Positions 1 to 64,000 of a stretch of 64,000 nt of DNA are shown here, piece after piece; the stretch's first letter is position 1, and every line of letters starts with the position of its first letter. The translations under genes and the position numbers were made by a program. The DNA is from Pseudomonas sp. A-1 (GTDB taxonomy: Bacteria; Pseudomonadota; Gammaproteobacteria; Pseudomonadales; Pseudomonadaceae). The notes below the pieces were generated by a model. The model was not told the origin of the DNA and made no database searches. It worked only from the letters and a program-made list of their open reading frames with translations. The stretch spans positions 1-64,000 of the forward strand of contig NZ_SSTC01000016.1 in the NCBI RefSeq assembly GCF_004801855.1, written 5' to 3'.

Positions 1-77
<77 letters not shown>

Positions 78-175
78 CCCTGCCGTTCTCCACGCGCCCC
101 GACGCAAGGGTCGGCAGGTCGGAGCCGTCCGGGGTGGCTGCCGGTTTCCCTCAGTTTCCGGCAGCACCTCTTCAC

Positions 176-201
176 AGCGCGGCTTCGGCCGCGCTTTTTT
201 T
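176..201 (+). terminator. Rho-independent terminator
   Basis: An 8-bp GC-rich stem (AGCGCGGC / GCCGCGCT) closed by a TTCG tetraloop is followed by a run of seven T. It ends the transcript of the gene entering from the left edge and insulates the LysR gene that starts 100 bases further on. Confidence 0.85.
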
Positions 202-301
202 CCATGCCCCGCGCTCCGGCCGCGACTTCGGCAGCCCCGGGCCGCTCAGTTGCCCGGTCAGACCGCTCTCCCGCTGCCAGTGGAGTACGGCTGGCATTAA
301 A

Positions 302-1198
302 ATGAACCCCCAATCCCCGGAAGCGACGGCGTTGAGCAGCGAACTGAAGGCTTTCTACCAGGTGGCGCAACTGGGCAGCATCACCCAGGCGGCGAAGAAG
401 CTCGGCCTCAGTCAGCCGACGGTGACCACCCAGATCCGCCAGCTGGAGGCGCGCTACGGCATCGAGCTGTTCTACCGCGGCGGCCGCCGGCTGACCCTCA
501 GCGATGCCGGCGCCGAGCTGCTGCCCAGGGTGCGCGCGCTGCTGCAGCAGGAAGCCGACATCGAGTTCTTCCTGCGCAACAGCGGCCAGCAGCAGGGCAG
601 CCTGCGCCTCGGCGCCACCGCGCCCTACTACGTGCTCGACCTGCTCAAGCGCTTCCGCGAGCGCCTGCCCAGCGTCGAGGTGGCGGTGCAGATCGGCAAC
701 TCCCAGGAGGTGCTGGAGGCGCTCGACGAGTTCCGCGTCGACCTCGCCGCCTCCTCGCAGCGCCTCGACGATCCGCGCCTGGTGCGCCTGGAACTGGGCC
801 GCGACCCACTGGTGCTGGCGGTGCACCGCGAGCATCCGCTGGCGGCGCTGAGCAGCGTGCCGCTGGCCGCCCTGGCCCGCCACTGCCTGCTGATGCGCGA
901 GGCCGGCTCCACCACCCGCGAACTGACCGAGCGGATGCTCATGGATGCCGGCGTGCGCCCGCAGGCACTGCTGGAGATCGGCAGCCGCGAGTCGATCCGC
1001 GAGGCGGTGCTGCGCAACATCGGCGTCAGCATCATCGCCCGTCACGAGGTGCCGCACAGCCCGGAGCTGCGCGTGCTGGCGCTGGAGGGCGCGCCGCAGA
1101 TCGTCGAATACCTGTACTGCCTGAAGGAACGCCGCCTGGCCCGCCTGCCGGCGGCCTTCCTCACCGTGGCCCGCGAGGCCGCCGCACAGCCGGACTGA
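302..1198 (+). CDS. LysR-family regulator of aminoethylphosphonate utilisation
   Basis: A 298-residue LysR-type regulator. The winged helix-turn-helix lies at about residues 25-49 (GSITQAAKKLGLSQPTVTTQ), followed by a linker helix and a periplasmic-binding-like effector domain from about residue 90. Length is normal for the family. I chose ATG 302 because it gives the standard LysR N-terminus; the upstream in-frame extension crosses a terminator. Its position in front of a phosphonate ABC transporter matches the family of LysR proteins associated with aminoethylphosphonate catabolism. It probably controls the downstream operon, although here it is co-directional with it rather than divergent. 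The family call is firm; the phosphonate role is inferred from context. Confidence 0.85.
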   Translation: MNPQSPEATALSSELKAFYQVAQLGSITQAAKKLGLSQPTVTTQIRQLEARYGIELFYRGGRRLTLSDAGAELLPRVRALLQQEADIEFFLRNSGQQQGSLRLGATAPYYVLDLLKRFRERLPSVEVAVQIGNSQEVLEALDEFRVDLAASSQRLDDPRLVRLELGRDPLVLAVHREHPLAALSSVPLAALARHCLLMREAGSTTRELTERMLMDAGVRPQALLEIGSRESIREAVLRNIGVSIIARHEVPHSPELRVLALEGAPQIVEYLYCLKERRLARLPAAFLTVAREAAAQPD

Positions 1199-1219
1199 AA
1201 ACCCGGCTTCACAAAAATC

Positions 1220-1235
1220 CCGATGCATCCATCGG
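1220..1235. promoter_or_regulatory. 16-bp palindrome between the LysR gene and the transporter operon
   Basis: CCGATG-CATC-CATCGG is a 6-bp inverted repeat with a 4-base centre, 22 bases past the LysR stop and about 90 bases before the ATPase gene. It could be an operator for the LysR protein or a weak hairpin end for its transcript (CAGGTTTTG follows). The sequence does not decide between these. Confidence 0.3.
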
Positions 1236-1322
1236 CAGGTTTTGCCCAACTGCCACAGGGCTTTCGCACAGTCCGCCTAGCATGACCCTCGTCGCGTCAT
1301 ACCGCTCCACGAGGAACGCATC

Positions 1323-2372
1323 ATGCTCCCCACGTCCACCCCGCACCTGCGCGTGCACGATCTGCGCAAGCGCTTCGGCAGCTTCACCGCCCTCGACGGC
1401 GTGTCCCTGGACATCGCCGCCGGCGAGCTGGTCTGCCTGCTCGGCCCCTCCGGCTGCGGCAAGACTACCCTGCTGCGCTGCGTGGCCGGCCTCGAGCGCC
1501 AGGACGGCGGCACCCTGCACATCGGTGCCCGCAACATCTCCGCGCTGCCGCCGCAGGCCCGCGACTACGGCATCCTGTTCCAGTCCTACGCGCTGTTCCC
1601 CAACCTGACCGTCGAGCAGAACATCGCCTATGGCCTGACCGGCAGCGAGCGCGAGGCGATCCGCGCGCGGGTCGCGCAGATGCTCGAGCTGGTCGGCCTG
1701 ACCGGCAGCGAGAAGAAGTATCCCGGCCAGCTCTCCGGCGGCCAGCAGCAGCGCGTCGCCCTGGCCCGCGCGCTGGCCCCGGCGCCCTCGCTGCTGCTGC
1801 TTGACGAGCCGATGTCGGCGCTCGACGCCCGCGTGCGCGAGCACCTGTGCACCGAGCTGCGCGCCCTGCAGCGCCAGCTCGGCATCACCACCCTGATGGT
1901 CACCCACAACCAGGACGAGGCCATGCTGATGGCCGACCGCATCGCGGTGATGAACCACGGCCGCGTCGAGCAGTACGCCACCCCAAGGGAGATCTACGCC
2001 CAGCCGGCCAGCCCGTTCGTCGCCGAGTTCGTCGGCCAGGGCAACTGGCTGCCGTTCGAGCGCAGCGGCGAGGGCTTCGCCCGGGTCGGCAACCTCGACC
2101 TGCGCCTGCCGGTGGCGGCCGGCGCCGAGCGCGGCCGGCTGTTCTGCCGCCCCGAGGCCATTGTCATCAACCCGCCGGTGCACGAGCCGAACCTGTGCCG
2201 TGCGCGGATGCGCGAGATCACCTTCCTCGGCAACCGCTGCCGGCTGAGCTTCGAGCTGGCCGAGCTGCCTGGCCACGCCCTGCAGGCCGAGGTCGCCCCC
2301 GAGGCGCTGCCGCACCCGGCCGGCGAGCTGTGGGTCGCCCTGCCGCCGCACCGCCTGCAGGTGTTCGCCTGA
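1323..2372 (+). CDS. phnT: Phosphonate (2-aminoethylphosphonate) ABC transporter ATPase, PhnT type
   Basis: A 349-residue ABC ATPase that energises import at the inner membrane. Visible motifs are Walker A GPSGCGKTT (about residues 41-49), signature LSGGQQQR (about 137), Walker B LLLLDEP (about 159) and the switch histidine in VTHNQDEA. A C-terminal TOBE-like domain (about 240-349) is present, as in spermidine/Fe3+/phosphonate transporter ATPases. GAGG precedes the ATG. The gene ends 1 base before the permease start, so the two are translationally linked. The substrate is taken from the neighbouring PhnS-type binding protein, the FAD oxidase and the LysR gene. An iron or spermidine transporter is the alternative from the ATPase alone. 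Confidence 0.85.
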   Translation: MLPTSTPHLRVHDLRKRFGSFTALDGVSLDIAAGELVCLLGPSGCGKTTLLRCVAGLERQDGGTLHIGARNISALPPQARDYGILFQSYALFPNLTVEQNIAYGLTGSEREAIRARVAQMLELVGLTGSEKKYPGQLSGGQQQRVALARALAPAPSLLLLDEPMSALDARVREHLCTELRALQRQLGITTLMVTHNQDEAMLMADRIAVMNHGRVEQYATPREIYAQPASPFVAEFVGQGNWLPFERSGEGFARVGNLDLRLPVAAGAERGRLFCRPEAIVINPPVHEPNLCRARMREITFLGNRCRLSFELAELPGHALQAEVAPEALPHPAGELWVALPPHRLQVFA

Positions 2373-2373
2373 C

Positions 2374-4080
2374 ATGCACAGCACCCTCACCCTCCCCGCC
2401 GGCGCCCGCGCCGGCCTGCGCTGCGCCCGCGCCGACCGCCTGTTCGTCGACGGCGGCAAGTGGCTGATGCTCGCCCTCCTCGTCCTCGCCGTGCTGCTGC
2501 CGCTGACCGCCATGCTCTGGCGCGGCTTTGCCGGCGAGCCGGGCCAAGGCGGCGGTCTGGCCGCCGCGGCCGAGCTGCTGGCCAGCGCCAACTTCCGCTG
2601 GCTGCTCGGCAACAGTCTCAAGGTGGCGCTGACCGTGGCGCTGATCGTGGTGCCGCTGGCCTACCTGTTCGCCTACGCCCTGCAGCGCACGCTGATCCCG
2701 GCCAAGGGCCTGTGGCGCGGCATCTCGCTGCTGCCGCTGCTGGCGCCGTCGATGCTGCCGGGCATCGCGCTGATCTACCTGTTCGGCAACCAGGGCCTGC
2801 TGCGCGGGCTGCTGGCCGACAACATCTACGGCTTCTGGGGCATCGTCCTCGGCGAGGTGATCTACACCTTCCCCCACGCACTGATGATCCTGCTCTCGGC
2901 GCTGGCGCTGGCCGACGCACGGCTGTTCGACGCCGCGGCGAGCATGGGCGCCGGGCCGTGGAAGGCGTTCCGCAGCATCACCTGGCCGGGCAGCCGCCAG
3001 GGCGTGTTCGCCGCCTTCTGCCTGGTGTTCACCCTGACCATCACCGACTTCGGCGTTCCGGTGGTGATCGGCGGCGACTACCAGGTGCTGGCCCTGGAGG
3101 CCTACAAGGCGGTGGTCGGCCAGCAGCAGTTCGGTCGCGGCGCGCTGATCGGCCTGGTGCTGCTGGTGCCGGCGCTGCTCAGCTTCGCGGTCGACGCCTG
3201 GCTGCGCCGCCGCCAGCGCGACTCGATGAGCGGCCGCGCCCAGCTGTTCCGCCCGCAGCCAGCGCCGCGCCGCGACGCCGTGTTCCTCGCCGTGGTGATC
3301 GCCCTGTGCAGCCTGCTCCTGCTGGTGTTCGGCATGGCGGTGTACTCCTCGCTGGTCAAGTTCTGGCCGTACAACCTGGCGCTGTCGCTGCGCCACTATG
3401 CCTTCGCCGACCTGCCCGGCGGCTGGCAGCCCTACTTCAACAGCCTGCTGATGGCCTCCACCAGCGCGCTGATCGGCGGTTTCCTGATCTTCACCGGCGC
3501 CTGGCTGCTGGAGAAGACCCGCCAGGACGCCCTCACCCAGGCGCTGCGTCTGCTGTGCTTCGTGCCCATGGCGGTGCCCGGTCTCGTGCTCGGCCTCGGC
3601 TACGTGTTCTTCTTCAACCTGCCGGGCAACCCGCTCGGCGGCCTGTACGGCAGCCTGCTGCTGCTCACCGTCTGCACCGTGGCGCACTTCCTGAGCACCG
3701 CGCAGATCACCGCCAGCACCGCGCTGCGCCAGCTCGACGGCGAATTCGAGGCGGCTGCCCTGTCGCTGCGCGTACCGCTCTATCGCCACTACCTGCGCGT
3801 CACCCTGCCGCTATGCCTGCCGGCGCTGCTGGACATCGTGCGCTACCTGTTCGTCTCGGCGATGACCACGGTGTCGGCGGTGATCTTCCTCTACAGCCCG
3901 GACAGCATGCTCGCCGCCATCGCCGTGCTGAACATGGACGACGCCGGCAACGTCGGCGGCGCCGCCGCCATGTCCACCCTGATCCTGCTCACCTCCGCCG
4001 CCGTGTCCCTGCTGCTGGCCGCCGCCTCGCGCGGGCTACTGCGCCGCAGCCAGGCCTGGCGCCAGGACCCGAACCCCTGA
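2374..4080 (+). CDS. phnU: Phosphonate ABC transporter permease, two fused membrane domains
   Basis: A 568-residue permease with two tandem binding-protein-dependent transport domains and about 12 membrane segments. EAA-loop-like stretches that contact the ATPase are visible near residues 189-210 (AASMGAGPWKAFRSITWPG) and 458-486 (EAAALSLRVPLYRHYLRVTLP). A single fused polypeptide therefore replaces the usual permease pair. It starts 1 base after phnT ends, and the binding protein follows after 20 bases. The length is typical of fused Fe3+/phosphonate-class permeases. Substrate assignment rests on the operon. Confidence 0.85.
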   Translation: MHSTLTLPAGARAGLRCARADRLFVDGGKWLMLALLVLAVLLPLTAMLWRGFAGEPGQGGGLAAAAELLASANFRWLLGNSLKVALTVALIVVPLAYLFAYALQRTLIPAKGLWRGISLLPLLAPSMLPGIALIYLFGNQGLLRGLLADNIYGFWGIVLGEVIYTFPHALMILLSALALADARLFDAAASMGAGPWKAFRSITWPGSRQGVFAAFCLVFTLTITDFGVPVVIGGDYQVLALEAYKAVVGQQQFGRGALIGLVLLVPALLSFAVDAWLRRRQRDSMSGRAQLFRPQPAPRRDAVFLAVVIALCSLLLLVFGMAVYSSLVKFWPYNLALSLRHYAFADLPGGWQPYFNSLLMASTSALIGGFLIFTGAWLLEKTRQDALTQALRLLCFVPMAVPGLVLGLGYVFFFNLPGNPLGGLYGSLLLLTVCTVAHFLSTAQITASTALRQLDGEFEAAALSLRVPLYRHYLRVTLPLCLPALLDIVRYLFVSAMTTVSAVIFLYSPDSMLAAIAVLNMDDAGNVGGAAAMSTLILLTSAAVSLLLAAASRGLLRRSQAWRQDPNP

Positions 4081-4100
4081 CTCACTCCCGGAGAACCACC

Positions 4101-5114
4101 ATGCTCAAGCGTCTCGCCCTCGCCATCGCCGCTGCCGCCGGCCTCAGCCTGCAGGCCCAGGCCGCCACCGAACTGACCGTCTACACCGCCCTCGAGGTGG
4201 AGCAGCTCAAGGCCTACAAGGAAGCCTTCGAGAAACAGCACCCGGACATCGAGATCCGCTGGGTGCGCGACTCCACCGGCATCATCACCGCCAAGCTCTT
4301 GGCCGAGAAGGACCGCCCGCAGGCCGACGCGGTCTGGGGCCTGGCCGCCTCCAGCCTGGCGATCCTCGACCAGCAGGGCATGCTGGAGGCCTACGCGCCG
4401 CAGAACCTCGCCAACATCGATACCAAGTACCGCGACGCCGCCAACCCGCCGAGCTGGGTCGGCATGGACGTGTGGGCCGCCACCGTGTGCTTCAACCACG
4501 TCGAGGCCGAGAAGCAGGGCCTGCCCAAGCCGATACGCTGGGAAGACCTGACCGACCCGGTGTACCAGGGCAAGATCGTCATGCCCAACCCGGCCTCCTC
4601 CGGCACCGGCTACCTGGACGTCAGCGCCTGGCTGCAGACCTTCGGCGAGCAGCAGGGCTGGGCGTTCATGGACAAGCTGCACGCCAACATCGGCCAGTAC
4701 ACCCACTCCGGCTCCAAGCCGTGCAAGCTGGCCGCCGCCGGCGAGTTCCCGATCGGCATCTCCTTCGAGTACCCGGCCATCCAGCTGCAGCGCCAGGGCG
4801 CGCCGCTGGACATCGTGCTGCCCAAGGAGGGCCTCGGCTGGGAGGTCGAGGCGACCGCCATCCTCAAGGGCAGCGACGCCATGGAGGCGGCGCGCAAGCT
4901 CGCCGACTTCTCCGCCAGCCCGGAGGCCATGCAGCTGTACAGCCAGAACTTCGCCGTGCTGGCCCAGCCGGGCATCGCCCAGCGCATCAGCGAGCTGCCG
5001 GCCGACTACGAGCAGCGCCTGATCGCCAACGACTTCGCCTGGGCCTCGAAGGAGCGCGAGCGCATCCTCGCCGAGTGGCGCCAGCGCTACGACGGCAAGT
5101 CCGAGAAGCAGTGA
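4101..5114 (+). CDS. phnS: Periplasmic phosphonate-binding protein, PhnS type
   Basis: A 337-residue extracellular solute-binding protein of the iron/thiamine/phosphonate class. A clear signal peptide (MLKRLALAIAAAAGLSLQAQA, residues 1-21) precedes the mature start ATELTVYTALE. GGAGA lies just upstream of ATG 4101; the longer frame upstream overlaps the permease and is not coding. It would deliver 2-aminoethylphosphonate or a related compound to the fused permease. Iron-binding relatives share the fold, so ligand identity is inferred from the LysR gene and the FAD oxidase on either side. Confidence 0.85.
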   Translation: MLKRLALAIAAAAGLSLQAQAATELTVYTALEVEQLKAYKEAFEKQHPDIEIRWVRDSTGIITAKLLAEKDRPQADAVWGLAASSLAILDQQGMLEAYAPQNLANIDTKYRDAANPPSWVGMDVWAATVCFNHVEAEKQGLPKPIRWEDLTDPVYQGKIVMPNPASSGTGYLDVSAWLQTFGEQQGWAFMDKLHANIGQYTHSGSKPCKLAAAGEFPIGISFEYPAIQLQRQGAPLDIVLPKEGLGWEVEATAILKGSDAMEAARKLADFSASPEAMQLYSQNFAVLAQPGIAQRISELPADYEQRLIANDFAWASKERERILAEWRQRYDGKSEKQ

Positions 5115-5124
5115 GGAGCCCGGC

Positions 5125-6264
5125 ATGAGCAACCACTGCGACATCGCCATCGTCGGCGCCGGCATCCTCGGCCTGGCCCACGCCTATGCCGCCGCCCGTC
5201 GCGGCCTCAAGGTGCGCGTGTTCGAGCGCAGCGAGCGCGCCCTCGGCGCCTCGGTGCGCAACTTCGGCATGGGCCTGATCACCGGCCAGGCGCCCGGTCC
5301 GATGCTAGAGCTGGCCCGCGCCAGCCGGCCGCTCTGGGCCGGCTGGGCGCAGGCCGCGGGCTTCGCGGTCAAGCGCGAGGGCTCGTTGCTGTTCGCCCGC
5401 AGCGAAGCCGAGGAACGGCTGCTGGAAGCCTTCTGCGCCGGCCGCGCCCGCGCGCACGGCTACCGCGTCGAGCTGCTCGGCCGCGAGGCACTGGGCAGCA
5501 TCTACGCCGGCCGCTTCCGCCACCACCGCGCCGCCCTGCACGGCTTCGACGACCAGCAGCTGTACTCGCGCGAGGCGCTCCCGGCGCTGGCCGCCTGGCT
5601 GGCTCGCGAGCACGGCGTGGAGTTCCACTTCGCCACCCTGGTGCGCGACGTCGAGCCGGGCCTGCTGCACACCACTGCCGGGCGCTTCCGCGCAGGGCAG
5701 ATCCTGGTCTGCTCCGGCCACGACTACCTGACCCTGCTGGCCGAGCAGCTGCGCGCGTTGGAGCCGCAGGTCTGCCGACTGCAGATGCTGCGCGTCGCCC
5801 CGCAGCAGGCGCTGGACCTGCAGCACGCGGTGCTCACCGGCCTGTCCGGCGTGCACTACGGCGCCTTCGCCGACCTGCCGGAGGCCGAGGCGGTGCGCGC
5901 GCAGATCCGCCGCGAGTGCCCGGCGCTGGAGCGCTTCGGCATCCACCTGCTGGTCAGCCCGACGCCGAGTGGCGAGCTGATCATCGGCGACTCCCACGAC
6001 TACGGCCAGGACGCCTCGCCGTTCAACGCCGAGGAAGTCGACAAGCTGCTGCTGCAGCTCGCCGAGCACACCCTGGCCACCCCGCTGCGGGCGATCGAGC
6101 GCTGGCAGGGCGTGTACGGCGGGCGCGGGCCGGCGCCGTTCACGGTCACCAAAGCCGCCGAGGGCGTCACCGCTGTGCTGATGCATACGGGCCTGGGCAT
6201 GAGCGTCGGCCCGGCGCTGGGCGAGCGGACCATCGCGGCGCTGCTCGGCGAGCCGGCCGGCTGA
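5125..6264 (+). CDS. FAD-dependent amine oxidoreductase of phosphonate clusters (PbfD/HpnW-like)
   Basis: A 379-residue DAO-family flavoprotein. The N-terminus carries the dinucleotide-binding motif IVGAGILGLAHA (residues 9-20), and the C-terminal end has the family's GPALGERTIAALL helix. GAGG precedes the ATG, 10 bases after phnS. Proteins of this type recur next to aminoethylphosphonate transport genes; members have been reported to oxidise N-methylated or free aminoethylphosphonate to phosphonoacetaldehyde. Here it is the only catabolic enzyme in the visible cluster: no phnW, phnX, phnY or phnA is present, so the next step must be encoded elsewhere. Oxidase rather than dehydrogenase activity is family knowledge, not shown by the sequence. 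Confidence 0.75.
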   Translation: MSNHCDIAIVGAGILGLAHAYAAARRGLKVRVFERSERALGASVRNFGMGLITGQAPGPMLELARASRPLWAGWAQAAGFAVKREGSLLFARSEAEERLLEAFCAGRARAHGYRVELLGREALGSIYAGRFRHHRAALHGFDDQQLYSREALPALAAWLAREHGVEFHFATLVRDVEPGLLHTTAGRFRAGQILVCSGHDYLTLLAEQLRALEPQVCRLQMLRVAPQQALDLQHAVLTGLSGVHYGAFADLPEAEAVRAQIRRECPALERFGIHLLVSPTPSGELIIGDSHDYGQDASPFNAEEVDKLLLQLAEHTLATPLRAIERWQGVYGGRGPAPFTVTKAAEGVTAVLMHTGLGMSVGPALGERTIAALLGEPAG

Positions 6265-6310
6265 CGGGAGGAGTCAAGGCCAGCCGACACGCACCATAAC
6301 GACGCAAGCC

Positions 6311-6325
6311 GCATCAAAGCGGTGC
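6311..6325. promoter_or_regulatory. Candidate NtrC binding site
   Basis: GCAT-N7-GTGC differs from the NtrC consensus GCAC-N7-GTGC at one base. It lies about 65-80 bp upstream of the sigma-54 -24 element, the usual zone for an enhancer site. A weaker half site (GCAC) lies at 6291. NtrC control of nitrate assimilation is established in related bacteria. Confidence 0.5.
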
Positions 6326-6389
6326 CGATCCATGCGCTCGATTAGGCACTCCCCGGCGCAAACTCCACCAATAGCCGCATCAGAGAATC

Positions 6390-6405
6390 TGGCACGTTAT
6401 CTGCT
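6390..6405 (+). promoter_or_regulatory. Sigma-54 promoter of the nirB operon
   Basis: TGGCACG-TTAT-CTGCT matches the -24/-12 consensus TGGCACG-N4-TTGCW at all but one position. The invariant GG (6391-6392) and GC (6403-6404) are separated by exactly 10 bases. Transcription would start near 6416, giving a leader of about 140 nt before nirB. Confidence 0.75.
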
Positions 6406-6435
6406 TTAGAGAATTCGACAATTCATCGAGCGTAA

Positions 6436-6474
6436 CCCTCAACGGCGAGGGGCGCGCTCCCCGAGCGATTCGGG
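6436..6474 (+). promoter_or_regulatory. Two-hairpin ANTAR (NasT-type) antitermination element in nirB leader RNA
   Basis: Hairpin 1 is CCCTC-AACGGC-GAGGG (6436-6451), a 6-base loop with A at position 1 and G at position 4. Hairpin 2 is CCCG-AGCGATT-CGGG (6460-6474), whose loop also has A1 and G4. Two tandem hairpins with A1/G4 loops just before an intrinsic terminator are the hallmark of ANTAR-protein target RNA. NasT uses such elements in nitrate-assimilation leaders. The hairpin 2 loop is 7 bases, or 5 if the A-T pair forms, so its fit is slightly imperfect. nasS and nasT are not in the window and would act in trans. Confidence 0.7.
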
Positions 6475-6482
6475 ATCCGGAC

Positions 6483-6525
6483 AAAGGCGTCCTGCTGGCA
6501 ACGGCAGGACGCCTTTTTTGTTTTT
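6483..6525 (+). terminator. Leader (attenuator) terminator upstream of nirB
   Basis: A perfect 13-bp stem (6483-6495 with 6504-6516) with an 8-base loop is followed by TTTTTTGTTTTT. It sits after the sigma-54 start and before nirB, so it would block the operon unless antitermination occurs. The adjacent ANTAR-type element fits this. Confidence 0.85.
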
Positions 6526-6557
6526 CGCAGGTCGGTTTCCGCGATGGGAGAGAAACC

Positions 6558-9008
6558 ATGAACAAGCTCAAGCTGGTGATGGTCGGCAATGGCATGGCCG
6601 GGGTGCGGACCCTGGAGGAGCTGCTCAAGCTCGCGCCGGACATGTACGACATCACCGTGTTCGGCGCCGAGCCGCACCCCAACTACAACCGCATCCTGCT
6701 CTCCCCGGTGCTGGCCGGCGAACAGACCTTCGAGGAGATCATTCTCAACGACCTCGACTGGTACAGGGACAACGGCATCGACCTGCGCCTGGGCTGCAAG
6801 GTGGTCGACATCGACCGCCACGCTCACAAGGTGATCGCCGAGGACGGCAGCGAACTGCACTACGACCGCCTGCTCATCGCCACCGGCTCCAACCCGTTCA
6901 TCCTGCCGATCCCCGGCAAGGACCTGCAGGGCGTGATCGGCTACCGCGACATCGCCGACACCGTGACCATGATGGAAACCGCCAAGACCCACAGGCACGC
7001 CGTGGTGATCGGCGGCGGCCTGCTCGGCCTGGAAGCCGCCAACGGTCTGAAGCTGCGCGGCATGGACGTCACCGTGGTGCACCTCGGCGACTGGCTGCTC
7101 GAGCGCCAGCTCGACAGGACCGCCGGCCAGCTGCTGCAGAGCGCCCTGGAGGCGCGCGGCATCCAGTTCCGCCTGAGCACCCAGACCGCCGCCCTGCTCG
7201 ACGACGGCGACGGCCGCGTGTGCGCCGCCCAGTTCGCCAACGGCGACGTGATCCCCGCCGACCTGGTGGTGATGGCCGCCGGCATCCGCCCCAACACCGA
7301 GCTGGCCGAGCGCGCCGGCCTGCCGTGCAACCGCGGCATCCTGGTCGACGACACCCTGCAGACCTACGACCCGCGCATCTACTCGGTCGGCGAGTGCGCC
7401 AACCACCGCGGCATCGCCTACGGCCTGGTCGCCCCGCTGTTCGAGCAGGCCAAGGTGTGCGCCAACCACCTGGCCCAGCTCGGCTTCGCCCGCTACGAAG
7501 GCTCGGTGACCTCGACCAAGCTCAAGGTCACCGGCATCGACCTGTTCTCCGCCGGCGACTTCATGGGCGCGGACGGCACCGAGACCATCACCCTCTCCGA
7601 CCCCATCGGCGGCGTGTACAAGAAGCTGGTGATCAGGGACGACGTGCTGGTCGGCGCCTGCCTGTACGGCGACACCGCCGACGGCAGCTGGTACTTCCGG
7701 CAGATCCGCGAGAGCCACAACGTCGCCGAGATCCGCGACCACCTGATGTTCGGTGAAAATGCATTGGGCGACGCCGGCCACCAGGGCCAGGACAAGGCCA
7801 CGGCGATGCCCGACGACATGGAAGTGTGCGGCTGCAACGGCGTGTGCAAGGGCACCATCGTCAAGGCCATCCAGGAGCACGGCCTGTTCAGCCTCGACGA
7901 GGTCAAGAAGCACACCAAGGCGGCCAGCTCCTGCGGCTCGTGCACCGGCCTGGTCGAGCAGATCCTGATCAACACCGTCGGCGGCGCCGCCGACGTCAAG
8001 CCCAAGAGCGAGAAACCGGTGTGCGGCTGCACCGACTACAACCATGGCCAGGTGCGCAAGGTCATCCGCGAGCAGCACCTGACCTCGCTGGCCGATACCA
8101 TGGCCTTCATGGAGTGGCGCACCCCCAACGGCTGCGCCACCTGCCGCCCGGCGCTCAACTACTACCTGATCTCCACCTGGCCGGGCGAGGCCAAGGACGA
8201 TCCGCAGTCGCGCCTGATCAACGAGCGCTCGCACGCCAACATCCAGAAGGACGGCACCTACTCGGTGGTGCCGCGCATGTGGGGCGGAGTGACCAACCCG
8301 TCCGAGCTGCGCCGCATCGCCGACGTCGCCGACAAGTACAGCATCCCGATGGTCAAGGTCACCGGCGGCCAGCGCATCGACCTGCTCGGGGTGAAGAAGG
8401 AAGACCTGCCGGGGGTGTGGAAGGACCTCGACATGCCTTCCGGCCACGCCTACGGCAAGTCCATCCGCACCGTGAAGACCTGCGTGGGCTCCGAGTTCTG
8501 CCGCTTCGGCACGCAGAACTCGACGCAGATGGGCATCGACCTGGAGCACGCGCTGTTCGGCATGTGGTCGCCGCACAAGGTCAAGCTGGCGGTCTCCGGC
8601 TGCCCGCGCAACTGCGCCGAGTCGGGCATCAAGGACGTCGGCATCATCGGCGTGGATTCCGGCTGGGAGCTGTACGTCGGCGGCAACGGCGGCATCAAGA
8701 CCGAGGCCGGCGAGTTCTTCGTCAAGGTGAAGACTGCCGAGGAGGTCATGGAATACAGCCTGGCCTTCCTCCAGCTGTACCGCGAGGAGGCGTTCTACCT
8801 GGAGCGCACCGTGCACTACATGCACCGCGTCGGCCTCGAGCACATCAAGAAGATCGTCCTGGAGGACGAGGCCCGCCGCAAGGAACTGCACCAGCGCCTG
8901 CTGTTCGCCCTGACCTTCGAACAGGACCCGTGGAAGCAGCAGATCGAAACCCCGGCGCTGAAGAAGGAGTTCGAGCGCATCCCGGTCAGGGTGATGGAAC
9001 CCGCCTGA
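6558..9008 (+). CDS. nirB: Assimilatory nitrite reductase [NAD(P)H], large subunit
   Basis: An 816-residue cytoplasmic enzyme reducing nitrite to ammonium with NAD(P)H. Domain order: FAD/NAD(P)-binding pyridine nucleotide-disulphide reductase (1-about 390), first BFD-type [2Fe-2S] domain (CGCNGVCKG ... CGSC, about 423-460), second BFD-like segment (CGCTDYNHG ... CATC, about 490-530), then ferredoxin-like and siroheme/[4Fe-4S] domains. The siroheme cluster cysteines are visible in TCVGSEFC (about 641-647) and SGCPRNC (about 681-685). GGGAGAG precedes ATG 6558. Siroheme comes from the CobA pathway three genes downstream. Control is predicted from the sigma-54 promoter and leader. Confidence 0.95.
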   Translation: MNKLKLVMVGNGMAGVRTLEELLKLAPDMYDITVFGAEPHPNYNRILLSPVLAGEQTFEEIILNDLDWYRDNGIDLRLGCKVVDIDRHAHKVIAEDGSELHYDRLLIATGSNPFILPIPGKDLQGVIGYRDIADTVTMMETAKTHRHAVVIGGGLLGLEAANGLKLRGMDVTVVHLGDWLLERQLDRTAGQLLQSALEARGIQFRLSTQTAALLDDGDGRVCAAQFANGDVIPADLVVMAAGIRPNTELAERAGLPCNRGILVDDTLQTYDPRIYSVGECANHRGIAYGLVAPLFEQAKVCANHLAQLGFARYEGSVTSTKLKVTGIDLFSAGDFMGADGTETITLSDPIGGVYKKLVIRDDVLVGACLYGDTADGSWYFRQIRESHNVAEIRDHLMFGENALGDAGHQGQDKATAMPDDMEVCGCNGVCKGTIVKAIQEHGLFSLDEVKKHTKAASSCGSCTGLVEQILINTVGGAADVKPKSEKPVCGCTDYNHGQVRKVIREQHLTSLADTMAFMEWRTPNGCATCRPALNYYLISTWPGEAKDDPQSRLINERSHANIQKDGTYSVVPRMWGGVTNPSELRRIADVADKYSIPMVKVTGGQRIDLLGVKKEDLPGVWKDLDMPSGHAYGKSIRTVKTCVGSEFCRFGTQNSTQMGIDLEHALFGMWSPHKVKLAVSGCPRNCAESGIKDVGIIGVDSGWELYVGGNGGIKTEAGEFFVKVKTAEEVMEYSLAFLQLYREEAFYLERTVHYMHRVGLEHIKKIVLEDEARRKELHQRLLFALTFEQDPWKQQIETPALKKEFERIPVRVMEPA

Positions 9009-9123
9009 CCCCGCCTGCCAGGGGCGGGTCCTGCCGGTCGGCGTCCAGGAAAGCGCCGCACCGGCAGGACCGGCACCTGCCACCCACACCGCGAGCGACC
9101 GAACGAGATTGAGGAGAAACGAC

Positions 9124-9441
9124 ATGAACTGGCTGGATATCTGTGCCCTGGAAGAGATCAACGTGCTCGGCGCGCGCATCGTCGCCGGACCCAAGGGCGA
9201 CATCGCGCTGTTCAGGACTTCCGCAGATGAAGTGTTCGCCATTGACGACCGCTGCCCGCACAAGGGCGGCCCGCTCTCCCAGGGGCTGATCTACGGCAAG
9301 CGCGTCGCCTGCCCGCTGCACAACTGGCAGATCGACCTGGAAAGCGGCGAGGCGCTGGAGCCGGACGTCGGCTGCAGCCACAAGTACCCGGTCAAGGTCG
9401 AGGGCGGCCGCGTGCTGCTGGCGCTGAAGGACTGCGCCTGA
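9124..9441 (+). CDS. nirD: Nitrite reductase small subunit, Rieske type
   Basis: A 105-residue partner of NirB. It has a Rieske [2Fe-2S] fold with the C-X-H ... C-X2-H ligands visible in DDRCPHKGGPL and RVACPLHNWQ. I chose ATG 9124 because GAGGAGA lies 6 bases upstream; an in-frame TTG 15 bases earlier lacks this spacing. It lies 115 bases after nirB with no terminator between, and an inverted repeat fills the gap to the next gene. In the NirBD family this subunit assists electron flow and stability. Confidence 0.93.
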   Translation: MNWLDICALEEINVLGARIVAGPKGDIALFRTSADEVFAIDDRCPHKGGPLSQGLIYGKRVACPLHNWQIDLESGEALEPDVGCSHKYPVKVEGGRVLLALKDCA

Positions 9442-9443
9442 CC

Positions 9444-9503
9444 CGTAGGGTGCGCCGCGCGCACCCCAGACACGCCCATCCGGTGCGCACGGCGCACCCT
9501 ACG
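9444..9503. repeat. Inverted-repeat element, copy 1 (REP-like)
   Basis: A 60-bp imperfect palindrome whose ends read CGTAGGGTGCGC and GCGCACCCTACG, with about 22-base arms and one mismatch. It begins 3 bases after the nirD stop and ends 26 bases before the nitrate reductase start. The same unit occurs at 12234-12290 and 12340-12396. Confidence 0.85.
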
Positions 9504-9528
9504 CTTGAACCACGACGGAGCGACAGCC

Positions 9529-12231
9529 ATGACCCGGCCGACCCAGACCACCGCCTCCACCTGCTGCTACTGCGGCGTCGGCTGCGGCGTGCTGATCGAG
9601 CACGACGGCGAGCGGATCACCGGCGTACAGGGCGACCCGGCGCACCCGGCCAACTACGGCCGCCTGTGCAGCAAGGGCTCGACCCTGCACCTGACCGGCG
9701 ACCTGGCCGCCCGCGCGCTGTACCCCGAGCTGCGCCTGGGCAAGGACCTGGCCCGCGCCCGCACCGACTGGGACAGCGCCCTCGACCACGCCGCCCACGT
9801 GTTCGCCGAGACCATCCGCGAGCACGGCCCGGACAGCGTGGCCTTCTACATCTCCGGCCAGCTGCTCACCGAGGACTACTACGCCTTCAACAAGCTGGCT
9901 AGAGCATTGGTGGGCACCAACAATATCGACAGCAACTCGCGGCTGTGCATGTCCTCGGCGGTGGTCGGCTACAAGCGCAGCCTGGGCGCCGACGCGCCGC
10001 CCTGCTCCTACGAGGACATCGAGCAGAGCGATTGCCTGCTGATCGCCGGCAGCAACATGGCCTACGCCCATCCGGTGCTGTTCCGTCGCCTGGAAGCGGC
10101 CAAGGCCGCCCGCCCGGAGATGAAGATCATCGTGGTCGACCCGCGGCGCACCGACACCTGCGAGCTGGCCGACCTGCACCTGGCGATCCTGCCCGGCACC
10201 GACGTGGCGCTGTGCCACGGCATCCTGCACATCCTGCTCTGGGAAGGCTGGATCGACCGCGCCTGGATCGACGCCCACACCGAAGGCTTCGACGCGCTGA
10301 AGAAGCTGGTGCGCGACTACACCCCGGCGGCGGTGGCCGACATCTGCGGCATCAGCATCGACAATCTGCAACTGTGCGCCGAACTGATCGGTCAGGCGCC
10401 GTCCTTCCTGTCGCTGTGGTGCATGGGCCTCAACCAGTCGAGCAGCGGCAGCGCCAAGAACAGCGCGCTGATCAACCTGCACCTGGCCACCGGACAGATC
10501 GGCAAGCCCGGCGCCGGGCCCTTCTCGCTGACCGGCCAGCCCAACGCCATGGGCGGGCGCGAGACCGGCAGCCTGGCCAACCTGCTGCCCGGCCACCGCG
10601 AGGCCGGCAACGCCGAGCACCGCGCCGAGGTCGCCGGCTACTGGGGCGTCGACGCCCTGCCGGAGTCGACCGGGCTGAGCGCCATCGAGCTGTTCGAGGC
10701 GGTGCGGGTCGGCAAGGTCAAGGCGCTGTGGATCGCCTGCACCAATCCGGCGCAGTCGCTGCCCGACCAGCAGAAGATCCACGAGGCCCTCAGCAACTGC
10801 CCGTTCGTGGTGGTGCAGGAGGCCTACGCCACCACCGAGACCTGCCGCTACGCCGACCTGCTGCTGCCCGCCGCCGGCTGGGGCGAGAAGGAAGGCTCGG
10901 TGACCAACTCCGAGCGCCGCGTCAGCCACGTACGCCGCGCCGTGGCGGCCGCCGGCGAAGCCCGGCCGGACTGGGCGATCACCTGCGACTTCGCCCGCCG
11001 CCTGGAACGTCAGCTGCGCCCCGGCCAGCCGAGCCTGTTCGACTTCGCCGGCCCGGCCGCGCTGTTCGAGGAGTACAAGCTGCTCACCGCCGGCCGCGAC
11101 CTCGACCTGTCCGGCCTCAGCCATGCGCTGCTCGACGACCTCGGCCCGCAGCAGTGGCCGTTCCCGGCCGGCGCGCTGAGCGGCACGCCGCGCCTGTACG
11201 CCGACGGCGTATTCCCCACCGCCAGTGGCCGCGCCCGCTTCCACGCCGACCCGTTCCGCGCGCCGCAGGAGAAGCGCGAGGCGCGCTATCCGCTGACCCT
11301 CAACACCGGCCGCCTGCGCGACCAGTGGCACGGCATGAGCCGCACCGGCACCGTCGCCCAGCTGTTCGGCCACGTCGAGGAGGCCGCGCTCAGCCTGCAC
11401 CCGGACGAACTGCGCCGCCGGCGCCTGGCCAGCGGCGACCTGGTCAGGCTGCGCAGCCGCCGCGGCAGCCTGATCCTGCCGGTACAGGCCGACGACAGCG
11501 TGCGTCCCGGCCAGGCCTTCCTGCCGATGCACTGGGGCGACCGTTTCCTCAAGGGCCTGGGCATCAACGTGCTGACCCTGCCGGCCTACGACCCGCTGTC
11601 CAAGCAGCCGGAACTCAAGCACGCCGGCGTCGAGGCGGAGAAGGTCGAGCTGCCCTGGCAGCTGTTCGCCCTGGTCGAGGGCGACGTGCAGCAGCGCTTC
11701 ACCGCGCTGCGCCCGCTGCTGGACGACTTCGCCTACGCCAGCCTGACCCTCACCGGCCGCGAGCGCCCGGCCCTCTTGGTCAAGGCCGCCAGCGCGGTGG
11801 CGCCCGACGCCGCCCTGCTGGCCCGGATCGACGCCCTGCTCGGCCTCGACCAGGGTCCGGTGCTGGCCTACGACGACCCGCGGCGCACCGTCGGCAAGCG
11901 CGTGCGCATCGAGGACGGGCGCATCGTCGCCATCCGCCTGGCCGGCGAGACCGCCGCGCGCGACTGGCTGAAGGCGCTGTGGGAAGACGGCCAGGCCGAC
12001 GCCGAACTGCGCCGCTGGCTGCTCGCCCCGCTGAGCACCCCGCCGGGCAACGCCGGGGCGTGCAAGAGCAAGACGCTGTGCAGCTGCATGAACGTCAGCG
12101 AGGCGGCGATCCGCGCCGGCATCGAGCGCGGCCTCGACCTCGACGACCTCAAGCAGGAACTCAAGTGCGGCACCAGCTGCGGCTCCTGCGTGCCGGAAAT
12201 CAAGCGCCTGCTGGCGAAGGCCCCGGCCTGA
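9529..12231 (+). CDS. nasC: Assimilatory nitrate reductase catalytic subunit with C-terminal [2Fe-2S] domain
   Basis: A 900-residue molybdopterin oxidoreductase that reduces nitrate to nitrite in the cytoplasm. The [4Fe-4S] ligands are Cys12, Cys15, Cys19 and Cys47 (CX2CX3CX27C). The molybdopterin and dinucleotide-binding domains fill the middle, and a BFD-like [2Fe-2S] domain closes the protein (CSCMNV about 850, CGTSCGSC about 883). The TTG-started extension from 9505 begins inside the inverted repeat, so ATG 9529 with GGAG upstream is preferred. It needs Mo-bis-MGD, linking it to the modABC operon 4 kb away. Equivalent subunits are called nasA, nasB or narB in other species; nasC follows P. 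aeruginosa use. Confidence 0.92.
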   Translation: MTRPTQTTASTCCYCGVGCGVLIEHDGERITGVQGDPAHPANYGRLCSKGSTLHLTGDLAARALYPELRLGKDLARARTDWDSALDHAAHVFAETIREHGPDSVAFYISGQLLTEDYYAFNKLARALVGTNNIDSNSRLCMSSAVVGYKRSLGADAPPCSYEDIEQSDCLLIAGSNMAYAHPVLFRRLEAAKAARPEMKIIVVDPRRTDTCELADLHLAILPGTDVALCHGILHILLWEGWIDRAWIDAHTEGFDALKKLVRDYTPAAVADICGISIDNLQLCAELIGQAPSFLSLWCMGLNQSSSGSAKNSALINLHLATGQIGKPGAGPFSLTGQPNAMGGRETGSLANLLPGHREAGNAEHRAEVAGYWGVDALPESTGLSAIELFEAVRVGKVKALWIACTNPAQSLPDQQKIHEALSNCPFVVVQEAYATTETCRYADLLLPAAGWGEKEGSVTNSERRVSHVRRAVAAAGEARPDWAITCDFARRLERQLRPGQPSLFDFAGPAALFEEYKLLTAGRDLDLSGLSHALLDDLGPQQWPFPAGALSGTPRLYADGVFPTASGRARFHADPFRAPQEKREARYPLTLNTGRLRDQWHGMSRTGTVAQLFGHVEEAALSLHPDELRRRRLASGDLVRLRSRRGSLILPVQADDSVRPGQAFLPMHWGDRFLKGLGINVLTLPAYDPLSKQPELKHAGVEAEKVELPWQLFALVEGDVQQRFTALRPLLDDFAYASLTLTGRERPALLVKAASAVAPDAALLARIDALLGLDQGPVLAYDDPRRTVGKRVRIEDGRIVAIRLAGETAARDWLKALWEDGQADAELRRWLLAPLSTPPGNAGACKSKTLCSCMNVSEAAIRAGIERGLDLDDLKQELKCGTSCGSCVPEIKRLLAKAPA

Positions 12232-12233
12232 AA

Positions 12234-12290
12234 CGTAGGGTGCGCCACGCGCACCGCAACCCCGACGGGGTGCGCACGGCGCACCCTACG
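12234..12290. repeat. Inverted-repeat element, copy 2 (REP-like)
   Basis: A 57-bp palindrome with the same CGTAGGGTGCGC / GCGCACCCTACG ends as copy 1. It starts 3 bases after the nitrate reductase stop and has two arm mismatches. Confidence 0.85.
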
Positions 12291-12339
12291 AAGAGTCGCT
12301 GAGCCCCCGCCGACGCGAAATGCCGGCACCGAAACGAAC

Positions 12340-12396
12340 CGTAGGGTGCGCCACGCGCACCACAAACCCGACGGGGTGCGCACTGCGCACCCTACG
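12340..12396. repeat. Inverted-repeat element, copy 3 (REP-like)
   Basis: A 57-bp palindrome in the same orientation as copy 2, 49 bases downstream of it. The central loop (ACAAACCCGACG) nearly matches that of copy 2 (GCAACCCCGACG), suggesting a tandem pair. It lies 61 bases before cobA. Confidence 0.85.
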
Positions 12397-12457
12397 AAGA
12401 GCGAATGCCCGGCCGGTGCCAGCAGCGCCGACCAGCGACACGAGAGAGGTGTTAGAG

Positions 12458-13222
12458 ATGAGCGCAAAAGTCTGGCTGATCGGTGCCGGCCCGGGCGATC
12501 CGGAACTGCTGACCCTCAAGGCCGTGCGCGCCTTGGGCGAGGCAGAGGTGGTGCTGATCGACGACCTGGTCAACCCGGCGGTGCTCGCACACTGCCCGCA
12601 GGCCCGGGTGATCGGCGTCGGCAAGCGCGGCGGCTGCCGCTCCACCCCGCAGGAGTTCATCCACCGCCTGATGCTGCGCTACGCCCGCCAGGGCAAGTGC
12701 GTGGCGCGCCTGAAGGGCGGCGACCCGTGCATCTTCGGCCGCGGCAGCGAGGAGGCCGACTGGCTGGCCGAGCGCGGCGTGGCCAGCGAGATCGTCAACG
12801 GCATCACCGCGGGCCTGGCAGGCGCCACCCAGTGCGGCATCCCGCTGACCCTGCGCGGTGTCGCCCGTGGCGTGACCCTGGTCACCGCCCACACCCAGGA
12901 CGACAGCAGCCTCAACTGGCCGGCGCTAGCCCAGGGCGGCACCACCCTGGTGGTGTACATGGGCGTGGCCAAGCTGGCCGACATCCGCGACGGTCTGCTG
13001 GCCGGCGGCATGCCCGCCGCCATGCCGGTGGCGATGATCGAGAACGCCTCGCTGCCGCGGCAGCGCGAGTGCCGCAGCAGCCTCGGCGCCATGCGGGAGG
13101 ACGCCGCCGCCTTCCGCCTGCAGAGCCCGGCGATCCTGGTGATCGGCGAGGTGGCAGCAGCCCGTCAGAATGCCGAGCAGACCGAGCCGAGCGACCTGCT
13201 CGCGGCGGTCGGCATGCGCTGA
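12458..13222 (+). CDS. cobA: Uroporphyrinogen-III C-methyltransferase (SUMT)
   Basis: A 254-residue SAM-dependent enzyme that methylates uroporphyrinogen III twice to give precorrin-2, the precursor of siroheme and cobalamin. Visible family motifs are the N-terminal GAGPGDPELLTLKA, the central RLKGGDPCIFGRGSEE and the ITAGLAGA segment. Length matches stand-alone CobA; the dehydrogenase/chelatase half found in CysG is absent. I chose ATG 12458, which gives the canonical N-terminus, over an upstream ATG at 12320 that would run through repeat copy 3. Its place behind the nitrite/nitrate reductase genes fits supply of siroheme to NirB. Confidence 0.93.
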   Translation: MSAKVWLIGAGPGDPELLTLKAVRALGEAEVVLIDDLVNPAVLAHCPQARVIGVGKRGGCRSTPQEFIHRLMLRYARQGKCVARLKGGDPCIFGRGSEEADWLAERGVASEIVNGITAGLAGATQCGIPLTLRGVARGVTLVTAHTQDDSSLNWPALAQGGTTLVVYMGVAKLADIRDGLLAGGMPAAMPVAMIENASLPRQRECRSSLGAMREDAAAFRLQSPAILVIGEVAAARQNAEQTEPSDLLAAVGMR

Positions 13223-13673
13223 GCCTGGCCGCCCCACGCCTGCAACACGCGCGAAGCCCTGCATGGAGCGGACCGCCCCGCAAGTGCGGCGGTTGGCCGC
13301 GCCTCCGCACGGACTGGGGGCGCCGCCGTCACGCCGTCGTCACCGCTACCTGTGGTAACATTCGCCCGCACATCGCGCGGCGGAAAACGGACAAGCGTGC
13401 CGCACCGCCAAAATCCCGACCAACGGTCAAAGCGCCGCGGCTCACCCCGCTGCGGCAGCGCAACGGCTCTGCATCAGGCCTCGGCAGGCATCTGCGGACC
13501 AGCCGATAACCCAGCTGGCAGCTCGGGAAACTTTTTGCATCGAAAACATCTAATCTGGCGTGCATTCTGCATCTAGAGTGGCACTGACAAACTTTGCGCG
13601 GTGCACCAGGACTCGAGCGGCAACGCCAGACCGCGTGGATAACGACAGGCCAACAAAAACAACAGGCCCCGAA
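13223..13673. other. 451-bp non-coding stretch downstream of cobA
   Basis: No convincing gene is seen. The part nearest cobA is GC-rich and typical of the window; from about 13520 the sequence becomes more AT-rich (CTTTTTGCATCGAAAACATC), suggesting a promoter region for the small ORF that follows. GGTAACAT at 13355 resembles a -10 region. No terminator hairpin stands out after cobA. Confidence 0.5.
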
Positions 13674-13772
13674 ATGATCAAGTTCAATACCAAATGGCGT
13701 CAGGCTGCCCTGGCCGTGTTCGCCATCACCCTCCTGCTGGTGCTGCCCAACCTGAGTCGAATGATCGGCTGA
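13674..13772 (+). CDS. Small single-pass membrane protein, 32 residues
   Basis: ATG 13674 to TGA 13772 encodes MIKFNTKWRQAALAVFAITL and a further hydrophobic stretch ending in LPNLSRMIG. It has a short basic N-terminus, one membrane segment of about 18 residues (about 11-28) and a polar tail: a typical small inner-membrane protein. The ribosome-binding site is weak (CAGG, 8 bases upstream). It is preceded by a long AT-richer intergenic region and ends 20 bases before a convergent transporter gene. I do not recognise the family. A chance ORF is possible, but the composition argues for a real gene. Confidence 0.5.
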   Translation: MIKFNTKWRQAALAVFAITLLLVLPNLSRMIG

Positions 13773-13791
13773 AACGGCGCCGAGCGTCGCT

Positions 13792-14679
13792 TCAGCGCGC
13801 GATCGGCATCCACCAGGCCAGCAGCAGCGGCAGCAGCACGAACGACAGCACTGTCGAACACATCACCAGGCTCGCCACCGCCTCCGGCGAGCGGTTGGCG
13901 CGCACGGCGAACAGGTAGTTGAACACTGCCACCGGCATCGCCGACTGCAGCACCAGCACCCCGTGCGCCAGCGGCGAGAGGCCCAGCGCCACGCCCATCC
14001 CCCAGCCCACCGCCGCCCCGCAGAGAATCCGCAGCGCGCCCAGCAGCATGCCGCGACCGATGTGCTGCACGCGGATGCTCGCCAGCGACACGCCGAGGGT
14101 GATCAGCATCATCGGGATCGCCAGGCCGCCCAGCAGGTTGACCGTGTTGGCCAGCCAGCGCGGCAGTTCGAGGTCCAGCAGCATCACCGCCAGCGCCGCA
14201 CACAGGCTGAGGATGATCGGGTTGACCAGCAGCCTGCGCCACGAGCGCTCGGCACCGGAGAGGATCATGCCGAGGGTGAAGTGGCCGACCGAGAGCATCA
14301 GGAAGAAGGCCACTGCCAGCGCCAGGCCCTGCTCGCCGAAGGCGTACAGGCTGATCGGCAGGCCCATGTTGCCGGTATTGGGGAACAGGTAGGCCGGCAC
14401 CAGCACCTTCCAGTCCTGGGCCATGGCGCGGCTGAGGGCCAGGCCGATCAGGCCCATGACCAGCGACACCGCCACGCACGCCAAAGCCATCTGGCTGAAG
14501 GCCTGGACGTCCACCTCGGTGCGGCTGAGGGTCGACAGCACCAGGCAGGGCGTGCCGACGTTGAGTACCAGGCGGGCGACGAAGTCGGTGGGGTAGCCCT
14601 GTCCCGAACGCACCCAGCCATATCCGATCCCGGCGACGATCAGCACCGGCGCCATCACGGCGAACAACTCGGCCAGCAT
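13792..14679 (-). CDS. AEC-family (auxin efflux carrier-like) transporter
   Basis: A 295-residue membrane protein with about ten hydrophobic segments in the two-times-five pattern of the AEC/MdcF family. The family's NTGNMGLP motif is visible around residues 101-108, in the break helix of the first repeat. Members export or import small organic acids; the substrate cannot be read from the sequence. It is monocistronic, converging on the 32-residue ORF and divergent from the cytochrome c gene about 100 bases away. Confidence 0.85.
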   Translation of the reverse strand: MLAELFAVMAPVLIVAGIGYGWVRSGQGYPTDFVARLVLNVGTPCLVLSTLSRTEVDVQAFSQMALACVAVSLVMGLIGLALSRAMAQDWKVLVPAYLFPNTGNMGLPISLYAFGEQGLALAVAFFLMLSVGHFTLGMILSGAERSWRRLLVNPIILSLCAALAVMLLDLELPRWLANTVNLLGGLAIPMMLITLGVSLASIRVQHIGRGMLLGALRILCGAAVGWGMGVALGLSPLAHGVLVLQSAMPVAVFNYLFAVRANRSPEAVASLVMCSTVLSFVLLPLLLAWWMPIAR

Positions 14680-14780
14680 GTCCTGTCCTTGCGCAAAAGA
14701 AGCCGATGCTACGCGCCGGGGACGCGCCCTGCCAAGTTTGCTAGGCTGCGCGTCATCGTCCCCCTGTCGGAAGCTCTGCC

Positions 14781-15590
14781 ATGCGCCTCCTGCCGCTGCT
14801 GCTGGTCCTGCTCGCCCCCCTGGCCGGCGCCGCCGAACTGCTGGTGGAGCTGGCCGACGGCCCGCGCCGCTACGCCAGCGCCGAGCTGCTGGCCCATCCG
14901 GCCAGCCGCGAGATCGAGATCCCCGCCGACGTCAGCTACAAGCGCGCCATGCGCTACCGCGCGCTGCCGCTGGCCGAACTGCTGCCGGGCGTGCGACCCG
15001 GCGACCATCTGCAGGCGGTGGCCGACGACGGCTTCGCCGCCGAACTGCCCGCCGCCGCGCTGCTCGACGCCCCCGGCGCGCGCGCCTGGCTGGCGGTGGA
15101 GGACCCGGCCGCACCCTGGCCGGCGCTGGGCAAGGCCGGCCGCAGCGCCGGCCCCTTCTACCTGGTGTGGACCAATCCGGAGGCCGAGCAGATCGGCCCC
15201 GAGCAGTGGCCGTTCCGCATGGTGCGCCTGCGCGTGTTCCCCGCCGTGGCCGAGCGCTTCCCGGCGCTGCGCCCCGATCCTGCACTGGCGGCGGACGATC
15301 CGGTCAGCCTCGGCTTCGCCCAGTTCCAGAAGCACTGCCTGGCCTGCCACCGCCTGAACAAACAGGGCGACGCCGCCTTCGGCCCCGACCTCAACGTGCC
15401 CTACAACCCCACCGAATACCTGCGCGCCGACCTGCTGCGCCGCTACATCCGCGACCCGCAGGCCCTGCGCCACTGGCCGCAGGCACGCATGCCCGGCTTC
15501 GGCGAGGCGGCGCTGAGCGAGACGCAGCTCGACCAGTTGCTGGCCTACCTGCGCCACATGGCCGGGCGCAAGGTGGCCGCCGACAACTGA
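14781..15590 (+). CDS. Periplasmic mono-haem cytochrome c with an N-terminal extra domain
   Basis: A 269-residue secreted protein. A signal peptide (MRLLPLLLVLLAPLAGA, about 1-17) is followed by a domain of about 150 residues. Residues 21-150 resemble in layout the molybdopterin-binding fold of sulphite-oxidase-like proteins (YASAELLAHP, RALPLAELLPGV), though no molybdenum-ligating cysteine is apparent. A class I cytochrome c domain follows, with haem motif C186-LA-C189-H190 and probable axial Met237 (RMPGF). Electron partners are unknown. It converges with a small lipoprotein gene 4 bases downstream. The haem assignment is certain; the N-terminal domain call is tentative. Confidence 0.8.
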   Translation: MRLLPLLLVLLAPLAGAAELLVELADGPRRYASAELLAHPASREIEIPADVSYKRAMRYRALPLAELLPGVRPGDHLQAVADDGFAAELPAAALLDAPGARAWLAVEDPAAPWPALGKAGRSAGPFYLVWTNPEAEQIGPEQWPFRMVRLRVFPAVAERFPALRPDPALAADDPVSLGFAQFQKHCLACHRLNKQGDAAFGPDLNVPYNPTEYLRADLLRRYIRDPQALRHWPQARMPGFGEAALSETQLDQLLAYLRHMAGRKVAADN

Positions 15591-15594
15591 ACGG

Positions 15595-15873
15595 TCAGCG
15601 CCCGGCGCGCGACTCGCGGATGTAGTAGCGCGCCCGCTCGGCCTTCTTCACGCAGCTGTCGTAGGCCTCGAACTGCTGCTGGGTCTTGGCCGCGGTGATC
15701 AGCGACAGGGCCTTGGAATAGCTGACCGTGCCGGCGAAGCCTTCGGCCTTGGCGATGTCCAGCTCCTTCCAGGCGGCATCCACCGAGTAGGCGCAACCAT
15801 CGCGATTCTGCGTCTTGCCGGCGCAACCGACCAGGGTCAGGGCGAGTACCGGCAGCACTATCCAGCTCTTCAT
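15595..15873 (-). CDS. Small lipoprotein of unknown function
   Basis: A 92-residue protein with a type II signal peptide ending in the lipobox LVGC (Cys17). The mature part is hydrophilic and helical, contains two further cysteines (DGCAYSV and YDSCVKKA) and ends REARYYIRESRAGR-like at the C-terminus. GGAGA precedes the ATG. The two cysteines could form a disulphide in the periplasm. It follows modC in the same direction after 71 bases, so it could be read from the molybdate operon, but nothing links its function to molybdate. Confidence 0.75.
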   Translation of the reverse strand: MKSWIVLPVLALTLVGCAGKTQNRDGCAYSVDAAWKELDIAKAEGFAGTVSYSKALSLITAAKTQQQFEAYDSCVKKAERARYYIRESRAGR

Positions 15874-15944
15874 TGGCACGTCTCCAGCACGGGGAAATAC
15901 GCCAAGTCTAGGGCATGAATGCCACGCATGCGGACACGCCCCCT

Positions 15945-17090
15945 TCATCCCCCCTCGCCGAGCAGCGCCACCGCCTTGATCTGCGCCCACAGCTGCAACC
16001 CCGGCGCCAGGCCGAGATGGTCGCTGGAGCGGCGGGTGATGCGCGCCAGCAGCGGCGTGCCGCCAGCGTCCAGGCGCACCAGCACGTGGGCCGGGGTGTC
16101 GGCCTCGGCCAGCTCGCACACCGTGGCGGCCAGCACGTTGGTGATGCTGCTGTCCTCGCAGCGGCTGAGCGCCAGGCTGACGTCGCGGGCATGCACGCGA
16201 AAGCGCAGCTTGTGGCCGACCGCCTCGGGGCGCCGGGCGACCAGCACCGCGCCGCCGGGGAAGACCAGGCGGGTCAGGTGGTAGGCCGGATCGTGGTCGG
16301 CCACCCGCGCCTCGATCACCACCCCGGCGTCCTCGCCGAGGGCGGTGGGCAGGTCGAGGCGCGCCAGGGTCTGCTGCAGGGGGCCCTGGGCGACCACCCG
16401 GCCCTGATCGAGCAGCACCACATGGTCGGCCAGCCGCGCCACCTCGTCCGGCGAGTGGCTGACGTAGAGCACCGGGATGTCCAGCTCGTCGTGCAGGCGC
16501 TCCAGGTAGGGCAGGATCTCGTGCTTGCGCTTGAGGTCCAGCGCCGCCAGCGGCTCGTCCATCAGCAGCAGGCGCGGACTGGTGAGCAGCGCGCGGGCGA
16601 TGCCGACCCGCTGCCGCTCGCCGCCGGACAGCCGCCCGGGCATGCGCTCGAGCAGGTGGCCGATGCCGAGCAGCTCGATGACCCGCTCCCAGGAGACCCG
16701 CTGCGTCGCCTTGTCGATGCGCTTCAGCCCGTACTCCAGGTTGCGCCGCACCGACAGGTGCGGGAACAGGCTGGCCTCCTGGAACACGTAGCCCAGGGCG
16801 CGGCGGTGGGTGGGCACGAACAGGCCGCGCTCGCTGTCCTGCCACAGCTCGCCGTTGACCTCGAGATGCGCCACGCTCGCCCGCTCCAGGCCGGCGACGC
16901 AGCGCAGGCAGGTGGTCTTGCCCGAGCCGGAGTGGCCGAACAGCGCGGTGACGCCACGGCCGGGCAGTTGCAGGTCGACATCCAGCACGAAGCCGGCATA
17001 GTCCAGGCGGAAACGGGCACGGATGCCATCGGCCGGCGCGCTGGCCGTGTTGGCGCTGTTGGCGGCGGCGAGTTCCAGAGCTGCGGACAT
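15945..17090 (-). CDS. modC: Molybdate ABC transporter ATPase
   Basis: A 381-residue ABC ATPase. Visible are Walker [10 protein letters not shown] (about 52-60), signature LSGGERQR (about 148), Walker B LLLMDEP, and a C-terminal molybdate-binding TOBE domain (about 300-375). The start MSAALELA at 17090 is supported by GGAGGA 8 bases upstream; the longer frame runs back into modB. It follows modB by 19 bases, completing modABC. A 20-residue Ala/Ser/Asn-rich N-terminal extension precedes the usual ModC start. Confidence 0.93.
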
Positions 17091-17109
17091 CCGAGAATCC
17101 TCCACCGGA

Positions 17110-17790
17110 TCAGCCCAGCCCCGCCTTGACGCGGCGACTGGAATAGAGCGCGAGCAGCACGAGGAAGGAGAACAGCACCATGCCACCGGCCAGCCAGTGG
17201 GCCTGGGCGTACTCCATGGCCTCGACGTGATCGAAGATCTGCACCGACACGGTGCGCGTGCGCTCGGGAATGTTGCCGCCGATCATCAGCACCACGCCGA
17301 ACTCGCCCACCGTGTGGGCGAAGCCGAGGATGCTGGCGGTGATGAAGCCGGGCCGGGCCAGCGGCAGCACCACGCTGAAGAAGGTGTCCCAGGGGCCGGC
17401 GCGCAGGGTCGCCGCTACCTCCAGCGGACGCTCGCCGATCGCCTCGAAGGCATTCTGCAGCGGCTGCACCACGAAGGGCATGGAATAGAACACCGAGCCG
17501 ACCACCAGGCCGGCGAAGGTGAACGGCAGGGTGCCGAGGCCCAGCGCCTGGGTCAGTTGGCCGACCGGGCCGTGCGGTCCCAGGGTCACCAGCAGGTAGA
17601 AGCCCAGCACCGTGGGCGGCAGCACCAGCGGCAGGGCCACCACCGCCCCCACCGGCCCCTTCAGCGGCGAGCGCGTGCGCGCCAGCCACCAGGCGATCGG
17701 CGTGCCGATCAGCAGCAGCAGCACGGTGGTCAACGACGCCAGTTCCAGGGTCAGACGGATGGCGGCGAGATCCTGGGCGGTCAGTGGCAT
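17110..17790 (-). CDS. modB: Molybdate ABC transporter permease
   Basis: A 226-residue inner-membrane permease with five or six membrane segments and the EAA-type loop ([20 protein letters not shown], about residues 126-145) that docks to ModC. N-terminal [18 protein letters not shown] is typical of ModB. GGAGCT lies upstream of the ATG, 15 bases after modA. Confidence 0.93.
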
Positions 17791-17805
17791 GGCCGCAGCT
17801 CCGGG

Positions 17806-19402
<1,597 letters not shown>

Positions 19403-19539
19403 GGCGGTTGCTACCTGGTTATCTGTATTCACGGATTCATACAAGGCAACCTGCATGCCAAACCGTCTTTCCTATGGTTGAACGGCCAAAAGCCGCGCCC
19501 TTACGCTGTTGCCCATGGGCCTGCCACCGGCTTACCGAT

Positions 19540-19569
19540 ATTCGCTATGTCACAAGCGACATAGCGAAT
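19540..19569. promoter_or_regulatory. ModE-type operator
   Basis: Perfect inverted repeat ATTCGCTATGTC - 6 bases - GACATAGCGAAT. The core CGCTATGT...ACATAGCG closely matches the known ModE box (CGCTATATA-N6-TATATAGCG pattern). It lies 138 bp upstream of modE and 38 bp upstream of the divergent molbindin remnant, so it could control both sides. Confidence 0.8.
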
Positions 19570-19606
19570 GTTGCAGACCCTACATGACTCGCGGCAGGAG
19601 TGCGTC

Positions 19607-19708
19607 ATGGAAATCGGCGCAGGCAACGTCTTCGAGGGAAGCGTCGCCTCCGTGCAGCCAGGCGCGGTGATCGAGGCATCCAGCGCGATCCTCGGCGTGC
19701 CGGCCTGA
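19607..19708 (+). pseudogene. Internally deleted molbindin (mop) remnant, 33 codons
   Basis: ATG 19607 to TGA 19708 encodes a 33-residue peptide with a good ribosome-binding site (AGGAG). Its first part (MEIGAGNVFEGSVASVQPGA) matches the start of a molbindin domain, normally ...SARNxFxGTV...GAVxxE. Its last part (VIEASSAILGVPA) matches the end of the same domain (VIKASSVILGV). The middle of the roughly 70-residue domain is missing in frame. The conserved SARN is changed to GAGN. It is probably a decayed molybdate-binding gene still under the ModE operator; a functional micro-peptide is less likely. Confidence 0.65.
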
Positions 19709-19727
19709 GCGATCCCCAGGAACGCGA

Positions 19728-19758
19728 AAGGGGCGTAGCCGGCCAGCTGCGCCCCCTT
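19728..19758. terminator. Weak hairpin between the mop remnant and mnmH
   Basis: AAGGGGCG pairs with CGCCCCCTT (one bulged C) around a 14-base loop. It lies between converging units, so it may end both, but there is no clear T run. Confidence 0.35.
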
Positions 19759-19778
19759 CCCGTTGCACGGCGGGAAGC

Positions 19779-20879
19779 TCAGCGCCGGGCGCGCTGGCGC
19801 AGGTAGTCGACCACCGCCTGCTGGTCGCCGCTGAACTCGATGCGCGCGGCCTTGCTCTCGCGCTGGTAGGCGTACATCGGGTCGTAGTACTCGCCGAGCA
19901 GCCCCTCGATCCAGCCGCGGTGCAGGTCGACCTTACCGCTGCGCTGCTGCTCGGCCAGCGCCTCGTCCATGATCGCCGCCAGGCGCTGGTAGCGCTCGCC
20001 GCCCAGGCGCCTGACGATGTTCTTCAGACTCTGCTGCAGGCGCTCGGCGAAGGCGAGCATGCCCTGTTCCTCGCCGTGCAGGGCGACGAACTCGGCGGAC
20101 AGGTCGATCACGTAGTCGCCGAGGATGCGCTCGACGCGCCCTTCCAGGCTGTCCTCCAGCCACACCAGCGGGTACTCCTGCATGCCCTGGTGCAGCGGCA
20201 GCGGCAGCGAGCAGCTGCCGATCAGCCGGCTCTCGTCCTCAAGGACGAAGGAATGCATGCCGGCCGCACGCTTCTTCAGCAGGTCGATGGCCAGCAGGTT
20301 CTCGAAGTCGATCTGCCCCGGCTGCCCGGTGGCGTGCTTGCCGAAGCTGGAGCCGCGGTGGTTGGCGTGCTGCTCCAGGTCGACGGCGTTGCCGAGCTGG
20401 GCGAGCACTTCGGTCTTGCCGGTGCCGGTCATGCCGCCGACGATGACGAAGTCGCACTCGGCGACCGCAGCCTCGGTGGTGTCGATCAGGAAGTTGCGCA
20501 GCGCCTTGTAGCCGCCGATCACCCGCGGGTAGTCGATGCCAGCCTCTTCCTTGAGCCACTGCTGGGTGATCTGCGAGCGCAGGCCGCCACGGAAGCAGTA
20601 CAGGTAGCCGTCGGGGTTGGCGCGGGCGAAGGCGGCCCAGGCCTCGATGCGCTCGGCCTTGAGCGGGCCGCGCACCAGTTGGTGGCCCAGCTCGATGGCG
20701 GCCGCCTGGCCGTGCTGCTTGTAGCAGGTGCCGACCTTCTGCCGCTCGACGTCGTTCATCAGCGGCAGGTTGACCGTGTGGGGAAAGGCGCCCTTGGTGT
20801 ATTCCACCGGGGCGCGCACGTCCATCAGCGGCAGGTCGTTGAGGAAGATGTCGCGGTAATGGGCACTGTTGGGACGCAT
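19779..20879 (-). CDS. mnmH: tRNA 2-selenouridine synthase
   Basis: A 366-residue enzyme that converts 2-thiouridine at the tRNA wobble position to 2-selenouridine, using selenophosphate from SelD. It has an N-terminal rhodanese domain with probable catalytic Cys95 ([12 protein letters not shown]) and a P-loop at about 148-156 (GGMTGTGKT). Its start overlaps the selD stop by one base (TGATG), so the two are co-translated. Length is normal. The family is also called selU or ybbB. Confidence 0.92.
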
Positions 20880-21913
20880 CAGAGCACCTCTACCGCGTGG
20901 CTCTGTCGGGCGACCAGCTCGCCGATCGGCGCCAGCGCGAGGCCCAGCTCGGCGGCGACGGCGAGGAACTCGGCCTCGCCTTCCGGCGCCACGGCGATCA
21001 GCAGACCGCCGCTGGTCTGCGGGTCGCACAGCAGCAGCTTCTGCGCTTCCGGCAGCGGGGCGATGCGCTCGCCGTAGCTGTCGAAGTTGCGCAGGGTGCC
21101 GCCGGGCACGCAGCCCTCATCGAGGTAGTGCTCGACACCGGCGATGCGCGGCACCGCGGCGTAGTCGATGCGAGCGGTCAGGCCGCTGCCGTCGGCCATC
21201 TCCACCAGGTGGCCGAGCAGGCCGAAGCCGGTGACGTCGGTCATCGCCTTCACCTGCTCCAGCTTGCCGAAGCGCGCGCCCGGCCTGTTCAGGGTGCACA
21301 TCCAGTCGCGGGCGAGGCCCACGTCCTCGGCGCGCAGCTTGCCCTTCTTCTCGGCGGTGGTGAGGATGCCGATGCCCAGCGGCTTGGACAGGTACAGCCG
21401 GCAGCCCGCGGTGGCGGTGTCGTTGCGCTTCATGAAGCGCTTGTCGACGATGCCGGTCACCGCCAGGCCGAAGATCGGCTCGGGGGCGTCGATGGAGTGG
21501 CCGCCGGCCAGCGGGATGCCCGCCTCGTCGCACACCGCGCGACCGCCGCGGATCACCTCGCGGGCCACTTCCGGCGCCAGCACGTTGACCGGCCAGCCGA
21601 GGATGGCGATGGCCATCAGCGGGTCGCCGCCCATGGCGTAGATGTCGCTGATCGCGTTGGTGGCGGCGATGCGACCGAAGTCGAACGGATCGTCGACGAT
21701 CGGCATGAAGAAGTCGGTGGTGGACACCACACCGCGCTCCTCGTCGATGGCGTACACCGCGGCGTCGTCGCGCGAGGCGTTGCCGACCCACAGTTTCGGG
21801 TCGAGGTTCTGCGCGCCGCTGCCGGCGAGGATCACTTCCAGCACCTTGGGGGAAATCTTGCAGCCACAGCCGGCGCCGTGGCTGTACTGGGTGAGGCGGA
21901 TCGGTTCGCTCAT
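20879..21913 (-). CDS. selD: Selenide, water dikinase (selenophosphate synthase)
   Basis: A 344-residue enzyme that makes selenophosphate from selenide and ATP. The glycine-rich active loop SHGAGCGCK (residues 11-19) carries cysteine, not selenocysteine, at the catalytic place (Cys16), with Lys19. An AIRS-type ATP-binding fold follows. It is paired with mnmH and no selA/selB is seen, so the visible use of selenium is tRNA modification. A complete selenocysteine system elsewhere cannot be excluded. Confidence 0.93.
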
Positions 21914-22055
21914 GAGTCACTCCGGGGAATTCGCGATGGCGGCGATTCTAGCAAACGCCACGGGGCAAGACCTGCGGGGGCGTTCGGGGCCATACTGGAA
22001 TCATGGGTATGGGCAGATGCTGCTGCCCGGCCTGCAAGGACAGGGGGATAGGATC

Positions 22056-23048
22056 ATGGGCAAGACTGTCGCACTGGTGCTCGGCTCCGGCGGCGCGCGC
22101 GGCTACGCGCACATCGGGGTGATCGAGGAGCTGGAGGCGCGCGGCTACAAGATCGCCTGCATCGCCGGCAGTTCGATGGGGGCGGTGATCGGCGGCATCT
22201 ACGCCGCCGGCAAGCTGCCGGTGTACCGCCGCTGGGTGGAAACCCTCGACTACCTGGACCTGCTGCGCCTGCTCGACGTCAGCTTCTCGATGGGCGCGAT
22301 CCGCGGCGAGCGGGTATTCGGGCGCATCCGCGCCTTTCTCGGCGAGATCAACATCGAGGACCTGCCGATCCCCTACACCGCGGTGGCCACCGACCTGACC
22401 AACCAGCAGGAAGTGTGGTTCCAGGAAGGCTGCCTGCACCAGGCGATGCGCGCCTCGGCGGCGATTCCCAGCCTGTTCACCCCGGTGGTGCAGGGCTCGC
22501 GGGTGCTGGTCGACGGCGGCCTGCTCAACCCGATCCCGATCGTGCCGGTGGTGTCCAGTCGCTGCGACCTGATAGTCGCGGTCAACGTCAACGCCAGCAA
22601 CCAGCTGCAGTACGAGCTGCCGGTGATCGAGCGGCCGCAGGCGATGAAGAACCGTCTCGACCAGATGATGACGTCGATCGGCGCCCTCGGCGCGCGCCTG
22701 CCGTTCCGCCGGCGCGGCGGGCCGGAACTGCCGGTGCTGCTCGAGGGGCACGAGGCGCAGTTGGCGGGCGGCTCCACCCACGGCGTCGCCGCGGCCAAGG
22801 CCACTCACCTGCACGTGGTGGAGAACGAGGCGCCGGACAGCCTGCTGGAGATGATCAACCAGAGCATCGACGTGATGCAGAACTCGCTGGCCCAGTACAA
22901 GATCGCCGGCTATCCGCCGGACATCCTGGTCAACGTGCCCAAGCGGGTGTGCCGCTTCTTCGAGTTCTACAAGGCGCCGGAGCTGATCGCCCTCGGCCGG
23001 CAGATCGCCGGCGACGCGCTGGACAAGTACGAGCAGCACCACGACTGA
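22056..23048 (+). CDS. Patatin-like phospholipase family protein (RssA-like)
   Basis: A 330-residue protein with all patatin landmarks: oxyanion loop GSGGARG (10-16), nucleophile elbow GSSMG (Ser40) and the catalytic Asp in DGG (about 152). There is no signal peptide, so it is probably cytoplasmic. The C-terminal 100 residues extend past the patatin domain and end YEQHHD. GGATAGG precedes ATG 22056; the longer frame overlaps the selD promoter and is rejected. It is a stand-alone plus-strand gene between two minus-strand units. Lipid hydrolase activity is inferred from intact residues; the substrate is unknown. Confidence 0.85.
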   Translation: MGKTVALVLGSGGARGYAHIGVIEELEARGYKIACIAGSSMGAVIGGIYAAGKLPVYRRWVETLDYLDLLRLLDVSFSMGAIRGERVFGRIRAFLGEINIEDLPIPYTAVATDLTNQQEVWFQEGCLHQAMRASAAIPSLFTPVVQGSRVLVDGGLLNPIPIVPVVSSRCDLIVAVNVNASNQLQYELPVIERPQAMKNRLDQMMTSIGALGARLPFRRRGGPELPVLLEGHEAQLAGGSTHGVAAAKATHLHVVENEAPDSLLEMINQSIDVMQNSLAQYKIAGYPPDILVNVPKRVCRFFEFYKAPELIALGRQIAGDALDKYEQHHD

Positions 23049-23084
23049 GGCAGCCGCGCCCGCTGCCACCATCAGCCCGGCCGC

Positions 23085-24656
23085 TCACTCGCCGCCGGGC
23101 GCACCGCCTTCCGACACGGACTCCAGGTCGTAGCCCTCGTCCGCTTCTTCCTCCAGACCGGCCAGTTCGCCTTCCCCGTCGACGACTCCCGGCATCAGCT
23201 CCAGGGGCGATCCTGGCGCCATGCCGGCGACCATGGCGACGAACTCCTCGGCTGGCATGGCCTGGCCGTTGAAGTCGACCTGTCCGCCGGCATAGCTCAG
23301 GCGGCTGACGATGTCCTCCCCCTCCACCCGGCCGACCTGCATGCTGGTGGCGATCATCGCGGCCAGCTCGGCCACCTCCTCGGCCTGCAGGGCCGCCGCG
23401 CCCTGATCGGCGTCCGGGTCGAGGGACGCCTGGAAGTTCATCAGGTCGCGGATCGTCGGCTTGCCCAGCACCAGGTGCGCTTCCAGCCTGCCGATCAGTT
23501 GCCGGGCCAGCTCCGCGGGCGGCAACTCGTAGGACTGCGGCCTGTCCAGCTCGACCCGCAGGTCGAAGCGGCTCTCGCCGCTGGCGGTCCTCAGCGCCAG
23601 CCGATCGAGCGACACGCTCGGCTTGCCGGCGAGCAGCGCCTCCAGACCATCGCGCAGGCGCCTTTCGTCGCTGTCGGTCAATGCGACGGGCTGCGCCTGC
23701 GGCTCATTCATGCGCGCGAGCAGCTCCTTGTACCAGCTCTCCAGCCGCTGCAGGGCGGCCACGTCGAGATTGCCCAGGGTCAGCCCGAGGCTGGCCGAAC
23801 CCAGCGGCTTGCCACCGTAGCCGAGGCTGCCGACCTCGTAGTCGAGCGCGGCGCTCAGGCGGCTGCCCTGCTCCTCGATCCGGTCGGTCTGCACGAAGTT
23901 CTCCACCAGCAGCCCCGGGCGGTCCGCGTCGAGCAGCTCGACGCGGGCCAGGGCCAGGCGGCTGCCGCCGACATAGAAGCCGGAAGCGCCGAGGCGGTGC
24001 TCGCTGTTCAGGCTCAGGCCGGAGAGGCGGACCTGCGCCACCTCCCCGTCGCGGGGGAAATCGAAGGTCAGGCTGTCCATGCCGCCGGACAGTTGCACGG
24101 TTTGCGCCTGCGCGCCCAGCGTCAGGGCCAGGTCGATGCCGGAGAAGCGCAACCGGCCCTGGTCGGAAGCCAGCTCCAGGGGGTGCAGGCTGACCTGCCC
24201 CGTCACGCTGTCGTCATAGCCCAGCACCAGGTAGCCGCTCAGCGGCACCGCCCCGCCCGCGCCGGCGAACCAGGGCGTGACCGCCGCGCTGCGCTCGAGG
24301 CTGAAGCGACTGACCGCCAGGACCGGCGCGAGCTCGAAGGACGCCAGCCGCGACAGCGGCAGCGGGCCGTGCTCGATCCGGTCGCTGAACAGCAGCTCGG
24401 CGGGGTCGCCATCGGCGCCCTCGGCCTCGCCGAAGGCGATCCGGTAGCGAGCGGTACTGGAGAAGATCCCGCGCTCGAGGGCCACCAGTTCGAGGCTGGT
24501 GCCCTGCCCGGGCAGCGCCTCGCGCAGCTGCTGGTTGCCGCGCTCGAGCGCGGCCTGCAGCGTGCCCTCCAGCTGCGTGCCGCTATACCAGGGCGGCAGC
24601 GTGACCGCGGCGCCCGCGGCGAGGATCAGACCCAGGGCGATTCCTGTCTTGTGCAT
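23085..24656 (-). CDS. DUF945 (YdgA-like) periplasmic/envelope protein
   Basis: A 523-residue protein with an N-terminal membrane anchor or signal (MHKTGIALGLILAAGAAVTL) followed by PPWYSGTQLEGTLQAALERG. This tryptophan/tyrosine-rich motif with the helix after it is typical of YdgA/DUF945 proteins. The body is predicted mostly beta, repeating pattern hydrophobic/polar. The C-terminus is acidic (GELAGLEEEADEGYDLESVS). Function of the family is not established. It follows the AI-2E exporter gene by 38 bases in the same direction. Confidence 0.8.
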   Translation of the reverse strand: MHKTGIALGLILAAGAAVTLPPWYSGTQLEGTLQAALERGNQQLREALPGQGTSLELVALERGIFSSTARYRIAFGEAEGADGDPAELLFSDRIEHGPLPLSRLASFELAPVLAVSRFSLERSAAVTPWFAGAGGAVPLSGYLVLGYDDSVTGQVSLHPLELASDQGRLRFSGIDLALTLGAQAQTVQLSGGMDSLTFDFPRDGEVAQVRLSGLSLNSEHRLGASGFYVGGSRLALARVELLDADRPGLLVENFVQTDRIEEQGSRLSAALDYEVGSLGYGGKPLGSASLGLTLGNLDVAALQRLESWYKELLARMNEPQAQPVALTDSDERRLRDGLEALLAGKPSVSLDRLALRTASGESRFDLRVELDRPQSYELPPAELARQLIGRLEAHLVLGKPTIRDLMNFQASLDPDADQGAAALQAEEVAELAAMIATSMQVGRVEGEDIVSRLSYAGGQVDFNGQAMPAEEFVAMVAGMAPGSPLELMPGVVDGEGELAGLEEEADEGYDLESVSEGGAPGGE

Positions 24657-24694
24657 GTCGACTCTTCCATTGAGTGAAGGAGAATGGCGCCGGC

Positions 24695-25765
24695 TCAGCC
24701 GGAGTCTCCGGGACGCGGTGCATGGCGCTTGTGGGGCTGGTTGGCGATCCAGTCGCCGATCAGGCTGTAGGCCACCGCCAGCAGGGTCGGACCGAGGAAC
24801 AGGCCCATGAAGCCGAAGGCGAGGATGCCGCCGAACACGCCGAGCAGCACCACCACCAGCGGCAGGTTGCCGCCGCGGCTGATCAGGTAGGGCTTGAGCA
24901 CGTTGTCCACGCCGCTGATCACCACCAGGCCCCAGATGGCGAGGAACAAGCCCATCCCGTACTGCTCCTGCCAGATCAGCCAGGCGCTGGCCGGAATCCA
25001 CACCAGCGGCGGGCCCATGGGGATCAGGCTGAGGGCGAAGGTGAGGATGCCCAGCACCAGGGCGCCCGGCACCCCGGCGATCAGGAAGCCGATCAGCGCC
25101 AGCACCGCCTGCGCCGCGGCGGTGCCGATCACGCCGTTGACCACCCGCTGCACGGTGCCGGCGACCAGTTCCAGGTAGTGATCGGCGCGCCCGCTCATCA
25201 GGCGCTCCAGCAGGCTGCGCGCATAGTCGGCCAGCTGCGGCCCGTCGCGGTAGAAGAAGAAGACCAGCACCAGGCTCAGCGCCAGCTCCAGCACGCCGCC
25301 GCCGATCTGCGCGCTGCGCGCCAGCAGCCAGTTGCCGACCTCGCCCAGATACGGCTTGAGCGCGGCGAGCAGCGCCGCGCCCTGCACGTCGAGCTTGTTC
25401 CACAGGCCCACCAGCTGCGCGCCGAACAGCGGCACTCCGGCCAGCCAGGCAGGCGGCTCGGGCAGGCCTTCGACCTGCAGATCCTTGAGCAGGGCCACGA
25501 CGCTGCGGACGTGGTCGGCCAGGTTGAAGCCGAGCCAGACCAGCGGCACCGCCACCAGCAGCATCCAGCCGAGGGTCAGCACGCCGGCGGCTGCCGAGGT
25601 GCGCCCGCGCAGCAGGCGGGTCAGGCCGCGCATCAGCGGCCAGCTGGCGAAGGCCAGCACCGCGGCCCAGAACAGCGCCGACCAGAACGGTGCCAGCACC
25701 CACAGACAGGCGGCCAGCAGGCCCAGCATGAGGATCTGCACCAGCAAGCGGTCATGCTCGATCAT
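24695..25765 (-). CDS. AI-2E-family transporter (PerM/YdiK type)
   Basis: A 356-residue inner-membrane protein with about eight hydrophobic segments and the family's long central soluble helix region (about 65-200), ending in a cluster of transmembrane helices with GPPLVWIPA and GLFLGP motifs. AAGGGAAGG precedes the ATG. Members have been linked to AI-2 export or ion antiport; the actual substrate is unclear. It heads a pair with the DUF945 gene. Confidence 0.88.
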   Translation of the reverse strand: MIEHDRLLVQILMLGLLAACLWVLAPFWSALFWAAVLAFASWPLMRGLTRLLRGRTSAAAGVLTLGWMLLVAVPLVWLGFNLADHVRSVVALLKDLQVEGLPEPPAWLAGVPLFGAQLVGLWNKLDVQGAALLAALKPYLGEVGNWLLARSAQIGGGVLELALSLVLVFFFYRDGPQLADYARSLLERLMSGRADHYLELVAGTVQRVVNGVIGTAAAQAVLALIGFLIAGVPGALVLGILTFALSLIPMGPPLVWIPASAWLIWQEQYGMGLFLAIWGLVVISGVDNVLKPYLISRGGNLPLVVVLLGVFGGILAFGFMGLFLGPTLLAVAYSLIGDWIANQPHKRHAPRPGDSG

Positions 25766-25837
25766 TGGCCTTCCCTTGCTGCGCAGCGCCGGCCGGTGCC
25801 GGCGAAGAAGTGGCGTGCGATCGGCACGGCTCCCGGC

Positions 25838-26695
25838 TCAACGCAGCCACTCCAGGCGCAGACCCGGCGCCTCGCCCGGCTCGCTTTCCAGCCGGGCAGC
25901 GCGGGTGCCGCGCTCGATCAGCGCCTCGCGCCAGGCCGGGGCGGCCTGGCCGCCGAGCAGCAGGCGCACGCCGGTATCCAGGCGCAGGGCGCGCGTCAGC
26001 AGCGCCAGCCAGGGATCGGCCGGCTCGGCGGGCAGCTGCGCCAGCTCGAGCACGCCGGCATCCTTGAGCTGGCGCAGCAGGGTCTCGGCGTTGGGCAGAT
26101 GCTCGCCCTGCGGCGCATTGGCCTCCAGCAGCTCGACGTGCAGGTAGCCGCGGCGGGTGCCGCGGGTGATGGCGTACAGCGCCAGCAGGCTGTCCTGGCG
26201 CGGCGCGGCGAGCTGCAGCAGCAGATAGGCCTGCTGCTCGTCCGGGCCGTACAGGCGCGCGTTGCCGAACACGTTGTTGGCCCACAGGCTGCTAGCGCCG
26301 CACTCGCGCCCCTCGCACCAGTGCAGCGGACGCGCGTCCAGGGCCAGCAGGGCGGTGCGCGCCTGGGCGAAGGCGTCGGCGCTGCCGTGGCCCTGCGGCA
26401 GTTCGTAGGTCAGCGCGCTGAGGCGGCCGACCACATCGATCTCGGCATCCACGCGCAGGCGGCCGCTGATGCGGCGCAGGGCGCTCTGCGGATAGATGCG
26501 CTCGACGTTGTCCTGCACCCGGTAGTCGACGATCTCCGCGCGCGGGAAACGCGGCAGGATCTCCAGGTCCTGGCTGCCCGGCACCTCGGCCCAGGCCGGC
26601 AGGATGGCCAGACTGGCGATCAGCGGCAGGCGGCGCCAGGCGCCCCTCGGCGACCCGCCCGCGCCGGCCGGCGCAGCGGTGTACAGCTCGGTCAT
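25838..26695 (-). CDS. DUF4892 secreted protein
   Basis: A 285-residue protein with a signal peptide (hydrophobic LPLIASLAILPAWA, cleavage about residue 36) after a 24-residue polar lead. The mature start EVPGSQDLEILPRFPRAEIV and the later Y-rich stretches match DUF4892. One cysteine pair (CEGREC) could form a disulphide. AGGGAG upstream of the ATG supports the long N-terminus. It lies 51 bases after the alpha/beta hydrolase gene. Function unknown; the family often carries an OmpA-like C-terminal domain, which is not apparent here. Confidence 0.75.
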   Translation of the reverse strand: MTELYTAAPAGAGGSPRGAWRRLPLIASLAILPAWAEVPGSQDLEILPRFPRAEIVDYRVQDNVERIYPQSALRRISGRLRVDAEIDVVGRLSALTYELPQGHGSADAFAQARTALLALDARPLHWCEGRECGASSLWANNVFGNARLYGPDEQQAYLLLQLAAPRQDSLLALYAITRGTRRGYLHVELLEANAPQGEHLPNAETLLRQLKDAGVLELAQLPAEPADPWLALLTRALRLDTGVRLLLGGQAAPAWREALIERGTRAARLESEPGEAPGLRLEWLR

Positions 26696-26746
26696 GCAGT
26701 TTCTCCCTTGCGATGCCGCTCAGCCTCGACAGTTGGCCGGCACAAG

Positions 26747-27610
26747 TCAAGGCGCGGCGGACAGGGCTTTGAAACAGTCTGCAACCGCCTGCGCGCCGGC
26801 CTCGTCGTCCAGGTGCAGGTGATGACCGCCCGGCACGCGGTGCACGCGCACCGGCAGGCTGTCGAGCAGCGCCAGCCATTCGCCGCGCTGTACCGGCAGG
26901 CCCTGTTCGGCCAGCACCAGGTCGACCGGACAGCGCACGGCGCGCACGAAGGCCTCGGCGTGGGCACGGGTCAGGCGCAGCGGCGAAGGCAGGGTCAGCC
27001 GCGGATCGGTGCGCCAGGTATAGCCGCCGGCCACCGCCGTCAGGCCGCGGCTGGCGAGCAGTTCGGCGGCCTCGTGGCTGAGCGGGGAGCCGCCGCGCAG
27101 GCGCGCCTCCACCGCCCGCTCGACGCTGGCGTACACCGGGCGGCGCTTGTCGCGCAGCGCCAGCTGGGCCCGGAGCGCCTCGCCGAGCTTGTGCGGCGCC
27201 TGCTCCGGCTCGTGGGTCAGCGGGAACATGCCGTCGATCAGTGCCAGCCGCTCGATGCGCTCGGGTACGGCGCCGGCCAGCAGGGTGGCGACGATGGCGC
27301 CCAGCGAGTGGCCGAGCAGGGCGAAGCGCTGCCAGCCGAGCTGGTCGGCCACCGCCAGCACGTCCAGCGCGTAGTCCCACAGCTGGTAGCTGGCGCCGGC
27401 AGCGCGGTGCCCGGAGTGGCCATGGCCGGCCAGGTCGAGGGCGACGATGCGCAGGCCGGGCAGACGCGGCGCCAGGCGGGCGAAGCTCATGGCGTTGTCC
27501 AGCCAGCCGTGCAGTGCCAGCACCGGCTGGCCGTCCTCGGGACCATAGAGATGGGCGGCCAGTTCGATGTGCGGCAGGTTGAGGCGGATTTCCTCGACGG
27601 CGACGGTCAT
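26747..27610 (-). CDS. Alpha/beta-hydrolase
   Basis: A 287-residue alpha/beta-hydrolase. Oxyanion-hole motif HGWLDN, nucleophile elbow GHSLG and the late catalytic histidine in PGGHHLHLD are visible. There is no signal peptide. It starts 7 bases after sixA ends, with GGAGCG across the sixA stop, so it is co-translated. The substrate is unknown; lipases or esterases of this type sit in the same neighbourhood of other pseudomonads. Confidence 0.85.
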   Translation of the reverse strand: MTVAVEEIRLNLPHIELAAHLYGPEDGQPVLALHGWLDNAMSFARLAPRLPGLRIVALDLAGHGHSGHRAAGASYQLWDYALDVLAVADQLGWQRFALLGHSLGAIVATLLAGAVPERIERLALIDGMFPLTHEPEQAPHKLGEALRAQLALRDKRRPVYASVERAVEARLRGGSPLSHEAAELLASRGLTAVAGGYTWRTDPRLTLPSPLRLTRAHAEAFVRAVRCPVDLVLAEQGLPVQRGEWLALLDSLPVRVHRVPGGHHLHLDDEAGAQAVADCFKALSAAP

Positions 27611-27617
27611 GGTCGTC

Positions 27618-28085
27618 TCAGCGCTCCGGCGGATGGTACAGGGCGCGCAGGTCCATCAGCCCGGCCAGGGCCATGTCGCCCTCGAGCAGGGCCAGGCTGG
27701 CGGTATTGAAGGTCACCGGCTGCTGCAGGTGGCCGTGCACCAGCAGACCGGCCAGGGCACCGACCAGCGGCATGTGGGTGACCACCAGCAGGTTCTGCTC
27801 GCGGCGTCCGGCGAGCATGGCCAGGGCGGCGCGCGGGTCGTCGTCGGGGGTGATGCCGTCGACGGTATGCAGCGCCGGCTCGCGGCCGAGGGCCTCGTGC
27901 ACCAGCTCGGCGGTCTGCTGGGCGCGCACGTAGGGGCTGACCAGGATGGCATCCAGCGGCTCGCCGAGCAGGTGGCCGGCGGCATGCAGGGCCTCGGTGC
28001 GGCCGCGCTCGGTCAGCTCGCGCAGGTGGTCGCCGGTGCGCACGTAGGGGCCGGCCTGGCCGTGGCGCAGCAGCCACAGCCTCAT
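27618..28085 (-). CDS. sixA: Phosphohistidine phosphatase SixA
   Basis: A 155-residue histidine phosphatase. The RHG motif with nucleophile His8 (LWLLRHGQAG), the conserved SPYVRAQQTA segment and the second active histidine in VVTHMPL are all present. SixA-type proteins remove phosphate from histidines of phosphotransfer domains. The start overlaps the end of the DUF4389 gene by four bases (ATGA). A hybrid histidine kinase lies about 5 kb downstream on the other strand; a link is possible but unproved. Confidence 0.88.
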   Translation of the reverse strand: MRLWLLRHGQAGPYVRTGDHLRELTERGRTEALHAAGHLLGEPLDAILVSPYVRAQQTAELVHEALGREPALHTVDGITPDDDPRAALAMLAGRREQNLLVVTHMPLVGALAGLLVHGHLQQPVTFNTASLALLEGDMALAGLMDLRALYHPPER

Positions 28086-28579
28086 GCCCGGGGCTCCGCC
28101 GGCGCATCCGGGCCGTCCGCCTTGCCGGCCTCGGGAGCCGGAGCGGCCTGGTCCGTCCCGGACGGCGTTTCGGTGGCCTCGGCAGCGGACTCGGCAACCG
28201 GCGCCTCGGCCGGCGTACTGGCCGCAACCGGGGCAACGGCTGCGGATGCGGCAGCCGCCGGCGCCACGACAGGAGCCGGGGTCAGCGGCCGGGCGCCCTC
28301 GCCCTGCGCCTCGCGGGGCGCCGGCCAGTCGGCGAACGGCCAGGGCTTCTCGTCGCTGTGGAAGCAGCCGAAACGACCGATCTGCGCCAGGTACTGGCTG
28401 AGGCCATCGCCGAAATCCATCAGCGCGCGGCTGGGCGCGCCGTTGATCAGGCGCAGGACCAGCTGCAGCAGGACCACGGCCACCAGCACCAGCTCGGCGA
28501 GCTGCCAGACGATGGCGAACAGCACCATCCACAGCACCCGCAGGATCAGGCCTTCACGACTCTGTTTGTCATCGGACAT
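28082..28579 (-). CDS. DUF4389 membrane protein
   Basis: A 165-residue protein. Residues 1-90 hold a hydrophobic segment or two (LWMVLFAIVWQLAELVLVAV) and the DUF4389 pattern around NGAPSRALMDFGDGLSQYLAQ. Residues 90-165 are an Ala/Pro/Glu-rich low-complexity tail with no fold signal. I chose MSDDKQ at 28579 over an ATG 45 bases upstream that overlaps gpsA. It sits between gpsA and sixA with tight spacing. Function unknown. Confidence 0.8.
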   Translation of the reverse strand: MSDDKQSREGLILRVLWMVLFAIVWQLAELVLVAVVLLQLVLRLINGAPSRALMDFGDGLSQYLAQIGRFGCFHSDEKPWPFADWPAPREAQGEGARPLTPAPVVAPAAAASAAVAPVAASTPAEAPVAESAAEATETPSGTDQAAPAPEAGKADGPDAPAEPRA

Positions 28580-28592
28580 GCAACGCGCTCCC

Positions 28593-29615
28593 TCAGAAAT
28601 CACTGGCGGAAATGAAATCGACATCGGTCTTCGGCTCGCCGGACATCAGCAGGCCGATCACCTGCTGCAAAGTGCGGCCCTCGAAAAGTATGGCATGCAG
28701 GCCGGCGACCAACGGCATGTAGACGCCGAGCTGGTCGGCGCGGGCCTTGAGCACGCGGATGGTGTTGACCCCCTCGGCCACCTCGCCCAGACGCGACACC
28801 GCCTCCTCGAGGCTCAGCCCCTGCCCCAGCGCGAAGCCGACCTGGTAGTTGCGGCTCTTCGGCGAGGAGCAGGTGACGATCAGGTCGCCCACCCCGGCCA
28901 GACCGAGGAAGGTCATCGGGTTGGCGCCCATGCGCACGGCGAAGCGGGTCATCTCCGCCAGCGCGCGGGTGATCAGCATGCTCTTGGTGTTCTCGCCCAT
29001 GCCCAGCGCGGCGGCCATGCCGGACATGATGGCGTAGACGTTCTTCAGCGCCCCGCCCAGCTCGACGCCGAAGCGGTCGCGGCTGGCATACACGCGGAAG
29101 GTACGGCCGTGCAGCACCTGCTGCACGCGCCGGCACAGCTCCTCGTCCTCGCTGGCGATCACCGTGGCAGTGAGCGCATGCTCGGCGATCTCGCGCGCCA
29201 GGTTCGGCCCGGACAGCACGCCGATGCGCGCCTGCGGGGCGATCTCCTCGAGGATCTGGCTCATCAGCTTGAAGGTATCCGCCTCGATGCCCTTGGTGGT
29301 GCTGACCAGCAGCTTGCCGGCGAGCAGGCCGGCCACCGGCTGCAGCGCGGCGCGCAGGGCCGAGGACGGCAGCACGACGAACACCAGCTCGCAGGCCTGC
29401 AGGGTGGCGGCCAGGTCGCTGACCGGCTCGACCACGGCGTGCACCTTGATGCCCTTGAGGTAGCGCGGATTCTCGCCGGTGCTGCGGATCGCCTCGGCCT
29501 GGGCCTCGTCGCGCATCCACAGGCGCACGCGCTGGCCGTTCTCCGCCAGCAGGTTGGCCAGGGCGGTGCCGAAGCTGCCGCCGCCGAGCACGGCAATCGG
29601 TTGCTGCTCAGTCAT
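28593..29615 (-). CDS. gpsA: Glycerol-3-phosphate dehydrogenase [NAD(P)+]
   Basis: A 340-residue cytoplasmic enzyme that makes sn-glycerol-3-phosphate for phospholipids from dihydroxyacetone phosphate. The N-terminal [10 protein letters not shown] Rossmann motif, the [10 protein letters not shown] and SGPNLAREI segments and the C-terminal [14 protein letters not shown] motif are standard. MTEQQP at 29615 is the canonical start; 24 bases of extra frame upstream are ignored. It leads the minus-strand gpsA-DUF4389-sixA-hydrolase-DUF4892 run, as in other pseudomonads. Confidence 0.95.
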
Positions 29616-29750
29616 GTTCCATCCATATCGGGTCGCCACTCGGCAATCGCTGCATTATACGGGGCGACCGCCGGTCGACCAGCACACCGTGACGAGGTCG
29701 TGCTGGCAGAACGCGCGCCCTCGGGTAACATGCGCGCCGCTCGAGTCCGA

Positions 29751-31904
29751 ATGGAGACACCGTACGTGTCCGCCCCCCTGCGCACAACGCTGGCGCTATC
29801 TCTCGGCCTGCTCGCCGGCGCGGCGGCGGCCGAGGATCTGTTCGTCGGCGCGGCGGACCTGCCGGAGGTGCTCACCGCCACGCGCCTGCAGCAGTCGCCC
29901 GCCGAGGTCCCCGGCAGCGTCACCGTGCTCGACCGCGAGCTGATCCGCGCCAGCGGCGCCCGCGAGCTGCCGGAACTGCTGCGCCTGGTGCCGGGCATGC
30001 TGGTGGTGCCTGACGGCAACCTGACCACGGTCAACTACCACGGCAGCAACGCCGCCCAGGCTCGCCGCCTGCAGGTGCTGGTGGATGGCCGCTCGGTGTA
30101 CCACTCGGGCCTGGCCCGGGTCGACTGGAGCGACATCCCGGTGGCCATCGAGGACATCGAGCGCATCGAGGTGTTCCGCGGCCCCAACACGGTCAGCTAT
30201 GGCGCCAACGCGCTGATGGCGGTGGTCAGCATCTTCACCCGCGCACCGCGCGACACCCACGGCACCCGCCTGAAGATCACCCGCGGCGAGCGCGGCATCG
30301 CCGACTGGTATGCCAGCCAGGGCAACGGCTGGGACGGCGGCAACCTGCGCCTGTCGCTGTCCGGCTGGCACGACGAGGGCTTCGACCACGAGCGCGACGG
30401 CAGCCCGGCGCGTGACGATCGCCGCCTCAATCGCCTCAACCTGCGCGTGCAGCAGGATCTCGATCCGCGCCAGTCGCTGGACTGGCAACTGGCGCTCAAG
30501 GAGGGCACCAACCAGGCGCCGAACAGCTACGAGTCGGTGTTCCCGATCGCCGCCCAGCCGGGCGAGGCCGACGAGGCGGCCGACGTGCGCGCCCGCGACT
30601 ATGCCGCCAGCCTGCGCTGGAACCTCGACCTGAACGCCGACCACCGCCTGCAGGTGCAGAGCTCGCTGCAGCACTGGGAGCGCCTGCGCGAGTGGCGCGC
30701 CTGCGAGGCCCAGGTCGGGTTCAGCCCGCAACTGCACCAGCTGTGGGCCTCCTCGCCGGCCTATGTCAAGGCGCTGTTCCGAAACCTGGCGCGCAACGAC
30801 TTCACCCCGCCGCCCGGCACACCCGAGCAGACGACCCTGGCCAGCCAGTTCATCGGCCAGGTGGCGAGCACCTTCGATCCCGCCACCGGCAACGTGGCCC
30901 ACAGCTGCGGCCTGATCAACGAGGACACCCGGGAAAACCGCTTCGACCTCGAGCTGCAGGATACCCTCAGCCTGTCCGACAGCCTGCGCCTGGTCAGCGG
31001 CCTGAGCTATCGTCATGACAGCGCCGACGGCGAGACCTACCTGGGCGGCCGGCGCAGCAAGGACATCGCCCGCGGCTTCGGCCAGTTCGAGTGGCAGCTC
31101 GACCGCCACTGGCTGCTGCAGGGCGGCGCCCTCTACGAGCACGACAGCAGCGCCGGCGACTCGCTGTCGCCGCGCCTGGCGCTCAACTACCTGATCACCC
31201 CGGCGCACAGCCTGCGCGCCGTCTACTCCGAGGCGGTGCGCTCGCCGGACATGTTCGAGAACTACGCCGACTGGCATTACCGGGTCCGGGACCTGCGTCC
31301 GGCCGCCCTGGGCATGGGCGAGGCGCTGTATTTCGCCAGCGCCCGCGGCACCGGCGAGCTCGGCCAGGAGCACATGCGCTCGCGCGAGCTGGGCTACCAC
31401 GGCCACTTTGCCGACCTCGGCCTGAACCTGGACGTGAAGCTGTTCCACGACGAGATCGGCGGCCTGATCAGCGAGACCCTGACCCTCGAGCGGTTCGAGC
31501 CGAGCAACGACCACCGTCTGCGCCTGCGCGGCATCGAGAGCGAGCTGGACTGGCGCCTGGGGCTGCGCGACCGCCTGCGCCTGAGCCAGGCCTACATCGA
31601 ACTGGAGGCCAGCCATCGCCACGACGAGCGACTGACCCCGCGCCACAGCGGCTCGGCCGGCTGGCTGCACGACTGGGGCCGCGGCTGGTCGAGTTCCGTC
31701 TTCTATTACGGCGCCGACCTGCTCAACGAATACCGCTTCGAGCGCCTCGACCTGCGCCTGGCCAAGCGCCTGCAGCTGGGCAGCAGCCAGCTGGAGCTGG
31801 CCGGTGTCGTGCAACAACGCCTGGACGACGAGCCCCTCGGCTGGTCCGACAATATGTATGATGAGCGCCGCGTACTCTGGCTCTCCGCCGGATTCGAGCT
31901 CTGA
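29751..31904 (+). CDS. TonB-dependent outer-membrane receptor
   Basis: A 717-residue outer-membrane receptor. Signal peptide residues about 1-23 (ending GAAAA) precede a plug domain (about 45-160: VLDRELIRASGARELPELLR, YHGSNAAQARRLQVLVDGRS, VFRGPNTVSYG) and a 22-strand barrel. The protein ends LWLSAGFEL, with an aromatic/hydrophobic C-terminal strand. A GTG start 15 bases downstream is an alternative. The next gene begins within 22 bases and the kinase overlaps that by four, so the three form one operon. The ligand is unknown; no Fur box is obvious upstream. Confidence 0.88.
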   Translation: METPYVSAPLRTTLALSLGLLAGAAAAEDLFVGAADLPEVLTATRLQQSPAEVPGSVTVLDRELIRASGARELPELLRLVPGMLVVPDGNLTTVNYHGSNAAQARRLQVLVDGRSVYHSGLARVDWSDIPVAIEDIERIEVFRGPNTVSYGANALMAVVSIFTRAPRDTHGTRLKITRGERGIADWYASQGNGWDGGNLRLSLSGWHDEGFDHERDGSPARDDRRLNRLNLRVQQDLDPRQSLDWQLALKEGTNQAPNSYESVFPIAAQPGEADEAADVRARDYAASLRWNLDLNADHRLQVQSSLQHWERLREWRACEAQVGFSPQLHQLWASSPAYVKALFRNLARNDFTPPPGTPEQTTLASQFIGQVASTFDPATGNVAHSCGLINEDTRENRFDLELQDTLSLSDSLRLVSGLSYRHDSADGETYLGGRRSKDIARGFGQFEWQLDRHWLLQGGALYEHDSSAGDSLSPRLALNYLITPAHSLRAVYSEAVRSPDMFENYADWHYRVRDLRPAALGMGEALYFASARGTGELGQEHMRSRELGYHGHFADLGLNLDVKLFHDEIGGLISETLTLERFEPSNDHRLRLRGIESELDWRLGLRDRLRLSQAYIELEASHRHDERLTPRHSGSAGWLHDWGRGWSSSVFYYGADLLNEYRFERLDLRLAKRLQLGSSQLELAGVVQQRLDDEPLGWSDNMYDERRVLWLSAGFEL

Positions 31905-31925
31905 CCCGTGCGCCCGTACTCAAGG

Positions 31926-32819
31926 ATGAGATTATTGCAAGCGCTCGCCCTCCTCTGCCTGCTGGCCGCTTCGGCGCTGGCCCAGGCGACCGATATCCTG
32001 GTCGCCGCCAGCAACGATACCCCGGCCCTGCAGCGCTTCGTCGACGACCTGGCGACACGCCGCCCGGATGACCGGGTGCGCTTCGTGCATACCTCGGCGC
32101 TGACCAGCCCGGAGTCCCTGCCCGCCGACAGCCGCCTGGTGCTGCTCGGCGCCGATGCGCTGGACTGGCGGCTCGGCACCCCGGGCGGACCACCGACCCT
32201 GGTGATGCAGATCAGCCGTGTGCAGGCCTTCCGGCGTCTCGGCGACAGCCGCCCGCCCCACCTGACCCTGCTGTGGAGCGATCCGGCCCCGTCCCGCCAG
32301 TTGCGCCTGATCCGCCAGTTGCTGCCGCAGGCACGCCGGGTCGGCCTGCTGTACGGCGACGACAGCCGCTTCCTGGTCAACGAACTGCGCCGCCTGGCCG
32401 CCGCCCAGGGCCTCGCCATCACCACCTGGTACTGGCCGGACACCCGCGACAGCCGCCCGCTCAACCGACTGCTCGACGGCAGCGACGTGCTGCTGGGCGT
32501 CGACGACCCCGCGCTGTACAACCCAGGCACCATCAAGGGCGTGCTGCTGGCCAGCTACGGGCGCCGACTGGCGCTGATCGGACCGACCGCGGCGTTCATC
32601 CGCGCCGGCAGCCTGAGCAGCAGCTACAGCGACCAGCAGGACTGGCTCAACGAGCTCGACCGGCTGCTCTCGCTGGCGCCGCAGCACTGGCCGCGCGAGG
32701 CCTACCCGCAGCACTTCAAGGTGCTCAGCAACCCGCAGGTGGCACGCTCCCTGGGCGTGGAACTCAGCGACGACCGCGACCAGGCGCTGCGCCTGCAGCA
32801 ATGGGAGAGCCTGCCATGA
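31926..32819 (+). CDS. Periplasmic ABC-type substrate-binding-like protein
   Basis: A 297-residue protein with a signal peptide (MRLLQALALLCLLAASALAQA) and a body resembling ABC-type uncharacterised periplasmic binding proteins: two Rossmann-like lobes, VGLLYGDDSRFLVNELRRLA and LLGVDDPALYN. No permease or ATPase is nearby. A GTG start at 31908, 4 bases past the receptor stop, would lengthen the N-terminus by six residues; ATG 31926 gives the cleaner signal peptide but has a poorly spaced ribosome site. It ends with ATGA, overlapping the kinase start. It probably senses a ligand for the kinase rather than feeding a transporter. Confidence 0.7.
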   Translation: MRLLQALALLCLLAASALAQATDILVAASNDTPALQRFVDDLATRRPDDRVRFVHTSALTSPESLPADSRLVLLGADALDWRLGTPGGPPTLVMQISRVQAFRRLGDSRPPHLTLLWSDPAPSRQLRLIRQLLPQARRVGLLYGDDSRFLVNELRRLAAAQGLAITTWYWPDTRDSRPLNRLLDGSDVLLGVDDPALYNPGTIKGVLLASYGRRLALIGPTAAFIRAGSLSSSYSDQQDWLNELDRLLSLAPQHWPREAYPQHFKVLSNPQVARSLGVELSDDRDQALRLQQWESLP

Positions 32820-34726
32820 TGCTGCGCTGGCGCCACAGCGACATCCGTACCCGCACCCTGGCCATCAGCCTCGGCCCGGCGCTGCTGCTGACCCTGCTGC
32901 TGACCGGTTACCTCGCCTACTCGCGCCTGCAGGACCTGCACGCCGAGCTGACCCAGACCGGCCAGCTGATCGCCGACCAGTTGGCCCCGGCCACCGAGTA
33001 CGGGGTGATCTCCGGCAACATCCCGATCCTCGAGGGCCTGCTGCGGGCCAGCCTCGACATCCCCCATGTGCGTTTCATCGAGGTGCACGACCGGACCGGC
33101 GAAGTGCTCGCCTACGTCGAGCGCGCCCAGGGCGGGCGCGATGCGCGGATCGAGGTGTTCGAGGCCGACATCCTCCGCCAGCAGGTCCGCCTCGACGATC
33201 CCTTCCTGCTCAGCCCGCCGCTGGCGGCGCGCGAACCGGCCGAGGAGCGCCTGGGCCGGGTGGTGGTCGGCATGACCGACGAGGCCTTCGACCGCCGCCA
33301 GACACAGATCTTCCTGCGCGCCGGCCTGCTGGCGCTGCTGGCGCTGACGCTGACCCTGCTGCTCGCCTACCGCCTGGCGCGCAGCCTGTCGGAACCGATC
33401 CATGCCATGGGCCGGGCGCTGCAGGCGATCAAGGAAGGCGACTACCAGGCCGAACTGCCGGTGGCCGACCATGGCGAGATCGGCGATCTGGCGCGCCACA
33501 TCAACCTGCTGGCCGCCGGACTGGAGCAGGCCCAGATCGAGCAGCAGCGCAGCATCGCCCAACTGGTCGCCGCCCGCGAGGAAGCCGAGCAGGCCAGCCG
33601 CGCCAAGTCGGACTTCCTGGCGATGATGAGCCACGAACTGCGCACGCCGATGAACGGCGTGCTGGGCATGCTGCAGCTGCTGGAGACCACCACGCAGACC
33701 GGCGAGCAGGCCGAGTACACCGCGCTGGCCACCGAGTCCACCGAACACCTGCTCAAGGTGATCAACGACATCCTCGACTTCTCGCGCATCGAGCGTGGCT
33801 CGCTGGAGCTGGAGCACATTCCCTTCCCGCTGGACGAGCTGCTCACCAACTCGGTGCAGGTGTTCCGCCCCAGCGCCCAGCAGCGCGGCCTGGAGCTGCA
33901 TCTGGACATCCAGCCCGGCCTGGAGCAGTTCGAGGTCCGCGGCGACCCCACCCGCCTGCGGCAGATCCTGGTCAACCTGATCGGCAACGCCCTGAAGTTC
34001 ACCGAGCAGGGCCACGTCGGCGTGACCGCACGCTGGCAGGTGCTCGACCAGCAGCAGATGCTCTGGCTGACCATCGCCGTGCGCGATACCGGCATCGGCA
34101 TCGCCCCCGAACGCCTGCAGCACATGTTCGACGCCTTCGAGCAGGCCGACACCTCCACCTCGCGCCGCTACGGCGGCACCGGCCTGGGCCTGTCCATCGC
34201 CCGCACCCTGGCCGAGCACATGGGCGGCGGCCTGCATGCGGAGAGCACCATCGGCGAGGGCTCGACCTTCACCCTGGAACTGCCCCTGCCCTGGCGCTAC
34301 CGCCATGCCGACGAGCAGGTGCTGCTGGACAGCGAGGCGACACAGGGCGGCGGCCAGCATGTGCTGCTGGTGGAGGACAACCCGGTCAACCAGACGGTGA
34401 TCGAAGCCATCCTGCGCAGCCTCGGCTTCACTCCCCAGCTGGTCGGCAGCGGCCGGCAGGCGCTGCAGGCCGTCGCCGAGCAGCCCTTCGCGGCCATCCT
34501 GATGGACTGCCGGCTGCCCGACCTCGACGGTCTCAGCGCCACCCGGCAGATCCGTGACAGCGACGGACCGAACCGCCACACGCCGATCATCGCCCTGACC
34601 GCCAATGCCCTGCAGGGCGACCGCGAGGCCTGCCTGGCAGCCGGGATGAACGACTACCTGGCCAAGCCCTTCAAGCGCTCGGACCTGCGGGCCATCCTGC
34701 AGCGCTGGGTGCACAACCGACCATAG
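32816..34726 (+). CDS. Hybrid sensor histidine kinase with receiver domain
   Basis: A 636-residue inner-membrane kinase. Order: TM1 (about 15-35), periplasmic sensor (36-163), TM2 (about 165-186), HAMP (187-240), HisKA with phospho-His273 (MMSHELRTPMNG), HATPase with N box ILVNLIGNALKFT, G1 DTGIGI and G2 GGTGLGLSI, and a receiver with phospho-Asp564 (ILMDCRLPD). There is no C-terminal Hpt domain, so phosphate must go to a separate Hpt protein. In gene order (gpsA side ... fabA) it matches the P. aeruginosa PA1611 kinase, known to interact with RetS/HptB signalling; that identity is inferred from synteny and architecture. Confidence 0.88.
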   Translation: MMLRWRHSDIRTRTLAISLGPALLLTLLLTGYLAYSRLQDLHAELTQTGQLIADQLAPATEYGVISGNIPILEGLLRASLDIPHVRFIEVHDRTGEVLAYVERAQGGRDARIEVFEADILRQQVRLDDPFLLSPPLAAREPAEERLGRVVVGMTDEAFDRRQTQIFLRAGLLALLALTLTLLLAYRLARSLSEPIHAMGRALQAIKEGDYQAELPVADHGEIGDLARHINLLAAGLEQAQIEQQRSIAQLVAAREEAEQASRAKSDFLAMMSHELRTPMNGVLGMLQLLETTTQTGEQAEYTALATESTEHLLKVINDILDFSRIERGSLELEHIPFPLDELLTNSVQVFRPSAQQRGLELHLDIQPGLEQFEVRGDPTRLRQILVNLIGNALKFTEQGHVGVTARWQVLDQQQMLWLTIAVRDTGIGIAPERLQHMFDAFEQADTSTSRRYGGTGLGLSIARTLAEHMGGGLHAESTIGEGSTFTLELPLPWRYRHADEQVLLDSEATQGGGQHVLLVEDNPVNQTVIEAILRSLGFTPQLVGSGRQALQAVAEQPFAAILMDCRLPDLDGLSATRQIRDSDGPNRHTPIIALTANALQGDREACLAAGMNDYLAKPFKRSDLRAILQRWVHNRP

Positions 34727-34932
34727 ACGGCTGGCGAAAAGGTGCGAAATGCGGCAGGCTTGCACCCGCACAGTCTTGGCTGGCAGTCATTCGTCGCAGA
34801 ATGCCCCCGGTCGGCCTGTGACTTTCATCACCTGGCCATAGTCTATAACCAGACCAAAGCCGCGCTCCCCCCGGGAGGGGCGAGGCCAGAAAAGATCTGC
34901 CCCCTGCGCTCAGGGACCGTCGAGGAGCTCGC

Positions 34933-35448
34933 ATGACCAAACAAAACGCCTTCACTCGGGAAGAACTGCTCAGCTGCAGCCGCGGTGAACTGTTCGGCCC
35001 GGGTAACGCGCAACTGCCCGCCCCCAACATGCTGATGATCGATCGCATCGTTCACATCAGCGAGACCGGCGGCAAGTACGGCAAAGGCGAAATCGTGGCC
35101 GAGCTCGACATCAACCCGGACCTGTGGTTCTTCGCCTGCCACTTCGAGGGCGACCCGGTGATGCCCGGCTGCCTGGGCCTGGATGCCATGTGGCAGCTGG
35201 TCGGCTTCTACCTGGGCTGGCAGGGCAACCCCGGCCGCGGCCGCGCCCTCGGCTCGGGCGAAGTGAAATTCTTCGGCCAGGTCTTGCCGACCGCCAAGAA
35301 GGTCACCTACAACATCCACATCAAGCGCACCATCAGTCGCTCGCTGATCCTCGGCATCGCCGACGGCACCGTCAGCGTCGATGGCCGCGAGATCTACAGT
35401 GCCGAAGGCCTGCGCGTCGGCCTGTTCACTTCCACTGACAGCTTCTAA
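34933..35448 (+). CDS. fabA: 3-hydroxydecanoyl-[ACP] dehydratase/isomerase
   Basis: A 171-residue enzyme of unsaturated fatty acid synthesis: it dehydrates 3-hydroxydecanoyl-ACP and isomerises the trans-2 to the cis-3 product. Active-site His70 ([15 protein letters not shown]) and Asp84 (LGLDAMWQL) are in the classical positions and the length is exactly normal. GAGGAG precedes the ATG. fabB follows after 11 bases, giving the fabAB operon. The 206-bp gap upstream, after the kinase, holds its promoter (TATAAC near 34844 is a possible -10), and no terminator is evident after the kinase. Confidence 0.97.
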
Positions 35449-35459
35449 GGGTTACCCGC

Positions 35460-36680
35460 ATGCGTCGCGTCGTAATCACCGGGATGGGCATCGTGTCCTG
35501 CCTCGGCACTGACAAAGAGACCGTTTCCGCCAACCTGCGCGCCGGCAAATCCGGCATCCGCTTCAACCAGTCGTACGCCGACATGGGGCTGCGCAGCCAG
35601 GTTTCCGGCTCCGTCAACCTCGACCTCGAAGCCCTGATCGACCGCAAGGTCTACCGTTTCATGGGTGACGCCGCCGCCTTCGCCTACCTGTCCATGGAGC
35701 AGGCGATCAAGGATGCCGGCCTGTCCGAGGAACAGATCTCCAACCCGCGTACCGGCCTGATCGCCGGCTCCGGTGGCGCCTCCACCTTCAACCAGATGGA
35801 AGCCCTGGACACCCTGCGCGAGAAAGGCGTCAAGCGCGTCGGCCCGTACCGCGTGCCGCGCACCATGGGCAGCACCGTGTCCGCCTGCCTGGCGACCCCG
35901 TTCAAGATCAAGGGCGTCAACTACTCGATCTCCTCCGCCTGCGCCACCAGCGCCCATTGCATCGGCAATGCCATGGAGCAGATCCAGATGGGCAAGCAGG
36001 ACATCGTGTTCGCCGGCGGCGGCGAAGAGGAGCACTGGAGCCAGAGCTTCCTGTTCGACGCCATGGGCGCGCTGTCCACCCAGTACAACGCCACCCCGGA
36101 GAAGGCCTCGCGCGCCTACGACGCCAAGCGTGACGGCTTCGTCATCGCCGGCGGCGGCGGCATGGTGGTGGTCGAGGCCCTCGACCACGCCCTGGCCCGC
36201 GGCGCGAAGATCTATGCCGAGGTGGTCGGCTATGGCGCCACCTCCGACGGCTACGACATGGTCGCCCCGAGCGGCGAAGGCGCGGTGCGCTGCATGCAGC
36301 AGGCGCTGGCCACCGTCGACACCCCGATCGACTACCTGAACACCCACGGCACCTCGACCCCGGTCGGCGACGTCGCCGAAGCCAAGGCCGTGCGCACCGT
36401 GTTCGGCGACAAGGCCCCGGCGATCAGCTCGACCAAGAGCCTGTCCGGCCACTCGCTGGGCGCCGCCGGCGTGCAGGAAGCGATCTACACCCTGCTGATG
36501 ATGGAAGGCAACTTCATCGCCGGCTCGGCCAACATCGAGGAACTGGACCCGGAAGTGGCCGATCTGCCGATCGTCACCCAGACCCGCGATAACGTCACCC
36601 TCAACACCGTGATGAGCAACAGCTTCGGCTTCGGCGGCACCAACGCCACCCTGGTCCTGAAGCGCTGGACCGGCGAGTAA
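35460..36680 (+). CDS. fabB: 3-oxoacyl-[ACP] synthase I
   Basis: A 406-residue condensing enzyme that elongates the cis-3-decenoyl chain made by FabA. The nucleophile Cys161 lies in [10 protein letters not shown], and the two histidines are in THGTSTP (about 298) and GHSLGAAG (about 333). It follows fabA by 11 bases and ends before a strong hairpin. Both enzymes are needed for unsaturated fatty acids in pseudomonads. Confidence 0.97.
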
Positions 36681-36698
36681 GCCGCTCCCGCACCATCC

Positions 36699-36728
36699 AC
36701 GACGGCACCTTCGGGTGCCGTCGTCGTT
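36699..36728 (+). terminator. fabAB terminator
   Basis: An 11-bp perfect stem (ACGACGGCACC / GGTGCCGTCGT) around TTCG, followed by a short CGTTTCC. It begins 18 bases after the fabB stop. Confidence 0.75.
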
Positions 36729-36763
36729 TCCGCCCTCCGCCACTTCCCTGCCGCTGGCAGCAC

Positions 36764-36779
36764 ATACCCCCTAGGGTAT
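36764..36779. promoter_or_regulatory. CsoR/FrmR/CstR-type operator upstream of the OsmC gene
   Basis: ATACCC-CCTA-GGGTAT is an inverted repeat of the kind bound by the DUF156 repressors (CsoR, FrmR, RcnR, CstR), whose sites are built from TACCCC/GGGGTA arms. It lies 37 bp before the OsmC start and could overlap the core promoter (TATAGAG). No DUF156 gene is in the window, so the repressor would act in trans. Confidence 0.5.
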
Positions 36780-36815
36780 AGAGTGATGACTCCCTTCCGA
36801 ACGCAAGGACATCCC

Positions 36816-37250
36816 ATGACCCTGAAGACCATCCGCGCCAGCGGCAGCCTCGATAACGCCTTCACCATCACCGTGGCCGCCGGCAACCACGTGATCCGCA
36901 TGGACCAGCCGAAGAACGCCGCCGGCCAGGACCTGGGACCGACGCCGCTGGAGATCATCCTCGCCGCGGTGGCCGGCTGCTTCGGTACCATCGGCCGCTT
37001 CATCGCCCACCAGCGCAAGTTCGAGCTGCGCGGCATGCAGTTCGAGATCGAGGCCGACTACGATCCCGACGGCCTGCTGGGCCGGCGCAGCGACGTGCGC
37101 CCGGGCTTCCAGGCCCTGCGGGTCAAGGTGGAGCTCGACGCCGACCTCAGTCGCGAGGAAAAGCAGGCGGTGCTGGAGGAAATCGAACGGCGCTGCCCGC
37201 TGGCCGACAACCTCCTGCACGGAACCAACCTGCTGACCACCCTGGCCTGA
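36816..37250 (+). CDS. OsmC-family thiol peroxidase-like protein
   Basis: A 144-residue OsmC/YhfA-type protein. Two redox cysteines are visible: Cys55 in AVAGCFGTIG and Cys127 in ERRCPLADNL. OsmC proteins reduce organic peroxides or handle reactive sulphur species. I chose MTLKTIR at 36816, with AAGGA upstream, over an in-frame ATG at 36783 that precedes the ribosome site. It is monocistronic, framed by the fabB terminator and a bidirectional terminator. The CsoR/CstR-type operator suggests induction by metal, aldehyde or persulphide stress rather than OxyR. Confidence 0.85.
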   Translation: MTLKTIRASGSLDNAFTITVAAGNHVIRMDQPKNAAGQDLGPTPLEIILAAVAGCFGTIGRFIAHQRKFELRGMQFEIEADYDPDGLLGRRSDVRPGFQALRVKVELDADLSREEKQAVLEEIERRCPLADNLLHGTNLLTTLA

Positions 37251-37256
37251 GTCCAG

Positions 37257-37298
37257 AGACGACGAAGCCCGGAGCAGCTGCGCCGGGCTTCGTCGTCT
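37257..37298. terminator. Bidirectional terminator between the OsmC and DUF3859 genes
   Basis: A perfect 16-bp stem (37257-37272 with 37283-37298) with a 10-base loop. It lies between converging genes and starts six bases past the OsmC stop. The T run is short on both sides. Confidence 0.8.
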
Positions 37299-37306
37299 TG
37301 CACCAC

Positions 37307-37771
37307 TCAGCGCACGCTGAAGCGCTGCTCGGCCAGCTTGCGGTCGCCCTGGAACACCAGGAAGTGCCACTCGCCCGGAACCACCTCGTGCGGCTCGCTG
37401 AACTCGAAGGCCATCACCTCCTGGCTGGCGCCGGGCGCCAGCTTCTGCACCACCTCGAAGCGGTCGTGGCGCTGGCCGTCAGGCGTCACCACCCCGGGGG
37501 TGAGGTACAGCAGGGTCAGCGGCACGTCGTCCGCCTGCTTGCCGCTCAGGGTCAGGCGCAGGCCGAACCTGGTGCCGAGCCGGGCGGGAATTTCTGCGGT
37601 CTGCCGGATCTGCTGGTTGTTGCGCAGCAGCACCCGCTCGCCCGGTTGCACCTCGCGCTCGGGCGTCGCGAACACGCCGTACTCCACCGGCCCCTCGACC
37701 CGCACCTCGGCCATGGCCAGACCGGACACCAACCCCAGCGCCGCCAGCGCCCCCATCTTGAACAGTCGCAT
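37307..37771 (-). CDS. DUF3859 secreted protein
   Basis: A 154-residue protein with a signal peptide (MRLFKMGALAALGLVSGLAMA) and a beta-rich mature domain (EVRVEGPVEYGVFATPER ... EFSEPHEVVPGEWHFLVFQG). This pattern is that of DUF3859, an immunoglobulin-like fold of unknown function. There is no cysteine in the mature part. It is a single gene reading towards the bidirectional terminator at 37257-37298. Confidence 0.8.
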   Translation of the reverse strand: MRLFKMGALAALGLVSGLAMAEVRVEGPVEYGVFATPEREVQPGERVLLRNNQQIRQTAEIPARLGTRFGLRLTLSGKQADDVPLTLLYLTPGVVTPDGQRHDRFEVVQKLAPGASQEVMAFEFSEPHEVVPGEWHFLVFQGDRKLAEQRFSVR

Positions 37772-37853
37772 GTGGCTCTCCTTCGTTGCGATGCGGCGAG
37801 CCTATGACCTTTTCATGACGAAGCGATGACGCTCGCGCTTTTCCGCCACCATG

Positions 37854-37887
37854 AAAAATGCCGCCCGCCCCGGAGGGCGAGCGGCAT
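37854..37887 (-). terminator. htpG terminator
   Basis: On the minus strand a 13-bp stem (one mismatch) with a TCCG loop is followed by TTTTT. It begins 33 bases past the htpG stop. Confidence 0.8.
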
Positions 37888-37919
37888 CTTCAGGACCACC
37901 GCGGGCGGGGTTCAGCCGT

Positions 37920-39818
37920 TCAGGCCGACAGCTCCACCAGCAGCTTGTTGAGGCGCTGCACGTAGGCGGCCGGGTCCTTGAGGCTGTCGCCGGCGGCCAG
38001 TGCGGCCTGATCGAAGAGGATGTGCGACAGGTCGGCGAAACGGTCCTCGTCGGGCTCGGCATCCAGCTTCTCGATCAGCGGGTGCTGCGGGTTGATCTCG
38101 AAGATCGGCTTGGACTCCGGCACCTTCTGCCCGCTGGCCTCGAGGATCTGGCGCATCTGCAGACCGAGATCCTGCTCGCCGATGGCGAGGATCGCCGGCG
38201 AGTCGGTCAGCCGGTGGGAGACGCGCACCTCGGCGACCTGCTCGCCCAGCGCGCCCTTGAGGCGCTCGATCAGTCCCTCCTTGGCCTTGGCCACCTCTTC
38301 CTGGGCCTTCTTGTCCTCTTCCGAGTCCAGCTTGCCGAGATCGAGATCGCCGCGGGCGACGTCGACGAACTGCTTGCCATCGAACTCCGGCAGGTAGCTC
38401 ATCAGCCACTCGTCGATGCGGTCGGTGAGCAGCAGCACCTCGATGCCCTTCTTGCGGAACACCTCCAGGTGCGGGCTGTTCTTCACCTGGGCGTAACTCT
38501 CGCCGGTGAGGTAGTAGATCTTGTCCTGGCCTTCCTTCAGGCGGCCGAGGTAGTCGGCCAGCGCCACGCTCTGCTCGCCGGAAGCGTCGGAGGTGGAGGC
38601 GAAGCGCAGCAGGCCGGCGATCTTCTCCTTGTTGGCGAAGTCTTCCGCCGGGCCTTCCTTGAGCACCTGGCCGAAGGCCTTCCAGAAGGTCTGGTAGTCC
38701 TCCGGCTTGTCCTTGGCCAGCTTCTCCAGCATGTCGAGGACGCGCTTGGTCAGCGCCGACTTCATCGAGTCGATCACCGGGCCGGACTGCAGGATCTCGC
38801 GGGAGACGTTCAGCGACAGGTCGTTGGAGTCGACCACGCCCTTGATGAAGCGCAGGTACAGCGGCAGGAACTGGTCGGCCTGGTCCATGATGAACACGCG
38901 CTGCACGTAGAGCTTGAGGCCCCTGGGCGCCTCGCGGTGGTAGAGGTCGAACGGCGCCTTGCCCGGCACATAGAGCAGCGAGGTGTACTCGAGCTTGCCC
39001 TCGACCTTGTTGTGGCTCCAGGACAGCGGATTCTCGAAGTCATGGGCGACGTGCTTGTAGAACTCCTGGTACTCCTCGTCCTTGACCTCGCTGCGCGGGC
39101 GGGTCCACAGTGCGCTGGCGCGGTTGACGGTTTCCCACTCGGGCTCGGCCGGCTTTTCTTCACCGAACTGCTCTTTCGGCAGCTCGATGGGCAGGGCGAT
39201 GTGGTCGGAGTATTTCTTGACGATGTTGCGCAGGCGCCAGCCGTCGGCGAACTCGGCTTCGTCGGCCTTCAGGTGCAGGACGATGCGGGTGCCGCGCTCG
39301 GCCTTGTCGATGCTGGCGATGTCGAACTCGCCCTCGCCCTTCGAGCTCCAGTGCACGCCCTCGCTGGCAGCGGCGCCGGCGCGACGGGTGTAGACGTCAA
39401 CCTGGTCGGCGACGATGAACGCCGAGTAGAAGCCCACGCCGAACTGGCCGATCAGCTGGGAGTCCTTCTTCTGGTCGCCGGAGAGGTTCTTCAGGAAGTC
39501 GGCGGTGCCGGACTTGGCGATGGTGCCGAGGTGGGCGATCACCTCGTCGCGGCTCATGCCGATGCCGTTGTCCTCGAGGGTGACGGTACGCGCCTCCTTG
39601 TCGAAGCTCAGGCGGATCTTCAGCGGATCGCCGCCTTCCAGCAGCGCCGGATTGGCCAGCGCCTCGAAACGCAGCTTGTCGGCGGCGTCGGAGGCGTTGG
39701 AGATCAGCTCGCGCAGGAAGATCTCCTTATTCGAATACAGGGAATGGATCATCAGGTGAAGCAGTTGCTTCACTTCAGTCTGAAAACCCAGGGTCTCTTT
39801 GCGAGTCTCCACGCTCAT
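37920..39818 (-). CDS. htpG: Molecular chaperone HtpG (Hsp90)
   Basis: A 632-residue Hsp90 homologue: N-terminal GHKL ATPase domain ([25 protein letters not shown]), middle domain (ESLLY-like [14 protein letters not shown]) and C-terminal dimerisation domain ending LLVELSA. The start [12 protein letters not shown] at 39818 is the conserved one; eight extra codons upstream are ignored. It is monocistronic. A sigma-32 promoter lies about 50 bases upstream and a terminator downstream, consistent with heat induction. Confidence 0.96.
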
Positions 39819-39868
39819 GAATGCGAACTCCACGGATGACAAAGCCGCGTCTGCGGCGAGTGCCGTGG

Positions 39869-39896
39869 ATATGGAGACTTCGCCCGGAATTTCAAG
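39869..39896 (-). promoter_or_regulatory. Sigma-32 (heat-shock) promoter of htpG
   Basis: On the minus strand CTTGAAA (39896-39890) and CTCCATAT (39876-39869) are 13 bases apart. This fits the sigma-32 consensus CTTGAAA-N13-15-CCCCATnT with one mismatch. It lies about 50 bases before the htpG ATG. Confidence 0.75.
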
Positions 39897-39918
39897 GGCT
39901 TGCCGCGAAAGCCCGGAT

Positions 39919-41166
39919 TCAGGGCTCGAGCAGCTGGATCTGCGCCACCTCGCTCGGGCGCAGGATGAAGCTGGCTTCGCCCTGGCCGCCCAGCGAATGC
40001 TGGATCACCAGACGCCCTTCGGGGTTGAGTCCATCGAATCGCCCTTCGGCACTGCGGCCACGCTCGGTGACCACGTGGACACGAACGCCCTGGTAGCGGC
40101 TCGGCGAGGTGAGCAGGCGCTCGAGCGAAAAACCGATGCGCCGGTCGAGCGGGCGCGGCTCGCCGCGTACCACAGTGGTGGGAACCGGCGCGGTGCGACG
40201 CAGCTCCTCCTCGCTGGGCCGCGGCAGGGCCGGCGCCTGGTCGCCCTGCACATGCCAGCCCTGCAGCTCGCTGCGCCGCAGGGCAACGTCGAAGCGGCGC
40301 AGCACCCCGCCCACCCGCGCCAGCACTTCCAGCTGCAGCTGCTCGCCGTCCAGGTCCAGCGCCGGCAGCGGCTCCAGCACCAGGTCGCGCTGCCGGGTGC
40401 TGCGCTGCAGGTAGTCGGTGACCAGCCAGGCGATGGTTTCCTCGGTGTTGTGGCGGGTATCCACGCGCCCGTCGCGGTAGCGCAGGCGGTCGGTGTACAG
40501 CTCGACCTCGCCGCTCAGCGAGGTTCGGAAGGCCGGCGGCAGCACCAGGTGGAAGTCGCCACGCAGCCGGTTGGGCGGTACCGGCCGCAGGTCGAGATGC
40601 AGGGTGTAGCCGTCGACGATGCGCCGAGACTCGGGCTGGTCCTGGTCGGGCAGCAGCCAGTCGAGCTCGATTTCCGGCAGCGTCCCGTGATCCTCCGGCA
40701 GCACGTCGACGCGCAGCTCGCCGCCGTCATGGGCGGGCAGGCGGATGCGCAGCTCGCGCCGGGCGAAGGAATCGTCGCCCTCGCGCAGCACCAGGGCGCC
40801 ATCGATCAGTTCGCCCAGATCGGGCGCGAAGGGCTTGCCGTTGAACTCGCCGCCCAGGCGGATCTCCAGGCCGCCAGCGGCCTTGGGCTCGGGCTCCAGC
40901 CAGCGCAGGCTGAGGATGGCGGCCAGGCGGTCGGGATCGTGGCCGGCCAGCATGGTGAAACCCACCACCAGCGGAATGCAGCCCAGGCCCATCAGCATCA
41001 CGGCGCTGCGCGCGCGGCGCCAGTGGCGCAGGATGAACAACAGCGGCAGCGGCGGCAGCAGGCTGCCGCACCCCCACAGCAGACTGGTGGCGAAGGCACT
41101 GGCCACCAGCCAGAACAGGCCGGACAGGATCAGCAGCAGGCCAGCGACTATCAGCAAGGAATCCAT
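39919..41166 (-). CDS. Unrecognised membrane-anchored protein, 415 residues
   Basis: I do not recognise a family. The N-terminus (about 1-75) contains two or three hydrophobic segments ([46 protein letters not shown]). The remaining 340 residues are soluble, beta-rich and rich in charged residues, with repeated polar/hydrophobic alternation and no cysteine-rich or catalytic motif. The topology puts the soluble part probably in the periplasm. I chose MDSLLIVAG at 41166 over an upstream start that adds 26 atypical residues. It ends about 20 bases before the htpG promoter. Upstream is a 413-bp region shared with the lipoprotein gene. Confidence 0.7.
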
Positions 41167-41579
41167 CAGGCAGGCTTCCGCAGGTGGCGGGAGGGGAAAG
41201 AAGACATCATGGCTGGTCGACCGTGAAGCGGTTGCCGCGCTCAAGCACGAGAAGTTGACTCATCGAAAGACCTTGTCTGCTAGGAAACCCCGCCGGCATT
41301 CTGGCGGACGAACGGCATCGCATGATACCCGCTTCGACGACAGCAGCCCAAGCGCCGATACATCGGGGTTCGGCCCGGAACCTTTGCCCGAAATGGCACT
41401 CTCATCGGATGAGCGAATGGAGCTTCCCCGATACTCGTCCCAGTTGTTGCGAGGAACGGGGAAAGCCGTGCAGGACGAGCCTCGGCAGGCGATTTGCCAG
41501 CCTCCCGATGCTGCACTACACCTGAATCTGACCGGCATTCGCCTTTCACCTGATTCGGATACTCCCAAGGAGCACCAAC
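41167..41579. other. 413-bp intergenic region between divergent genes
   Basis: No gene, tRNA or clear hairpin is seen. It must carry the promoters for the minus-strand 415-residue protein and the plus-strand lipoprotein. The lipoprotein side ends with AAGGAG 8 bases before its ATG. Confidence 0.5.
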
Positions 41580-41888
41580 ATGCAAAAGCCCCTGACTTAC
41601 GCCCTGCTGCTTGCCGCCACCCTCGGCCTCGCGGCCTGTGGCGACAAGCCTGAAGACAAGGTGGAGTCGGCAAGCGGCTCCGCCGCCCAGGCGCCCGCCA
41701 CCGCCGTGCAGAAGGCTGGCGAGGCTGCCAAGGAGGCAGGCGCTGCCGTCGAGGAGAAGGCAGCCGAAATGACCGAGAAGGCAGGCGCTGCCGTCGAGGA
41801 AGCCGGCAAGACGATGCAGGATGCAGGCGCCGCCATGCAGGACAAGGCCGGAGAGGCCGCCCCTGCCGAAGAACAGAAGCAGCAGTAA
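41580..41888 (+). CDS. Ala/Glu-rich helical lipoprotein with internal repeat
   Basis: A 102-residue lipoprotein: type II signal peptide with lipobox LAAC (Cys20), then a charged, alanine-rich helix. The motif KAGAAVEE occurs twice, and the DNA carries a 22-base perfect direct repeat (41734-41755 and 41779-41800) 45 bases apart, showing the segment was duplicated. Further AG-rich heptads follow (KTMQDAGAAMQDKAGEAA). The repeats resemble LEA-like or coiled-coil envelope lipoproteins. Function unknown. AAGGAG precedes the ATG. Confidence 0.8.
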   Translation: MQKPLTYALLLAATLGLAACGDKPEDKVESASGSAAQAPATAVQKAGEAAKEAGAAVEEKAAEMTEKAGAAVEEAGKTMQDAGAAMQDKAGEAAPAEEQKQQ

Positions 41889-41952
41889 CCCCCCCACCCT
41901 GCCGCCCTCCCGGTCTGCGCGACCGGGCGGGGCGGCGCTCCTCCTCCCTGCG

Positions 41953-42687
41953 CTACTCCATCCTGTCCCTGGCCGGCTCGCCCAGCGGTGCCGGGCTGTA
42001 GGCCATCACCTCCAGCACGTCGGAATGGAATTCGCGCCGGTACAGCACGAACACCACCCCGGCGGTGGCCAGCATGTAGACCCAGGGATTGATGAACCAG
42101 GCCAGGGTCGCCAGTCCGAAATAGTAGGAACGCAGCCCCAGGTTGAACTGGTTGGCGGCCAGCGAGATCACCCGCGCCGTGCGCTCGGCGAAGGCACGGC
42201 GCTCCGCCTCGGTGACGTTGCGCTCGGAGATCATCGGCGCCGCCCCCACCATCATCGCCGCGAAGTTGTACTGGCGCATGCACCAGCTGAAGGTGAAGAA
42301 CGAGTAGATGAACACCAGCGCCACACAGATGATCTTGATCTCCGACAGCTCGCGGCTGACCTCCTGCACGAACGGCAGGCCTTCCAGCACCGACACCGCC
42401 CGCTCGGTGGAGCCGAGCACGGTCAGCACGCCGGCGAGGATGATCAGGGTGCTGGAAGCGAAGAACGAGGCGTTGCGCTCCAGGTTGCCGATCACGTTGG
42501 CATCGGCGATGCGGTTGTCGCGCATCAGCAGGCGGCGCATCCAGTCCTCGCGGTACAGGTGCATCACGCTGGCCAGGCAGGGGGTGTCCTTGCCCTTCCA
42601 GATCGCGTAGCGGGTGTAGCCCAGCCAGCAGAGGATGAACCAGGCCAGGGCGGCCACATGGGGCAGGTAGTGCGCGTCGATGGTCAT
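41953..42687 (-). CDS. DUF599 membrane protein
   Basis: A 244-residue inner-membrane protein with four or five hydrophobic segments. The N-terminal WFILCWLGYTRYAI and the segment NRIADANVIGNLERNASFFASS are characteristic of DUF599. Function is unknown. It lies 60 bases after brnQ on the same strand, with a hairpin between them. Confidence 0.82.
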   Translation of the reverse strand: MTIDAHYLPHVAALAWFILCWLGYTRYAIWKGKDTPCLASVMHLYREDWMRRLLMRDNRIADANVIGNLERNASFFASSTLIILAGVLTVLGSTERAVSVLEGLPFVQEVSRELSEIKIICVALVFIYSFFTFSWCMRQYNFAAMMVGAAPMISERNVTEAERRAFAERTARVISLAANQFNLGLRSYYFGLATLAWFINPWVYMLATAGVVFVLYRREFHSDVLEVMAYSPAPLGEPARDRME

Positions 42688-42711
42688 GACAACTCCTTGT
42701 ATGCTGCGCCT

Positions 42712-42739
42712 GTGCCTCCGGCACCCTTGCCGGAGGCAC
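42712..42739. other. Intergenic hairpin between brnQ and the DUF599 gene
   Basis: A perfect 12-bp stem (GTGCCTCCGGCA / TGCCGGAGGCAC) with a four-base loop and no T run on either strand. It may be a partial terminator or an RNA-stability element. Confidence 0.5.
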
Positions 42740-42747
42740 CAGCAGGA

Positions 42748-44058
42748 TTACGCGCGCACCGGCGGGCAGCCCCGCAGGCGGTCGAAGATCATCGCGCCCA
42801 GCAGGGTCAGCAACGCCGGCAGCAGCCAGCCGAGGCTGTGCTCGGCCAGCGGCAGGCTGCCGAGCCAGCCCGGCACCAGGGCCTTCAGGCCGGCGGCGTC
42901 CAGGCCGGCGAACACGCCGAACACCAGGGTCATCGCCATCACCGGGCGGAACACCCGCGGCGGATGCAGCCACAGGCCGTCGGCCAGGCTGAGCAGCACC
43001 AGCACGATGGCCAGCGGATACAGGCCGACCAGCACCGGCACCGAGAAGCTGATCAGCTGGGTCAGGCCGAGGTTGGCCACCAGCAGGCTGAACAGGCTGA
43101 CCACGATCACCACCGTGCGATACGACACCGGGAACTGGTTGCTGAAGAACTCGCCGCAGGCGGTGATCAGGCCGACGGCGGTGGTCAGGCAGGCCAGGGT
43201 GATGACCAGCGCCAGCAGCAGGCTGCCGGCCATGCCGAAGGTGTGCTGCACGTAGGCGGTGAGGATCTGCACGCCGTTCTGCGCATCGCCGGCGATGGCG
43301 TGACTGGTGGCGCCGAGACGGAACAGCGCCAGGTAGACCAGCGCCAGGCCGATGGCGGCGATCAGCGCGGCGAGGATCGAATAGCGGGTGACCCGGTGCG
43401 CCATGTCCACACCGTGGTCACGGATGGCAGTGGCGATGACGATGCCGAATACCAGCGCGCCGAGGGTGTCCATGGTCAGGTAGCCCTGCAGGAAGCCCTG
43501 CATCAGCGGCGCCGCCTGATAGTCGGGCGCGGTGGCGCCGACCGTACCGGCCGGGGCGAACACCGCCGCGCCGCCGAGCACCAGCAGGGCGACGATCAGC
43601 ACCGGGGTGATCAGCTTGCCGACGCGCTCGAGCAGACGCCCGGGATTGAGGGCGAGGAACAGCACCAGGGCGAAATACACCAGGGTATACAGGGCCTGCG
43701 CGAGGCTGCCGCTGCCGGCCAGCGGCGCGATGCCCATCTCGAACGACACCACCGCGGTACGCGGCGTGGCGAACAGCGGACCGATCGCCAGGTAGACCGT
43801 CACGGCGAACAGCAGGCCGGCGCTCTTGCCGAGCGGCGCAGTGAGCTGCGCCATGCCGCCGCCCACCCGGGCCAGGGCCACCACGGTGAGCAGCGGCAGG
43901 CCGACGCCGGTGAGCAGGAAGCCCAGGGCCGCGCTCCACATGGCCTCGCCAGCGGCGAGGCCGGCGCTCGGCGGGAAGATGATGTTGCCCGCCCCGAGGA
44001 ACAGCGCGAAGGTCATGAAGCCCAGACCCAGGACATCGACGGTTTTCAAATGATTCAT
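42748..44058 (-). CDS. brnQ: Branched-chain amino acid carrier, LIV-II type
   Basis: A 436-residue secondary transporter with about twelve membrane segments. The family signature FMTFALFLGAGNIIFPP lies near the N-terminus (residues 14-30). It imports leucine, isoleucine and valine with sodium or protons. I chose MNHLKTVDVLG at 44058 because the 19 extra residues upstream are atypical and overlap the sucD terminator zone. The corresponding gene is called braB in P. aeruginosa. Confidence 0.92.
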   Translation of the reverse strand: MNHLKTVDVLGLGFMTFALFLGAGNIIFPPSAGLAAGEAMWSAALGFLLTGVGLPLLTVVALARVGGGMAQLTAPLGKSAGLLFAVTVYLAIGPLFATPRTAVVSFEMGIAPLAGSGSLAQALYTLVYFALVLFLALNPGRLLERVGKLITPVLIVALLVLGGAAVFAPAGTVGATAPDYQAAPLMQGFLQGYLTMDTLGALVFGIVIATAIRDHGVDMAHRVTRYSILAALIAAIGLALVYLALFRLGATSHAIAGDAQNGVQILTAYVQHTFGMAGSLLLALVITLACLTTAVGLITACGEFFSNQFPVSYRTVVIVVSLFSLLVANLGLTQLISFSVPVLVGLYPLAIVLVLLSLADGLWLHPPRVFRPVMAMTLVFGVFAGLDAAGLKALVPGWLGSLPLAEHSLGWLLPALLTLLGAMIFDRLRGCPPVRA

Positions 44059-44100
44059 GCACACAACCAGAAAGTGGGAACGGAATCCGGCGCCAGGCAC

Positions 44101-44128
44101 AACGAAAAGAGCCACCCGCAGGTGGCTC
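44101..44128 (-). terminator. sucD terminator
   Basis: On the minus strand GAGCCACC-TGCG-GGTGGCTC is followed by TTTTCGTT. It starts 28 bases past the sucD stop and closes the TCA operon. Confidence 0.85.
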
Positions 44129-44155
44129 CTTCCGTCAAGCCCGCTCCACCGGAGC

Positions 44156-45036
44156 TTATTTCATGGTCCAGCCGGTCACTTCGGCCAGCGCCTTGCCGAT
44201 ATCGGCCAGCGAGCGCACGGTCTTCACCCCGGCATCCTGCAGGGCGGCGAACTTCTCGTCCGCGGTACCCTTGCCGCCGGAGATGATGGCGCCGGCATGG
44301 CCCATGCGCTTGCCGGGCGGCGCGGTGACGCCGGCGATGTAGGACACCACCGGCTTGGTCACGTTAGCCTTGATGAAGGCCGCCGCCTCCTCCTCCGCGC
44401 TGCCGCCGATCTCGCCGATCATGACGATCGCCTCGGTCTGCGGGTCGGCCTCGAACAGCTTGAGGATATCAATGAAGCTCGAACCCGGGATCGGGTCACC
44501 ACCGATGCCCACGCAGGTGGACTGGCCGAAACCGGCGTCGGTGGTCTGCTTCACCGCCTCGTAGGTCAGGGTGCCGGAACGCGACACGATACCGACCTTG
44601 CCCGGCAGGTGGATATGGCCGGGCATGATACCGATCTTGCACTCGCCCGGGGTGATCACGCCGGGGCAGTTCGGGCCGATCAGACGAACGCCCAGCTCGT
44701 CGCACTTGACCTTGGCCTCGAGCATGTCGAGGGTCGGGATGCCTTCGGTGATGCAGATGATCAGCTGGATGCCGCCGAAGGCCGCCTCGAGGATGGAGTC
44801 CTTGCAGAACGGCGCCGGCACGTAGATCACCGACGCGGTGGCGCCGGTGGCGGCCACGGCATCCTTGACGGTATCGAACACCGGCAGGCCGATATGGGTG
44901 GTGCCGCCCTTGCCCGGAGTCACGCCGCCGACCATGCGGGTGCCGTACTCGAGGGCCTGCTCGGAGTGGAAGGTGCCCTGACTGCCGGTGAAGCCCTGGC
45001 AGATGACCTTGGTGTCCTTGTTGATCAGGATGCTCA

Positions 45037-45037
<1 letters not shown>
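44156..45037 (-). CDS. sucD: Succinyl-CoA synthetase alpha subunit
   Basis: A 293-residue alpha subunit. The CoA-binding Rossmann domain opens the protein ([20 protein letters not shown]) and the phosphorylated histidine lies in [17 protein letters not shown] (about His246). With SucC it interconverts succinyl-CoA and succinate with nucleotide synthesis. Its ATG overlaps the sucC TAA (TAATG), a classical coupling. Confidence 0.96.
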
Positions 45038-46203
<1,166 letters not shown>

Positions 46204-46316
46204 CTTTCCATACCACTTTAGTTGTAAGTATTGGCGACCGAATCCTAACCGGGAATGCACTTCAGTGGCTAGAGCTCTGGAATGGGCTTTCCGCTCCGCG
46301 CAACCGCCAGAAACGA

Positions 46317-46367
46317 CAACGGCCCCTGGCAGCGGAAGTACCGGACTTCCGCTGCCAGGGGCCGTTG
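46317..46367 (-). terminator. 23-bp perfect hairpin between lpd and sucC
   Basis: Bases 46317-46339 are the exact reverse complement of 46345-46367, with a five-base loop. On the minus strand it is followed by TCGTTTC, a poor T run. It lies 41 bases past the lpd stop and 114 bases before sucC. It may be a partial terminator, or a barrier to exonucleases that sets the level of sucCD relative to lpd. Confidence 0.7.
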
Positions 46368-46407
46368 CGGGGCCGGCTGACGAAGGTGTCAGCCGGCGCC
46401 AGGCGCG

Positions 46408-49125
<2,718 letters not shown>

Positions 49126-49204
49126 TCTGTGCATTTCCTATGGATTCGGGTTCTTCAGGCATGCGACTGCCGGACCCGGGGTCCGGCAGCGCAGTGTGAA
49201 GGCA

Positions 49205-52036
49205 TTAAACGGTGAAAGCATCCTGCAGCAGCTTTTCCTGCTGCTCGGCGTGCATCGACGCGTAGCCACAGGCCGGCGCAGCGGAAGCCTCGCGACCGGC
49301 GTAGGCCAGGCCGAGGGTCTTCTTGTGTGCGGCGATGACGCGGCGCATGTGATGCTGGCTGCAGTACCAGGCGCCCTGGTTCATCGGCTCTTCCTGGCAC
49401 CAGACCACGTGCTTGAGGTGCTTGTACGGCGCCATGATCTCGGCCAGCTCCTCTTCCGGGAACGGATAGAGCTGCTCGATGCGGACGATGGCGGTGTCCT
49501 CGCGACCCTCAGCGCGACGCTTCTCCAGCAAGTCGTAGTAGACCTTGCCGCTGCACAGGATCAGCCGCTCGACCTTCTTCGGATCGAGGCTGTCGATCTC
49601 CGGCAGCACCGGATGGAAGGAGCCCTGAGCCAGGTCTTCCAGGGTGGAGATGGCCAGCTTGTGGCGCAGCAGCGACTTCGGAGTCAGGGCCACCAGCGGC
49701 TTGCGCAGCGGGCGGATCACCTGGCGGCGCAGCATGTGGTAGACCTGCGCCGGAGTGGTCGGCATGCAGACCTGGATGTTGTGCTCGGCGCACAGCTGCA
49801 GGTAACGCTCCAGGCGGGCGGAGGAATGCTCCGGACCCTGGCCTTCGTAGCCATGCGGCAGCAGCATGGTCAGACCGCACAGACGGCCCCACTTGGTCTC
49901 GCCGCTGCTGATGAACTGGTCGATCACCACCTGGGCGCCGTTGGCGAAGTCACCGAACTGGGCTTCCCAGATCACCAGCGCGTTCGGCGTGGTGGTGGCG
50001 TAGCCGTATTCGAAGGCCAGCACGGCTTCCTCGGAGAGGAAGGAGTCGTACAGATCGAACTTCGGCTGGCCCTCGTAGAGGTTCTGCAGCGGGATGTAGC
50101 GGTTGGCGTCCTTCTGGCTGTGCAGCACGGCATGGCGATGCGAGAAGGTGCCACGGCCGACGTCCTGGCCGGTGATGCGCACCGGGTGACCTTCCACCAG
50201 CAGGGTGGCGTAGGCCAGGGTCTCGGCGCAGCCCCAGTTGATCGGCATGGCGCCGACGCCCATGCGACCGCGATCCTCGAGGATCTTGGCAACCTGGCGC
50301 TGGACCACGAAACCTTCCGGAATCTGCAGCAGCTTGGCGTTCAGCTCCTGCAGGGTCTTCAGGTCGAAGCTGGTGTCGTGCTTGGCGGTCCAGGCATGGC
50401 CCAGGTAGGGGCGCCAGTCGACGAACAGCTCGGGGTTCGGCTCCTTGACCAGGCTCTTCAGCACGTGCAGGCCGTTGTCCAGCGCGGTGCGGTATTCGTC
50501 GACCTTGGCCTGCACCTCTTCCTGGCTCAGGCTGCCTTCCTTGACCAGGGCATCGGCGTACAGCTCGCGAGTGGTGCGCTGCTTGGCGATCTTCTGGTAC
50601 ATCAGCGGCTGGGTGCCGCTCGGCTCGTCGGCCTCGTTGTGGCCGCGACGGCGGTAGCAGACCAGGTCGATGACCACGTCACGCTTGAACTGCATGCGGT
50701 AGTCGACGGCCAGCTGGGTGACGAACAGCACGGCTTCCGGATCGTCGCCGTTCACGTGCAGGATCGGCGCCTGGATCATCTTCGCCGGATCGGTGCAGTA
50801 CTCGGTGGAACGGGTGTCTTCCGGGTTGCTGGTGGTGAAACCGACCTGGTTGTTGATGACGATGTGGATGGTGCCGCCAGTCTTGTAGCCGCGGATCTGC
50901 GACATCTGGAAGGTTTCCATCACCACGCCCTGACCGGCGAAGGCCGAGTCGCCGTGGAGGGAGATCGGTACCACCTTGTCGCCGGCGGCATCGCCGCGAC
51001 GGTCCTGACGAGCGCGCACGGAACCCTCGACCACCGGGGAAACGATTTCCAGGTGGGACGGGTTGAACGCCATGGCCAGGTGCACTTCGCCACCGGAGGT
51101 CATGACGTTGGAGGAGAAGCCCTGGTGGTACTTCACGTCACCGGAGCCCAGCTCGACCAGCTTCTTGCCCTCGAACTCGTCGAACAGGTCGCGCGGGTTC
51201 TTGCCGAGGGCGTTGACCAGCAGGTTCAGGCGGCCGCGGTGGGCCATGCCGATGACGATTTCCTTGGCGCCGTAGGAGCCGGAGCGCTGGATGATCTCGT
51301 CGACCATCGGCACCAGGCTCTCGCCGCCTTCCAGACCGAAACGCTTGGTGCCCGGGTACTTGGTGCCCAGGTACTTCTCCAGGCCTTCGCCGGCGGTCAG
51401 ACGCTCGAGGACGTGCGCCTTGACTTCCTTGCTGTACTGCGGACGGCCACGCACGCTCTCCAGACGCTGCTGGAACCACTTGCGCTGCTCGGAATCGACG
51501 ATGTGGGTGAACTCGGCGCCGATGGTGCCGCAGTAGGTCGCCTGCAGGGCGTCGCGGATCTCGCGCAGGGTCGCTTCCGGCTTGCCGATGAACAGCTCGC
51601 CGGTCTGGAACACGGTATCCAGGTCGGCGTCGGTCAGGCCGTAGTGATGGATCGACAGGTCTGCCGGCGCCTTGCGCTCCCACAGGCCGAGCGGGTCGAG
51701 CTTGGATGCCTGATGGCCACGCATGCGGAAGGCCTGAATCAGACGCAGCACTTCGACCTGCTTCTTCTCATGCTCACTGCTGACGGTGCCGGCGGACACC
51801 GGCTGGGCGCGACGCTGGTTCTTGGCCAGCAGCACGAAATGATCGCGGACCGTGGCATGGGAGACGTCGGGGGACTGGCTGCCGTCGGCCGGCAGCTTCT
51901 GGAAGTAGGTGCGCCACTCTTCGGGCACAGCGTTGGGATCGTGCAGGAAGAGCTCGTAGAGCTCTTCGACGTAGGCAGCGTTTCCACCGGACAGGTGGGC
52001 ACTGTTCCACATCCGCTGCATTACGCTTTCATGCAT
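49205..52036 (-). CDS. sucA: 2-oxoglutarate dehydrogenase E1
   Basis: A 943-residue thiamine-diphosphate enzyme. The N-terminal MQRMWNSAHLSGGNAAYVEE, the ThDP-binding GDSAFAGQG segment with Mg ligands in NNQVGFTTS, and the C-terminal RIEQLYPFPEEEL are standard. It decarboxylates 2-oxoglutarate and passes the succinyl group to SucB. Length is normal. It lies 252 bases after sdhB with a hairpin in the gap, so it may have its own promoter. Confidence 0.96.
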   Translation of the reverse strand: MHESVMQRMWNSAHLSGGNAAYVEELYELFLHDPNAVPEEWRTYFQKLPADGSQSPDVSHATVRDHFVLLAKNQRRAQPVSAGTVSSEHEKKQVEVLRLIQAFRMRGHQASKLDPLGLWERKAPADLSIHHYGLTDADLDTVFQTGELFIGKPEATLREIRDALQATYCGTIGAEFTHIVDSEQRKWFQQRLESVRGRPQYSKEVKAHVLERLTAGEGLEKYLGTKYPGTKRFGLEGGESLVPMVDEIIQRSGSYGAKEIVIGMAHRGRLNLLVNALGKNPRDLFDEFEGKKLVELGSGDVKYHQGFSSNVMTSGGEVHLAMAFNPSHLEIVSPVVEGSVRARQDRRGDAAGDKVVPISLHGDSAFAGQGVVMETFQMSQIRGYKTGGTIHIVINNQVGFTTSNPEDTRSTEYCTDPAKMIQAPILHVNGDDPEAVLFVTQLAVDYRMQFKRDVVIDLVCYRRRGHNEADEPSGTQPLMYQKIAKQRTTRELYADALVKEGSLSQEEVQAKVDEYRTALDNGLHVLKSLVKEPNPELFVDWRPYLGHAWTAKHDTSFDLKTLQELNAKLLQIPEGFVVQRQVAKILEDRGRMGVGAMPINWGCAETLAYATLLVEGHPVRITGQDVGRGTFSHRHAVLHSQKDANRYIPLQNLYEGQPKFDLYDSFLSEEAVLAFEYGYATTTPNALVIWEAQFGDFANGAQVVIDQFISSGETKWGRLCGLTMLLPHGYEGQGPEHSSARLERYLQLCAEHNIQVCMPTTPAQVYHMLRRQVIRPLRKPLVALTPKSLLRHKLAISTLEDLAQGSFHPVLPEIDSLDPKKVERLILCSGKVYYDLLEKRRAEGREDTAIVRIEQLYPFPEEELAEIMAPYKHLKHVVWCQEEPMNQGAWYCSQHHMRRVIAAHKKTLGLAYAGREASAAPACGYASMHAEQQEKLLQDAFTV

Positions 52037-52221
52037 GCTAGGTCACCCTCGGTAAGGGGACACCATCTGGCGTGGAGACCGCCGTGGCTTAAAGTCCAGA
52101 GCAGCGACTTCGGCAAAGCCACTTGGGATCCCGCTGATGGTCCGGGCTCCAGCCCGGTTGCCCCTGCTGGTCGTTTTTTAATCAAGAACCGCGGCTTTGT
52201 GGGCTACGGCTGGTTCTGCAA

Positions 52222-52257
52222 CTGCGCGGAGTGCCGGCAAGCCGCCACTCCGCGCAG
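52222..52257. other. Hairpin between sdhB and sucA
   Basis: A perfect 12-bp stem (CTGCGCGGAGTG / CACTCCGCGCAG) with a 12-base loop, 31 bases past the sdhB stop. On the minus strand no T run follows, so complete termination of sdh transcripts is unlikely. The 252-bp gap also holds CCGGGCT-CC-AGCCCGG near 52143. Confidence 0.55.
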
Positions 52258-52288
52258 ATTCTTTTGACTCACCGCACGTGGCGGCTCA

Positions 52289-53008
52289 TCAGGTACCGCT
52301 TTGCAGCAGCATGTTACGCACGTGGCCGATCGCCTTGGTCGGGTTCAGACCCTTCGGGCAAACGTTCACGCAGTTCATGATCCCGCGGCAACGGAACACA
52401 CTGAACGGGTCGTCCAGCGACGCCAGACGCTCTTCGGTCTTGGTGTCGCGGCTGTCGGCCAGGAAGCGATAGGCCTGCAGCAGGGCGGCCGGACCGAGGA
52501 ACTTGTCCGGGTTCCACCAGAACGACGGGCAGGAGGTCGAGCAGCAGGCGCACAGGATGCACTCGTACAGACCGTCCAGCTTCTCGCGCTGTTCCGGGGA
52601 CTGCAGACGCTCGATGGCCGGAGCCGGAGTGTCGTTCTGCAGGAACGGCTGCACCTTCTCGTACTGCTTGTAGAAGATGCTCATGTCGACCACCAGGTCA
52701 CGGATGACCGGCAGGCCCGGCAGCGGGCGGATCACCAGCTTGCCGTTCTTGATCACCTGCGAGATCGGGGTGATGCAGGCCAGGCCGTTCTTGCCACTGA
52801 TGTTCATGCCGTCGGAACCGCAAACGCCTTCGCGGCAGGAGCGACGGTAGGAGAAGGTCACGTCCTGCTCCTTGATCAGCGCCAGGACATCCAGGACCAT
52901 CAGGTCCTTGCCGTCGATCTCGACGTTGAAATCCTGCATGAACGGAGCAGCGTCTTTCTCCGGGTTGTAGCGGTAGACGCTGACTTGCAGAGTTTTACCA
53001 AGCGACAT
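52289..53008 (-). CDS. sdhB: Succinate dehydrogenase iron-sulphur subunit
   Basis: A 239-residue subunit with three clusters: [2Fe-2S] (SCREGVCGSDG...GLAC), [4Fe-4S] (CILCACCSTSCP) and [3Fe-4S] (CVNVCPKG with an upstream Cys in FRCRGIMNC). It passes electrons from SdhA to ubiquinone. The start MSLGKTLQV is used; some relatives begin a few residues later. It follows sdhA by 11 bases. Confidence 0.96.
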   Translation of the reverse strand: MSLGKTLQVSVYRYNPEKDAAPFMQDFNVEIDGKDLMVLDVLALIKEQDVTFSYRRSCREGVCGSDGMNISGKNGLACITPISQVIKNGKLVIRPLPGLPVIRDLVVDMSIFYKQYEKVQPFLQNDTPAPAIERLQSPEQREKLDGLYECILCACCSTSCPSFWWNPDKFLGPAALLQAYRFLADSRDTKTEERLASLDDPFSVFRCRGIMNCVNVCPKGLNPTKAIGHVRNMLLQSGT

Positions 53009-53019
53009 ATCAGCCTCCC

Positions 53020-54792
53020 TTAATAAGTACGCACTTTGGGCTCGAACGCCGGAACGGTCTTCGGCGAGAAGTTCACGCCGCGCTTGGCCACGCGCTTCTC
53101 ACCCGGGAAGTACAGGGTGTGGCACAGCCAGTTCTCGTCGTCGCGCTCTTCGAAGTCTTCGCGGGCGTGGGCACCACGGGACTCCTTGCGGACCTCGGCG
53201 GCGATCGCAGTGGCTTCGGCCACTTCGAGGAGGTTCTGCAGCTCCAGCGCTTCGGTACGCGCGGTGTTGAAGGCCTGGCTCTTGTCGGCGATCTTGACGT
53301 TGGCGATGCGCTCGCGCAGCTCTGCCAGCTGGGCGATGCCCTTCTGCATGTATTCGCCGGTACGGAACACACCGAAGTAGTTCTGCATGCACTGCTGCAG
53401 CTCTTTGCGCAGCGGGGCAACGTCTTCACCGGTGGTGCGCTCGTTGACGCCGGACAGGCGCTTGAGGGAAGCCTCGAGGTCGCTCTCGGTGGCGCCGCGG
53501 TGCTCGATGCCCTCCTTGAGGGCCTTCTCCAGGTGCAGACCGGCAGCGCGGCCGAACACCACCAGGTCGAGCAGCGAGTTGCCGCCCAGACGGTTGGCGC
53601 CGTGCACCGACACACAAGCCACTTCGCCCACGGCGAACAGGCCTTCGATGATCTTGTCGTTGCCGTTGGCGTCCTGGGTGATGGCCTGACCATGGATGTT
53701 GGTGGCAACGCCACCCATCATGTAGTGGCAGGTCGGGATCACCGGAATCGGCGCGACCACCGGGTCGACGTGGGCGAAGGTCTTGGACAGTTCGCAGATG
53801 CCCGGCAGGCGGCTGTGCAGCACTTCCTCGCCGAGGTGATCGAGCTTCAGCAGCACGTGATCCTTGTCCGGACCACAGCCGTTGCCGGCGATCACTTCCT
53901 TGACCATGGAACGGGCGACCACGTCGCGACCGGCCAGGTCCTTGGCGTTCGGAGCGTAACGCTCCATGAAGCGCTCGCCGTGGGCGTTGATCAGATAGCC
54001 ACCCTCACCGCGGCAACCTTCGGTCACCAGCACGCCGGCGCCGGCGATGCCGGTCGGGTGGAACTGCCACATCTCGATGTCCTGCACCGGCACGCCGGCA
54101 CGCAGGGCCATGCCCACGCCGTCGCCGGTGTTGATCAGGGCGTTGGTGGTGGAGGCGTAGATACGGCCGGCACCGCCGGTAGCCAGCACGGTGGCCTTGG
54201 AGCGGATGTAGACGGTCTCGCCGGTCTCGATGCGGATGGCGATGATGCCGACGATGGCACCGTCCTGGTTCTTCACCAGGTCGACGGCGAACCACTCGTT
54301 GAGGAAGGTGGTGCCGTTCTTCAGGTTGGCCTGGTACAGGGTGTGCAGCAGGGCGTGACCGGTACGGTCGGCCGCGGCGCAGGTACGGGCAGCCTGGCCA
54401 CCGTTGCCGTAGTCCTTGGACTGACCACCGAACGGACGCTGGTAGATGCGGCCCTGCTCGGTGCGGGAGAACGGCAGGCCCATGTGCTCGAGCTCGAACA
54501 CGGCTTCCGGACCTACGGAACACATGTACTCGATGGCGTCCTGGTCACCGATGTAGTCGGAGCCCTTGACGGTGTCGTACATGTGCCAGCGCCAGTCGTC
54601 GTTCGGGTCGGCCGAAGCGATGGCGCAGGTGATGCCGCCCTGGGCGGACACGGTATGCGAACGGGTCGGGAAGACCTTGGTCACGCAGGCGGTCTTGTGA
54701 CCGGACTGGGACAGCTGCAGCGCGGCGCGCATGCCGGCACCGCCACCACCGATGATGATGGCGTCGAAGGAAAGAGTAGGAATGCTAGCCAT
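53020..54792 (-). CDS. sdhA: Succinate dehydrogenase flavoprotein subunit
   Basis: A 590-residue subunit that oxidises succinate. FAD-binding [13 protein letters not shown], the flavin-linking His46 in [11 protein letters not shown] and the substrate-binding HPTGIAGAG region are visible. It starts three bases after sdhD ends. The complex is anchored by SdhC/SdhD. Confidence 0.97.
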
Positions 54793-54795
54793 GGA

Positions 54796-55164
54796 TCAGA
54801 TACCCCAAAGAATCTGCACACCCCAGACGAAGAACGCGAACATGGCGATGCCGCAGACTGCCTGGAAGAGGAAACGCACAGCGGTGGCCGACTTGCCCAG
54901 CGCCATCGGCGTCAGGTAGTCAGTGGAGATGGTCCACATGCCGACCCAGGCGTGCACGCTCAGGGCGACGACGGCCAGCAGGCTGAAGATGCGCATCCAG
55001 CCCTGGGCGAACAGACCGTGCCAGTCGGCATAGCCCAGCCCCGGATTGGCGACCAGGTAGCCCAGCAGGAAGAGGAAGTAAGCCGCGAGCACCACAGCGG
55101 AGACCCGCTGGGCCATCCAGTCGTAGAGGCCCGACCGGGAGAAGTTAGTGACGTTGGTTACCAT
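54796..55164 (-). CDS. sdhD: Succinate dehydrogenase membrane anchor subunit D
   Basis: A 122-residue membrane subunit with three transmembrane helices. SRSGLYDWMAQRVSA near the start and HAWVGMWTISTDYL, with a probable haem b ligand histidine, match the family. The start MVTNVTNFSR at 55164 overlaps the sdhC end by 7 bases; the longer frame upstream lies in sdhC. Confidence 0.93.
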   Translation of the reverse strand: MVTNVTNFSRSGLYDWMAQRVSAVVLAAYFLFLLGYLVANPGLGYADWHGLFAQGWMRIFSLLAVVALSVHAWVGMWTISTDYLTPMALGKSATAVRFLFQAVCGIAMFAFFVWGVQILWGI

Positions 55165-55544
55165 ACCCACACCCCTGCAAGAACGATCAGCACCGCGGAA
55201 ATGGCGATGACGATTTTGGAGCCCAGCTTGCCGCCTTCCAGCGTTTCGCCAATGCCCATATCCATAATCAGATGGCGAATGCCGGCTACCAGGTGGTACA
55301 GGAGCGCGGACAACAGACCCCACATCACGAGCTTGGCCAGGGGGCTGGCCAGACACGCCTTCACCTGCTCGAAGCCTTCCTCGGACGCCAGGGACAGGTC
55401 GAGTGCGTACAGCAGCACAGCGATGCCCAGGAACAGAATGACGCCGGAGATACGGTGAGCGATGGACGTGTAAGCAGTGACTGGGAGTTGGATGGTCCTA
55501 AGGTCTAGGTTTACGGGTCGTTTGCTATTCACGGCTTTTTTCAC
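55158..55544 (-). CDS. sdhC: Succinate dehydrogenase cytochrome b556 subunit
   Basis: A 128-residue membrane subunit with three helices. The N-terminal KRPVNLDLRTIQLPVTAYTS, the quinone-site region SIAHRISG and the haem-ligand histidine in YHLVAGIRHL are visible. It is the first gene of the nine-gene TCA block; a sigma-70 promoter lies about 120 bp upstream. Confidence 0.95.
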   Translation of the reverse strand: MKKAVNSKRPVNLDLRTIQLPVTAYTSIAHRISGVILFLGIAVLLYALDLSLASEEGFEQVKACLASPLAKLVMWGLLSALLYHLVAGIRHLIMDMGIGETLEGGKLGSKIVIAISAVLIVLAGVWVW

Positions 55545-55663
55545 ACTGAGAGCCCCAACCAGCAGGGCAAGTTGTCGGGAAGTGCACTTGTCAGGTACCC
55601 ATCACCAGGTAGTGACAACAGCCAGAACCTAGGCCTGGCATAGCCTCTGGCGGTCGGCCACGC

Positions 55664-55692
55664 AGTATAGACAGTTAGGTCAGGCCTGACAA
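55664..55692 (-). promoter_or_regulatory. Sigma-70 promoter of sdhC
   Basis: On the minus strand TTGTCA and TATACT are separated by exactly 17 bases, a near-consensus promoter about 120 bp before sdhC. It shares the 363-bp gap 55545-55907 with the divergent gltA promoter; nothing else is seen there. Confidence 0.7.
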
Positions 55693-55806
55693 CGCGCGGC
55701 CTTAGCCTAAAGGACTGATTGTCGCACCCGTCCGAAAGGAGTAAATAGCCGTGAACTTGAGCGAACATGCGCGCGCAGAAGGCGTGTCGACCGACTTTCG
55801 GACAAA

Positions 55807-55834
55807 TTGACTTTCGCCTTTATCGCTCTATAGT
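55807..55834 (+). promoter_or_regulatory. Sigma-70 promoter of gltA
   Basis: TTGACT and TATAGT are separated by 16 bases, giving a leader of about 65 nt before gltA. The gltA ribosome site is AGGAGG. Confidence 0.7.
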
Positions 55835-55907
55835 GGCACGGGCCCTGCCTGGGGGGCCGTGTATAGAAAGATGATTTCAAGCCAAGCACAATTTTAGGAG
55901 GCCGGTT

Positions 55908-57194
<1,287 letters not shown>

Positions 57195-57211
57195 GTCATC
57201 GCGTCACCGGC

Positions 57212-57243
57212 AAGGGGCTGCTTCGGCAGCCCCTTTGCTTTTG
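57212..57243 (+). terminator. gltA terminator
   Basis: A 10-bp stem (AAGGGGCTGC / GCAGCCCCTT) with TTCG loop followed by TTGCTTTT, 17 bases past the gltA stop. Confidence 0.85.
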
Positions 57244-57289
57244 GGCCTCACCCTGCCGCCGGCAGGGTCCGCCCCACCGGCGGCACGCC

Positions 57290-57541
57290 TCAGGCGGTCA
57301 TCTGCTCCCACTCCGTGAGCAAGCGGATGGCCTGCTCGCGGCTCTCGCCGCACACCTGCGGATCGGCGGCAAACCGGCCGCACACCGGCGGCCGCTCCGG
57401 CAGGCCGAACAGCCGGCACAGATTGCCCTCATCCAGCTGCACGCAGCGGACACCGGCCGGCTTACCCTGCGGCATGCCGGGAATCGGCGAGGAAATCGAC
57501 GGGGCGATGCAGCAGGCCCCGCAACCGGCTCGACACTCCAT
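57290..57541 (-). CDS. YkgJ-family cysteine cluster protein
   Basis: An 83-residue protein with cysteines in CRAGCGACC at the N-terminus, and further ones in RCVQL, NLCRLFG, PVCGRF and QVCGES. This pattern is typical of YkgJ/CxxCxxCC zinc- or iron-binding proteins. Function is unknown. It reads towards gltA from the other strand. Confidence 0.82.
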   Translation of the reverse strand: MECRAGCGACCIAPSISSPIPGMPQGKPAGVRCVQLDEGNLCRLFGLPERPPVCGRFAADPQVCGESREQAIRLLTEWEQMTA

Positions 57542-57666
57542 GGTTCAGGCTCTCGATACGATGGAAATCATGGCGGCTCGTGACATCGGCCGCGCGGCGC
57601 GGGAGGATAGCCGCCGTTTCGGTTGTCGCCAAGCACAGCCCATCGCCATGTACGGGAGAAAGCCCC

Positions 57667-58011
57667 ATGCCGGTTTGGATGCAGACCGCGGCCCTGCTCA
57701 GCCTGTCCAACATCTTCATGACCTTCGCCTGGTACGGCCACCTGAAGACCCTCAGCGGCAAGCCGTGGGTCATCGCCGCCCTGGTCAGCTGGGGCATCGC
57801 CCTGTTCGAGTACCTGCTGATGGTGCCGGCCAACCGCATCGGCTACACCGAACTGTCGGTCGGCCAGCTGAAGATCATGCAGGAGGTGATCACCCTGAGC
57901 ATCTTCGTGCCGTTCAGCGTGCTGTACATGCAGCAGCCGCTGAAGCTCGACTACCTGTGGGCCGGACTGTGCCTGGTCGGCGCCGTGTACTTCATCTTCC
58001 GCAGCGCCTGA
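57667..58011 (+). CDS. DUF486 (DMT-superfamily-like) membrane protein
   Basis: A 114-residue protein with four hydrophobic helices (LSLSNIFMTFAWYG, PWVIAALVSWGIALFEYLLM, VITLSIFVPFSVLYM, YLWAGLCLVGAVYFIF). The layout and the WYGHLK and VPANRIGY motifs match DUF486. GGGAGA precedes ATG 57667. The substrate is unknown. Confidence 0.85.
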   Translation: MPVWMQTAALLSLSNIFMTFAWYGHLKTLSGKPWVIAALVSWGIALFEYLLMVPANRIGYTELSVGQLKIMQEVITLSIFVPFSVLYMQQPLKLDYLWAGLCLVGAVYFIFRSA

Positions 58012-58020
58012 ACCGGCCGG

Positions 58021-58899
58021 TCAACCCTTCGCCGGCGGCTTGAGCCGGGTGATCAGGCTGGAAGTATCCCAGCGCCCGCCCCCGTCGGCCTGCACTTCGG
58101 CGTAGAACTGGTCGACCAGCGCGGTGACCGGCAGCTGCGCGCCGTTGCGCCGCGCCTCGTCGAGCAGGATGCCGAGATCCTTGCGCATCCAGTCGACGGC
58201 GAAGCCGAAGTCGAAGCGCCCTTCCAGCATGCTGGCGTGGCGGTTCTCCAGCTGCCAGGACTGTGCCGCCCCCTTGGCGATCACCTCCATCGCCGCCTTG
58301 CCGTCGAGGCCGGCGCAGTGGGCGAAATGCAGCGCCTCGGACAGCCCCTGCAGCAGGCCGCCGATGCAGATCTGGTTGACCATCTTGGTCAGCTGGCCGC
58401 TGCCGGCGTGCCCCATCAGCCTGACCATGCGCGCGTAGCTCTGGATCACCGGCTCGGCGCGGGCGAATACCGCCGCCTCGCCGCCGACCATCACCGTCAG
58501 CACGCCATTCTCGGCCCCCGCCTGGCCGCCGGAAACCGGCGCATCGAGGAACTCCAGTTCGCGCTCGGCCGCCAGCACCGCCAGCTCGCGGGCAACCGCA
58601 GCCGAGGCCGTGGTGTGATCGACCAGCACGCTGCCCGGCGCCATGCCGGCGAAGGCCCCATCCGCCCCCAGCAGCACCGCGCGCAGGTCGTCGTCGTTAC
58701 CCACGCAGCTCATCACGAACTCGGCGCCGACCGCCGCCTCGCGCGGCGTAGCCGCACTGCGCCCACCGTGCTCGGCGACCCAGCGCCGGGCCTTCTCGGC
58801 CGTGCGGTTGTACACGCAGACCTCGTGGCCGTTGCGCAGCAGATGCGCGGCCATCGGGTAGCCCATCACCCCCAGACCGAGAAATGCGACCTTTGCCAT
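58021..58899 (-). CDS. NAD(P)-dependent beta-hydroxyacid dehydrogenase (HIBADH family)
   Basis: A 292-residue enzyme. The N-terminal FLGLGVMGYPMAAHL motif, the DAPVSGGQAGAENG signature and the catalytic lysine in GSGQLTKMVNQ are present. The family includes 3-hydroxyisobutyrate, tartronate-semialdehyde and glyoxylate reductases; which one cannot be told here. It is divergent from the exonuclease gene. Confidence 0.88.
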   Translation of the reverse strand: MAKVAFLGLGVMGYPMAAHLLRNGHEVCVYNRTAEKARRWVAEHGGRSAATPREAAVGAEFVMSCVGNDDDLRAVLLGADGAFAGMAPGSVLVDHTTASAAVARELAVLAAERELEFLDAPVSGGQAGAENGVLTVMVGGEAAVFARAEPVIQSYARMVRLMGHAGSGQLTKMVNQICIGGLLQGLSEALHFAHCAGLDGKAAMEVIAKGAAQSWQLENRHASMLEGRFDFGFAVDWMRKDLGILLDEARRNGAQLPVTALVDQFYAEVQADGGGRWDTSSLITRLKPPAKG

Positions 58900-58998
58900 C
58901 CTTACACCTCCATTCGACGAGAGGCCGAGCCTAGCACAGGGATTTACCGGAGCAGTAGGCAGCCCCCATACTCGGCCGAAACGGACTGCGGAGGGCGC

Positions 58999-59586
58999 AT
59001 GAAGCACTGGCTGGTAATCGACCTGGAGGCCACCACCGATGACGGCGGCTGGCCGACCGAGGAGATGGAAATCATCGAGATCGGCGCGGTGGTCGTCGAC
59101 GAGCAGGGCCGCGAGCAGGATCACTTCCAGAGCTTCGTCCGTCCCACCCGCCGCCCGCAGCTCACCGCCTTCTGCCGGCAGCTCACCCACATCGCCCAGG
59201 CGGACGTCGACCAGGCGCCGACCCTGCTGCAGCTGCAGGAGCGCTTCGAGCCCTGGCTGCAGGCGCACCTCCCCGGCCTGCAGGGCTGGCTCAGCTGGGG
59301 CAACTACGACCGCCAGCAGTTCGAGGCGGAATGGCGCCGCCAGCGGATCGCCAGCGCCCTGGCCGCCCTGCCCCACTTCAACCTGAAGAAGCTGTTCAAC
59401 CGCCAGTTCAAGGGCACCGCCGGGCGCAAGCAGGTCGGCCTCAACCGCGCCCTGGAGATCGCCGGCCTGGAGTTCCGCGGTACCCAGCATCGCGGCATCG
59501 ACGATGCGCGCAACATCGCCCGCCTGCTGCCGCTGACCCTGCCGACCCTCGCCGCCGCGCGCCTCGAGCTGCACACCCCGCACTGA
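58999..59586 (+). CDS. DEDDh-type 3'-5' exonuclease
   Basis: A 195-residue nuclease. Exo I (VIDLEATTDD), exo II (SWGNYDRQQFE) and exo III (HRGIDDARNIARLL, with the H...D pair) are intact. It is related to the ERI-1/KapD group of small RNA/DNA exonucleases. GGAGG lies seven bases before ATG 58999. The substrate (RNA or DNA) is not decided by sequence. Confidence 0.88.
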   Translation: MKHWLVIDLEATTDDGGWPTEEMEIIEIGAVVVDEQGREQDHFQSFVRPTRRPQLTAFCRQLTHIAQADVDQAPTLLQLQERFEPWLQAHLPGLQGWLSWGNYDRQQFEAEWRRQRIASALAALPHFNLKKLFNRQFKGTAGRKQVGLNRALEIAGLEFRGTQHRGIDDARNIARLLPLTLPTLAAARLELHTPH

Positions 59587-59706
59587 ACGTCCCCGGCGGC
59601 CGCGCACCGCCCGGACAGGGTCCGAGCCCGGCCGCAACACAGGTGACGCGGGCATGCGCCTTGGGCATACTGGCGCGCCATTTTCTTCCCTTCCTGCGAG
59701 GCCCGC

Positions 59707-59988
59707 ATGTTCAAGGTCAACGAGTACTTCAACGGCACCGTCAAATCCATCGCCTTCGACATGACCGAAGGTCCGGCCACCGTCGGCGTGATGGCCCCGG
59801 GCGAATACGAATTCGGCACCGCCAAGTCCGAAGTGATGCACGTGATCGCCGGCGCGCTGACCGTCAAGCTGCCGGGCAGCGACAGCTGGGAAACCTTCGC
59901 CGCCGGCAGCAAGTTCGATGTGCCGGCCGACAGCAAGTTCCAGCTCAAGGTCGCCCAGGATACCGCCTATCTCTGCGAATACCGCTGA
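59707..59988 (+). CDS. ppnP: Pyrimidine/purine nucleoside phosphorylase
   Basis: A 93-residue single-domain cupin (YaiE/PpnP family) that phosphorolyses several nucleosides. [15 protein letters not shown] at the start, [12 protein letters not shown] and the C-terminal TAYLCEYR are characteristic. Length is exact for the family. It ends before a bidirectional terminator. Confidence 0.92.
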
Positions 59989-60017
59989 GTCGCGGGGCCT
60001 GTGCCCCTGCGCCGCGC

Positions 60018-60055
60018 CAATGAAAAGCCCGACCACAAGGTCGGGCTTTTCATTG
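60018..60055. terminator. Bidirectional terminator between ppnP and cysB
   Basis: A perfect 17-bp stem with an ACAA loop, containing CTTTT on both strands. It lies between converging genes. Confidence 0.88.
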
Positions 60056-60076
60056 CGCCACTGCCGGGCTGCCGCC

Positions 60077-61126
<1,050 letters not shown>

Positions 61127-61171
61127 TTATTTTGGAATCTTAGACGAGAAATACCTTCCTGTATGCTCCCC

Positions 61172-61669
61172 TCAGCGACTTTCGCCACCTTCTGGCAGGA
61201 TGGGCACCAGGTAGACCGGCACCCGCGCCTGCTGCAGCAGGCGCAGGCAGGTGCGCCCCAGCGCGGCGCCCGGCTGCAGGCTCTGGCTGTGCGAGCCGAT
61301 CACGATCAGCTCCACGGCGAGATCCTCCGCCAACTGCAGGATCACCTGCGGCGGATCGCCGAGCTGGACCTGCACGGCGCGGATCGGCAGCGCATCCTCG
61401 GCACTTTCCTGAAGCTCGTCGCAGAATCCTTCGAACACCCGCTGCTCGATGCTGGCCATGACGCGCTCGAGGCCGTGCTGGTGGAGATCGCTGAGCGAGT
61501 CGGCATCGAGGTAGGTCTGCAGCAGCGATTCGGCGAACAGCCCGAGCGGCTCGACCACGTGCAGCACATACAGGTCGGCGTGGTGCACTCGCGCGAGCGT
61601 CAGCGCGTGCTGCAGTACGTAGGGTGCGTACAGCCCGAGGTCGGTGGCGTAGAGGATGGAGCGGATCAT
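61172..61669 (-). CDS. Universal stress protein (UspA family)
   Basis: A 165-residue UspA-fold protein. MIRSILYATDLG at the start is normal; the ATP-binding motif GSHSQSLQPGAALGRTC (G-2x-G-9x-G(S/T) type) is partly conserved. It lies 57 bases after the 5'-nucleotidase gene on the same strand. Confidence 0.85.
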   Translation of the reverse strand: MIRSILYATDLGLYAPYVLQHALTLARVHHADLYVLHVVEPLGLFAESLLQTYLDADSLSDLHQHGLERVMASIEQRVFEGFCDELQESAEDALPIRAVQVQLGDPPQVILQLAEDLAVELIVIGSHSQSLQPGAALGRTCLRLLQQARVPVYLVPILPEGGESR

Positions 61670-61725
61670 CAGGCCTCCATGGCAGGGGGCTGCGTTACCT
61701 CCTCAGCGTAGCAGGGCTTTGCCGC

Positions 61726-62622
61726 TCACTCGTTGGCCACACCGTGGGGCACATGGCCGGTCGGCACCACGCTGCGCGCCCGCTCGCAGTGCCCGGCCTG
61801 GTCGTCGAAGAACACGTCGGCGGCGAAGGCCTCGAGGAACGCCGACTTGTCGAGGCCGCCGAGGAACAGCGACTCGTCGAGGCGGATGTCCCAGTCGCGC
61901 AGGGTGCGGATCACCCGCTCGTGAGCCGGCGCCGAACGCGCGGTGACCAGGGCGGTGCGGATCGGACACGCCTCCTCGGCGAACTCGCGCTGCAGGCGGT
62001 TGAGCGCGGCGAGGAACGGCTTGAACGGCCCGCCGCCCAGCGGCTGACGGGCCGCCTCGCGCTCGCGCGCCTGGAAGGCGGCCAGGCCGTCCTGCTGGTA
62101 GATGCGCTCGGCCTCGTCGGAGAACAGCACCGCATCGCCATCGAAGGCGATGCGCAGTTCGTGGCTGGCCGCGCGCCGGGCACCGCCGGCGAGGATGGTG
62201 GCGGCGGCGAAGCCGGCCTCCAGGGCATGGCGCACGTCCTCGGCGTGGGTGGAAAGGAACAGCTGGCAGCCGAAGGCGGCCAGGTAGGGATCGGGGCTGC
62301 GCCCGCCGACGAAAGCGGCGCGGGTGATCGGCAGGCCGTAGTGCTGGATCGAGTTGAACACCCGCAGGCCGGTATCGGCGCTGTTGCGCGACACCAGCAC
62401 CACCTCGACCCGCGCCTGCGCCAGACGCGTGTTGAGGCCCAGCAGCTTCTCCACCAGCGGGTAGGCCTCGCCGGGCCCCAGCACCTCGTCCTCGTGGGCG
62501 ATCTGGTACTGCCGGTAGGCCTCGATGCCCTCGGCCTCGTAGACGCGGTGGCTGTCGTCGAGGTCGAACAGCGCCCGCGAGGAGATCGCCACCACCAGCT
62601 TGTCGCCCAGGCTGCCCGCCAT
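61726..62622 (-). CDS. Cytosolic 5'-nucleotidase (NT5C1-like)
   Basis: A 298-residue HAD-fold nucleotidase similar to animal cytosolic 5'-nucleotidase I. Landmarks are SRALFDLDDSH near the N-terminus, the RIAFDGDAVLFSDE motif (about 157-170) and DVFFDDQAGHCE near the end. It would dephosphorylate nucleoside monophosphates. It sits 15 bases after the PanE-like gene. Confidence 0.82.
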   Translation of the reverse strand: MAGSLGDKLVVAISSRALFDLDDSHRVYEAEGIEAYRQYQIAHEDEVLGPGEAYPLVEKLLGLNTRLAQARVEVVLVSRNSADTGLRVFNSIQHYGLPITRAAFVGGRSPDPYLAAFGCQLFLSTHAEDVRHALEAGFAAATILAGGARRAASHELRIAFDGDAVLFSDEAERIYQQDGLAAFQAREREAARQPLGGGPFKPFLAALNRLQREFAEEACPIRTALVTARSAPAHERVIRTLRDWDIRLDESLFLGGLDKSAFLEAFAADVFFDDQAGHCERARSVVPTGHVPHGVANE

Positions 62623-62637
62623 CTCAGCTCCTCCCCG

Positions 62638-63588
62638 TCACTGGCCGGCTTCCTGCAGGAAGGCCAGCGTCTGATGCAGCATGCGCACCCGCGGCATGTC
62701 CACTCCGGCGGCGACGGCGGCAGCAAGGGGCGCGGCATACAGCGCCGGCAGCTCGGCCGGGCGACGCTGGGCGAAGTCGTGGTACATGCTCGGCAGGTAA
62801 TCGGGCATGCGGTCGGTGTAGGCCAGCAGCTTCTGCGGGTAGTGGTCCGGCAGCCTGTGGCCGCAGGCCCGGGCGGCATCCACCACCTCCTCCATCAGCG
62901 ACTGCAGCAGCGCGCGGCTGTGCGGACTGGCCATCAGCGGCGCGGTGGAGCTGCCGAGCAGCACCGAGACGCCGTTGTAGGGGATGTTCCACACTAGCTT
63001 CTGCCAGCGCGCCTGGTCGAGATCGGCGATCACGGCGGACTCGATGCCCGCCTCGCGCAGCCAAGCCACGCCCTGCTCGAGCAGTGCCTGGCGCTCGGCG
63101 GCCGACGCCGGCCCGCTGTGGTAGCCGAGGTTGCACACGCCCTGGGCCTGGTGCACCACCACGCCCGGCGCCTCGCGGTGAGCACAGATGAAGCACAGCC
63201 CGCCGAGCAGGTGCAGCGCGTCGGGCAGCAGCGGACGCAGCGCGTCCTCCACGCCCAGGCCGTTCTGCAGCAGCACCACCTTCGCCCCCGGCGCCGCGGC
63301 CTGCACGATCAGCGGCGCCAGCTCGGCGTTGCTGGTGGTCTTGGCCCCGACCAGCAGCCAGTCGCAGCGCGGCATCTGCGCCGCGTCGCGCCAGGCGTTG
63401 ACCTGCGGCAGGTACAGCTCACCGAGCTGGGCATGGCGCACGCGCAGGCCGTCGCGGGCCACGGCCTCGTATTCGCTGCGCAGCAGGAAGTGCACCTCGA
63501 AGCCGGCACGGGCCAGCATCAGGCCGTAGTAGCCACCGATGGCACCGGTGCCGATGATGCCGATGCGCGGGCGAACCGATTCGCTCAT
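62638..63588 (-). CDS. Putative 2-dehydropantoate 2-reductase (PanE-like)
   Basis: A 316-residue NADPH-dependent reductase of the PanE/ApbA family. GIIGTGAIGGYYGLMLARAG (10-29), LLQNGLGVED and the lysine in RWQKLVWNIPYNG are family marks. The usual role is in pantothenate synthesis, but paralogues with other substrates are common, so the call is at family level. Confidence 0.82.
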   Translation of the reverse strand: MSESVRPRIGIIGTGAIGGYYGLMLARAGFEVHFLLRSEYEAVARDGLRVRHAQLGELYLPQVNAWRDAAQMPRCDWLLVGAKTTSNAELAPLIVQAAAPGAKVVLLQNGLGVEDALRPLLPDALHLLGGLCFICAHREAPGVVVHQAQGVCNLGYHSGPASAAERQALLEQGVAWLREAGIESAVIADLDQARWQKLVWNIPYNGVSVLLGSSTAPLMASPHSRALLQSLMEEVVDAARACGHRLPDHYPQKLLAYTDRMPDYLPSMYHDFAQRRPAELPALYAAPLAAAVAAGVDMPRVRMLHQTLAFLQEAGQ

Positions 63589-63853
63589 TGCAATGCTCCA
63601 GAAAGGATGGGCCGCCCACTATCGATGGCCCGCCGCCACCCTGGCAAGCCCGTCGAACGGGAAGCGTCCGCTGATCGGCCGGAAGCGGTGCGCCACCGGC
63701 CGCCGAGCCTTGCCATCCCGCGCCGAAAAACCCGCACATCTTATTGTTAAGCGGGCGCCTAAAGCGTTAAGGTTCAGGCATCCCGTTGCCCCTATTGCTG
63801 CCTCCGCCACGGGCCTGGCCGGCGGACGGCATCCGTGACCGATGAGTAACACG

Positions 63854-64000
63854 ATGGCTGATTTACCGATCGACGACCTTAACATTGCCTCCAACGAGGC
63901 ACTGATCACCCCCGAACAGCTCAAGCAGGAACTGCCCCTCACCGAAACCGCCCGCCGCACCGTGAGCGACGGCCGCCAGGTGGTGCGCGACATTCTCGAC
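63854..64000 (+). CDS. DAHP synthase, class I, N-terminal part (cut by window edge)
   Basis: Forty-nine codons before the edge, starting MADLPIDDLNIASNEALITP and ending GRQVVRDILD, match the start of pseudomonad 3-deoxy-7-phosphoheptulonate synthase (AroF/G/H class), the first step of the shikimate pathway. An ATG 12 bases upstream is an alternative start. The feedback class (Phe, Tyr or Trp) cannot be told from this part. The 265 bases before it hold no gene; AT-rich TTATTGTTAAG near 63741 may be promoter. Confidence 0.85.
   Translation, partial: MADLPIDDLNIASNEALITPEQLKQELPLTETARRTVSDGRQVVRDILD

Follow-up and report, generated by a model that had tools for sequence, protein, structure and literature searches.

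The window, the whole 64,000-nt stretch of Pseudomonas sp. A-1 DNA that was analysed (contig NZ_SSTC01000016.1, positions 1 to 64,000), contains a leader region situated between a TIGR03364-type gene (5125-6264) and nirB, with nirD, a nitrate reductase gene and cobA following downstream in the same direction. The features of the locus are:

5125-6264, + strand: FAD-dependent oxidoreductase gene of the TIGR03364 family, immediately 5' of the leader
6291-6305, + strand: upstream NtrC-like site GCACCATAACGACGC, matching six of eight core bases, exactly 20 bp from the site at 6311
6311-6325, + strand: downstream NtrC-like site GCATCAAAGCGGTGC, matching seven of eight core bases
6390-6404, + strand: sigma54 promoter TGGCACGTTATCTGC (-24/-12), its TGGCA and TGC unchanged throughout the 43-leader alignment
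6417-6525, + strand: leader RNA, P11/NalA homologue (RF00625 match), with a predicted start about 12 nt after the -12 GC
6428-6459, + strand: ANTAR hairpin P1, stems 6428-6432/6455-6459 and 6436-6440/6447-6451, loop AACGGC at 6441-6446
6460-6474, + strand: middle hairpin H2, CCCG-AGCGATT-CGGG, its pairs kept in 43 aligned leaders that were chosen for having H2
6479-6492, + strand: ANTAR hairpin P2, the putative antiterminator, GGAC-AAAGGC-GTCC, hexaloop with A1 and G4, overlapping the terminator
6486-6519, + strand: intrinsic terminator, arms 6486-6495 and 6504-6513, T tract 6514-6519
6546-6550, + strand: GGGAG, likely ribosome site of nirB
6558-9008, + strand: nirB, nitrite reductase large subunit (TIGR02374, 937.5 bits, cut-off 578)
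9109-9441, + strand: nirD, nitrite reductase small subunit, start codon tentative (TIGR02378, 105.5 bits, cut-off 74.7)
9505-12231, + strand: molybdopterin assimilatory nitrate reductase of nasA/nasC type, start tentative, named from operon context
12320-13222, + strand: cobA, uroporphyrinogen-III methyltransferase (TIGR01469, 298.3 bits, cut-off 185, residues 50-282)

In the family profile search the nitrate reductase scores 509.7 bits as NasA and 460.3 bits as NasC, both below their cut-offs, and the top-scoring model, formate dehydrogenase alpha (532.4 bits), also stays below its own. The true start of cobA is probably near 12458. The nirB-nirD-nitrate reductase-cobA order of the window is of the type given in the title of Romeo 2012, nirBD-PA1779-cobA.

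Comparison with covariance models, proposed in an earlier sequence-only reading of this DNA, places positions 6378-6513 in Rfam family RF00625 (P11) over the full model length, with 84.7 bits (E 1.3e-16) against a gathering score of 70, and the element is therefore already represented in Rfam. It is the sole P11 match above the cut-off in the genome. Sub-gathering matches within the leader to ctRNA (21.2 bits) and to P11 on the opposite strand (17.5 bits) were rejected as identities, as was the narK RNA family RF03032 (20.2 bits, gathering 43.2). The available text of a review citing Nie 2024 (PMC12830290) describes NalA as a nirBD leader with a sigma54 start, NtrC, a terminator, and NasT binding and antitermination. 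The window feature is already known, being a further copy of the published P11/NalA switch: it shares the site before nirB, the sigma54 start, the hairpins, the terminator, the presence of NasT in the genome and the operon content, and differs in a 7-nt H2 loop particular to the genus of the window. Both Rfam models, RF00625 and RF03032, start in the untranscribed -24/-12 element, and neither draws P2 as a hairpin. Elsewhere in the window, the curated cis-regulatory family sucA-II RNA (RF01758) is matched at 52040-52257 on the - strand with 127.3 bits.

The promoter comprises a sigma54 element and a pair of NtrC-like sites. The TGGCACG-N4-CTGC motif with GG-10-GC spacing recognized in the sequence-only reading is present at 6390-6404, and its gap of ten bases between GG and GC, as expected of a sigma54 promoter, is conserved. 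That reading also reported GCAT-N7-GTGC, which lies at 6311-6325, and missed the second site at 6291-6305. Both sites were called with an NtrC consensus that we take to be GCAC-N7-GTGC-like; with it, the region upstream of -24 holds the paired sites expected of an NtrC enhancer. Pairs with at least 6/8 core bases in each site and exactly 20 bp between them occur in 61 of 89 upstream regions of leaders, against 1.8 expected from shuffles, and are absent from 28. The best match reaches 7 or 8 of 8 in 77/89 upstream regions against 408/1780 shuffled ones, a background at which a single GCAT-N7-GTGC match (at least 7/8) is too common to serve as evidence. The distinctive promoter feature is the conserved 20-bp pair rather than a single NtrC-like site.

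P1 forms an inner hairpin, CCCTC-AACGGC-GAGGG (6436-6451), with A1 and G4 in its hexaloop, stacked on a further 5-bp stem. Conservation was assessed in a hand-picked alignment of 43 leaders, consisting of the window leader and 42 of 88 fetched P11 hits; near-duplicates and weak hits were excluded, as were leaders in which a simple H2 was missing and some further ones. The P1 stems contain covarying pairs, with 78.6% and 89.6% of cells paired, while the invariant positions comprise the sigma54 core, the TCAA-G--GA pattern within P1, the greater part of GGACAAAGGCGUCC and portions of the terminator. The loops are conserved among relatives in this alignment, as the sequence-only reading had required. 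Across P1, H2 and P2 jointly, 91.2% of cells pair, with a covariation score of 0.213 against 0.110 in shuffles, and shifting the partner by one base lowers pairing to 54-58%; the number of pairs changed on both sides (8 against 6.1 in shuffles, reached by 54/500) is a weak measure taken alone. P2 is near-invariant among nirB leaders, three of its four pairs never varying in the alignment. Because it hardly varies there, its covariation support comes solely from the leaders of other genes, across which the stem appears as GGAC/GUCC, CGAC/GUCG, TGAC/GUCA and AGGC/GCCU. Among 134 leaders of different genes, 117 preserve its outermost pair (on average 71.8 and at most 84 in shuffles); these leaders are motif-selected, 14 of 148 rows having been dropped for P2, and some loci are counted twice. 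The region 6400-6570 folds better than 200/200 dinucleotide shuffles (z -4.67), and 10 of 2000 shuffles of 6416-6513 contain two hairpins with A1/G4 hexaloops and stems of 4 bp or more.

The terminator, with its 10 perfect base pairs (6486-6495/6504-6513) followed by T6, is as the sequence-only reading described it. Positions 6486-6492 are common to P2, where they form the loop end and 3' arm, and to the terminator, where they form the first seven bases; the two structures are therefore mutually exclusive. In predicted folds, nascent RNA ending at P2 forms P1, H2 and P2, with P2 pair probabilities of 0.97-0.99, and extension of the leader to the T run yields the terminator in place of P2. With these shared bases and a predicted fold that switches with length, the second hairpin excludes the terminator, as expected of an ANTAR target.

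The regulator was sought with PF03861, which returned a single ANTAR protein in the genome, NasT, with NasS beside it, as a look-up suggested by the sequence-only reading had envisaged. NasT has 194 aa with receiver and ANTAR domains and adjoins a 403-aa NasS, and it provides the cognate ANTAR protein that an ANTAR target calls for. Among 148 family genomes, P11 (E <= 0.01) and NasT (E <= 1e-20) are both present in 101 and both absent in 38, with P11 only in 4 and NasT only in 5. The four P11-only genomes (G104, G124, G046, G039; L171-L174) each carry one NIT-ANTAR protein of the NasR kind. Their nirB leaders keep P2; three are without an A1/G4 P1, and L065 has only a 3-bp P1. A rule that P1 is altered in NasR-type genomes was not drawn, given that G104 and G124 have a normal P1 in another leader and that some leaders in NasT genomes are likewise without a clear P1.

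The same architecture recurs within the genome. The sigma54 and P1 pattern with correct spacing is found in nine places, five of which were judged real by P1, P2 and a terminator; these precede nirB, nrtA, narK, nasS and a second nirB-like gene. With the sigma54 spacing one base short, six matches are obtained and none of the five leaders is recovered. The leader before nasST contains a sigma54 element, P1, P2 and a terminator (L094 ~9115-9000, - strand, paired with the entry G000:C216:18044-18114), and those before nrtA and the narK-family transporter gene lie at L094 ~4015-3885 (- strand) and G000:C216:8841-8910, nrtA (nitrate-type ABC transporter binding protein) being named from context. 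The leader before the second nirB-like gene (L102, G000:C11:29749-29812, - strand) has a long spacer. That gene adjoins ABC ATPase genes of the branched-chain-amino-acid type (Liv). The predicted fold switch is similar in outline in these leaders, with P2 pair probabilities of 0.57-0.98 for nrtA, 0.82-0.94 for nasS and 0.76-0.93 for the nirB-like gene. The P2 of the narK leader is weak by itself (0.17-0.19), and protein binding would therefore need to contribute more there.

Among the 148 family genomes, 100 contain the sigma54-P1-P2 pattern, with 207 matches in all against a single one for the pattern read backwards, and at least one of the listed matches (G131:C1:5432047) resembles a coding repeat. 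Thirty typed loci precede nasS (13), narK (8), nirB (4), a nasA-type nitrate reductase gene (4) and cobA (1); the nasA loci L167 and L168 and the cobA locus L169 were typed by family search, and L162 and L170 from translations. In genus g6 (L053, L169) a P11-type leader stands before cobA instead of nirB. RF03032 matches the genome's own narK leader with 73.2 bits and its nasS leader with 45.4 bits, both above gathering (43.2), reaches 30.7 bits, below gathering, on the nrtA leader, and gives no match to the nirB-like leader (L102). The narK RNA shares with the window leader the sigma54 element, P1 with AACGGC, and a conserved GACAAAG-CGUC that forms P2, and differs in having a short linker and no H2. 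At E 0.001 it is found in 6 of 115 sampled genomes of the order, including two that do not belong to the family; by this criterion the architecture is therefore not widespread. The terms 'narK motif' and 'narK RNA' are absent from the literature matches listed.

The sequence-only reading proposed two A1/G4 hairpins as the ANTAR pair, of which the first (6436-6451) has the hexaloop and the second (6460-6474, H2) has a loop of 7 nt, or 5 nt if A-U closes, and so is not a canonical hexaloop; it overlooked GGAC-AAAGGC-GUCC at 6479-6492. ANTAR targets require a pair of hairpins with stems of 3 bp or more and hexaloops bearing A1 and G4; P1 and P2 fit this description, and H2 does not. NasT acting on P1 and H2 and blocking the terminator from afar is a very unlikely arrangement. 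It draws on the 43 aligned leaders, in which the H2 loops carry A1 in at least 90% and G4 in all and the H2 pairs hold in 43/43, but these leaders were selected for H2. Against it also stand the 7-nt loop, whose extra base recurs in each of the six leaders of the genus in the alignment, that of the window among them; the absence of H2 in some leaders, such as L053, L054 and L075; and the lack of overlap between H2 and the terminator. Furthermore, the P1-P2 linker is 7-12 nt in narK, nasA and nrtA leaders, leaving no room for H2, and in nasS leaders has a median of 9 nt (range 3-28). Since H2 is missing in some leaders and the linkers elsewhere are too short, the ANTAR pair is most likely P1 and P2, and H2 is probably a spacer rather than an antiterminator. 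Counting against the P1 and P2 pairing, the gap in P11-type leaders (inner stem to stem, median 27 nt, filled by the outer P1 stem and H2) exceeds the 5-12 nt of eut, unless it is bridged by H2 and the outer P1 stem, and the A1 and G4 in the H2 loops of the alignment mean that H2 may have some role. The P1 motif was not seen in 6 of 87 P11-type leaders having P2.

The leader, an orthologue of P11/NalA, is very probably a switch of the nirBD-nitrate reductase-cobA operon that nitrogen scarcity starts and nitrate licenses. Bound at the two sites 20 bp apart, phosphorylated NtrC would activate sigma54 polymerase at 6390-6404. When nitrate is absent, NasS would hold NasT, the terminator (6486-6519) would form, and an RNA of about 100 nt (P11) would be released. 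When nitrate is present, NasS would free NasT, and we infer that its ANTAR dimer would bind the nascent RNA at two hexaloops, that of P1 (6441-6446) and that of P2 (6483-6488); P2 held shut would hide 6486-6492 from the terminator and let polymerase read into nirB. The elements, their conservation, the overlap of P2 with the terminator and the presence of NasS and NasT in the genome are observed directly. Relatives supply the model for NtrC/sigma54 dependence, nitrate release of NasT from NasS and NasT antitermination, which would apply here by analogy. The available text on P. stutzeri A1501 reports strongly reduced nasS, nasT and other nas genes in an ntrC mutant (PMC8443478), and that on P. 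putida reports that deletion of nasT leaves nitrate no longer usable (PMC7261876). The two-tier control put forward in the sequence-only reading, an NtrC/sigma54 start and NasS/NasT read-through, is supported and agrees with the review's account of the nirBD leader as excerpted (PMC12830290). With the antiterminator placed at 6479-6492, the switch can be tested cleanly by mutation.

This reading resembles other ANTAR systems. The dual-hairpin model, as given in the accessible part of PMC3369931, specifies hexaloops with A1 and G4 and a linker of 5-12 nt in eut; the eut, nasF and amiE targets covered there share with the window two A1/G4 hexaloop hairpins, one of them at the terminator, and antitermination, whereas the window has an extra hairpin between the pair and NasT with NasS as regulator. 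The Klebsiella nasF leader undergoes nitrate-responsive ANTAR antitermination by NasR according to the available portions of PMC5424462 and PMC3795266, in common with the behavior proposed here; NasR carries its own NIT sensor domain, whereas the window genome has NasS/NasT.

That P11 acts mainly as a free trans-acting sRNA, with the terminator as a gene end rather than an attenuator, is very unlikely. Rfam classes P11 as a gene, and the excerpted text of PMC12080996 presents P. aeruginosa P11 as an sRNA with two effects, regulation of the nitrogen assimilation operon and an action on worms; yet P11 is the 5' leader of an operon with an antiterminator overlapping its terminator, and the same layout precedes narK, nrtA and nasS. 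The sRNA and leader roles are mutually compatible. Chance stacking of common motifs, to which the frequency of single 7/8 NtrC-like matches (408/1780 shuffles) might point, is practically negligible and is ruled out by conservation, as seen in the Rfam E value of 1.3e-16 and the 207 matches against 1 over 148 genomes.

The genes of the regulator itself, nasST, seem to carry this switch too. Read by eye, 30 nasS loci divide into 18 whose P1 and P2 hexaloops both bear A1/G4, 4 whose P2 loop carries G1, 1 degenerate case and 7 that lack a leader. A strict rule (sigma54, P1, P2, terminator) applied to the best 80 of 516 nasS loci was passed by 33/80, against 0/80 reversed and 0/800 shuffled. A sigma54-like match is seen in all 47 failing loci among these 80, though that of L232 is doubtful; 26 of the 47 retain one or more A1/G4 hairpins, and the other 21 have no such hairpin. 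Seventeen of these 21 hairpin-less loci are titled Stutzerimonas, and the remaining ones include two species that belong to the genus of the window, P. linyingensis and P. sagittaria. The only passing locus titled Stutzerimonas, L182 (G038), belongs to the window's genus, and the Azotobacter vinelandii CA locus (L201) also passes.

The simplest reading of the nasST leaders is positive feedback by NasT. Judged by these sequences, NasT probably controls its own operon: nasST in A. vinelandii and many Pseudomonas would be sigma54-started, led by P1, P2 and a terminator, and subject to nitrate-dependent positive feedback, the Stutzerimonas loci examined would keep the promoter without the leader, and the P11 'sRNA' and the 'narK RNA' would form one NasT regulon (nirB, narK, nrtA, nasA, cobA, nasST). 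This self-control is the part of the picture that may be new; titles and abstract openings found by the literature search, which did not reach the full texts of the main papers, hold no report of nasST autoregulation. If true, it would turn nitrate assimilation into a decision that feedback reinforces and that may be switch-like, and treating P11 and narK RNA as one architecture would offer a simple way of listing the NasT regulon of a genome.

Two NasT copies occur in G011, G070, G078, G086, G093, G100, G135, G140 and G145, all of genus g11.
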